From assembly GCA_027596075.1 (NCBI GenBank), contig JADGJC010000067.1, forward strand, positions 1 through 64,000: a stretch of DNA of 64,000 nt, written 5' to 3'. How positions within the stretch are numbered: the stretch's first letter is position 1; the number at the start of each line of letters is the position of its first letter. This DNA is from Rhizophlyctis rosea. Lineage: Eukaryota > Chytridiomycota > Chytridiomycetes > Rhizophlyctidales > Rhizophlyctidaceae. The notes beneath the pieces were generated by a model that was not told the DNA's origin, searched no databases, and worked only from the letters and a program-made list of their open reading frames with translations. The position numbers were made by a program, and so were the translations under genes. Shown one piece after another: positions 1-64,000 of the stretch.

Positions 1-376
1 CCCTTCACCAGTCGGGACAGGATCAGCTTCCCCAGTAATTACAGAGGTCCTCTCCTCCAATCGATAAAAAACGGTATAGATCGATCGTCAAAATTTGTGT
101 GAAGTTGTATCGCGCCGAAAGACTGTCAGAATACACCACTTCGACCTGGTGCAAATCATTCTGACGGGGTTGACCCCTTGTCTCAATAAATATGGCATAC
201 ACATCTCTAACTACTATGTACATCATCAATCACTACACTCAACACTATGTACATCATCAATCACTACTCCCCACCATAAGGTATTCCAATCCTATATATT
301 GTGGCCGCCGGCTCCCCTAAATAATCCTATTTGGACGCCCTTACAAACTAACCAATGGTAAAAACCTACACCGGCC
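1..376. other. Intergenic left edge
   Basis: No coding region is supported here. The short open frames on both strands show no protein-like composition. The only structure seen is a short direct repeat (listed separately). The next gene ends at 377 on the minus strand, so part of this stretch is probably its 3' untranslated region. Confidence 0.5.
213..267. repeat. Two-copy short direct repeat, 31-bp period
   Basis: A 24-bp segment starting ACTATGTACATCATC at 213 recurs exactly at 244, giving two copies with a 31-bp period. It lies in non-coding sequence. It looks like a slippage product; no function is seen. Confidence 0.8.
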
Positions 377-1600
377 TCAGACCCCGCCAAACGCCCTCGC
401 CATTTGCGCCTTCCGTCTGAAAAACCACCGTCCACCGGTAGCCCACAACGCAGCCGCGAAGGTCATGACACAACACAGGATCGAAAAGTCCCCGCCAGTT
501 AGCCATGTGATTCCGATGAAGGTGCCGTCCACGAAGTAGCGTGCAGGGTTCGACAGGCGGTTCAAGTAGAATGTTTGGCAGATTGCTAGACGCAGTAACG
601 GCAGAAACAAAATAAGCAAAAGATAAACAAATAATAACACACAACCTGCAAGCCCATCCTGCCCCACTCACCAGAAATCAACAAAAAAAACCCAATAACC
701 CTCGCCCCAACACCCCCAACACAACAATAACAACACCAATGCACAACTCTCTCCCCCTTCACAAACACCACATTCCCCAAAGTCATCAGCAATCCCAGAC
801 CCAAAAACGGGAGCACGCCAAACCACCACAACAACAGCGGCTCATCGACGAGCGGGTTGATAAGGTCTGGTGCATACCAATTGCCTGGATCGAAGGAGCC
901 GGGAGTGGGGTATTGGAGGTTCCACCATGAGCCGGAGGAGTATGTTGTGCTGCCGTTGTGGGTTATCCATTGTTGGAGGGGGCGGATGAGAGAGAATTGG
1001 AGGCGGACGGTGTCGTTGTCGGTGGGGAGGAGGTCGGAATGTTCGCGGAGGTTCCAGGTGTATTTGTATCTGGAGTTGTTACGAGATTGGGGTTAGTCCG
1101 CTGCTTGCAAAAAGGTCGTTTTGTATGATAATCGGGACAATAGCCATTTTCTTGTTTACATTACGACTCTCGGCCGGCAAGTGAGTTATTCACGGCCACA
1201 TGTGCATTGTCGTAACTCCCAGACGTCAAATTGCGACACCCATCACACTCGACACTCACTCTAACAAAACCCACGGCGCAACCAACGCAACAACCGCACA
1301 AACACTCGCAATAGTCGTCAAAAGCAACAAAATAGCCTTATGTCGCCGGTACTGATACGGCGGGAGCGGTGAATTCGTTATTTGTACAGAATTCGCAATA
1401 GGTTGACGGGACCGAGAAACAGGCGTTACGGCCCACGGCGGGTATAAATTTGCCGCAGCATAAGGAGGCGGGGAGGTATCGTCGGTTATTGGTTGAGGAA
1501 GTTTGGAATAGGAAGGCGGAGGTTCCGAAGCTGATGCGGCTTGTATTGCGAAGTTGGTTGAGGTGCTGGATATGTGTGGTGGTGGTGGATGGTTGGTCAT
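377..1600 (-). CDS. Four-TM membrane protein with PPxY motifs
   Basis: Unrecognised small tetraspan-type membrane protein of about 300 residues in three exons. Exon 1 (about 1256-1600) encodes a Pro-rich N-terminal tail with PPxY-like motifs (PPPSY, SPPPY, LPPY), then TM1. After a GTGAGT intron ending at about 1097, exon 2 gives an exposed loop with two N-glycosylation sequons (NDT, NGS), TM2 (about 27 residues from PLLLWWFG) and most of TM3. A second intron (GTGAGT to CTAG) leads to the last exon with the end of TM3, TM4 and a basic tail. The ATG at 1600 was chosen because sequence upstream of it is low-complexity Pro; an earlier start cannot be excluded. The layout resembles fungal SUR7/PalI-type plasma-membrane proteins, but no signature residue confirms this. 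PPxY motifs usually bind WW domains of Rsp5/Nedd4 ubiquitin ligases, so regulated turnover is an inference. Confidence 0.6.
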
Positions 1601-3070
1601 TTTGTGGGGTGGTGCGTCATGGAGGGGGGGAGGTGTGGGTGTAGGAGTGCCGGTACTGACTTGACGTTTAGTAAAAAGAAAAAAAAACAGTAGGTATCTA
1701 GTTGCCAGACGTATTTGGGCGAGTTCCTTGGGTTGCAAGGTTGGAAAGTTGACTCAAGGTATCAAGGTTTGATGGGAAGGGCAGGACTGCCAAAACCTTT
1801 CTTTGGCAGGGTAACAAGGTCCAGCCTCCAAAGGGGTGGGTGCCAAGGTGCACGCCGTCTGGTTGTACAACTTGTAGCCCCATTCGCACGCGTTTCAGGG
1901 GCCCGATTTTTGCATTTTGGGCCGTAACAGCCATACTGTCCAACGCAATCATATAAGTTGACGAGAGCTATGAACAAATTGGCCATCAACTGAGCGGCTT
2001 CAGGTGCGTGAGTTCCTTGCTCTAGCACAAGCGTTGTTGCATTGGCAATGCCAACGCTAGGCTTCTTGGATGCACATCGTAAAGATGCTGCGGCAGAGAC
2101 GAAGGAGCTTGAACTGGAGCGGACCCACAATGGCACGACACTCAGCAGACTTGCGCTCAATGTCGGCGTAAACAGGCTGCTTGCATGGAAGAAGCCTGCC
2201 AAAGGCAGCCTCGATCCGTAGTGCAGCAAGATGACATGCAGTCTTACATTGTGCCGTACTATGATCATGTCGCTGACATCTTGATCAATGAACTCAAGTT
2301 TACTGCTCCGGCATGAGGTTGCTGAAATTGGCGGTGCCAATGCCAGGCTCCTTGGATGTACCTTGTAACGATGCCGAGGCGGAGAAGAAGGATCTTGAAC
2401 TGGAGCTGACTCCTGAAGGACAACATGCAGCAGGTTTGCGCTCCATGGAGGTGTATACAGGCTGCTTGCCTGCAAGAAGCCTGTAGAAGGCAGCCTGATC
2501 CAGAGCTGCAACTACATTGCGTGCAGCCTTCAATTGCACCGCCTCCTGATGACGTTGCTGATGCCTGTTGAAGGGACTGTGTCAAATTTCTCCGGCTGCC
2601 TCGGTCTTGAGCAACCAAGAGGAGTCAAAATCACATCCGCAGAGGATGTGTAGGGATGAGTTTCATGAGTTCGTGTATGTTGGGTTAGTAATGACCCAAC
2701 ATGCACAATGGAATGTATTGAAACAACCATTTCCCTTCAGACAGCATGCCTTGAAGGACGGTCTAAGGCGTAGCTTTGGAATCCACATCCATGGCAGTTC
2801 ATGGACCACCAAACCAGTCTTGCAACAAGAACAATGACAATCACATAGACGCTGGTCAGTGCGTGGCAAAACTTATTTACTGTCATTGAATACCAAGTCG
2901 CATTCGACAATGGCGGCTCATGATGACTATATTACAAGTTTATACACGTGCAAGGTGCGACTTGTTCACAACAGCAAACAACGGGATATCCTAAATATGA
3001 CTACAGCAAAAAGGTATTAAAGATAAACTGCAAAACTAAATGCTACCTTATCCGATGAATGATCCTAACA
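1601..3070. other. Non-coding spacer with duplicated segment
   Basis: About 1.5 kb without a convincing gene. Long open frames on the minus strand (for example 1762-2511) follow the duplicated segment listed below and look like by-products of it. No splice-supported gene model could be built. Confidence 0.45.
2030..2560. repeat. Diverged tandem duplication, two copies about 290 bp apart
   Basis: Copy A (about 2041-2265) and copy B (about 2329-2560) can be aligned by eye over most of their length. Shared blocks include TTGAACTGGAGC against TTGAACTGGAGCTGAC, and ACAGGCTGCTTGC followed by GAAGCCTG. Read on the plus strand both copies encode a related acidic block (KDAAAETKELELE versus NDAEAEKKDLELE), but frames break soon after in both. 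This may be the decayed remnant of a repeat protein or of a multi-copy element. Confidence 0.7.
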
Positions 3071-3990
3071 TCACGCAACCTTCACAATGCCCCGATCCAC
3101 ATTCGAAAGCGATTTGCTATCTCTCGCTTTCAACACGTTGACTCCATCCTCTTCCACCACAGACAATCCGAACCCAATGGTTCCCAGCGCACATTGGCGC
3201 GAGTCGACCAACAAACTTAGATCTTCGTCTCCGCGCGGGGAGTGGGGCGTTGCGCCTTTGATGGAAAGGAATTGCACGCGGACTCCGAGCTCCTCAACGA
3301 CGGTGTGGTACCAGTTCGTTTTCTGCTGGCAAGCTTGGAGCCATTGGTGTGAGAGTTCGGGTGGGAAAGGGATGCCGCGATGTCTAATGATGTAAACAAG
3401 AGGATCAACATCAATGCACAAGCTCAATGTGCATGCGAATCAATTGACGGCTTACCTATTGCGCCCAAAAAGACCCACTAGCGAACTGTCTGACGTCACT
3501 CCGACGAGCAGACTGCCAAAGTCTTCCAAGTCAACACAGCCCATGTCGCAGACAGTCGGGCCAGCCTGGCACTTGAGGGTGTCGAGGTCATTGTAGGATA
3601 TTACCAATGAGTTACCGGTATGCAACGGTTCGTATGGAAGGGAGGCGGAGTCGCTGGGGTAAGGGGAGGGACGAGGGCGTTGAGCTACTTGCGCAGGACC
3701 GCACATCGTGGCGAGAGGGCTTTGGAGAGTTTGGTTTGAGAGTGTCGCCGAGTTTCCGTCCTGTGGGTCTGTGTACAGGAGTCGGAAGAGTTCGGAAGAA
3801 GACGGAAGGACGACTAGAGGAAGCTGCAAAGAGTATGAGAGCTTATGGCCGACAGCTGCAAGGGTGTCGGAAACGAAGTCGGGTGAGGAAAGTAAGGAGA
3901 CTAAGGAGGAAAGAAAGAAGGACGGGAAAGTCAGGGAGCACCCGTTGTTTTGAGGGACCTGGACCGAGTGGGACCACCAAAGGGAGAAGA
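3071..3990 (-). CDS. Unknown two-exon protein
   Basis: Not recognised. The last exon (3071-3383) and the upstream exon (3456 to roughly 3990) join in frame through a clean intron: donor GTAAGC after 3456, acceptor TCATTAG before 3383. The junction reads GLFGRN-RHRGIPFPPE. The protein has an ordered, mixed composition (for example VSDTLAAVGHKLSYSLQ, then LGTIGFGLSVVEEDG near the C terminus), unlike a chance frame. The 5' end is not settled: no ATG precedes the open stretch before about 4030, so a further upstream exon is likely. The gene is divergent from Ctf8, whose ATG is at 4264, and they probably share a promoter region. No TM segment or known motif was seen. Confidence 0.5.
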
Positions 3991-4263
3991 ATATTCGGGA
4001 GTGGGCGAATGCGGAGAATGTGAATGCAGAACGCGGTCCAGACTCTCAGCCCCTCCGACCTCCGGGTGGCACCCAAACCATAAATGGGATGTGAATGACC
4101 TAAGCACATAAGCCACACGTGCTCCACACTGCACCAGGCAGCACCAGGCCATGCGCAGCACTTTCGGACACGCCACATCGGACAACCTATTATTGGCTCT
4201 TCTGTTCTCTCACCCAAACGACTGCTTTCTGCCAACACATCTGCGCTACCACTACCAGCTAAC

Positions 4264-5033
4264 ATGCCACAACTCGAAATCCCTATCAACCAACTATACC
4301 CACAAGACCCTTCCAACAAGGGTGGCGGTCTCGAACCCGCCAGCACTCACACGGACTGGGTGCTCATCGAGCTACAAGGCGTCTTAGAAACCGACGGTCA
4401 CCGTGATGGAGAACAGTCTGGCATGCAAGGGTTGATGCTCGGCCGAGTAAACTGCGACGGAAAGGTAACCACAAGCGCTCAACCAAAAGTCCATAAACTC
4501 GCAACCACTAACCAACCCACTCTCACTCCCAGGGCACAGCATACCTATACATCGGCCATCACCGTCTAGAAGGAAAGCGCGTCGAACTTCCAAAGCCCTT
4601 CGCCGTCCTCCGCAAACGTCCAACTCCTCCACCATCCCCATCCCTACCAACCACAACACCTGACCACATGCAACAACCCCGCCACCTCCCTCCACAACTC
4701 CCTAACACAACAACAACATCTCCAACAGACCCAGAACTGCCCCCACCTCCCCCCTTATCCCTCCACTTGACCCTCTCAATAGACCCCGACGGCGACACAA
4801 CCATGCTCCCCGCAGTCGACGAATCACCATCCGTGCAGTACAACGCAACAGGCGGACTAGTGGGAGACGCACTTCAGACTCTGTCCCCCACGAATGATTC
4901 CGTGCCGCCACCTGCAACATCCGCATACGACGTAGTAACAGTCATCCGATACAAATACATATTTAAGAGTAGGCCCGAACATGTGTTGTCGAAACAAAAT
5001 AGAGGAATGAGCACCTTCTCGAAAGGGCGATGA
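4264..5033 (+). CDS. CTF8: Ctf8, subunit of the Ctf18 alternative clamp loader
   Basis: Ctf8 joins Dcc1 and Ctf18 with Rfc2-5 to form the RFC-like complex that loads PCNA and supports sister-chromatid cohesion in the nucleus. Two exons, 4264-4464 and 4533-5033, are joined by a 68-nt intron (GTAACC ... CTAAC branch ... CCCAG), giving 233 residues. The N-terminal part carries WVLIELQGVLETDG and, across the junction, a GTAYLYIGHHRLEGKRVEL block followed by KPFAVLRKR. The C-terminal YDVVTVIRYKYIFKSRP is the classic Ctf8 end, comparable to the ILFKTRPKP region of the human protein. Between them lies a Pro/Thr/Gln-rich insert of about 100 residues that makes this protein nearly twice the human length (121 residues). 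It converges with the ATR gene (stop at 5203). Confidence 0.93.
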
Positions 5034-5202
5034 AAGCATTTGCCTGTTGATTTTTTTGTGGAGGAAGAAGACATGATTCATTGCAAAGGGCGGCTAGGCA
5101 TCTCAGGCTGGGATCCGGAAGAGTGTGTGGAAATGGTAACAATACACATTGGCCAGAGTATAGGCCGATCGAACAATATACAATTCAACTACAGAACACC
5201 GT

Positions 5203-14948
<9,746 letters not shown>

Positions 14949-15406
14949 GAGCTTAGTTCCTCCGCACAAAATGTCAGCGCCCACGGTAAGCTTCTGAACG
15001 TACTGCTATGAAGCCGTCACATATGTTTGAGAGAGTCCACTTTGATACGACTGTCTATCGCAAGATTGGGAAGTTGAAGATGTGAATGGTGTGGCAGGTG
15101 TGTGGGAAAGTGCATCAATGATTCAAAATCAATATTCAATAGCTGCGGTTTGCCCTCTTTGGGCCAATATGCTGCGCGATGTGGCTGGTGGCGGTGTGCC
15201 ACATTATTTGTGTGGCGTAGATGGCGTACACTCCCATTCAACTTCCAACTGGCCTCCAAAATTTGAAGGCCTTCCTTCATTTTGCTGTATGAAATTTGTC
15301 GGACTTGTTAACAGTATTGTCAATACTGTTGGCGAACGATTTATATCACTACCTGAGGGAACAGCCCTTTTGAACTCAATCTCTTCTGCGCGAAAACATA
15401 TTTGAA
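14949..15406. promoter_or_regulatory. Shared divergent promoter region of ATR and FCF1
   Basis: 458 bp separate the ATR start codon (minus strand) from the FCF1 start codon (plus strand). No reliable TATA box or defined factor site was recognised. A frame of 87 residues on the minus strand here has no support as a gene. The role as a bidirectional promoter is inferred from position only. Confidence 0.5.
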
Positions 15407-16362
15407 ATGGTGAGTTTGAATTCTTCTGAACAGCTCGAAATTACAGAGCACTTTAACAATGACTTCCAACTTCCCGCCAGCCGAAAGCAAAACAAACTCG
15501 CAAGTTTGCTATGGTGAAGCGTATGCTTGCTCCAAGCGACCCACGTTTGTGAGTTGTGGTTTTGTGCACTTCCTGTTGCACCTTTACTAACGTGGATTTT
15601 TTTCAGAAAAGCAAACAAGGAGAAACAGGCTGCCGAGCAAAAGAAGAAGGAGGAAGAGGCCGTTCGTCACATGTAAGTAGCCTCTCTTTGCTGGCTTCTT
15701 TTGTCGAGTTCGATTTGAACCATCACCATTTGTATAGTCCGCAAGTCGCCTCCTCCCTCTTTTTCAAATACAACGAAGCCCTCACACCTCCTTACCGAGT
15801 ACTTGTGGATACCAACTTCATCAACTTCTCCATCCAAAACAAACTTGAACTCGTAAAGGCCATGATGGATTGCCTGTTCGCAAAGTGTATACCCTGCATC
15901 ACCGATTGCGTCATGGCCGAATTGGAAAAGTTGGGAGTCAAATACCGGATTGCATTGAAGTACGTGTGGATCACATGTTCATCAGTCTGCTATTATACAT
16001 GGTATTTACTGATCACTCAGAGTCGCGCGAGACCCTCGCTTCGAGCGGCTCCCTTGTTCCCACAAGGGAACATACGCCGATGATTGTCTCGTGCAACGCG
16101 TTATGCAGGTGAGTCATTGCTGCTATTGCAGCCATAGTGTGCAATTGCTGATATCCATCACACGTCTAGCACAAATGCTACATAGTCGCAACTTGTGATA
16201 GGGATCTAAAGCGCCGCATTCGGAAGGTTCCTGGCATTCCCATTATGTACATCGCCTCAAGAAAGTACCAGATTGAGCGCCTGCCAGATGTAAGTCATGT
16301 ATTTAGGGTTACTTGTGACAACGTGCCGTACTGATAGTCGCCTGCAGACACCCATTATCTAA
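15407..16362 (+). CDS. FCF1: Fcf1/Utp24, PIN-domain nuclease of the small-subunit processome
   Basis: Fcf1 is the nucleolar endonuclease assigned to cuts at the 5' end of 18S rRNA and in ITS1. Seven coding exons can be read: 15407-15409 (ATG only), 15481-15548, 15607-15672, 15738-15959, 16021-16108, 16170-16289 and 16348-16362. The product of about 190 residues reads [20 protein letters not shown] at the start, a Lys/Glu-rich helix, then the PIN fold: [47 protein letters not shown]. The acidic residues in DTNF, ADD and CDRD are the metal-binding set of the family. It ends IERLPDTPII, the expected C terminus. All seven junctions keep frame. The first coding exon holds only the initiator codon, followed by GTGAGT. 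Confidence 0.96.
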
Positions 16363-16709
16363 ATCACATCGATTGCGGTCGAGACATACCCAACCCTGTA
16401 TCATATGCCCTTTACCGGGATGTCTCCTGCTGGTCGCAACCTGCATCTCTTGACTCCTCCGTGTCACAGGATTTCACCATGTACTTACTCGCATTCCCAC
16501 CTTCATTGTAGAGAAACATTAATGTATTTGTAAGGGACAGGAATACAAAAACTATCTATCGTTTGAATATTCCCGGTTGGTATATTTTGGCCGTTTTGAA
16601 GCAATCGCCTGTCAGCTCAGGTATTTCAACACACAAATTCGCTTGAAGGCCCTTCATGTGCAGGCAGTATTCAAGAACCACTGCCTCTGTACCGGAAAGG
16701 CTTGCGATG

Positions 16710-18191
16710 TCAAATGATGAATTCCCCTTCAGATGTGTCTGGAACAAACAGTTCGTATTCTGAGTGCTTGGACCGGAAGGAGTATTGTGGTGCCCCTTGT
16801 TTGCTGTTATGGATATCCGGAGTGTCTGGATGGCAAATCAAGAAGAATTTAGACGGCGGCTGCAAAAGATGTATGAGAAAGGGTATGAACATACAGTGGC
16901 CGGGACCAGGCGTGGTAGTGACGATGATTTCTCCGTCTGCGCTTGCTTCGAAAGCTTCTACAAAATGTTGATGGGTTGCCAGCATTGTTAGACATCAGGG
17001 CACTGGGCACCAACTTTGGACCAATGATCAAGCAGATACGAACCTCCAACAGCATGTTGCCATCTCGATCCTAATGAATAGGCCGGCGCTGACGGTTTGA
17101 TCTTTGATGGACTGAGAGCAGCATATGCAGCCGGGCCGGGTGAGAATGATTCCACTGGGATATGCGTTAGTAAGTTGTATGGCTTAGGTGGTTATTGGAC
17201 AACTGTGAAGATGGACACACATTTCATTGGCCGTGGAGGTTTGATAGTGTACGCAGGAGCAGCAGGAACTGTGATGGCTGGATGGAGCCCGACGGTTGAA
17301 TTGATTGCATCTGTCGGACGATGTGAAGGTCATTCCGTGCATCATTAAATTGATCACATATAACAAGGCTCACATTCTGCTGGTCCAGGATTTCCATTTT
17401 CTGAACAAAAGCGACGATATGTCAGACGAAACACGGTGACTTGTGCAACGGCAACATCCCTTACGTTTGTCACTGCTTCGTCTTCCACCCATGCTGTAAG
17501 CCGGAGCACGAGGTTCCTTTGCCGATATGTATGTGGGGTTGTACTTGCCAGGTCCTGATCAAAGGGAGCCCATGAAGAAAGTAAACATAAGATACCAATG
17601 CGCTCCACCGTTCGAACACGTTCTGCCCTTCGCAGCAGGCGGCAAATCATACTTTACCCGGAGTATCCCCATCAACCCATACCCCTTCTGAAATGTAAAC
17701 ATTTGATTGAGAGCAATCATGGATTCCGACATTGCTGCGCATAGCTACCTTGCGGAACTTCTTCCCCTCCGGCCTCGCTTCTTGAAATGGCACTCCCTAT
17801 ACGTTCCTTCTTGTACCCGCCCTGCAGGGAGAAGGCAGGACCCTTTGATGCGCCCGTGCGTGTGGTTTGTGGGAAGAAGGCATTCGGCCCAGGTGTTTCG
17901 CTGACGGCTGTTGATGTATATAGCGCCATTAGGTGTCATCCGAACGACTCTACGCATGCTTCGCAACTGCATACTTCTTGGTCCCATAATTTTTATTCCA
18001 AACGAATATGCGGGGGCGCGTTTACCAGTCTTCGCTGTCAGACCGATCGTGCTAATAATAGAGCCGTTAGTCACGCTGTCTCCCCGACAGAACACCGTGT
18101 AGCTGGGGAACTTACGTTGGCAATGTGTATGCAGCTGGGCCGGGACCTATTGCGTCACAGAGAAATCAGGACCTGCCTCCGCCTCCCACAT
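16710..18191 (-). CDS. SHIPPO/ODF3-type (STPGR repeat) axonemal protein
   Basis: A protein of repeated PGP-x-x-Y units, as in outer dense fibre protein 3 (SHIPPO1/CIMAP) of sperm tails and in flagellar microtubule-associated proteins. Splicing short exons from the ATG at 18191 gives the start MWEAEAGPGPAAYTLPT, then TPGPNAF, TPGPGKY, GNPGPAEY, SPGPAAY and TPGPGHY units. Each PGP unit is followed by an aromatic block such as APAYSFGI, GPAFSLQGGY, APAYSMGGR, APAYTIK, APAYSLGSR. The end is APQYSFRSKHSEYEL then VPDTSEGEFII, comparable to the end of human ODF3. At least seven introns are needed, all with usable GT and AG borders, and each joins a PGP unit in frame. One donor near 17750 is ambiguous (GTGCCA, GTATAG or GTAGCT all fit). 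An out-of-frame ATG lies seven bases upstream of the chosen one. This gene is the best evidence that the organism is flagellated. Confidence 0.85.
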
Positions 18192-19253
18192 GCGCCATAA
18201 TTCAAAATACGTAAGATGCGTATACCTTTTAGTCGAGCCGCGATAGGGATCTCTGTTTTCTCCTGTGGCTTCACAACATCGGCCGACCCCGCCGGGAGTT
18301 TTGGCAGCTTCCCCGGATCTGCGGATGCTGGCATGGCCTATCGTCTTGGGTATTTCTGATGCAAAATGAGGTGATCAATATCGCTAAAATTTTGCTGTAA
18401 AAATAGCCCCTCGCAGAAAGCCGCGCTTCATGACCAACATGCTGAAACACGAAGGGGAAAGTGACACCCACTCGCAAATTTTGGCAGGGGGTAGCAGCCA
18501 ATGAGAAAACTAGCATACACTCAAGGGCCCATCTGACCAGCAGAGAGGTATACAAAAGACGAAAAGCAACCACCAACAATTAAAACCCGTCCACCTTCGT
18601 CCGGCCGTACGCACGCGCAAAAGCGGTAGCCGGCCTTTGTTTGGTGATTGGACGCCCGGTGTGCTGGAAAATAGTCTCATCGGAGCCAAATATAAGTTTT
18701 GGACAATGTAGCTCTAAGACGGTGAAGTCTGGATCAAACAAGCGGTTTTTGATCGTTTGATAGGCAGTGACCCTGATCCCACTTTCGTCGCCAACGGTTG
18801 ATCAACCGTCGTCCGAGGACCCTTTTTGGTTAACTTTATGGGTTGGGTAATAGGTGGAAGTGGGTGGGTTTGCGGTGGGTTCGGATGCTCGCGTAAGCAG
18901 CTGCCGATGTGGCTTAGTGATCTTTCTTCAATGGTGGCATTCAGTCGGCAGGAGTTGGGAGGAGTTGGCACAAGTTGGCAGGAGGGAAGGACACCAAAGA
19001 GGCATACATTTTCACTCTACAACTGTTGACATAATGGAAGCACGCTGAATCAATGTAGCCTTCCTTGGGAAAAAAGATACCACACTGATGGCAATGGGAA
19101 GAACCCGCTGCATCGACACCTTGGTTGGGTCTCCAACCTTCAAATATAAATTCTTCTCAAAATTCTCAAATGGGTATGATTCCAACAACAAAAATTCTAC
19201 ATGATTTGGAATCAGCCCGCTTGCTTAATACCGCTGATCCAATCCCGTACGCT
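18192..19253. other. Intergenic, about 1.06 kb
   Basis: No gene supported. Open frames on both strands (for example minus 18271-18579) have no splice-supported continuation. A short G-rich, partly repeated patch (GGAGTTGG / AAGTTGGCAGGAG) lies near 18950-18985. Confidence 0.5.
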
Positions 19254-19960
19254 TCACGCATCCAAATTTGAGATGATATTGTACCCTCTACTCTGAGGCG
19301 CTCCCTGCTCCCATGAGTTTATTCTTTCCGCTGAGATCCGTTTTGCCGACCGAGTTGCTTCTGCTGCAGGCACCACAGTCTCAGTCCCTGTCATAATCAA
19401 CAATCAGTTACTTGCAAATCAAAGTAAAGGTGATATCAGACTGGAGCCCCTTACCCGTCAGAATGTTGTAATATCTCTCTGTGGCATCCGGTGCAGTTGT
19501 TGATTCGCCCAACTTCTTGCGGCGATGACGAGCCCACTCATCAGATGTTGACGCGTGTGCGTCCTTGTTGTAGTTCGTTGCGTAACTGCTGAGGTTGGGC
19601 TGTTGATTTCAGAGGTGACCAGATGAGCTTCGGTGGCAAGATGGTCCTTTTGAGTGTGCTTTGCACTACAAGTCCCTTACCTCCACTTCGTTCCGGTTGT
19701 TCCACCACTCGCCGCTAGTCGCGTCTCTCGACTTGTTTGCAACGTACTCCTTCTTCTCACGTTGGAAAGCACTGGTCAGAGATTGATCGCAGTCATGATG
19801 CTTGTAAGAGTCTTGTTGCGTGGAAGTCTGATCCCCAAAGCGCCGTTCCTTCTCCTGACATAAACTTGAGAATCAACACCACCATCGGCGATAACAGCCA
19901 CCTACTAACAGTCAGGGCCTTGTTGTACGAGGCAGAAGTAACAAAGTCTCGTCGAATCAT
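19254..19960 (-). CDS. Small multi-exon protein, possibly flagellar
   Basis: Not recognised, but splicing is coherent. Exon 1 (19910-19960) gives MIRRDFVTSASYNKALT and ends at a GTTAGT donor. Exon 2 gives a charged block with KEYVANKSRDATSGEWWNN and ends at GTAAGG. Exon 3 gives PNLSSYATNYNKDAHAS and RHRRKKLGESTTAPDATERY. Exon 4 ends GAPQSRGYNIISNLDA at the stop at 19254. Every junction is in frame with standard sites. The product of about 190 residues is hydrophilic with scattered Tyr/Trp, without TM segments. It lies about 1 kb from the SHIPPO gene on the same strand. That position and the short aromatic motifs in a hydrophilic chain recall axonemal microtubule-inner proteins, but this is only inference. 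An in-frame upstream Met at 20023 is an alternative start. Confidence 0.6.
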
Positions 19961-21147
19961 TGTTGCTGTCGTGAACGAAGTGTCGATTTCTGTAGTGATC
20001 AAGTCCAAGCAAATCTCATGCACAGACGGAAGATTGTGGGCAGGAGAAGATCAACAGAAAGAGTGGGCGAGTTATATGGGATGCTAGTGATTGGGATGGG
20101 CGAAGTGGAGGAGTTCGGGTGGGGGTGCTGCCCGTCATCCCAATCACTCCGTCTTTTTCGGAGGTTACTTCCTCATTAGCTTCTGACTTCGGACATCGCT
20201 TTGTTTACAAATATTGTAGGAGCTAGCAGCAGACTTGGGGCTGGATCCCATTATCCATAACATTACCAACCATGTATGCTTATATCCAGCACAGAACCAT
20301 GCCGATACAAAGCATAGGAATTATGCGTTTTTGTAAACATTTGTCGCCGCATTCACCTACATATGTGTACGGCTGTTGGGTGTTTTGGCCTTCAGGCCTA
20401 TGGATAAAGACCCTCGACGGACCCTGGCGTGGGCAAATGTGACTTGTGTCAGGGTGAGTCAAACGGGGCCTGTGAGGGTGGAGAGACGCGGATTTCGCAT
20501 CTTCGTCCTTCGTAGAAGTCTTGGCTTCCCCACGCTCTCCCCAATCTCCACCCAACTCCATCTGCGTCCACCCCTTGCAGGCCTCGCCTGCCATTCGGCA
20601 GGTCTATTCGGAAGTGGTGGAAGTCTACGGGACCTGTGCCCTGCCACCAGAACTGTCTACGCAAAGTGACTGGTCCACTTTCACGCTCAAGTTGCTCACT
20701 GCGTGGTCCTTCGGTAATGCAACAAGGGGACCACTGTGGGAATTAGCAACTCTATTTACCTGCTGCGGCGTGCTCCGCAGGCTGTAGCTCTCGTCGGACC
20801 ACTTGTGTGACGTACCAGCTGCCTAGTACCGGTTCTGTACCTTTCCTTCTTGGCCGTTGACGCTTCTCTCGGCTTTTCTTGGCATACTTGGGTCGTCCTT
20901 GACTACCCATGTCTGCGGAGGCTTGGCAACCGTCGCGGCTACCGCTATACTCGTATTAACTTGCTTGTGTTGTGTCGGCGTCTTGTAAGTGTATGCTCAG
21001 AAATATCGCCGATTCTTACTTTTGTAATGTATACTTTCGTTCTCATATTACCTTCTCACTGACCTACCGATCCCTTTTTTCAATCGTGAAGTGTCATACA
21101 ACAACCGCATTCCATTATACCCATATTGCCACGCAAGCACCATACCA
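19961..21147. other. Intergenic, about 1.2 kb
   Basis: No gene supported. Several overlapping frames between 20280 and 20790 exist on both strands without splice support or recognisable sequence. Part is probably the 5' region of the gene starting at 21148. Confidence 0.5.
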
Positions 21148-24100
21148 ATGGATGAAGAAATTCAACAAAGGCTTCAGAGCATTTTGTCCGCTCAGCAGGC
21201 CTCAGGCATGGAATATACACCATCTCCTTTACCACTTTCTTCCATCCCCACTCATGCCGCTGAACCACACTCGCCCTCTGCCGAAAACCTTTCTCTACTT
21301 CTGCGGATTTTGGAGGAACAAAGACGTTTGAAGGAGGAAGAGAGAAAAAACAAAGAGCTTGATATTCAATTGTTGACTTTGTGGAATGCTGCCAATACCA
21401 GTGCCGTAGGAAATACCGCTGGTGAGTAAAGAGTAAAGTGAGACGCCCTGCAAATCCCATGTTCGAAACAAAGGGGACCGTAACTACTATGACACAATAC
21501 GTCACTGGCATGTAGTTCACGCTCAGTCGGCAGCATTTGAATCCCCCAACTCTGATGTATTAGATATGCAATCGAACGCATTCTTAAGTCCCAATGTAAA
21601 ACAATCTTCTTACGTTTCCTTGGTAGGCTCAGGGCACGCATTACCCAATCGTTATCCCTCAACTGGCATATCTTTACAAGGACTGTCACAATCTCATCCC
21701 CTCACGCACGCAGCGGCACCCCACCTCCCCTTGCAAACAACTCTACCTTTCCCAGATCTTCTGTCCCTACTCGTTCAGCCCCAATCATTACCGGCAGATG
21801 TGTCGACACTGTCGTACACATCACCTATAAACGAGCAAAGGACAGATGCATCAAATCACGTTGGTATGGGACCTCCTCGCGACAGCATCACGGATTTACT
21901 TGACAGCGCCCAGACATCAACCACGAGTTTCGGTGGCGTGGACTTGGGGCAAACGTCTGATCAGATGCTGTCATTTCTGAATCTTGCCGATAGCTATCCG
22001 TTAGAACCCCTTGCATTATCGGCCGATGCTGTAAGTGAGGGCTGTTATCTAAATCAAATGCAGCATCCGCTAATACGCAGACTCTGTACTAGCTGACGGA
22101 ATCGTTTTTGCAAATCTCCGACGATCTGCCGCCTCCCTCTCCAACCAATGATGGCTTATCTCAATTGATATCCGGCATTCGATTCGATCCGGAGGCCGCT
22201 GGCAGAATAGAGGGCGTAGGATCCAGTTTAGACCAATCTGACATAGAGATGGGCATTGCATCCCCACCTCCGAGAGTAACAGCGAGTCCCGCGCCATTGA
22301 AGCTGGCGCAACCCACACCAACAACTCCGCCAGCAATGAATCTCGATCTGAAGCCTACACCAATGGAGCATTTCACGCAGCAGATGGCCCAATCACCCGT
22401 GCCGAGCGTCACTTCCTGGCCTATTCCGCTGGATTTCAATCAACTCCTTCACCAAGCTGTACCCGAGCAAGCCTCCTTCGTTCCGCAGCCCTTTATCCCT
22501 GATCCCAGCCTCTTTCCCTCATCACCAGTGCCTGCTGCACCTTTAAATGCATCCCGTCGCGCGTCCCGGCAGCGACGGAGCTCCTCGTCCTCTTCCAAAG
22601 CAGCCCGCGCACCATATGGCGCCGATTCGGGTGTCGGAGACGGATTCAGAGCGACTCCGACTGAGGTGTTTCGTCATGCAGCTTTCCGGGCCTCAACACG
22701 GCGGAGAGTCATAGAGGAACCCATTCTTTGCATTAAGTGCAAAGCAAAGCTAGGGCTGCTATATTTGAGGGGAACAGTTGCGGCATTTGAAAGCAGATAT
22801 GCGGTACACGTGACATGCAGAGCATGCGAGGAGGGCGGTGATGGGAAAATCGCGGCGAGTAACGGAATACTCATGGCGCCAATTCAACCCACACCCACCA
22901 CTCGAAAACGTACTCATGAATCCCCGACCCTCGACTGCGAAGTCTGCAAACGCCAAATTGGCTTCGGCGGACTAGAAATGATGCCCGCACCCTTTTCACC
23001 GCCTACCTCTTCAACGTCTACTCCAACTCCTATTCCCATCACCACCGGCCCGCCCCCACCCGCCCCCGCCATCGCGACCGAACCCGTCTGCGCAACCTGC
23101 AACGCAAAATACCTTTTTTGCAGCGAATGCGGTGGCGGGGGTCGGACGCGGACGGGCAAGTACCGCCCTCGCGAGTTGTTCGAGCCCAATCGGCGTACAT
23201 GTTCGTTGCCGCATGTTCGGATTGGGGATGCGGAGGTTAAGTACAGGACTGTAGAAGTCCCGCGGGAAATGAGCGAAGAGGTCGTGCAGGGGTGTCAGGA
23301 TGTGTTTTTTGATTGTTTGATTAGTTTGTATGCTGTTCCGAGTGTTATTGAGGAGAGGTTTGGGGAGGAAGGGTATGCGGGGGTGAAGAGGGAGGTGGAG
23401 GGGGTTTGGAAAAGGACGGTGGTGGATGTTGTGTTTGGGGAGGGGAGTGGTGTTGAGGGGGGAAGAGATGGGAAGAAGGATGTGAGGAGGAAGTATTTGA
23501 CGATTGCGTGGATTGAGAAGCGGCATAGGAATAAGGCGAAGGTGAAGAAGGAGCATGAGGAGGCTGTGCCGTGGTTGACGCGGTTGGCGTTGGAGGGGAC
23601 GGTGGCGCCTACGACGAAGGTTGGGAATGATGGACGGGTGGGGGATCTGGGGATTGGGTTGGGGGTTGGGGTGGCATCTGGGGACGGTAGCGAACCGGTT
23701 GCGGGGAGTAGTAGCGGTAGTGGAGCTTCAGCAACACAGCCCACGACCAGTAGTCCTCTCGCCCCAACATCCACCAACACCCTAACAACCTCCACCCGCT
23801 GCTACGTCGCCTTTTCCATCAGCGAATGGGACCCACCGAACCAAACCCTCCTAATGATCCAAATGGCGCCACGATCCGTCTTCCTTCCCACCATGGACTC
23901 CTATGGCGAACTCCTCCGTCGAGCCATGGAGCGCGTGCAGTCCGACGCGCGAAAGGACGGGTTGCCCCTTCTTGAGCATATTTGGTGCTGGACGCGCGGA
24001 GAGAGGGAGCATGTGCGGCTCGATGCGGTGCCGGAGCGGATGGGGTTTGTGCGGAAGGAGGAGTATTTGAAGAAAGGGGAAGGGGTCATTGATCCGCGAA

Positions 24101-24195
24101 TTTTTGAGAGGAGGGAGTGGGGGGTGTTGAGGGAGGAGGGGGTTAAGGTTTGGGTGAAGAATGTTGGGGATTTCTTGCGGAAGGGCAAGAGCTAA
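21148..24195 (+). CDS. Unknown large protein with Cys-pair (zinc-like) clusters
   Basis: Three exons (21148-21421, 21534-22030, 22093-24195) join in frame to a protein of about 957 residues. The N-terminal half is Ser/Pro/Thr/Gln-rich and probably disordered, with a short helical KEEERKNKELDIQLL segment near residue 75. A Ser-rich basic patch (SRRASRQRRSSSSSS) precedes residue 430. From about residue 470 come paired cysteines: CIKCKAKLG ... CRAC, then CEVCKRQIGFGG, CATCNAKYLFCSEC, likely zinc ligands, followed by RRTCSLPHVRIG. The C-terminal 150 residues form an ordered block (YVAFSISEWDPPNQTLLMIQ ... LLEHIWCWTRGEREHVRLD). The mix of disordered activation-like region and Cys clusters suggests a nuclear regulator, but no known DNA-binding domain was identified. 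The acceptor at 21533 was chosen over 21526 because only it keeps frame. Confidence 0.75.
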
Positions 24196-24486
24196 AGCGT
24201 TGTTTGTTTTATATGTACATACTACATTACGTAGCTGCAAATCTGCGAATATGATTGGGCGTTCGGTATTATCCTGTCTGCCCGCCTGTAAAACGATTGC
24301 ACTTGAAAACGGAAAGAATTTGGAGTTGAAATAAGCGAGTACATCAAGTGCACAAGAGCCACCATGTTGCGCATACTCTTTAAAGCGAAGTGAACCTCAA
24401 TAAATCCGTCCTGATGTCCACCTTAAAGTCTTCCACCTCCACTCCTTCCACTCAATGGTGTTCCTTTTTCCTTCTTCAGAATTTTC

Positions 24487-25014
24487 ATGAACCAGCGTGG
24501 TGGCCTACCACCCGTTCATGGCCTCACAACTGCACAAATCAGCGACACCTTTGAGAAGCCCCCAACTACCCTCCACCAAGTCCTCTGCCATACCTTCCAT
24601 CCAAATCGCCGCCATTTGTTACCACATCAGACTGGTTCATCAGCCACTGCTCGCAACACACCATCCCAAAAGTCATCAACACTGTCCACACTTCCCTCCA
24701 ATGTCAGTAGACTGTATGATATTGTGATTTCCATCGCTTTGTTTCCTCTTCCGCAGCTCATAAAAGCAAAGTGGCTGCAGACGGAACGAAAGACCACATT
24801 CACGGAGGTTGTATCTTCCACCAAAAATGTGCTGATGGTCATTACTGCGCTCTATAAGCCCCTTACCCCGACGCGCTCCTGGTGCATTTTTAAGCTATGG
24901 GCCGCTATCGCTATGGGGCATCTGTCAACCGACCCAACATCGACTTTGTTGGTGCCTAAATACCAGGCCTTGTCAATGCCCTTGGAGAAGTTATGCACCC
25001 AGATGATATTATGA
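24487..25014 (+). pseudogene. Possible degenerate fragment with a TRxWC motif
   Basis: An open plus-strand frame, with an optional 54-nt in-frame intron (GTCAGT ... TTCCGCAG), encodes NVLMVITALYKPLTPTRSWC followed by IFKLWAAIAMGHL. This resembles the LTRAWCLFE-type motif in a family of chytrid and oomycete proteins that often carry tetratricopeptide tails, but the Glu after WC-x-F is Lys here and the flanks are short. The opposite strand also has a protein-like open stretch here (WVHNFSKGIDKAWYLGTN), so even the coding strand is uncertain. Best described as a fragment. Confidence 0.25.
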
Positions 25015-25551
25015 ATTCCCGCCCTTCACGAGTTCCTGCTGGATGATATCTCCCAGTTTCAATAACCACGCAGCACCCTGTGCACTCCACCAAAAACCAC
25101 CCGCCTGCAGATTTGTGCAGGAACCTGCTGATTTGTGCAGGAACGGAAAACAGGGCCAGAATACCAGAAGGTTGAACTTGCCGATCATGACTTGGATGTC
25201 AGCCAAGATGCCGGTATTCTTGGGTGTTCCCGGAGTGAGGGCAGCAGTGTTGAAGAAGGTCGTGTTGGCTGTGTAGAAATTTGTTACGTCGAGTGGGAAC
25301 CAGTGCCATTCATATTCGACTATGCCTTTGTGATTGTGCCTGGCTATGGCGCGTTCCACTGAACCGTCAACGAAGCTGGCTTCGCAGTCATAGATGATGA
25401 AGTCGAAGAGACTTGTGTGTTGTGAAGATTTTGGCATGGCAAAATGCTGCATCATAAGTACTCGTAAATATAATAGAATGGGTAAACATACCAAACAGCA
25501 GGCATGTGCCCTGTCGAATTCTGAAATAGCATAAACACATGATCCCGACAC
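25009..25551 (-). CDS. Unknown open reading frame
   Basis: A single minus-strand open frame of 180 codons starting at an ATG. It encodes an ordered-looking sequence (DFIIYDCEASFVDGSVERAI, then VEYEWHWFPLDVTNFYTAN and FWWSAQGAAWLLKLGDI near the end). No family was recognised. It may continue leftward into the minus-strand open stretch around 24900 through a frameshift or intron, since that stretch also looks protein-like. A short direct repeat (CTGCAGATTTGTGCAGGAAC against CTGCTGATTTGTGCAGGAAC) lies inside the frame near 25105-25145. Confidence 0.35.
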   Translation of the reverse strand: MSGSCVYAISEFDRAHACCLVCLPILLYLRVLMMQHFAMPKSSQHTSLFDFIIYDCEASFVDGSVERAIARHNHKGIVEYEWHWFPLDVTNFYTANTTFFNTAALTPGTPKNTGILADIQVMIGKFNLLVFWPCFPFLHKSAGSCTNLQAGGFWWSAQGAAWLLKLGDIIQQELVKGGNS

Positions 25552-25744
25552 TACCTCGCATCTGCCGTTTCAACATCTTCCTCCCACTCAAGCTCTTCAG
25601 CGTAGTCCACAAACCAATTCATCTTTTGGACAGCCCCCTGCCAACCACACGACCTTCGAAACTGTCTGGCAGGCTCAAAAATTCTGAGACTCACATCTAT
25701 ATTGCTACTATAACTCTCACCAACCGCTACATACTCTACATACC

Positions 25745-27633
25745 CTACAATTTATGCGTCAACGGCGTCCTCAAAGGCATATAAACCTCCCTCGACAGCG
25801 CATCCCTCGGCACCTGACCCCCATGACTCCCCAAACTCCCCGTCAGCACCATCTCCCGCCTAACATCCCCAACCGCCCTCGTCCCCATCAACCTCATAAC
25901 CATAACCAACTCATCCCTCAACAAATCAATCATCCTCTCAACACCCTGCTGTCCATACGCACTCATACTATACAAAAACGGCCGCCCCATCCCGACAGCC
26001 TTAGCTCCTAACGCTAAAGCCTTGAATATATCCGTGCCGCGCCGAAACCCGCCGTCTACGAATACTTCTACTTTATAGCGGAGTCCCTCGCGGTCAAGTG
26101 CGTCCATAACTTCTTCCAATACTTCGATACTGCTTCGTGCGGTATCTAACTGTCTCCCACCATGGTTACTAATCACCATCCCCGCCACGCCCGCCTTGGC
26201 CGCCAACACCGCGTCCTCGCCACACTGGATGCCTTTCAACATGATAGGTAAGTGCGTGATGGATTTGAACCACGGTATGTCGTCCCACGAAAGTGAAGGA
26301 TCAATAAACGAGGAAATGGCACGCGCGGCGCCTTCGTTTCGTGAGACGGTGCCTTCGTCTTGGACGTCGGGTGCGTCGTCGACGAATTTGGTGCGCATGT
26401 CTTTTTCGCGCCGGCCGAGTTGAGGGGCGTCAACGGTTATGAAGAGGGCTTTGGCGCCGAGGGTTTCGGCGCGTTTTATCAGGGTTTCTGTTATTTTGCG
26501 GTCTGCGGATGTGTGTAATATTAGCATTATTTATTTTGAAAAGATCTCCCGCATACTTCTCCGTTTAGCACTTACCACTATTAACATACAATTGGAACCA
26601 CTGTATTTGACCGGGTATCCGAGCAGCCGTCATCTCAGCCAAGGAACATGAAGCTAATGTGGGCATCATCTGGACAATGCCTCTGGTTCCCGCCGCTCTA
26701 GTCAGTACTACTTCTCCTTCTGGGTGGCCCAACTTTCCCAGTGCCGTAGCAGATATGTATATAGGAAGTGTGCTGGGGGAGCCCAGCAGTACAGTCGAAG
26801 TATCTACGTCACGTACGTTAACTAGCACGCGGGGCCGCAACCATACTCGGTGGAGGGCCATGTGGTTTTCTTGTAGAGTTAGTTCATCGTCCGCTCCTGT
26901 GTGTTATGGGTTGGTATGTATTCATCATATGAAAAATGGGCAGACTTTCACGACTGTACCAGAAGAATAGTATGCCCAAGCTTCTGCACTTAGTAGCGAT
27001 CGAGCGACCGACTGCATGATGATGGCGTGGAAAGCATTAGTATCCGGCGTGTACTTCCAATTACTGCTGATCCCAAATGACCATAGCCGTCCAAAAAGAA
27101 ACGACCAACGATCAAATGTCTGATCATTAATCATATCCCACCCACCTCAAAATCAAACGTATTTAGCATAGCCGATATCGGCGGCTTGCCCTCTTCCTTC
27201 GCCTTGCGCTCCCGGACCTCAGCACTGATGGTCGTGGGACCACTACTGCTGTCTACATCGCCGATATACAGCCCCTTCGGCAAATGCTCATCGATAATCG
27301 ATTGCGGATGAACAGGGTCGAACCCTTGTGTTGCGTCCTTTCCCGCGTACTTGAGAATTACCTGCCAAGTCCAAGTTCAGCTTGCCTCCATCAAAAAGGG
27401 CTAGGCTATGAATATCTCACTTTTGCGGACACTCACTTGAGCTCCGCCAGGATGTTCGTTGAGGAAGGGGCCAAGGTCGTAAACCTGTGGTTGAATGAGA
27501 TGAAACACAACGTTGAAGAGGTCGCTGCTGAAACAGTCTTGCATCGTACCTTTCCGTGAATTATGCACCAGCAATCTTGTCTGGTGTCATGTTTTGATAC
27601 TTCGTCGTAAGTGATTGCACGCGGTGCCGACAT
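25745..27633 (-). CDS. CYB2: Flavocytochrome b2-type L-lactate dehydrogenase
   Basis: Oxidises L-lactate (or a related 2-hydroxy acid) with FMN and passes electrons to a heme b domain. From the ATG at 27633: MSAPRAITYDEVSKHDTRQD, then after an intron YDLGPFLNEHPGGAQ with the heme-ligating HPGG of a cytochrome b5 fold, then VILKYAGKDATQGFDP. After a linker the FMN domain begins (ARSLLSAEAWAYYSSGADDE), with IPGQIQWFQLYVNS, ALFITVDAPQLGRREKDMR, LKGIQCGEDAVLAAKAGV, the active-site ISNHGGRQLD and VFVDGGFRRGTDIFKALALG. Six exons fit, all junctions in frame. No mitochondrial presequence precedes the b5 domain, whereas yeast Cyb2 has one. The FMN domain is complete to LVMVMRLMGTRAVGDVR. A b2-like enzyme of other 2-hydroxy-acid specificity is the main alternative. 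Confidence 0.9.
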
Positions 27634-28117
27634 GCTGCTATTGTTATGTGGGGGTAAGTTTTCAGCGTGCAAGCATTGGGCGTCTGGTGTGGGAGACCAG
27701 ACGTGGTAGGAGGATGAAACGATTCCAGGTGGGGTTCGAAGGGAGTGAAGTGAGTTTGAGGTGAGTTTGAGCCGGTGGGGACAGCCCCAGATGGGTGGCA
27801 GTGTGTACAACGGCGCACCACCGTCTATGTCACTGTGCCACTTCACACTCCTTGTTTCTGATTGCAATCATCGCCTTGCTTGGAAACATTGAAACATTGA
27901 TAAAAGCAGGGGCGCATGGGGTCCTATGGGGGGTGGGTGTCACTGGGCTCACTGGGTGAGATGACTTTGGGTGATACTTAGTTTGTACAACAATTGGAAG
28001 GCAACTAATAACTGTTGGTTCCGGCCAAACGCCACTCTGCACCTCCGGGAGGATCCCCCACGTTGGTTCGCATTATTGGATCTGGTCCGAAAGTCTCCCG
28101 CTCTTCCCCCCTCCGCA
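27634..28117. promoter_or_regulatory. Divergent spacer between CYB2 and the methyltransferase
   Basis: 484 bp between two divergently oriented start codons. No defined promoter element was recognised. Role as a shared promoter region is inferred from position. Confidence 0.45.
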
Positions 28118-29457
28118 ATGCTCAAAAGTCTAACAACCTTCAACCGCATTCACTTCTTTGGCCGCTCTTGTCCCTCTCGCCTTTCTTTTGTCCAGCTCCC
28201 AACACTCCTCCGGCACAATCACTCAAACCCAACAGACCTGACCGAGGCAATGGGTATCGTAAACTCATGTATGAAGCGTAACCGCTCTGGCGGCGACTTC
28301 AAGTACAAAGACGGTCGTCGTTACGACGTGAACTTCGACCCGCTTGTGCCTGGTATCAACAAGAAGGACCTAGTGTACCCCATGCCAAACGATGAGGACG
28401 AAATGGACCGCCTGGATATTCAGGTAGGGAACCGTTTCCAAGTTGTGGTAAAAGCATACTATCTAAACGTTCCACGTTTATGAACAGCACTACATGCTTC
28501 GTTACGCCTACCAAGGTACGCATATACAGGTCAATGAGATGTAGAAGAGATTGATCTAATGGGACTCTGATCACATATAGGCAACTACTGCGCTCCCGTA
28601 ACGGATATGCTTTGCAAACGCGGTGCGAGGATTCTTGACGCTGGTTGTGGATCTGGCATTTGGGCCATCGAGGTATGTAAATAAACAAACCAGCCACACA
28701 CTCTCCTGGCATCCGTGCATCAACTCATCCAATTCAACTCGAAACAGATGGCAACAGACTTCCCCAACGCCGCCGTGACCGGTATCGACATATCCCCCGT
28801 CCAATCCCGCGCCAATAAACCACCAAACGTTGAGTTCCAAACGGTTGACCTCACTAAACTCCCTCTCCCCTTCGCCGACGGCACCTTCGACTTCGTCCGC
28901 ATGCGTTTCCTCATCCTCGGTATCAAAGCTGACCAATGGGCCAGCATCATCCGCGAGCTGGCTCGCGTCACCAAGAAGGGCGGATACATGGAGTTGTGTG
29001 AGCCGACCATGGGCGTACACGAGGACCAAAAAGTAATGCAGGAGTTCATGGCCAATGGTAAATGTCTCTTCCCTCAACATGACGTTAAATGCCCTCACAA
29101 ACTAACATTCAAACCCGTAACCCCACAGTCGCACCCCTCATCGCCGCCCGCGGCGTCGACACCCAAATTGCATCAAAACTCAAATCCCACCTCCTAAACT
29201 GCGACCTCCTCACCAACGTCCGCGAAACTTCCCGTCTCATCCCCTACCGCCGCTTCCCCGAAGACGAAGGCCTCGACCGTCTGGCCGAACTCGTCCGCCA
29301 CGACGCCATCATGGCGCAAGCGGCCATGAAGCCTGTTTTCGTCGCGCGTGGGATGCCGCCGGAGCAGTTTGATGATACGATTAGGAGGGCGACGGAGGAG
29401 ATGGCGCATAGTAAGGGTGGGATGCGGTCACATGTTGTTTGGGGGATGAGGATTTAG
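28118..29457 (+). CDS. SAM-dependent methyltransferase (class I fold)
   Basis: Five exons (28118-28433, 28488-28515, 28581-28672, 28748-29057, 29129-29457) encode about 358 residues. The fold is shown by motif I ILDAGCGSGIWAIE, the motif II acidic region (VTGIDISPVQ), NVEFQTVDLTKLPLPFADGT, FDFVRMRFLILGI and the post-strand RELARVTKKGGYMELCEP. These are hallmarks of the Methyltransf_11/25 group; the substrate cannot be told. Such fungal genes are often called LaeA-like or UMTA-like, which is a loose label. The N terminus from the ATG at 28118 (MLKSLTTFNRIHFFGRSCPS) is Arg-rich without acids and could be a mitochondrial presequence. A second in-frame ATG at 28251 starts MGIVNSCMKRN, a good N-myristoylation and palmitoylation signal. 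Confidence 0.85.
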
Positions 29458-30417
29458 AGTGGTGGGATGTTGGAGTGGGACGTTTTTATATAGGTTTTTG
29501 GAAGTATAGTTTTCATAGACCGATCTCGGTGTACGAAGTAGTCAGATGTAGAGTTACTCATGTCAGGTATGAGTAAACATCCAACATAGATAAATCTAGT
29601 GCGAAGTTCGAACATCATGGACCGTGCATGGAGAGTGAAATGCATCCAACACATGTCGGAGCCAACCAATTCTGCAATATCACTGCTCCACACACACCAC
29701 TACCAGCATTCAAGATTACAAGAAAACGAAAATAAGATTATACAAGATTATACAAGTTTTTTTCCCAGGTTGGTTTCACACCTCCATCCCTAACAACACA
29801 TACAAACCCTCCCACACACTCCACCCGCATGATCGTTCCCACCCCTCCCCCCACCAACAAGTACCCCCACTATCACCCACAAACCCCCTCCCACCCGGGA
29901 AAATAAACATTCAATCGATTATGCTAGGAAAGATGCAAACTGCAGACTAAAAAAAGAAAAAAAACAGCAAAAACAGTACTGAACGGAATGAAAAAAAAGG
30001 AGAAAATCGCCGACTGTGCAAAATACAAGTAATCGGGCTGAGACGTGTAGACTAAGAAAAAGTCCAGCCAACAGGCGTCCTATGCAACGGAACACTCCGC
30101 GAGGAGTGCTATGGAGTTCCTTTTTTTTGTTGTTGTTTTTGGTTTTTTTTTTTTTTCTGTGATGTGACGTCTGGAAAGGATGGGGGGAAGAAGGGAAAGG
30201 TATGAGATTACGGACGTCGAGATTCGGATATGGTCGAAAAGGGATCGAGGCGAATTGCCAGAGGATAATGGTGAAAAGAAGATAACTTACCTAATATTCC
30301 GACGTCTTACACTCGAATCATTCCAAACCCCAATCACCGCCCCCGAGTCTCATTCCGCTATAGAAGCAAGGGGAAACAAAACACCGTTAATGAACAGTTC
30401 CAGTACAGCTTGGGCAA
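29458..30417. other. Intergenic, with A- and T-homopolymer runs
   Basis: No gene supported. The stretch holds several poly-A patches (about 29948-29975 and 29990) and a T-rich run with short G breaks (about 30121-30157). It lies between a plus-strand 3' end and a minus-strand 3' end, so it is a convergent terminator-type spacer. Confidence 0.55.
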
Positions 30418-32509
30418 TCACAGAAGTAGCGTCTGCATAATCCAATCAAGGTGCGTGCAAAGAAAAACAAAACCAAGGATGGAAAGACTCCGCAAAGGCA
30501 AAGGTCAACAACTAACCTCATCTTCACCATCATCGTCATCATCCCTCTTCCTCGACCCCTTCTTTGAACTCCCACCAACAAGTCCAGACGGAGGAGCCAT
30601 TGCCAATCCCGCGGTCGAAGAAGAAGACGAACCTCCGTTGCCCAATACACTCCCAACCATCCCCGCCATCCCACTCCCACTCCCACTGCCACTCCCACTC
30701 CCACTTCTACTACCCCCACTCCCACTCCCCATCCCCATCCCAGCGCCAAACAACTGCGGTTGCTGCTGCTGTTGGAGCGCCAAGGCCGCACTATCGGCCT
30801 TCGCGTCAGCCTCCATCTGCGTAATGATCGCGGCCGGTTCGCCCTTTGCTCCGTGCATCATCGAGGTTTGAATCGCTATTTGTCCCACATTGGATGCAGT
30901 TCCCGCAATAATAGCCCCCTGCACCCCACTCTGCAATCTCTTCATAGCCTCCTCATACGTCTCCTTCTTCTCCGTCTCGTCCGCGGCGTTGTCCTTCTCC
31001 TCCTTCTTATAAACAATAAGCAAGAGAACAAAAACATTAGCAAATCAGACCTCGTCACCCTCGCGTTTCCAAAATGTGGAATAAACAAACAAAACCCCCA
31101 CTTGGACATACCTGATCATCATCCATCTCTTTTGCAACCAGCGCGGCAAACTCCTCGTCGTCCTCGTCATCATCCTTCGACGTCGACGGCCCTTTGCCTT
31201 TGCTCGTAAACGAAGAACCCATCCCCGTACCAAATGTGAACTTGAAGCTCTCCCCTGCATCGTTGACGTGTGGAATGGCGGGCGTAACGGGTGGCGCTGC
31301 GGCGGCTGTGGGAATCGATGATGAGGAAGAATGCGCCGTTTTTGATGATGCATCCGCATAGGATGGAGGAGAAGGGTTGGGAAGATGGGGAGTTGGAGTT
31401 GGGATAGGTGGTGTCGTTTGAAGGTTGGGTGTAGTGTTTTGCAGGGCGGGTTGTTGGTTTTGTTGTTCGTTGCTCTGATTTTATTGCGAAAGGTAAAAAG
31501 TTAGCGGGATGTAAATTTTCAATTTGCGGCAAATGGATTGCGTTTGATTAACCCATACCAAGCCATTTTGCGCCTGCATAGCAGCCAACGTCGCCATGCC
31601 CGGCATTTGCGGTGCCAACGATGCAGTTGCGGCAGCGGGTTGTGGAGAAGGCGCTTGAAAAGGTGGTCCCAAGGCGTTTGCGAGTGCTGATACAACAGGT
31701 TGTCCCGTAGCAGCTCCCGCCCCCATCGGCCGCGGTCCATTCCCACTACCGCCAGATTGCACCTCCTCCAGCACCGGCTCCATATCTAACGTTTGTATTG
31801 ATGGAAACAGTGTTTTGACGTCACTAATATCATGCAAAGTAAGTTTGCAGCCAGTGGCACATCGATGAACACGGCCGATCAATGTCCATACCTTCTGTAT
31901 TTGATATCGCCTCCTGAACTGCTCATCACACTTTCTCGGAATGGATTTCCAACCAACACCAACGCCTTCAAATTTGACAAATCCCGCCCATTGAGAGGTT
32001 TGAGATCGCGGAACGTTTGCAGCTGATTTGACGCCAAGGATAGGTTGACCAAACCGGGTAATCGTTGCGGAAGGGTTGACAAATGCGATAGACTTCGCAT
32101 ACCATTTCAAGCGAAAGAGATTTGTTCCACCTAATAATGTCCTGGTGAGTTGCCAATCCAATTTCCGAATTATATAGGCTGCGCAAAAAACACGTACACC
32201 TGGACAGAGCTCGCTAATCAATTTGCAGATGACGGGTCCGGTTTGTTGACGACCACCTTCCTCAAACAGCCGTACGCCGAATTGAGTCACGATAGGGTCG
32301 TTTATGACATTCTCGAGGTTCAAGAACTTCATGTTGGGATCGTAACGTGATAAAATCAAGGCGGAGAGCATTGGTATGATGCCATCAGGGATAGTGTGCT
32401 GTTGTGGAGGTTGCTGATGGTCGTACGGGTTGTATTGTTGAGGCAAGTACGTTTGTGGGAAGTTGGGGAGAGCACTGGAGCTGTATGGAGTCGACGGTTG
32501 TGGAGTGGT
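30418..32509 (-). CDS. NXF/Mex67-type leucine-rich-repeat protein, with internal TGA
   Basis: Minus-strand exons join to a Gln/Pro-rich segment, then IIPMLSALILSRYDPNMKFL and INDPIVTQFGV, as found before the LRR of mRNA export receptors. LRRs follow: VEQISFA, a TGA (32107-32109), NGMRSLSHLSTLPQRLPGLV, NLSLASNQLQTFRDLKPLNG, LKALVLVGNPFRES, and the cap motif YRRSDVKTLFPSIQTLDMEP. Unlike Mex67/NXF1, no NTF2-like or UBA domain follows. Instead come a Pro/Ala/Thr-rich linker, FKFTFGTGMGSSF, an acidic EFAALVAKEMDDDQ stretch, a helical EEAMKRLQSGVQ segment, a Gly/Ser dipeptide repeat and an acidic end. The stop is placed at 30418 after a GTTAGT intron. There is no own ATG at the 5' end of this frame, so the gene probably begins with exons of the Cys-rich gene to its right (intron 32510-32598, GTCAGT ... 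AACAG). Confidence 0.6.
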
Positions 32510-32598
32510 CTGTTACAACCAAAATACTGCGTCAGCTCCTCCACTTTGTGTCAAATCTTCAACCAAATCCCAAGGTAGATTCAACAGCGAAGACTGAC

Positions 32599-34735
32599 CG
32601 CTATAAAATACGTGTTTCCTTCCCCGTATTTCTCCTTTGCGAGCTGAAGCACTAAAATTCAGATATTGCCAAACTATGCATCCACAAACCGACAACTGCA
32701 CTTACGTCAAAAGCCTGCCTTACAGCTTGCTGCTTCACTCGAGTAATGTTGAGTCGGTCATTGAAGTATCCTAACCCAAACAACTGTAATGGGGTAAGGT
32801 GACGTCAACATCATTGTTCGAAAATCGTGGAGGTATGGTGGGCTAAACCATTCTTTCACATCAAATCACACCATGCTCCGCATGGCGTTTTCGTCCCGCA
32901 GGGCTACATGAACCTTATTTATCCCAACGCATCCACCCATTCGCCCACTCGCAACCAAGAGACCATATTTCCACTTACATATTCCGCCACCTCATCCGTG
33001 ACCTTTTCCAACTCTTCGTGCATAACTCCAACCGTCGCAGCAGGAAATCCTAGTCGCTGTACTTCGTGTTCATATTGTGCCAGTGCTCGGATAGCGGCAA
33101 AGGCACCAAGACCTGTCAACACATAAAAGAATTATTAGTATAAGATAGCTTGACACGGCAAATCCGGTCACGACGATCGATGCACTCCCAGCATCCCTTC
33201 AGCTACGCAGATCGTGATCACCCCTTTGGATAACAAACTTTCGTCGCGCAAAGTCAAAAACTTACAAGATGTATCCAACGAATGGCGATTACGCCAGACA
33301 TCAGATATAGATGTCGCGACGCAATTGTGCGCCCACAAAGCAGTATTGTAATTCAAAGTACTGGGCAACGGTGCATCTTCCGTCTGATGCAACACAGTTT
33401 CGTAAAGACCTATGCACCAGTCACATGAGACAATCCGGCCTGTGCCCAACGCATGATGAGTGCCATGAAAACCGGGAATGGATGCAGGCTGGGCAACAAT
33501 TACCCCCTTGACTAGCAATCTCGTCTATCGCGTCTTCTTCGGACGTCCATCCATCCCTCGCCAAAAGTCGCCCTTGTACACCCGGAATACAGACGGGATT
33601 TGAACAGCGCAAAACATATCCGCCAGCCCACTGCGCAGGGGTGGCTCCTGTAAAACGAGATAAACATATTAAACACAAAGGGCGAGAGTAGAAACTATGA
33701 TGAAAAAATGAGCTTTGGTGTCATGGATGCTCCATTCATACCACTGAGATGAGAACACCGCGAACAAACAAACATCAACGCTGCATCTGGAAAAAAGCAT
33801 CAACCGTCGCGGAAGGCAAATAGATTATACGCCGGCTTTCAACGAACCCTCAATGCGCTGTTTGAAGACAGGAGGCATTTTAGCCTGAATGAGTATGCCT
33901 TCTCCGCAGCAGGCACAGAAAAAGCGGAACGACCTCCCAAACACTGCAAGGGTGTCAGGATGTTAGTGAGATGTGGAAGTTTGAAACCAACCTTCAACCT
34001 TACCGAACTCAAAAACACACGTATCATAGTGGTATTTATCGCAGGTTCCGTCTCGTCCCAACCACCGGCAGAACTCTTGCCTGATGAAGAATTGCGGACA
34101 GAGAACAGACCTTCTGTACCGCTTGTCGTCCATCCAGTTTCCCATTCCGAGGATAGTGTCCCCACTGTGAGCCGACTTCATATCTTTCGCCTTCCGCCAC
34201 ATTTTCTTCAACGTCGATGGTGATGACTGTTGTGATCGTCTTTACTATTCCGAGCTGATTCGGAAAGTGAAAAGTGTGGGCAGGAAGATCTATCTTTGGT
34301 TTGGGTCACTTTCATAGGGCGTGCGCTTGGCCGTCTTTTTTTTGGGCTGCCGACCCTGGCCAGCAGAATCAACGATGTGGCTGAGGGTGGTTGTCCGCCA
34401 GATTGGACTTCCACTTCTGCAGCTTGGCCAGCAAATGTGAATTGCAATTCTGACTGCCCGCACCATTCGACCCTTCCATCTACGTCAGTGAAGGTGACAT
34501 ATTGTTGCATTGTTTGGGAAATATTTTTGCTGCATATACTCAGGATGGGACAAAATGATGAGCTCTTGTGTTCCTGCACTTCCTGTATCACTCTTTCAAG
34601 CGCACATAACTCCGTCTGGTCCATTTCATCTTGACTATCTCCTACTTCTCCACCTGGACCTGCGGTGAGATGCCGAGGAACCACCGCCGCATCCATTTTA
34701 TGACCCACAATCTCAAAGGTTTTTGGGATCCACAT
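32599..34735 (-). CDS. Cys-rich unknown protein; possible 5' half of the LRR gene
   Basis: Not recognised. Exons read from an ATG at about 34735 (MWIPKTFEIVGHKMDAAVV) give a hydrophilic N-terminal region with a basic SPKKRRPSARPMK stretch resembling a nuclear localisation signal. Then come Cys-containing exons: EFCRWLGRDGTCDKYHYDTC, FRFFCACCGEG, YVLRCSNPVCIPGVQGR, RIVSCDWCI. The last part is helical: LGAFAAIRALAQYEHEVQR, EELEKVTDEVAEYLFGLGYF, VKQQAVRQAFDLAKEKYGEG. Junctions in the 3' half are clean (for example GTAAGT ... TTACAG into LFGLGYFNDRL); those near 34.1-34.2 kb are uncertain, with two competing frames. The Cys pairs could bind zinc. The last exon ends at a GTCAGT donor whose acceptor opens the LRR frame in phase, so one fused gene is plausible. 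Confidence 0.45.
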
Positions 34736-35459
34736 AGTTTTTGGCACGTCGCCGCCCCATACTACTCAAGTTATCTTTGGCTTCGAAGAGGTTCAAATAT
34801 GTCAAATTCAGCAACTTATGACTGCCTGATGTTGGGATGATATCAGCGGGGTACCATTGACAACTTCGCGCAATCCTTCTTATGCTGAGGTACATCACTG
34901 CTGATTCGTGAGCTTTGTATTACCACATGAAGACATACACTACCCATGTCTGCCTATGTCATGCTTTATCGGTCAGGCTACTTGGGTGAAAACCAGTCAT
35001 GTGGAAAGCTTCCCCGGTCCATTCATGTATCTTTCACTACACACCTATAAAGCCGGTACACTCTGATGCAGTTGATGCGAAGCCTCAATGGAGTCGCAAA
35101 AACCGCAGAATCTCGTCAGCCCTCCGGGGTTTTCCATTTTCTAATGGCATTTGGGCTAATCATTGATGACACTAGCCTTGGAGGACCTTAGGTATTGCAG
35201 CCCTCATATATGTGTCATTTCTGCGGTCCATAGCAAAAAGATCATCCACACGCAGGCATTCTTTCAGCGTTAGCGAGAGCAATCATTTGTGAATCATAAA
35301 TGTCTTGCGCATGAGGAGAACAGAGTCAAAGCATTGTGGAAGTTGCAAAAGACCCATTCAATCGACAATATGTGCAAAGTGTGATCGGTGTATTATGAGA
35401 AAATTTGTGTACAAGGTTTTGATTAATAATTGATGATTGAGCGTATGACAACAAAATTT
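34736..35459. other. Intergenic, about 720 bp
   Basis: Nothing convincing seen apart from short chance frames. It probably includes the promoter of the minus-strand gene to its left and the 3' flank of the tRNA-like gene. Confidence 0.5.
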
Positions 35460-35460
35460 T

Positions 35461-35538
35461 GACTCTGAGAGGGATTCGAACCCTCCTCGCACCAGGTGCA
35501 TCTTCAACACCGATGCGATCGGCCAAGGGACCAGAGCC
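35461..35538 (-). tRNA. tRNA-like gene, anticodon probably GAA (Phe)
   Basis: The minus strand carries a 7-bp acceptor pairing (GGCTCTG with CAGAGTC, one G-T pair) and a perfect T arm, GAGGG TTCGAAT CCCTC, with the invariant TTCGAAT loop. A TTGAAGA sequence sits where the anticodon loop is expected, which fits U33 plus anticodon GAA. TTTT follows as a Pol III stop. The D arm is odd (CCGAT CGC ATCGG hairpin) and the anticodon stem fits better in a register that would break U33. So it may be a tRNA pseudogene or a tRNA with unusual arms. Confidence 0.6.
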
Positions 35539-38277
35539 AGATGGCTCTTTATTAGCCAACTAGAGCAATTCGGCACGGAAGGGCCATCGGAATGGGCCCC
35601 AATGATTAATACCGCAACAGAAACGACGGATACCTGGCAAGAGGGCTCGCCTAAATCCTCTTGAACTTTGATGAAGGTTGTGGTCGAAGTTGAAATGCTT
35701 CCGGCGAAAAGTGAGGAAGGATGTCCTTGAGGGAACTTGACTCCCTTATTATCGCATATGTGTAAAGGAGGAAAAGGTGAGTAAAACTTGAAAGCTGGAA
35801 AAGAAAACGCCGACGCATGAAAGCGACGTGTGGATACGTGCGAGGTCCATGCGGGCATACCACTCCACACACGCCTAATTACCCCCGCACGCTCTATATG
35901 AATGGAGCTGTGGGGATGTCCGGCCCGATTACGTGGGAACCGACACCCTTATCCACCAAGAGCGCCTCATGCCCGGCCGGGTCTACCCCGGCAAGACCCG
36001 TCGTCAGTCATGTACCTGCTACCAAACTGGATCGATCTCACTAAAATATACCATTGTCGACCTTCGAGAATGTGACGGCGGTGGTTGGAAGCGGTGTGGT
36101 CGATGTCGAATGTAGATTGTGTCGATGTCGTGTGCGAGAAGTGGACGGATGGATGGATGGAAGCGGTGTTGAAGGTGATGGATGGATGGATGGAAGTGTT
36201 GTTGTTGACGTGGAAGCGAGCATGTGAATGGTGGGGTCGATGTCGAATGCGAGAATGGGACGGGTGAACGAAGGTTCCCAGCGGGAGTGTGTTCTCTGTT
36301 ATGCTTTCTGGTGGTGGGCTGGGATGTGGCTCAGCACGAATCGATCGTGAATGCAGTCTCGCACACGACTGCCTTTTTTGGACGAGCGTGCTGAATTTTC
36401 CCTGATTGGGACGAAATTGGCCGTCTCAACCTGATCCTCGTAAGATGATTTCTCCTGCTGTGTAGTGCCCAGCCATCCCACCCCTAACCCCGGCGAGCTT
36501 GACAATGCACAACCTTGGCGAGGTAGTCCATGCACATGATTGACTAACTAAGATCCAGATGTAGTATAAAAGGACGGTGTATTCCCTGTTGTCTCAGAAA
36601 ACTTCAGAATGTTCCTATAGAAAATTCCCAAGACAATCTTGTGAGTCTCTGATCGTATGTCCACTTCCCAACTTCCCGCCTCTGCCAACCCTCCAAGACC
36701 TCTATTCATAAATTGTGCACTCACTTCTGTACAAAACACTTCAACAGTCCAGTGAAGTCCGATTCCACCCATTTCCGTTCCCGGCTTCCAAATAGGACGT
36801 CCGCTCCCATCTTTCACCCCAAAAACAGGACTTATCTCTTTCTCGGTAAAACCACGACCATACCAGTGTCATGTGTCGCCGCAATACCGGTCGCCCCGTA
36901 TCACTCGTCGTTTAGTTCTCCCATACGCCGACAATATAAGACATAGAGGCGTGGGCAGTGTACGTTGAACATACCTCATAAAGCCAATTCGTACTGCTGG
37001 TAAATAAGGAAGCGTCGTCCGGTGGCGGACAGGGGCGGGAATTGCACAGGGAACCGCATCGTAGTGAGTATACCATTCATAAAACATGAATAGTCAAGCA
37101 ATTAAATGAAGTGGAGCGAGTGGTTTGAATACTTTGAATGAGAGGAGTTATCGCAATTGTCAATTCAGTTGATCGTTCGTCAGTTGCGGTAGGCTGGAAT
37201 GTACCATCCCAAATGAAAGAACATCCTGACAGCGTCAATCGCACCGCTGCAAATCCATTGGGAGGGATCAGCGGCCGGCAATCTTACCCGCATATGGCAA
37301 TGATCATCCAATTGAAGGACGGGGATTGCCTGAGGTCCCATGGCCGAAAGACTGAACGTCAGGCCCAAGCCCAGGCCAAAGACCCTTTTTTCTCTTCCCA
37401 CGGCCCTCTGCACGGGGCCGGGCCTTGGCCTGCACAGCACTCTAAACCAAAACCGAACGAAAAAAGAAAAAGAATGTCAAAAAAAAAAGCCACACCTCTT
37501 CTCCCATCATCTGGAATCTGCGTACACATCTGAACCCCAGCTCAACTCAACGCTTGGCAGACGCTGTGTGGGACACTAGAAGACAATTGTCAGTGGTGTA
37601 TGTTGTTAGGGTTTGTACTTTACCTACTGGACCACAGCCATCGCGTAAATTGTTATGAGGATCCTGCGGCGTGGTAATGGCGAAAGATGAAAAGGATGAC
37701 GTTACAAAAGATGGTGTCGGTGGATGATGGAAACGATTTCGACCATATGATGGATGTGTTGAGGCGGTACAGGTTCAGTAGTCATATTGTTACATTCGTT
37801 CTTGGCAGGCATCACTGCAGACCTGCCTTGCGAAATGTATGGGAGCGTGGGGGAGCCTGCCCAGGCCCACGAATGATACATGGTGTGGGGTCAATCTGGC
37901 GATGAGTCATCATGTGGCAACTGACAACTTCGGCACACGAACTGGCAGTGTTTCCAACTTCCCGTGTAGAAACCAGGTGAGGAGGATAGGCATTCGGCTG
38001 CCTTCAAACCCCACACAACGCAAAGAAGAAAAATGGAACATGCAAAATTATCTACTCTCAAACGAAACAGACAAACAGCAAAATGCCCTATGTACCCTTT
38101 CTCATTGCACTATGCTAATAAACAAATTGGGAACCATTTCTTGCAAATCCCCACCCCACCTGCTATTATACAAAGAAAAACCCTCCCTTTCAATCTTAGG
38201 GACAATCCCAAGTTGTCCCCTAATCAATCATATAGAGATATCATCATATAAAACTGCTTAATCTACACATCCCAAAT
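35539..38277. other. Long intergenic stretch, about 2.7 kb
   Basis: No gene could be supported. Open frames such as minus 36548-36817 and plus 37138-37533 have no clear splice-supported extension. Contents seen: a GGAT microsatellite near 36.15 kb and a poly-A run near 37481. Part is the 3' flank of VTC4. Confidence 0.45.
36142..36196. repeat. GGAT tetranucleotide microsatellite in a duplicated context
   Basis: Two runs of GGAT units (about 36144-36160 and 36177-36193), each followed by GGAAG. A nearby sequence GTCGATGTCGAATG occurs at about 36101 and again at about 36237, so the whole patch appears to have arisen by local duplication. Confidence 0.8.
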
Positions 38278-40808
38278 CTACAACAACCCGCCGCCATTCG
38301 TGAACTTCAGCCAGAAGTTGATGGAGATGGCGAAGAAGAGCACGATGACGAGGATGGTGGGGCCGACGCGGTCGTCGTACGGTCCAGGATCTAATGATAA
38401 AAAGTAGATGGATTAGTCTCAGCTTGGCCCATAAAAGATCAAACAAGTCCCCAAATGCAATAAAACATACCCCTCGTACGAATCTTGTGTGCCCTCCATT
38501 GGTACAAGAACAAGGCATAGATCATGAACATCATCGCGACGAGGGTGAAGAGGATGCCGGATATTTGACCGACGCGGTCACCAAAGTTGAGAAGAGTCAA
38601 GGAGAGACCGCCCAAAACAATGCAGACTGCACGACGAGAATGTATCGATCAGCACGAGTTCAAACATTGAATCAGACACTACATCATAACTATACTCACA
38701 GTGCAACCACGACAAGAAAGTTCTTTCGTTGGCGAAGAACACCTTGGGCTCCACTCTTACGGGCAAGGCGATCCTCTTGTTGGGGCCCAACTGTTGCATT
38801 TGCGGCTCCCGGCTGGAAGATCCCTTCTTGAACAACCCGCTCAAGCCGCCAGACCAACCCCCATCACTCGCCACGCTCGCCTTAGAGCTTATACTCCTAG
38901 TCCCATTGCCCAAAAGCGGTGTCCGCTCATCGCTTTGACCGCTTTGCCCACTGGAATCGCTACGCGCCCTGCTGGATCCCCTCTTGTCAACGACGACCTC
39001 GATTGTGTCTTGACCGTCGTCGCTGCGGTCGCTGCCGCTGTGATGCGTATCGTGCAACTTCTTCAGGTTGGTTTTGCTGCCGCGGAGACGGACGTTGTTG
39101 AGGCCGCGGACGGATCCGGGGTGGCTCTCGGGGGACCAGGAGCGGTAGCCGGGTGGTGCGGGTTTGCGGATGTCCTTGTCCATTTGAGGGAGCCAGAAGG
39201 GGAGGAGGGAGATGCGGTTTTCGAGGAGGGTGGCGCAGCCGTGGATGAATTTGGAGAATTTGGGGACTTCCTCGACCTGTGGAACGCACAAAGTTGTCAA
39301 TTTCGCGAACATATGTAACGAATTCCCATGTAGCACTTACCAAGTGAGACTTGACCAACTCGTCAACCCATTTGGGTGCCTCAGTTCCGTATTGAGTTTG
39401 GAGCTTGACTTCCAAAACGGCATATGGGAAAGCGTTGACATCCTCCTGCGCGATGTAGTTGAAAGGTGGGACAGTTCCGACGTCCGTCCGGCGCCAGTTG
39501 AGGCCAGAGCGGTCCTTTCCGTAGTTGTCCTCCCTAATCATAGTCAAATCGGTGTCGAGAGAAATACGGACGCGGGCGTCGCCAGGAAGTTGGAAAGCGG
39601 TGCGGTTGTAGAAGGTACGGACGACGGGGTGGAGTTTCTTCTCCGCAACGGTGATCTGGACCTCCTCAGCCAATTGCTCAAGACTCTCAAGCTCCTTCTC
39701 CGGCTTAGCCTTGCGCTCACGAAGCTTTTGGAATGTCTTTTGCATGGAATAGTCACCACGGAGGTAGGCATTGACGTACTTCTCCTTGATGGGAAAACGA
39801 GATTTGACACTCGACTCGCCAGTCCAATCCTCCCGGTGAGTCTTACGCTCCACGAAAATTTCCTGGTTCTCAACATTGCCGTACCACCGGAGGCGGATGG
39901 CCTGAGCACCCTCCGTCTTCTCCAAACGACCCAAGTAAAGCTCAAACGCGTCGTTGTCGAAGTAGATGCTGGTGATAGCTGGATCGGGCTCCTTCCCGCC
40001 CTTCGAGCTAAATACCAAGACGGGGAGATACTTCAAAATGATACATTTGACTTCGGTAACGTTATCGGGGTGGACCCAGTACTTTGTTGTCCGGCGAACG
40101 AAGTTTTGTTGCGAGGCACCCGCAGCCGCATTTTCCTGACTCCTCTTTCCGCCCGTTCGGACGGTGTCGTACAATTTGGACAGCTGAACGATAACTTTGT
40201 CGAAACTTTCGCGATAGAAGGGGCGAGCATTTAGGCGGACCATGAAGGTGGGTTTGAGCATGAAGTTGGTGTGCTTGTCGTGCTTCTTGAGGATCTATGA
40301 AATTGGTCATACCATCAGCAGTTGTTCCAACTCCAATAATCCCCATTATTCCACAATACCTTCAAGAAACCAGAATAGTTCAATCGGATGAACTTCGACA
40401 ATTCAGTAACTTCCGTGGTAATCCGGCTAATCTCCTCCTCAACACCCTCAAACCGAGCCTCGTCCGCCTCCTCCCCCGACGCCAGAATAGATTCGACGAT
40501 GGCATCGCAGTGCTCAACACGGCGAGCCAACTCGTCTCCCTTGATCTGACGGAAAGCGGCGACCTTCTCCAACTCGCGCTCCAGGGTCTCAACGAAAGCG
40601 GCTTCCTTTTGCTCCGTGAACCCTCCGTCCGCCGTCATGCCCGTCTTCAGTTGACGTTTTAGGCCATCATAGTCACTATTGAAAAGCAATATCCATTTTT
40701 CTGTGAGTCGAAGGGTGCATACGAACGAAAGAGCACCAGTCAAACTCACAGATAATAGAATTGCCATTCCGGGAAGAGAGAATCCGCAAGATGTTGTCCG
40801 AACTTCAT
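38278..40808 (-). CDS. VTC4: VTC4, catalytic subunit of the vacuolar polyphosphate polymerase
   Basis: Vtc4 makes inorganic polyphosphate from ATP at the vacuolar membrane and moves it into the lumen. From the ATG at 40808: [15 protein letters not shown] opens the SPX domain (inositol pyrophosphate sensor), with [20 protein letters not shown] and [20 protein letters not shown]. The central tunnel polymerase domain shows [85 protein letters not shown] and [12 protein letters not shown], which carry the conserved basic and acidic residues of the site. A Ser-rich linker follows, then the three-TM DUF202 domain ([19 protein letters not shown]) ending [14 protein letters not shown]. Several short introns interrupt it. 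The linker contains DERTPLLGN, which fits an acidic dileucine sorting signal. Confidence 0.96.
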
Positions 40809-42441
40809 AGCTCAGTTGCGTAGACTGTCAAATCCAAACCATGAAAAGAGTTAGTGCCTAACACCCTATCCACCACATCAGAATGCGGAGCAGGTACTTA
40901 CAATAAGAAAAACAGATTGTTACAAGTTCCCCAGGTGCACAGCGGTTAAAATGAGTATTGTGGCGGGCAGAAAGATAATGGTCGTTGAAGATGGGTTGAC
41001 GTGACGTCGGAATAGGTGGGTGGTTATATGTGCGTGAATAGTGATAGCGGGTGAAGTCTCTTCACTTTTCCTTCCACGGGATAAAAAAAGGCCCGTATCG
41101 TGGGTATTGGTAACTATTTTTGGTGGCAATAAGGTGGGAAAGCTGCACTCGTCACTGTGAAGCGCATAGTTTTGACACGTGTGTCTCTTTGGCCCCTAAA
41201 AGCTGATCATAATATCCCCAATCTCAAATCCAAAAGGTTGTGAGTGAGAAATCCCCTCATAGCCTGCAGCGCAAAATGACAAAGGGTCGGATTCCGATTC
41301 CAACTTACCGGGGTACCGCAACCCAGGAACCCAAACAATCGTGGCGCAAGACAAGCCACATGCATACTGAATGCAAGTTGACAGTGATGATGTGGCTGCA
41401 GCTTTTTTGTAAAAATAGCTACAACAATATTGAGCGGGTATGAAGTATGCTACAATCGCCTGTACTACTATTGCTGCACGAAAGCACCAAAGCCCCGATG
41501 TGTTCGACCAACGAAATTCCGTGGCGCAGAGCGCGTGCGGCTCTCCTGACATCCTACTTGTTCCAGGATCGCACACGATGAAAAGCAGTGGATCCTCCCT
41601 GAAGTGCCTCCCGTGGGTTGCGTTACTTACTCATGTCGCGGAGCACGCGGAGGGCAGTGGTAGTTATGCATGTAGACCCTGGACGAGACAGCAGTCAGGA
41701 TCCTATACTGGCGTGGACGTTTCGTCCAGTCCCGCCAGGTCCCGCCTTTCGCCTTTCTGGAGTCTGGACAATCCGTCTTTCACAGCAGCCACGTTTGGCC
41801 CAGCATCTTATTCTCAACCGATTCCTCCGAGAGCTCCATTGCACGAAGATGCATCACTTTTGATGGCGGCAAATTCCACCACAGAAATGTCCGCCGGACC
41901 TCCCTCAATTCATAAAATTCAACAAAGAACATTTGAGAAAAATTTTGGTACGCCTTCAGCGCCTTCATCTCGTCAAGAAAAAAGGCGGTTTTCCACGAAC
42001 GAATCCACCCTTCTAACAACAACTCCTTACGAATTTTGGGGAACATTCTAACTTCCAAAAAATTTTGGACCCTCCGCTCGGCGCTTTTCTGCCGTAAGGG
42101 GCACAGTGATGGCGTTGGGCGGCACAGTGGCTTTTCTCTGCCTCACTCCTTTCAAAAAATCCAAGTCTCCCAGCGCGACCGAAATTCCAAATGGAAGCCC
42201 GATCGATTCTGGTGGGTGCCAAAATGTCGGCTCATGTTTATGCGATCAGGAATCCGAAACCTCGGATTCCATTTTGGCAGTCAACCAATTTGCACCCCGA
42301 CAATCACGTGATCCACTAGAAAGCAAAATTACCAAGCAAATTGAGCAATCTAGCTATATTCAAACCCTCTACGGAAATTCACAAATTACATAAAAATCAA
42401 GCTATACACAATCAAAGATCAGATACCCAAGGTATAACAAA
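40809..42441. other. Intergenic, about 1.6 kb
   Basis: No gene accepted. A plus-strand frame of 203 codons (41440-42051) and a minus-strand frame opposite it are both open but low in recognisable features. An AAAAATTTTGG motif recurs near 41938 and 42057, with a related GAATTTTGGGG near 42031, suggesting short inverted or dispersed repeat remnants. Confidence 0.45.
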
Positions 42442-45400
42442 TCACCGCCTCCCACCCACATCCTCGTCATGTCTTCCAAACCGCTCCCCACCAAACTCCC
42501 TTCCCACCCCGGGCCCCACCCCACCCCGCTCTTTCCCCCCATACCCACCCCCCCAACCCCTCCCCAACTGATCCCCACCCTCCGCAGGCACTCTCCTAAC
42601 AATACCCCCATAATCCTTCCCCGGGCGTTGCCCAACCTCATACAAAGGCGGCCGCCCCGACCCACCCACACTCCCCACCAACAGCGGCGACGCCGCGTAA
42701 TGCCTGTACTCCTCCTCCGATCCACCTACATATGTTGACCGGCTTTGACGGTCATCATACGTGGATGTAAAAGACGCAGGCGGGAGCAATGGGTCATCGT
42801 AACGACGAGCTGTTGGAGCGGGACCGTTCCACCGTGGTTCGGAGTCATAATGCCCGTTAGTTTCGCGCGATGTGGTAGTGCCCGGTGTGAAAATATCTTC
42901 CCGGTCTTCGTCGATGAAAATCCGACTTGTGTCCCGCCGGGCAGCTAGTGAGCGTCGTGACATTGCCCTGCGCAAGATGTGAAGTGATTGGTATATGTGC
43001 ACGTGCAAACAACCAAGACAGTCACTTACATCATATGGTGAATAGCAATCACAGTGAATATACAACGACGCAATTTGCTCCTAGGACTTGGCGGTTGGGC
43101 CGACATTTTCGCGCTATGACTTACAAGTTTGAAAAGACGTATAAGGATTCAAGTGGCGTCAAAAAATTATGTTGAAAAGGCGACCAACCTTTCGGGCGAA
43201 ACTCCAAAGTTCTGCAAATAGAGCTTCTGGAATTTAAGATCCGCTCTCCAAACCGAATGCCTGTCCACCAAAGCCCGCAACTCCAAGAACTGCGCAATCA
43301 AGTTCCGACATTGGTCCTTCAGTCTGCATGAATGTGTCAGTCGAATTTCCACAACAAACTTCACCCTATGTTAAACAAAAAACAGACCTAAACATATCCG
43401 GCTCATCCGCCCTCATCTCCACCCCACCAACCGTCCTCTCCAAAGTCTGCCTCACAACATTAACAACCTGCGTAGTACTCTTCCTCGCCCTCCAAAGCTC
43501 CTTCCTCAACCGCTCAACCTCATCTCCAAACCCACTCTCCTGACCCGAAATCCTAGTCTCGCTACTCCTTCTAGACCCCCCAGCCGCAGTACTCTGCTCA
43601 TATTTAAACGCAATCTTCTTCGCCCGTTCCCTCTCACTCTTCGCCTGCGCCTCCGCCGCATTCCTAGCTTCCTCCATCTTAACCAACTGGACCTGCAAAT
43701 CCCGTATCGTATCAACACTAGATTGGATATCCTTCTCCAATTCCTGCATGCGGCGGTTGGCTTCATCACCGTGCAAGAAGTTCGGGTCGCGGCGGTTTAC
43801 CTTGGACTCGAATGCCGCGATTTCGGCCAATAGGTGGCGTTCCCTCTCTTCCGCTTCTGCCACCTGTCGCACAAGGACGTTCCGCTCCTCCAATGCCTCT
43901 TTCAGAGCAAGCTCTTGAGAATGACGCGCTTCCGACGCCTTTGAAGCAATATGCTCTCTAGCCCGTCTCTGCTCAGCCGCAACCGCCGCCCGAAGCTCAT
44001 CCGCCGCCAACGCCCGCTCACGATCCAACCGCTCCACCGCCGTGCGCTCCCTCGCAACCAAGTCCGCCTCCCTCTCCTTCGCCGCCCGTGCCGCCGTCTT
44101 AGCATCAAACAGCGCCGCCTCCAGCCTATTCCGTTCCGCAATCAAACCACGACGCTCCAATTCCGCCTCCTCATTCACCCGTCCCAAAGCTTCATTACGG
44201 AACCTCGCAGCATCCGCCTCAGCCGTACGCAAACTCCTCCGCGTCTCCTCCAACCTATACTCCGCATCATCCGCCCGTTTCGCAATCTCCACCATCTTCT
44301 CCTCCAACTTCCTCTTAACCGTCCCAAAGTCCCGCAACAACTTATCCCTCTCACTCTCCAACTTATGTACCAAGCTCTCCAACGCCTCCCGTTCCCTCCC
44401 GTGTAAATCCTCCTGCTGAGCTAATGTCTCCTGGTACTCGAATAATTGCTCATTGCAGCTCCGTTCAATCTCCCGCGCCCTCCGTGCAAGCTCAGCAGCC
44501 TGTTCCCGGTTCTGCTCCGCCTCAGCACGGCTATGATCAGCGTCTTGAGTGGCGGCACCGAGCAATTGCACAACTTCATCCATCTCCGCTCTGAGCTGTG
44601 CAATATCGCGGCCGGCTTCGTCTTGCCCACGAACAGCATCCGCCTGCGTCTTTACCAGCAGAGCCCGCAATTGATCGTTGGCTGCTAGTTCATGCGACCA
44701 AGCTCTCTGAAGCTCTTCCAAGTTTCTCTGAAGTACGACATGGTCCCCTCTTTGAGCACGCACCAGCGAATCATTAGTCATCGCCTGAATAGCTTCCTTC
44801 AAAACCACAATCTCCCGCTCATGTTCCACAAGCAGATCCTGCGCATTCTCAAACTGCACACGATAATCCCCAACTTGAGCAGCCCGGTCTTGCAAGTCAA
44901 AGTATTCGGCTTGCGACAAATAGTACCCATCCTGCCCTTGGTTATCCTGCGTGTTCAAAAATCGATCGGGACGACTTTCCCGTCTTCCTTCCCTCCGCCT
45001 CCTCCGTTGCCCTCCACCCTCATCATCCGCCTCGTAGCTTGCCGTCGTGTACTTCGCCGTACTACGTCTCCTATCCTTATCTTTATTCCTCGCCGCATCC
45101 GCCTTCAGCGCAGACAGTTCCTCTTCCGCCTGCTGAAGTCTCTGCCGGTTCGAAGACAACTCGTTACGGTACCCGTCCAAATCCTTCACAACAGAATCAT
45201 ACAACTGCGCATAATGACGTGACTTCTCCTCCACCGCTCGCAGTTTCGCCTCATGCCCACCCTCGCCATTGACCTCCGACCCTCCTGCATGCGATCTCTG
45301 ATACAACTGAGCCTCATGACGCAGCTGAGCTATCTCATCGTCTGCCGCCCGCAAACTCTGTTCAAGCCGTATCCGTTCCGTATCCGCCTCCGTTAGTGCC

Positions 45401-48400
45401 CCGTTCAGCGAATGGATGTTACCTTCCAGTGCTCCGACCCGCATGTTCAGCTCGTCAATAACACGTGCATCTTCCCTTACTCTCACCACCAGCGACTCCC
45501 TTTCGCTTTCAAGAGCTGACAATCTCCTCCTCGCATCATCAGATTGATCAACAGATTGCGACATGCTGCCCGACCGTACCGCTTCAAGTGCTCGCTCCTT
45601 CTCCTCCAGCTTCAAGCGCGCATCCGCAACCTCTATCGCCAACTGAGAAGATCTTTCCTGCTCTTCCCTAATTCGCAGCTGTAGAGTCTCGACTTGTACG
45701 GCTGTATCCCGCGTAGCATCTCGGGCACGTTTCAAGCTAGCAGTAAGATCTTCAACCTCAGCCCTAGCTCCCGCACACTCAATGCTCTCCCTCTCCAGTG
45801 CAGCTTTTACCCTCTCAAGCTCTTGATCAACTTGACGCACCCGATCCGTGTCTCCCCGTTCCCGTTCTTCCACCTGTCCCCGTAGCTTCTGGATCTCAGC
45901 CTCCCGTGCCGAACTTAACTCAACAGCTTCATCCAGTCTATCCCGAAGAGAAATTTCCACACCCTCCAAATCCTTCACACGAATCTCCAATGCTGCTCTT
46001 GTAGTGATGACGGCATCAAGTTCGGTGGCCAGAGCGTTGGCGTCACCTCGAACCTTTTCCAACATCAACTCCGACTCTTCCAACCGTCTTACAAGCCCAT
46101 CTCGCTCGATCTGTATATCTTCGACTGATCTCCTTGAGTGCTCTAGCTCTGATCCCATGTGATTCATATCCTCCGCCAATTTTGCCAATTCCTCCTCTTT
46201 TTGAACCAGTGCCCGCTCCGCCCCTTCGGCTCTGGTACGAAGAATATCCCTTTCCGCCGCCACCTCCTTCAAAGTCGTTACCAAATCCTCCACTTGCCCC
46301 GCCGTATCCTCTTCCATATCCCGCATCGTCTCCGCAAACGCCTCCTTCTCCTCCGCAGCAGCCGCACGTTGTGCTTCAAGCGCAGCATTAAGTTCCCCCA
46401 ACTTACTCTCCAAAGCCGTCCTCTCATCCTGGATAACACTAATCTCATGAACCTTCCCCTCCAATTCCCGCTTTACCCGTTCCAACTCGTCGTGAGTACT
46501 TCGCAACCGATCCTCTGCCGACTGCTTCTCCCTCTCAACACTAGAAATCAGATCAGCGGATGACGCATGTTTCTCCTGTATTTGGGATTCGTAATCGTCT
46601 CGGGCAGATTGGAGGGCACTTTCTAAACTGGAGATTTGTGTGCGCAAGGCGTCTGAGGCTTTTAGAGCTGCTTCTTTTTCTGCAGTCAAGTGGCTGATGG
46701 TCGTCTGAGCATCTTGTTGTTGCTGTTCCAGATCATGTATGGTGGCCTGCAGTGCAATCCTTCCCTCCTCCAACGCACTGAGCTGAGAGAGCACTTCCTC
46801 CACCCGTCCCTGACACTGTTGCAATTCATGTCGCGTATCGTTATTCTCCGACAAAGCACGGTCGAGATTGGTAACAGCAGTATCACGCTCATGCGAAATA
46901 CTTTCTACATTCTCCCGTAACTCTTCGTTTTCCCTCCACAAAGAACTTCGCTCAGCATCCAGCTCTTGCAGACGTGCGTCCCGCTCAGCAAGAGAATCAT
47001 TGCTCGCATGGATGTCCCTCTGCGAATCTTCAATCTCCTGGTGCAGAGTCTGTATCTCCGTCTCGTATGTACGAACCGATGCCCGCAACTCCGCCTCCGC
47101 TGCTAATGCCGCATCTCTTTCCGACCTCGTGGCATTCAGAATCTCTTCCACATGCGAGGACTCCGTCACGAGACGAGTTTCCAGTTCCGCAACCCTGACC
47201 GACAGTACATCCCGCTCCCGCTCAAGCTCCACCTTCTCAGCCCCAACCTGCGCCAACCTTGCCGCCACCTCACTCGTAGCCGCGTGTAGTTCATCCAGCT
47301 CTGTGGCATGCAAGTTGTTTGTTTCCTCTAAATCTTCCACAAGCCTATCGTACTCTTGCTGAAGTACATCTTTCTCACTCGCCACCAGTTGGTATCTATC
47401 AAGAATCTCCCTCTTCCCAGCGTCAAGTTCATCCTGCATTCCCGCCAATTTACTCGAGAGATCACTAGCGTGGTGTTCCAAATCCTCGTTAGCCAACCGA
47501 AGCTTCTCATTAGCATCCTTGAGAGAAACCTCCTCCTCCTGCGCCTTTGCCAGCTGATCCTCTAAACCCACCAACCGATCCGAAACCTGTTTCTTCTCCT
47601 CCTCCGCCACACGAAGACTCTCCTTCATTTGACCGAGAGCTTCCTCCACCTGCCGCAGCTGCTCCCGCGATTCCTCCACTTCTTCCCGACTTCCCGTCAA
47701 ACTATCCTCAAGCCGCGCGTTCAATTCCGCAATGTGACTCCGCAAGACACGATCGGCTTCGGCCATAGCGTTCTCAATGAGTTCCTTCTCTTCCGACACC
47801 GCTTCAATTGCTGATTCTGCATCAGCAAGTGCGGCCCGAACCTCCTGTACTTCCCCAGCTACTGCGTCCTTCTCGGCCGCAACCTGTTGCAATTTCGCCA
47901 CGAGAGCGTCTTTCTGAGCCCGGAGCGTTTCAACTTCGTTTTGCAGCGTGCTGGTCCCTTCCGTTGCGAGGCGGAGTTGCTCTCTTAGCTCATCTATCTG
48001 ATGCTCCAATGCTGTTGCATGGTCCTGGACCTGAAGGAGCTGACGTTGCGCGTCGTCATGGCCAGTGGAAAGCGTTGTTAGGTGTTGGGTATGTTCTTCT
48101 TGCAGTTGAGTAATGCGCTCATCTTTTTCCCGGATCCGCTCCTCCAAAGCCTCCCGTTCTGTTTGTGCTGACTGCAGCCGAGTATTCGACTCACTCAACG
48201 CAGCCTGGAAACTCACCCTTTCTTCTTCGAAACTGCTCGCTTGATCGGCCAGCTCTTGCCCCAGTTCCGCCAATCTCGATTCCCTATTGGCGATTTCCTC
48301 ATTCGCCCGTACCCTCAAGCTCTCAAAACGTGCTTCCAACTCCTCCATCTGAGCCCGCGTATCGTCCAACTCCTGTTGTAAACTCCCAATTGCCCGCTCC

Positions 48401-50475
48401 TTGTCATCAACCTGCTGCCGAAGCTCTCCCACCATCGTCTCATGATCAGCCAATTTATCCGCCGATTGCGACGTCATAAGTTCTATTTCCCGGGAACTCT
48501 CATCCAGCTTTTGTTGCGATTGAGCAAGCTGCTCCTGTAGCGTATCCCTCTGCCCCACCAAAGCTTCCTTCTCAGACGATAGATCAGTCAACTGCTTCTT
48601 CAAATCCCCATTTTGCTCCGTCAGATCCCGCATGCTATCTACCAACGTTGCCATATCCTCCCGTAACCGGTCATGCGACTGCTGCAATGTACCCCTCACG
48701 TCGGCAAGCTCCGATGCCAACCTTTCCTTTTCCGACGTGGAACTCTCCAAATCCGACCGTATGGTAGCAAGCGTGGCTTCGTACTTCTCCGTGGTCTCCG
48801 ATAGGACGCGCTCTGACTGAAATCTAATCTGCTCCAGCTCTTGAGCATGTCGGTCCTGGAGTGCCGTAAGCTCTTTCTTCATGACTTCTAACTGGCTTTG
48901 TAATTGCGCCCGCTCGCGAACCACTGCCTGACCTCGTGCATTTAGCTCATCAACGTGGCGACGAGCCTTTTCGCGCAGCTCTGTGTACTGCCGTTTGAGC
49001 AGCTCGTTTTCTTCGACTAATTTCGCATGGCCATCACGTAATGTTTGGAGGTCTGAGGAGGAGGACGCAGATTGTGCCTCAAGTTGTGCCACACTCTGTG
49101 TAAATTGATCATTGGTGGCTTGTAACTCAGTATTCTCTTGCTGAAGTTGATCCGCCCGACGAGCTTGTTCATCAACCTGACGAGTTTGCAAGTCGAGTTG
49201 CTGTTGCAGCTGAGTGATTTGCTGTTGGAGCTCTTCATGGTTTACTGCCGGTTCGACGGACTGGGATGCAGTAGAGGACGATTGCAATTGTTCGATACGG
49301 GTTACCAATTCGGCATTCTGAATCTTCAGTGAGTCCAACTCCGTTGACAACTTATCCACCTCGGCTCGTGCGTCCGCGTCGATGGGAACGTCCACATCCC
49401 ACCCTTCAGCCACTGCAGCTGGTCCCTTGGTACTTGTTGCCTCCACAAGCTGACGGTGAAGTTCAGCATTGGCTGCTTGCAAATCTAGCGTTTTCGCGGT
49501 TTCTTCCGCCAACTGCTTGCAAACGGACTCATAGTCTATTTTCAGATCCGACGGCTGCTCTTCTACAACTTGTCTGGATCCCACATCATTGATCTTTTCT
49601 GTCAGTTCGGTAATCTGTTGGTCCCTTTGTTGAAGTGCAGCTTCCAGTTCTGTCCAATTTATATGAGTTTGTGTTGAATCAAATGAAATAGAGTAGGTGT
49701 TCTCTTACGTTGACACTGATTGACAGCATAGGTGGCTCTATCCTCTGCATCCTTCAACAAACCGCGCAGCTGATCAAGCTCATGGCTTGACGGCATAGCA
49801 TTGGCAGCTTCACCGTTGTGCTGCGGGTCCGCCATAATAGATTCCAATGTTGCGATTCGGCTTAATAGAGCTTCATTCTCTGCCGTCAGTTTGCTAATCG
49901 TCGCGGTTGCATCTGAACGATTTGGACTGGTTTTGGGTGACTATGAAGGATGATCAGGTTCCGGCAACTTTGTAAGAACTTGAACAAACAACATACGGAT
50001 GGCCGTCCAGGATCAGTTTGTATTCGCAATGACTTTCTTCTACTTCGCGGGCTGTGCAATTCACCATTAGCATTGTTGTTCAGTAGGTGAAAAATAAGCG
50101 GGTGCTGCCGAACCTTTCCGCTGGAGGGATTGGGGTGGAGTTTCCCGTCGACGCTGAGGTGTCAACTGGGGCGAGATCTGCAGGCACGCCTGAACTTCTC
50201 AAGCTATCGACACTGCCAGCGCCAAAGTATGCCGGAGAGGCTGCTTCATCTTCTGCCCCGTGCCGGCTGACATAGCTGAAACTGCTTCTCTCCGAGCCGG
50301 TCGGCGAAAACAACAAGCCGTCGAACGCGCTTCGCGTTGGTGAACCAGCAATTGACGCTCGTGCAGATTGCACAGCAGACTGAGTTGGTGTCCCCCCACC
50401 GCGTTGCTTTCTTAGCTTCTCGAGGTTGCGCTTTGTGCGCTCAAGCTTTTGTTGTTTCGTTAGGATTGAGTCCAT
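42442..50475 (-). CDS. Giant coiled-coil protein with C-terminal PACT domain (pericentrin-like)
   Basis: PACT-domain proteins (pericentrin, AKAP450, fungal Pcp1) anchor gamma-tubulin complexes at the centrosome or spindle pole body. Exon 1 from the ATG at 50475 gives MDSILTKQQKLERTKRNLEK, a Lys-rich helix, then a Ser-rich region. After two introns one exon (43366 to about 49650) encodes more than 2,000 residues of nearly unbroken heptad coiled coil rich in Glu, Gln, Leu, Arg. Near its 3' end come GDEVERLRKELWRARKST and VVNVVRQTLERTV. The following exons hold the PACT module: RNLIAQFLELRALVDRHSVW, RADLKFQKLYLQNFG, and after introns SKLRRCIFTVIAIHHM. The last exon is a disordered Gly/Arg/Pro tail ending at 42442. 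Total length is about 2,400 residues. In a flagellated fungus it would sit at the basal body or spindle pole. Antisense frames across it are composition artefacts. Confidence 0.88.
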
Positions 50476-51075
50476 GGCATTTCGTACTGAGGGCGCGAGG
50501 CGTGGTGTGCGCTTCGCGTGATGCTGAAGGTGGAGTGAGTGACTTTTCGAAGTTTTGGTCTTGGATGCCAAGCTCGAGTCTACGTGTCGTGCCGTATACG
50601 ACACTACAGCAAGACCGGGAGCCTTTTGCGTGAGAAAGATTAAGGAAGGGTAAGTGGGGTAAAACGCCAGGTGCTCTCACGGCCCAACAGTGCCGACGAG
50701 GGAGAGAGGGAGGGTGTTGCATTGCTATTATCGCTATTTTGAGCTGACCGTGTGGGTCCAGCAGCCCAGCTGGGGCCCGAAATTCAAATTGCCAGCACAC
50801 ACCTAGGCTCCGATGACACAGAATGATTCGCGTCCCATGATCCAAATTCTGATTGATTGCATGGGAGAAGGCGCAGCAGGTGGGTTTCAAAAAGGCCCAG
50901 GTCCCGCATCACATCATTCCCACCTAACTCGCCTCAACTCACACTACTTCACTTGCAAAAAGCAATCACCAACTCTGCTGAAGAACTTCCTCGTCTGCCG
51001 TCATACACTCTACTACCTCATTCCAAAAGCTCATCCCTAAAGGCAGTACGTGCCTGTGCCTCACGCAGCATCGAT
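50476..51075. promoter_or_regulatory. Divergent spacer between the PACT gene and WTAP
   Basis: 600 bp between divergent start codons. The open frame on the minus strand continues upstream of 50475 without an ATG, so a longer N terminus of the PACT protein is possible. No specific promoter element was recognised. Confidence 0.45.
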
Positions 51076-52283
51076 ATGGCACATTCACCAGCAAGTCCAA
51101 CATCCGCACTAAAGCGACCGACAGACGGAGATGATAACGGGAACGAAGCTTTTCAGTCACCAGCACCTAAGCGGGTAGGAGTTTCAGTGCCATTTGGCGA
51201 TGCGGATGTCATACACTGATGCGTCGCAGATGAGACCTGCCCCTACCAACGGCACACAGATTCCTACCACTCCGTCACCGTCATCTGTCTCAACCGTCCA
51301 GCCTTCCCCACCAACTCTACCTTCTGCTGTCCAATCACCAGCCCCGCCTCAACCTCAACCACTCACTATCGAAGAGTTACAACTGCAAAATGAAGACCTC
51401 AAACAGAAATTGGCAAAATCGCAGGCGGATTTGCAGAAAAGGACTCAAAGTAATACCAATCTCCTTAGCCGACTGAGCAAACGAGAGGCAGATATTGCTG
51501 AGCTGAATGTATGATTGAATAGCTGTTTGACTCTACTTTATTTCATGTGTGATGCTAAAACTATTCCTGTTTGGAAACAATTTCAGAACCAATTGCAGCG
51601 TGCGCCCAGCCAATCCGAAGAAGTACAGATTCCCAAACTCCTCGATCCAATGTTCGGGACACTGTTTCGCGCAATGAAGAAAGAATTATTGGAGAAAAAT
51701 AAAAAGATCGAAGACTTGCAACAGGAGGTCTTGGGAACCAACTTTACGCCGTATAGGTTCGTTGCGCTTCGCTATCTGAGCGCATCTTGGAATCAGAGAA
51801 TGATGTGTTGACACCTCCGCGATCTGTTCAGCATCCCCGGCAAAAAACTTCTGGCGAAACTACGCGCACTTCAACAAGAGAACGAAGAGCTTGGCAAGCA
51901 ACTATCTCAGGGGAAGGTGGAACAACTGCAGGTCGAACTGTCGCTTGAGCGACAATCGGCTGATGAATTGAAAGCTACTTTGGAAGGTTCGTCGCGTGGA
52001 ATCTAAACTCCGCGGGTGAACGCAATAGCTAAAGCTCCCCATAGAATCAAACCAGCTCGTAGTTGAATTGGACAGCGAAGCCGAAATCATGCAAGTCAAA
52101 ATCCTCAATTTGCAAGCACGTTTGGAAGAGTACGAGAAGCGCGATACGGACGGACAGACCTCTTGCCCCCGGTCGGAGACGGGTATGGACATGGAGGAGG
52201 CGTCTCACGGTGGTATTGATCCAAGACACGGGGAAGACGCATCGCCTGTCATTGAGACAGAAGGGGCAGAGGAGGACGGCTGA
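51076..52283 (+). CDS. WTAP: WTAP/Mum2/Fl(2)d, regulatory subunit of the m6A mRNA methyltransferase complex
   Basis: WTAP tethers the METTL3/IME4-type methyltransferase in the nucleus. Five exons fit: 51076-51174, 51230-51508, 51587-51756, 51832-51986, 52045-52283. The N terminus has a basic ALKRPTD ... APKR segment, as the PLPKKVR signal of human WTAP. The diagnostic coiled-coil core is MFGTLFRAMKKELLEKNKK, then FTPY-SIPGKKLLAKLRALQQ, ENEELGKQLSQGKVEQLQVE, SADELKATLEESNQLVVELD and SEAEIMQVKILNLQARLEEY. Each part lines up with human GKKLMAKCRMLIQENQELGRQ and following. The intron after the first exon (GTAGGA, 55 nt) was chosen because the shorter alternative at 51208 would be only 22 nt. The acidic tail is short, about 50 residues. 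Confidence 0.93.
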
Positions 52284-52634
52284 GACAATTTTTGGGGCGT
52301 ACGCGAGGACTAAGTGCACATTTTCTTGGATGTATTGGACTTGCAAAGTCTATGCAAAGAGCTATGTAACGTAGCGTAACATCATTGCTGTTTTGAACAT
52401 TTGGCGAGAGGCATTGATAGTGAGAGTACGGCCTTTTTGCTCTTACTATCTGCAAAGGCGCAGATTCTTACGCTTTGAAGTAGATGAAGCGATGGACTGC
52501 AAAATCGTATTTACATTTGATATCTACAGGACCGCAACAGCATATACTATGATATGCTACAGGACGTGCGTAAGCAAAAACAAACATTTCGATCAAGAAT
52601 AGGAAGATGGATAGTATTGCAAACAGATGGAAGC
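52284..52634. other. Convergent 3' spacer
   Basis: 351 bp between two converging stop codons. Nothing but short chance frames was seen. Confidence 0.5.
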
Positions 52635-54694
52635 TCATGGTAGGACCTGGACAAAACCCTGTCCAATGTATTCTTGAGGGATATCATCGGGTAGTCTGAT
52701 ATCCTTGTCCTCTTTCAACCCTAAGAATGTTGTCCACATGAGGATGACATTAACATGAATGTAAAACATCTTCCCACGGCATAAACTCACCCCGCCAATA
52801 CGGATTGATGGACACCGCATGACCATCAATCACCATGATGCGAGAGCAGACGCGATGCACGTCATTGTTGCTGGCGACCTTCACGACACAGCAATAGGGA
52901 GCGCGACGCCGCCCTCCACGAGTTGGTCGATCATAGTAGGCAGACTTGCCTATATCGCCATCGGCCCGCTCCTGAACCGCGCCTCGAATCTCCTGATGAC
53001 GGGGCTGGAATGGGGGTCTTCTTTGCTTCCTTTCCGGCCCATCGGATTCTCCTCACTCAACAATGACCGCCATATCCTTCACCTGCCATTCTGGGTACCC
53101 AGCAACATGCACAAGCATCTTCGGGAAGGTCAAACAATCGCACCTCCCCTTCCGTTGGAAATTCCAACAAATCCACGACGGAGGCGTCACATCGTATGCT
53201 CTGTCTGCCATCACGGAAAGACCATCACTCACAACTTCAAGACCGACCTCCCTTCGGACGTAATCCTCCACTCCAGGCTGGAAACAGACATTGATCCGAT
53301 TGCGGATGATGGCGTCACCCAACTTCAATCCATGTGTATCCAATTTCAAGTTCGATAGCCAGGGAACGACACCCGTTCGTCGTCGCTGACTTTGCTGACC
53401 CGCTTCAAAATTCGTATCCCGTCGACATTCCGCCATCATCCGCCCTTCTTCTGCTCCCCACCATTCAAGAAACCATCGTTGAACCCAGAAACTTCGCTTT
53501 TTCTCCCTTCTCCTATTTTCGACTTCTTCCATTTCCAATTCCCAAACAGGGTCCGGCCCGCGTTTCCTGCCCATTTCCCTAACGTGAAACCAAAACTCAA
53601 CAAACCCCTCCAATTCCGTCAACCTAGACCATTCCGGCATCGACTTCACCCGTTCCCAATCGCGCTGGATATTCCGCAAGCAGATGATGAAGCAGGTTTC
53701 GTAGTGAGAAGAGGGAAGCAGTTCCAATAGGATGCGCATCAATCGGCAGCTTTGTTCTCCCGTGCTGCAAGTGGCTGCTTCTTGCAATAGGATTTGCGCC
53801 CATTGTAGCAACTCGGAAATTTGGAACGTGTTGGCCGCTCTGAGTTGGGGAAGTTGTGAGGATGCATATATACAGTCAGATCAAGGGAGATGCTGCAGGT
53901 CACCTGGTGAAACACATCAACTCGGAAGCCTGGACTTCTGCAACACCCACACACATGAACCCTGTAAGCTTCTTGAGGAAGGCGTAATCCATGTCCAGAT
54001 AGATTGTCGTACTGTTTTGCTCTTGCATAGGCCGAGCAACAAGAGTTGTAAGATAGCTTCCATCCATGTGGAAAGCGTTGATGGTCTCGTCTCTGAGGTG
54101 GATGATGATGTGCTCATGGTTGGCGTTGAGCCCGTGGGTTGAACAGGAAGCAGGAAATTGGGTGCTGCCCGCTTGAACGTGGAGGGACGTCGATATAAGG
54201 GGTAGCGTTGGAATACGGATCATATTGTATGGATGAGTTCGATAATCGTACAAGACAAATCCAACCACGACGTTCCTTGGAAGATCCTTCGCAAAGAAGT
54301 GGGCAGAGTCCAGCAGTGCTCCAAGTTGCAAGGTTCGTCGGGAATCAAACGAAAGCGGCGCCGGCATGTTGTGGAACGATATCGATGCTCCATCTTTCGT
54401 CTTGAAAAACACAGAGATGCAGACCGGCGCATGTGCTTTGGTGAGGTCGTCAGGAATCAGACTCAAGATCATCGGAAGCGCGTAGGGGTCGGCAGACAAA
54501 CAGTCCACATTGGTCGCGGCGTTGGACGTGATGGCAAGGGCGATGCGCCAATCGGTGGAAGCAAAATAGAAAGGCGGGCTTAAACGTATCTCAGGTCGAG
54601 ACCAGTTGATGTTATCCACTGGCCATTGGACGATTAGCGGGTTGTTGGTCATATTAAGGGAAATAGGTGTCTCTGCAGGATAATTGCAAGTCAT
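52635..54694 (-). CDS. Unknown multi-exon protein, N-terminal region possibly MATH-like
   Basis: No firm family. From an ATG at 54694 (MTCNYPAETPISLNMTNNPL) the first exon gives an ordered beta-rich sequence with VQWPVDNINWSRPEIRLSP, FYFASTDWRIALAITSNAA and ISVFFKTKDGASISFHN, whose pattern of Trp and strands recalls MATH/TRAF domains. It ends SELMCFTR at a GTGACC donor. The next exon continues in frame with AANTFQISELLQWAQILLQE and a helical, then basic region (EVENRRREKKRSFWVQRWF). A GTCATT ... ATTCCAG intron (just after 53068) skips an in-frame TGA at 53053 and joins PRHQEIRGAVQERADGD. The last exon ends IPQEYIGQGFVQVLP at 52635. BTB-MATH or an unrelated fungal-specific protein are both possible. 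Confidence 0.55.
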
Positions 54695-55365
54695 TTCGCT
54701 GACTACTCCGTCAAGGGGTTCTGCTAAAGACAAGGAAGTCTTACCCACTTGAAGCGAAAATGAACCAATCAACTCAATCTAGAGCTTTAAAGTGGGTGCT
54801 CAAAAATCAACTTGACAAACGATCGAAAAGCTGCTTGCAAGATCTTGTGGAATAGGTATTTGAACCCACAAAGTCGCTGTCTAATAAAGTCTTCCAAAAA
54901 GGGCAGCTGGAGTCAGGCTAGGTACATGGGTGAGCGCGAGCCCCTTTTGCAAATTGTGTGTCATGTGTCAGCAAGTCGCAGCAAGTCTGCGGATCGTACT
55001 TTGAGTGAGTCACCCACACTTTGTACGCGGCGCGGAGTCATTAATTGCTTTATGCGCCAAGGATACTCGAACGACACATGCTCTGATACAAACCACAAAT
55101 GCCTACCATCTACATTTACAAGATTATGGCCGACTATAATCATGTGCATTGTAGGCCATTATACACAAAGCTAGCACGCAGTAAATATTTACAAGACCAA
55201 ATGTCGGAGACAGGACTCAGAGGCAAGGAGGTAGAAGTTCTGCCTTTCGACGGTATTCTTGTGGAGTTGTTTCGGCGGCTGATCAAGATGGTGATCCTGG
55301 AGCGGATGTGCCCATCAGGAGGTTGTGAGTGATGAAGTTCGCACACGAAGTCTTGTAGAAGGGAC

Positions 55366-55890
55366 TCCGCCCTTGCACCTATTGCCCGGAATTTCTGGCC
55401 CCAAGCAGACCGCATCTCCGTAATACACTTTATCGGATGCAAGAAAGGATCCCAGACAGGGAGAAGAATGTTACTCTTGATGTTGCACCTGTTGCCCGGG
55501 ACTTCTAGCCTCAGACAGACCGCATCTCCATAAGACGCTTTTCCGGATCCATAAAGGATCTCAAACAGGGAAAGAATGTTAGTCTTGTGCGTGCGTGGGT
55601 CAAAGCCCCTTGAACCTGGTGTCGGTGTTTCGGGCCCCGTGCAGACGGCACCTCCGTTAGGTGCTTTTCGGATCCAAGAAGGATTTCCAGAAGGGAAAGA
55701 ATGTTAGGCTTGACGTGGGCCTCTTCTATCTGGCTTTCCGTCAAAATTGAAGCCCCTTGGACCTGATGTCGGTGTTTCGGGCCCCATGCAGACCGCACCT
55801 CCGTTAGGCGCTTTTTGGATCCAAAAGGATCTCAGGTGCAAGAAGTGTTCCGGCCGAAGCTTTTCCACCCAAGCAGGGAAAAGAAGTTAG
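55366..55890. repeat. Four-copy diverged tandem repeat, about 110-150 bp per unit
   Basis: Four successive units start near 55366, 55482, 55600 and 55740. Each contains a GCAGACCGCA(T/C)CTCC-like core, an 8-15 bp variable step with CTTTT, then a GGATCCA-type site, an AGGATCT/AGGATTT step, and an (A)GGGAAAGAATGTTAG(T/G)CTTG-like end. The third and fourth units are closest (TGTCGGTGTTTCGGGCCCC in both). The fourth carries an insertion. The unit holds no conserved open frame, so it looks like a non-coding satellite-type block. Confidence 0.85.
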
Positions 55891-56389
55891 TTTTGAATTG
55901 CGCTTGAGCTGTGGTCGAGGTCGTGAGTCTTGGACAGTCGTCGGAGCCCGACGGGGGTAGAGCGAGATTCGTGGATGCCTGGAACACAGGTCGAGCAAGG
56001 CCTGTGTATCACGAACATTGCTTCTAGCCACAGAGTGGACCAGGTTGATGCCCGGGATACACAGGATGCGGCGAAGTGTATGTTTTGGAAGGGTTTGATC
56101 GTGAGAACGGTCATTCGACCATCATCATAGGCCAGAATCTCGGATGGTGAACAGTCGTCAGGCGCTTCAAAGCTTTCGTAAGGTGTGGTGAGAACTGCGA
56201 TGATGAATTGTGAATTTGGATCAGCAAAAACAAATACGAGTGCACTCGATGAAGGCTTACCTAGCACGTCCGACTTATCAGAGGAAGTCCTTCAGAACAC
56301 CCACGCTCCACCACTTCGCGAAATGAGGTCTTGGTCGAGGCAAGCTTATCACACACAACCGCTTGCCCTCATTGTAACGCGGAAGTCAA

Positions 56390-56840
56390 CCTCTCCAAGC
56401 GGCAAAGTGAGACAATCAGGAGTTTCAACAAAAAGTCCCGTGCTAAGGCTACGGTACCGAAGTACACTACTGTAGCTATTCTCCTCACAATGGAGGGTGT
56501 GCATTCTTGCCGCCCATCGAAGCTGCTTCCCTTCTCATTTCGTGGTGGAGGTGTTTGGTGGCGTTGAAGGAGACGTAATCAAACTACAGAACTGGTGGGA
56601 GCCCCCTCCCTATCCATACTGAGCGCAGAAGTACTCAGACTGCCGGGATGCAAGGCAACGCCGACAAGAGTCCCTCTGCTCGCGCGCGGAACTCCCTTTT
56701 GACAACAAGGCGGGACAATCGGGAATATCAACAAAAAGCCCCGTGCTACAATCACTCAGTAAAGCCAGAGATCTTCCTCTAACAGAGGAGGTGCACATGT
56801 TATATTGTCAAAAGATTGTACACATGCTCCAGCTTGAATC
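56390..56840. repeat. Two-copy diverged duplication, about 310 bp apart
   Basis: A segment GACAATCAGGAGTTTCAACA, continuing AAAAGTCCCGTGCTA, at about 56411 recurs as GACAATCGGGAATATCAACA, continuing AAAAGCCCCGTGCTA, at about 56719. Sequence on both sides also matches loosely: a GGAGG(T/G)TG(T/C)GCA motif follows each copy about 70-80 bp further. Non-coding. Confidence 0.7.
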
Positions 56841-57389
56841 CAGATCTTATGCTTCACACTCTGTGGTTAGGCGCGGAGAGTGTAGGCACGTTCGACCGAC
56901 CGTACGTATCAGAACTTCACGAAAGTTGTTGAGTGTCGTCCGATGACAGTGGGAGAATGTTGCAGGATGAATTGTGTCGCGAGTGGAAGGAGGCAACAAG
57001 AATGAAGCCCAATTCAAGGTTGAGGGCTTGCACCCGGATCTGGATGAATGGAAGGCTTGAATCGCGAATGGATCGACGTCATTATTGGAGGCACGGGCAT
57101 ACCAAAACTCCGCCACATCCGACTGATATGAATGTAAACAACACTTTGTGGCGTGCAACCTTCACTCAACCTAATAGTCCTAATCTTAGATATAAGCAGC
57201 ACCCAGGTCGCAATTTGCTCCTCACCTGAGTGCACAGCGAGGTCCAACAGCCTACTCATACTGATCAGGAAGTGAGGTAGGTGAGGCTCAAGGGTTGGCG
57301 CAGCCAGCAGTAATTCGTTTACTTCCTGCACCCCTTTCCTGCACCCCTTCATACTCACCCAGCTTTCTCCGCAGCCGAACTTGGACGAG

Positions 57390-60300
57390 ATGCTCGCGTC
57401 ACACGTCGACCAAAACCTTGGGAATGCTTCGGATGCTTCGCTCCCACCCCACCCGCCACTCCCTCGACCTACTCCCCGCAAAGCGCCGCCTGCAGTCCCC
57501 GTCAAACCTCCGACCCTAGCAGCACGAAAGATCAGACAACGCGCCCGGCTCTCCACAGCAACGTTTTCATCCTACACCCCTACGGACGTCAGAGCTTCGT
57601 CTTACGATTACTTCCAAGGATGGTCTGGCCGCCAATCTTCGGCTGGAGAGAGATCGGGGAATGAGGGTGAGGATGATGAACAGCGGGGTCGACAAGGGGC
57701 GGTTGCTGCGGATGGCCAGAGCACGGAATCCGCAAGCGTTACACGCGCACTAGGAGAGTATGCTGTTGATGCTCCTTTACCCAAGCCGACACCGGCGCGG
57801 CTAGCCGATATCCGACGAGGTATGCTGGTGTGTTATGACTCTATCCGAAGAACTTGGCTGATCAAATCTTAGAATCGATGACAAGCTCGCCTAGCCCCTA
57901 CATCCAAAGCACACCTCCCAAATTCCCGACGCCAACCCCACCTCCACTTCCCTATATACCGGCACCCTCTCCAGCTTTGTCCGATCAGACTATACATCCT
58001 GCCGCTGCCGGCACCCCAACTTCCGAACTTCGACCTGAAGCAACGACTCCGACCCGTACTCGCATCAGATCTTCATCACGAGGATCATGGCGGTTCCGCA
58101 ACTCGGTCCACACCGGAAACGACGTGCGGGACATGACAGGAGAGGAAGCCATCTTATCCAATGTCTTCACTGGAGCTTTAGGCTTCGAGGTCGCCGAACC
58201 ACTCCTTGATAATGAGGAAACGGAGGTCGTGCCCGTGTACGCGGGTGTCGCCTTGTTCGACTTTGACGCAGATCCTGAATTGCCGCAAACGGTTTCGCTT
58301 CGGAGTGGGGAGAAGTTGATAGTTTACGGAGCTAGGAATATTCGCAACACAGTGTTGGGAAACCGTGAATCTGCAGTTGAGGAATTGGATTTTATCAAGG
58401 AAGTGGAAGTGTCGAATGGATGGGCACAGGTCGAGCTAGGAGATGGTCGGATAGGGTTTGCTCCTGTTGAGTACATTCAGGTATTGCTTCAAAAGGTGAT
58501 GAGGCGTGCCGCCTGTTTGTTAACAACAACCTTACAGCTCTCCACGGAGGGAACCACGCCATCAACGCCAGCTGAAGGAGTTACACTTGAATTTGCGCTC
58601 ACCGATCACTATTCACCTGGTCGTAACCACTCTCCGTCCTCCAACGAGTCCCCGAACAGTACCATCCGCGATGCTCATCACACATACGAGTCGATCGGCG
58701 TGCCACCCGATGTTGATAAATTCGTCTTTGGCGTAGGGTCGTTGCGGGAACCGAGCATCACCTCGCCTACCAGTTCGCAGGAAAGTTTGGCGTATCCTTC
58801 AGCCATGAGCTCTTTGTCGACCAAGTCGGCTATGTTGACATCGAAGGTTGCGACGGGGTTCAGACGAGCTTGGTCGTCTTGGTTTTCGGGCAATAGTGTC
58901 AATGATTTCATTACGAAGGGGGTGGGCGTGGATGTTAAGGGGCCTAATTTGTTTGATTCGGATGAGGAAGAGACTGGCAGTGTTCGACGACTTTCGAATG
59001 CTAGGGTGGGAGATATGAAGTGGCATGAGAAGCATTATTTGAAGGTTGGTCTTTACGACGGTCTTTTGATGGGTTTGTTTGTAAACACCGCATCGCAGCC
59101 AGGACCGGTTTGGCAGGCGCAGACGCCACCATACTCCGTGACGATACGGACCCCTGAACGACGTCGTCGCGTCTCTGTCGAATCATCTCAATCAACGGCA
59201 CAGAATACCATTCTGGAAGAATTTGTTGTGTATAAAATCGTCACATGGGTAAGGGAAGATCTGGGTGGCTCTTTCGCCGTAGCAGGGAATTTCAATTCGT
59301 TCCATCAGTTCCCAGAAGATCTCTCGGCTTCATCAGCCACCTATACCACGGAACATACCACATATACCTCAGTGACAGTCGACCGACGATACAGGGACTT
59401 CGAATGGCTCCACGAACGACTCCTCCTCCGCTTCCCCCACCCCGTCATCGTCCTCCCCACCCTCCCCAAAAAGCACATGGCAAAACGGTTCGACCCATCA
59501 CACGTCGAAACCAGGCGAAGAGCGCTAGAAAGATATCTTAACTGCCTGGCTCGTCACCCGCTGTTGAGGAACGAGGAAGCTGTTATGTTGTTTTTAAGTT
59601 CGGGAGGGTTGACGACGGGGGGTGTTTTGGCGAAGCAGATGAAGATTGCTAAAGCTGTTGAGGGAGAATGTTCTGCTTTGCTTGATGATGCTACGGTTGT
59701 GGTGGAGGATGAGGAGTGGGCGAGGGCTATGAGTCAGTATGATGGGGATCATGCGGGGGAGCAGAGTCGGCCGGGGCCTGCGAGGTTTTTTGCGAGGGTG
59801 CAGAGTGGGGAGATTGGAGGGTTTGATTCGAGGTGGGTGTTGTCTTTGGATGGAGCTAAACGCTTGATGCTTGATTCTGACTTCGCGTGTGTCTCCAGCA
59901 AGGTGGAGTTGATGGAACGGTTTTCAGACCATATCGACATGATGGAGACGCGGTTGGAGGCGCTTTTGGAGGCGTCGTCGAAGCATCAGGCGCTAACATC
60001 GGGTAAGCTATTTTGCTCTTATGCAGATGGGGTGTGAGATGTGTAGTTTGATCATGTAAACCCAGATCTTGCCGTGCAATTTGAGGGCATGGCGCGAGCA
60101 TTGGAAGCCTTGGCGCGAGGCAGGGGAGAGGATAACAGGCGCGAGAGGGAGATCTGTTGGTGCTGGCGCCAAGGATGTATGGAATGTCATGAATTTTCTG
60201 CTTCGATGTTAGGCATTTCGAAGCAGATGCATGGGATTTCGGAGACGTTTGAGAGTCATGTGAGTTTTTCATATCTTTTGAGCTATCCTCGCGATATTAA

Positions 60301-60783
60301 AGAGTTAGTGGTTGTCTTGACATATTCATATCATGGATATTAGAGTTCGTCCGAGTTGGCTGTATTCAATGAAGCTGCGAGGGAGTATCAGGCGTTGATT
60401 ACTGGCTACAAGGTTTGTTCCTGCTTCCGCACATCCAATTATGGAAGCTTGCAACCACAAAATTTTCATCTCACCCATTCCACCACAACCAGTCCCTAGT
60501 CCAACTCTACGACATGGCCAACATCAAGTACGAGCAAATTCTATGCAAAGCAGAGGACTTCAACTCCTCTTCATCTGCTAATGATAATGAGATGAAAGCG
60601 CGGTTGGGGACAGTTATGAATGCAACTGCTGCGGAGGTTGGGAGGTTGCATGATGAGAAGGTTTATGGGTGGAAGCAGTGGGCGTTGGATTGGTTGGATG
60701 GGATGATTGCTAGTCAGGAGAAGGTGTTGCAGCAGATGAAGGCTGCGAGGGCTACGTTGGTTAGGGGAGATGATGGGGAGTGA
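57390..60783 (+). CDS. SNX9-type sorting nexin (SH3-PX-BAR)
   Basis: A membrane-bending adaptor of endocytosis and endosomal sorting. Exons 57390-57819, 57873-58480, 58538-60002 and later short ones. After a Pro-rich N terminus (PRPTPRKAPPAVPVKPP) an SH3 domain occupies about residues 262-345: GVALFDFDADPELPQTVSL and NGWAQVELGDGRIGFAPVEY. The PX domain (about 575-700) has VVYKIVTWVRED, the phosphoinositide-binding RRYRDFEWLHERLLLRFP and LPTLPKKHMAKRFDPSHVET, then RRRALERYLNCLARHPLL. A BAR-type helical C terminus follows (FSDHIDMMETRLEALLEASS; YKSLVQLYDMANIKYEQILC). The order SH3, PX, BAR matches SNX9/18/33; in SNX9 the SH3 is N-terminal, whereas here a long Pro/Ser tail precedes it. Two or three splice choices near 60.1-60.3 kb are uncertain. 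Confidence 0.9.
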
Positions 60784-61722
60784 GTGTGGAGGGTGTGTGG
60801 TGGGTTCGGGTGGGTAGGGGAGATACAGTTAGGACAGGTAGTGAGTAGGTAGAGATATGTAGGGATGTGTGAGCTAGGGGCTTGTGATGTAATTATTGGT
60901 CTGCTGCATGTTGTTGTAAATAGCCGTTATACCCTTCTTTTGCCAGAGTTACAATTATGGGTCAATTTTTGACCTTACCCGCCCTCGGTTCATCCGAAAT
61001 AGCTGCAATCTGTCATCATTGTGTTAATCTTACAAGCTCATGGAGTGGATAAAAAGGTGTCGACAGATAACAATAGCGTTATGCAGGACTTTGCGGCAAA
61101 ATGGTAGAGTGTGGTGAATGCGGTTGTTTATCAGCTGCAAGATCATGATCGACTTCTTCAACATCCGGAGATCCGGAAGAGCACGTGACTTTAGAGGGGC
61201 GGTGCTTGTGACTGGTCATATAATCATTTTGGGCCTTCCAGGGCATTCTGGCCAATCAGAGAGCGACACGAAAGGTTCTAAACTCCTGGCCCCGAGCTGT
61301 CGGTACACAGCGCGCGACATGGAGGACCCCTCCGACATTCCACTGCAGAGTCAACACAGACTTGATATCTTTTGACTTTGACTCAATTGAGACAAGGAAT
61401 GGCGCAGCTCCGAATCGCCAAGGACTGTATCATCTTGCTTGGGCCACTTTGCCTTCCATTCCACGGTTTTGATTTGATGCACTGTCGAACCCATATAAAG
61501 TCATACCATTAGTCCGCAACCCCCTGGCCAAAAAGTATTACAAAATATTCCATATGATTCCAAAGTGAAAACACCCATCAATAAGGTCCGAATTTGATCA
61601 CATTGCGAAACACTCCTCTGAAGGGCATTGACATAGCGTTTTAGCAGTAGCAGCATAGCCTCACGCATAGCGAACAGAATACCACTGCAACACCACTTGT
61701 CTCATACTCCCACCTGCACAGC
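60784..61722. other. Intergenic, upstream region of the HAC1-like gene
   Basis: 939 bp without a supported gene. A CCAAT pentamer lies at 61252-61256, about 470 bp upstream of the bZIP start codon; such boxes are common and its use here is not shown. Confidence 0.45.
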
Positions 61723-63275
61723 ATGGCAACGTTCAATCCACATGCCGGTCGTCTCCTTCCGCCTATAGGCTTGAGGGAAGTTCAACCCGGAACGGCCGCC
61801 GCACTTGGTGGATGGGAACCCGGAACTGTCGCCTTCCCAGACCTTGAGGACTTTGTCAGCCTGCTCAACTCTGCAACGCAGCCCCAACAGTCAGCCTTCA
61901 GCGCCGAAGCAAATGGAGTGTCCCTCGACCCCTTGGAGACCTTGCTCTTGTCGGCGGAGAACAGCCCGGCACCGGTTCTAGCCCAGCCGCCTTTGGACAT
62001 GGATTTCATCTTTGGTGATGTTGACCCGTTGTTTGGGTCATCGCCTTCGACTTTGTCTAGTGGGCAGCCGGCTTCACCACCGTATATGCAACCCCTCGAA
62101 AGGGATGCGGCTAGCGCGTCTCCTCCTGCTTCTGTCGCACCAGCACCTCATGGATCCCCCGCATCCGTTACATCTCACAATTCTTCTGAAGAAACAAATA
62201 CACAAGTAGCTTCTGCGCCTGCGGAAACTGGACGGAAACGGAAATTGACGCCCGAGGAGAAGGAAGAGAAGGATAAGAGAAGGTGTGTATTGATTGGCAA
62301 ATTCCATATCATATCATTCCTTGCGTACTAAATACACGTCAATCCCTCAGGGCAATCCGGAATCGTGCAGCCGCTCAGGAATCTCGAGACAAAAAGAAGA
62401 AGTACATGGAAGACCTAGAAAAGACCAATGCTTCGTTGCAACAACAAAATCAGCAACTGTCCTCCCGCCTCGAGAGCGTAGAAACCACCAATCAAACCCT
62501 CATGTCCCGCCTTGAAGACCTCGCCTCCCAACTCACCACCCTTCGATCTCAATTCCACAACGCAACCTCCCCAACATCCCTCCCCACACCAAACGCCACA
62601 TCCATCACCATCCCGCACCACCCATCGTCCGTCTCCGACGCGCTTGGCCTCTCCGACCCAGCAGCGGTCGCATCCCAGCAGCGGATATCGTCAAGCGCGA
62701 GGAACCGGACGAACCTTGCAACTATCTTCAGCAACCATACGATCACACAGCAGCAACAGCCACCCCTGTACAGTCACCGTTCCTACTCGACGAACGCGCC
62801 GTCCTCGATGGTTTCGACGACGACGCCTTTGTCGGTTACCAACCGGTCTTTACAACAGGTGGCCCCAGCTGCTTCGAACTCGATGCTGAACAACAACAGT
62901 ATGCAACAGGACCCATCAGCGACTACTCCACTGGTCTCGACCCAGGCTCACCCGCTGGCCTTCATCGTCGCGACGGCGATCTTGCACTCGATGGTCTCTA
63001 TGATCTCGAGGGCCAAGACGACGCCTACCGCGGCGGTGACCACTTCTGGTCGGCGGCAGACCTTGGGTTCAGACTTGTGGACGCCTGCTGAGGGGGGGTT
63101 GGGTGCTACAACGGCAACAGCCACCCCAGTTAAGAGAAAGGGGTTGGGACTTTTGCCGGATTTGAATGGATATGTGGCGCTTTCGACTAGCTCGAAGTTG
63201 TCGAATTTCCCTATTTTGAGGAGTATTTGGGAGAATAAGTTGGGGAGTGGGAAGACGGTTAGTTCTGCTGCTTAG
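61723..63275 (+). CDS. HAC1: HAC1/XBP1-type bZIP transcription factor with two alternative C termini
   Basis: Likely master regulator of the unfolded protein response. Exon 1 (61723-62282) encodes an acidic, Pro/Ser-rich N terminus and the start of the basic region, RKRKLTPEEKEEKDKRR. After a spliceosomal intron (GTGTGT ... CCTCAG) exon 2 continues AIRNRAAAQESRDKKKK, with the bZIP signature N-x2-AA-x2-S-R, then a zipper of seven heptads with Leu/Val at the d positions (LEKTNAS LQQQNQQ LSSRLES ...). The RKxLTPEEK...NRxAAQxxRDxKK pattern is close to XBP1. As read directly, the frame runs to TAG at 63275 (494 residues). If the 17-nt segment 62662-62678 is removed, it switches at residue 291 to another frame ending at TGA 63091 (427 residues) with an acidic tail starting ADIVKREEPDE. 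The gene symbol reflects functional analogy. Confidence 0.9.
62654..62686 (+). promoter_or_regulatory. Twin stem-loops of an IRE1-type cleavage site pair
   Basis: Hairpin 1: stem CGACC (62654-62658) with GGTCG (62666-62670), five perfect pairs, loop CAGCAGC (62659-62665). Hairpin 2: stem ATCC (62672-62675) with GGAT (62683-62686), four perfect pairs, loop CAGCAGC (62676-62682). Both loops are 7 nt and fit the IRE1 rule CNG|CAGN. Cuts after the third loop base would fall after 62661 and after 62678. The hairpins sit side by side, one base apart, downstream of the bZIP-coding region, as in XBP1 mRNA. Confidence 0.85.
62662..62678 (+). other. Candidate 17-nt non-spliceosomal intron
   Basis: The segment CAGCGGTCGCATCCCAG lies between the two predicted IRE1 cuts. 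It has no GT or AG splice logic and is too short for the spliceosome. Its length is 2 modulo 3, so removal shifts to the frame that starts ADIVKREEPDE and stays open for 136 codons. The known metazoan XBP1 intron is 26 nt, also 2 modulo 3, and filamentous fungal hac1 introns are near 20 nt. Confidence 0.82.
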
Positions 63276-63651
63276 ATAGCGGTTGGGACTTGCTGTTTTT
63301 TCTGTGGGGGAGTTGGGGTTGTATCATGATGAAAGGGTATTTGGCTGGTGGGCCATCCATTGTATTTGTTAGATTTATATCCCGATCTTTGTGTTGACCT
63401 CATATGCGGGTGCGCACCCAAAAAGGTGCTATGTATATACTTCATGAAATCAAAACTCTCTATCGCTGTGTATTCTGGTCTTTTGGAGCATGATTCGTTT
63501 TGTGTGCACTGTGGCATCTGCAATGCCACCACTTTCAATAAAGGGGCAGGCGCGTCTCATTTGTTTTGCAATTTGCATGCCATTCACATCAACCGACCTC
63601 ACGCCATCGACTCGTTTATCGGATAACAACTGTGACGCTACATTCAGCAGT
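63276..63651. other. Intergenic spacer before the 5S gene
   Basis: About 375 bp with no supported gene; it contains the 3' untranslated region of the HAC1-like gene. Confidence 0.5.
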
Positions 63652-63770
63652 ATCTACGGCCATACACACCAGAAAGCACCGGATCCCGTCTGATCTCCGA
63701 AGTTAAGCTTGTGATGGCGCAGTCAGTAATGTGGTGGGGGACCACACGGGAATACTGCGTGCTGTAGTTC
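63652..63770 (+). rRNA. 5S ribosomal RNA
   Basis: A 119-nt 5S rRNA. Helix I pairs CTACGGC near the 5' end with GCTGTAG at the 3' end. Conserved blocks are GGATCCCGTCTGATCTCCGA, AAGTTAAGC, AGTCAGTAATGTGGTGG, GGGACCAC and GGGAATACTGCGTGCTGTAG. The internal Pol III control region (box A, intermediate element, box C) lies in the AAGTTAAGC to GGGACC part. It stands alone, not within an rDNA unit, as in fungi with dispersed 5S genes. Confidence 0.95.
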
Positions 63771-63774
63771 TTTT
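63771..63774 (+). terminator. Pol III terminator of the 5S gene
   Basis: A TTTT run directly follows the 3' end of the 5S rRNA, the usual Pol III stop signal. Confidence 0.75.
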
Positions 63775-64000
63775 GCGCTTTCCATCAAATCGCCATCTGT
63801 GATTATCCATCAAAGCCTCTTCTTTTGCCTCCTTTTTGATGTAGCTTTTTGTTCCTTTGATCTAGTTGTGAGGCATGATTATAATCAAAGGCTTCAAAGC
63901 CCATCTTTTGCCCCCTCCCTTGGACAAACACTAGCAATCATATTCAAGATCAATACCTCATTCTCTTCTATTATCACGCATCTCTTGATTATCCTCCACA
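63775..64000. other. Right edge, no feature seen
   Basis: About 225 bp, T/C-rich in parts. A short TTTGCCTCCTTTTTGAT-type pyrimidine stretch occurs, but no gene is supported. Confidence 0.5.

Follow-up and report, generated by a model that had tools for sequence, protein, structure and literature searches.

Does the bZIP gene of Rhizophlyctis rosea, a soil chytrid fungus of the order Rhizophlyctidales, carry a switch of the unfolded-protein response (UPR) of the HAC1/XBP1 kind, in which IRE1 would remove an intron of 17 nt? The original prediction was made from a window of 64 kb on contig C587, the whole stretch of DNA that was analysed (the genome comprises 44.1 Mb in 634 contigs). It proposed that two hairpins downstream of the bZIP domain are cut by IRE1 and that the excision gives access to a hidden reading frame. 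In what follows, we call U the frame which is read without this excision (unspliced) and S the hidden frame which is read after it (spliced). The coordinates are collected in Table 1.

Table 1. Features of the bZIP gene of R. rosea (positions in the 64-kb window)
Feature	Position	Strand	Basis or remark
bZIP gene	61723-63275	+	ATG start at 61723, U-frame stop 63273-63275
Coding exon 1 (N-terminus common to both forms, first part of the bZIP basic region)	61723..62282	+	translation; match to HDV00_010879
Spliceosomal intron, 68 nt, GTGTGT...CTAAA...CAG, within the basic region	62283..62350	+	junction KRR-AIRNR
Exon 2, U (unspliced) frame	62351..63275	+	494-aa protein; stop 63273-63275
bZIP domain, PF00170 over residues 179-240, spanning the spliceosomal intron	62257..62510	+	Pfam
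Closing stem, 5' arm, 10 bp, CGCGCTTGGC	62639..62648	+	
Hairpin 1, CGACC-CAGCAGC-GGTCG, 5 pairs, loop CAG|CAGC (predicted 5' IRE1 site)	62654..62670	+	
Predicted 17-nt IRE1 intron CAGCGGTCGCATCCCAG	62662..62678	+	cut after loop base 3 in both hairpins
Hairpin 2, ATCC-CAGCAGC-GGAT, 4 pairs, loop CAG|CAGC (predicted 3' IRE1 site)	62672..62686	+	
Hidden S frame, acidic, aromatic, activation-domain-like tail	62679..63091	+	stop TGA 63089-63091
S-frame motif DIVKREEPDE ([IV]K.E)	62684..62713	+	in 3 of 3 aligned chytrid sequences
Closing stem, 3' arm, GTCAAGCGCG	62690..62699	+	
U-frame hydrophobic stretch PLAFIVATAILHSMVSMIS, residues 388-406	62952..63008	+	Kyte-Doolittle
U-only C-terminal tail with KRKGLGLLPDLNGY...FPILR	63092..63272	+	common to P0002 and P0003

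In the U frame, exons 1 and 2 encode exactly the protein deposited for R. rosea as HDV00_010879 (P0001). The junction of the spliceosomal intron, KRR|AIRNR, is consistent with the models of P0001 and of P0002 (from R. rosea HK097, with 55% identity in 408 aligned columns); the model P0003, from Borealophlyctis nickersoniae, a member of the same order and of another family, reads through it as KERIIRNR. The Pfam families bZIP_1, bZIP_2 and bZIP_Maf are all found above their cut-offs in P0001, PF00170 with 43.9 bits and PF07716 with 43.1 bits. The basic region reads NRAAAQESRDKKKK, which we take to resemble the basic region of XBP1. In a comparison with solved structures, the named bZIP chains matched were those of CREB, MafG, ATF2 and TGA7, and none was named XBP1. 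The gene is the strongest of its type in the whole genome, with 127 bits against 30.5 at the next locus.

As to the neighbourhood of the gene, a complete 5S rRNA gene (RF00001, 99 bits, 63652-63770 on the plus strand) starts 377 bases past the bZIP stop, and nothing else in the window matches Rfam at gathering score. Upstream lies an open reading frame of 727 aa with a PX domain (57854-60037, plus strand, 81.1 bits), and an open reading frame on the minus strand (9391-10938) with UME and ATR M-HEAT domains is part of an ATR-type kinase gene.

The two adjacent hairpins with identical CAGCAGC loops had been described correctly to the base, and cutting between loop bases 3 and 4 does take out the 17 nt announced. 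The loop rule of IRE1, as given in PMC4891664, calls for two hairpins with 7-nt loops and a G at position 3 before the cut; the R. rosea hairpins agree with it in loop length and in the G. One base separates them, and both are enclosed by a closing stem of 10 bp whose mid-stem pair probability is 1.0. We searched for pairs of hairpins with CNGCNGN loops and stems of 4 or more Watson-Crick pairs that stand within 60 nt of each other: the window contains a single such pair when both strands are counted, and none occurred in two sets of 100 simulated 64-kb sequences (first-order Markov). When exon 2 was reshuffled synonymously with the unspliced protein kept, the twin hairpin appeared in 20 of 20,000 sequences, and together with a closing stem of at least 8 pairs in 2 of 20,000. 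Across the 44.1 Mb of the genome, CCAGCAGCGG N(0-30) CCAGCAGCGG as an exact pattern is found at one place.

Folding of the transcript had been proposed as a check. It yielded the expected closing stem, but the unconstrained optimum of the hairpin region (-29.2 kcal/mol) does not show these two hairpins as such. When both are forced, the best fold has -29.1 kcal/mol, 0.1 above the optimum, with an extra pair inside each loop, and the plain twin-hairpin structure alone has -24.6 kcal/mol. Four sampled hairpin pairs have probabilities of 0.38-0.63. The twin-hairpin form is accessible, not dominant. The fold of 73 nt has a z-score of -2.28 (4 of 200 shuffles were as good), and that of 201 nt, in which further helices lengthen the closing stem, a z-score of -3.08, with none of 200 shuffles as stable.

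RF04247, the Rfam family of Hac1/Xbp1 introns, can be aligned from end to end, closing stem included, with 62642-62696; the match has 30.3 bits and an E-value of 0.0028 in a search of 1.6 kb. This score is below the gathering score of 41, and the match is missing from the gathering search of the whole 64-kb window. Genome-wide, no match to the family was obtained at E<=10, in a search where 73 of 2117 candidates were scored and our locus possibly fell outside those 73. Since half of the bacterial and archaeal genomes used as controls (7 of 14) also give sub-threshold matches in this search, RF04247 does not discriminate by itself. We did not retain a plain membership in this family, against which the empty genome-wide search at E<=10 speaks.

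Once the 17 nt are removed, the joined frame reads ...DPAADIVKREEPDE... and the protein has 427 aa with a tail of 138 residues. Translation bears out the claim that the frame stays open over 136 full codons (62681-63088) ahead of its TGA, and the announced acidic and aromatic character is also there: the tail has 27 D/E against 7 K/R, and 15 aromatic residues. Such a composition suggests that the S tail may act as an activation domain. Its [IV]K.E motif is one which we take to be SUMO-consensus-like.

It could be objected that the U frame alone is used, the S frame being open since the region is GC-rich. The deposited protein HDV00_010879 is indeed the U form, the third frame also has an open run of 135 codons, and codon usage in the overlap leans slightly to U (0.005 per codon, against -0.081 for S and -0.434 for the third frame). 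Codon usage sets U and S apart from the third frame no more than weakly and cannot decide between the frames; we gave it no weight, because U is equalled by an antisense frame (0.013) and the part of exon 2 which is certainly coding scores worse than both U and S (-0.272). Against the objection stand the U-synonymous reshuffles, of which 14 in 2000 left the S frame open, and the fact that the S protein aligns with P0002 from PAADI.K.E.PDE to GLHRRDGD. The exclusive use of the U frame seems to us hardly credible.

What the relatives say came from protein searches, which returned 5 sequences for the S form, 3 for the U tail and 11 in an alignment search; the S-form and alignment searches scored the approximately 8000 candidates sharing most words. 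The original prediction had made its case depend on the conservation of the hidden frame, and at the protein level this frame is kept in both of the chytrid models that reach the region. In the hidden frame hairpin 2 reads I-P-A-A-D, likewise in P0002 and P0003, and together with what follows it gives the motif IPAAD[IV][IV]K.E..DE, present in both models; their hidden-frame sequences are IPAADIIKLEDPDE in P0002 and IPAADVVKREDTDE in P0003. A further sequence, P0006, is a fragment which ends at the position of the spliceosomal intron and is uninformative on the tail. A joint back-translation of the S frame of P0002 and the U frame of P0003 gave a run of 9 (7 in the other phase), too short to count.

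Neither model stays in the hidden frame. P0002 follows it to GLHRRDGDPALDGLDDLED and then has the U tail; P0003 leaves it earlier, at AHPLAFIVASAILHSMISMFSK; both put the change of frame at points other than the 17-nt junction of R. rosea. One may then suppose that this is an ordinary bZIP gene, in which spliceosomal introns connect the alternative frames, and that the twin hairpin is a coincidence, since the models of P0002 and P0003 do enter the hidden frame and go back to U, presumably via predicted introns. GT-AG combinations allowing such passages exist in R. rosea: 23 for the change from U to S, 1 of them with either a consensus donor or a branch site, and 64 for the reverse change, 12 of them with one or the other. 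These are weak candidates: among pairs 35-250 nt apart, none of the 23 and none of the 64 has both, whereas the true intron 1 has both. Moreover, the two models return to U at different places, as if the predictor were bridging a frame change that it does not see, and the hairpins, the closing stem and the IRE1 gene fit a switch with no further assumption. We consider the spliceosomal explanation very improbable. A translational frameshift in place of splicing was set aside as well, because it would leave the twin hairpins unexplained.

IRE1 introns lie outside what gene finders are designed to recognise. For this reason we read the frame switches of P0002 and P0003 as probable artefacts, which would reveal two real frames. 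P0002 has TGRI before PAAD, and the same phase in R. rosea gives PSSGRIPAAD, which begins inside loop 1; the exon of the P0002 model would therefore start inside loop 1, and its intron would also measure 17 nt.

The reading of the hidden frame as part of a UPR switch is supported, but the original prediction had overlooked that the U frame is also open, as far as 63275, and conserved among the chytrid models. The U tail, with 202 residues, has 5 D/E and 16 K/R. The stretch PLAFIVATAILHSMVSMIS, 19 residues with a Kyte-Doolittle mean of 1.77, is the most hydrophobic of the protein, and its DNA reads SPAGLHRRDGDLALDGLYDLEG in the S frame, where the best 19-residue window has a mean of 0.69; a segment of such hydrophobicity is confined to U. 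In 5000 reshuffles which keep the S protein, the hydrophobic patch reached its real value in 39, a stretch as hydrophobic appeared anywhere in 167, the U frame was open in 603, and both of these last properties were found in 27. R. rosea and P0003 have HPLAFIVA[TS]AILHSM[VI]SM[IF]S in common in the U frame, and the U-only tail follows the consensus [KP]RKGLGLLPDLN.Y...FP[IM]LR in 3 of 3 chytrid models. The conserved segments LGLLPDLN and FPILRSI lie 46 to 73 residues behind the hydrophobic stretch in R. rosea; in P0003 they start 36 and 57 residues from it. In human XBP1u, HR2 is about 52 residues from the pause site according to PMC6624018, and PMC4138184 suggests that HR2 and pause regions are common across metazoans. 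A comparison of the U tail with solved structures gave 4 matches at E<=10, none of them an XBP1u chain; three were fibre proteins (the best with an E-value of 0.0019) and one was FAP246, and we took these matches to reflect composition, not kinship.

By analogy with animal XBP1u, the hydrophobic stretch may carry the mRNA under translation, or else the U protein, to the part of the ER membrane close to IRE1, and we regard the chances of this as about evenly balanced. It could also be that the U protein is a stable factor, membrane-anchored or inhibitory, and not a device for targeting its mRNA; bZIP60u, or XBP1u when it marks XBP1s for degradation, would be precedents. The stretch and the long common tail suit such a factor, and a stable protein would be equally conserved; on the other hand, the stretch is only moderately hydrophobic, and the spacing of the two conserved segments behind it is suggestive, though not more than that, of a targeting device. 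We rate the stable factor slightly below an even chance. The conserved hydrophobic U frame makes the gene more XBP1-like than HAC1-like.

A similar overlap of frames emerges, less directly, from bZIP proteins of Mortierellaceae: P0004 and P0007 (Entomortierella chlamydospora), P0009 and P0010 (Linnemannia) and P0011 (Actinomortierella wolfii). With P0012 these make six aligned proteins, the family placement having been checked for 3 of 4 species. P0004 and P0007 can be back-translated jointly into one DNA over 45 residues, with U in phase S+1 (next best 7). For the acidic PATADAELFDSFLDLDWSAIEQSAG, a run of 24 compatible residues is obtained with the hydrophobic LPQLMLNFSTLFLISTGAQSSNPQ of P0009 (Linnemannia hyalina), the next best being 11 with P0007. 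The S frame of P0004 gives compatible runs of 24 residues with each of P0010 and P0012 and of 15 with P0011 (next best 10). The six proteins have GVGFCQSAVLAKK and TNS.QQKLAP in common, with P, L or R at the variable residue. From these protein letters we infer loops of the types CTG|CAGT and CNG|CAGC, the second loop base varying as in the codons of P, L and R. The introns would measure 59 nt in 4 of the 6, 47 nt in P0011 and 53 nt in P0012; they are 2 modulo 3 by construction.

The machinery which the switch would need is encoded in the genome. The absence of IRE1, against which the original prediction was to be judged, is excluded: exons of its RNase (KEN, PF06479) and kinase (PF00069) were found together, exon by exon, on contig C38, where the stretch RALRNK|KHHY spans an intron. 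Two open reading frames upstream at this locus, for which no Pfam family was matched, show by eye a signal-peptide-like start and a transmembrane-like stretch. A ligase of Trl1 type has its T4-type ligase (PF09511) and CPD (PF08302) domains on one contig (C152), and RtcB is found on C279. The main match of the ligase spans 3 in-frame stops and one match of RtcB spans 1, which is what read-through introns would give. Either enzyme could join the exons.

We can now propose how the gene may work. In unstressed cells, the mRNA processed by the spliceosome would be read in the U frame and yield a bZIP protein with a basic tail holding the hydrophobic patch; as animal XBP1u does, this patch may direct either the mRNA during its translation or the U protein itself to the vicinity of IRE1 at the ER membrane. 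Under ER stress, IRE1 would cut both CAG|CAGC loops, set side by side by the 10-bp stem, and a ligase, of Trl1 type or RtcB, would join the ends with the loss of the 17 nt. As the sequence has it, this join shifts translation to the S frame, so that the acidic and aromatic tail, putatively an activation domain, would replace the U tail. The closing stem, the RF04247 match (in 1.6 kb and below the gathering cut-off), the presence of IRE1 and the hidden frame in the relatives all support the UPR switch. That IRE1 excises 17 nt and that ligation moves translation to the acidic S frame seems to us very probable from the sequence, and the locus is most likely a true switch spliced by IRE1, with an unspliced protein resembling XBP1u.

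More tentatively, early-diverging fungi may have kept an animal-style XBP1, with a mini-intron and with one DNA encoding both an acidic activation domain and a membrane-seeking segment followed by a pause or retention tail; we find this possible and are rather inclined to doubt it. If it were true, bringing the mRNA to IRE1 during translation would be older than the split between animals and fungi, and the yeast-type HAC1 would be derived. The switch itself would take the lower bound of IRE1 splicing down to 17 nt, with two minimal hairpins and one spacer base. Chytrids gain an XBP1-like gene with both frames conserved, and it becomes a testable question whether mRNA targeting in the style of XBP1u is ancestral to animals and fungi or an invention of animals. 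The deposited models in Rhizophlyctis, in Borealophlyctis and in some Mortierellaceae would appear to be incomplete or to bridge frames artificially.

Among the papers listed on short HAC1/XBP1 introns, on HAC1/XBP1 of chytrids, on HAC1 of Mortierella, on fungal XBP1u and on the UPR of Rhizophlyctis, we found no report of this case, which is not a proof of absence. According to PMC7580959, the homologues of this mRNA in all species have two overlapping frames, and the same paper makes the case that unspliced hacA has a function in Aspergillus fumigatus; dual frames are therefore not new as such. As far as our searches show, two things are new: the length of 17 nt, and a U frame that is hydrophobic and conserved in chytrids and, by a less direct route, in Mortierellaceae.

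How does the gene compare with the known systems? In common with metazoan XBP1, whose IRE1 intron has 26 bases in human (PMC8558229), it has twin IRE1 loops of 7 nt downstream of a bZIP, an intron length of 2 modulo 3, and overlapping frames with a hydrophobic patch and a C-terminal tail in U and a putative activation domain in S. It differs in its 17-nt intron and in the fact that both a Trl1-type ligase and RtcB are encoded. With fungal HAC1/hacA it shares IRE1-type hairpins downstream of a bZIP and a new C-terminus once spliced, and it departs from them by a shorter intron and by its conserved U-frame hydrophobic stretch and tail; to our knowledge yeast HAC1 has no such conserved stretch and tail. 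In PMC6222058, HAC1 introns have 19 nt in Candida albicans, 252 nt in Saccharomyces cerevisiae and up to 848 nt, and 17 nt falls under the minimum of that range. Plant bZIP60, from which a 23-bp fragment is removed (PMC4891664), likewise has a short IRE1 intron and, in its unspliced form, a transmembrane segment, whereas the chytrid stretch is moderately hydrophobic and is followed by a long common tail. Lastly, the Mortierellaceae proteins are of the same bZIP type, and their acidic S-type frame shares its DNA, in the same phase, with a hydrophobic frame of U type; unlike that of R. rosea, their introns would have 47-59 nt, and their U tail is a different one.
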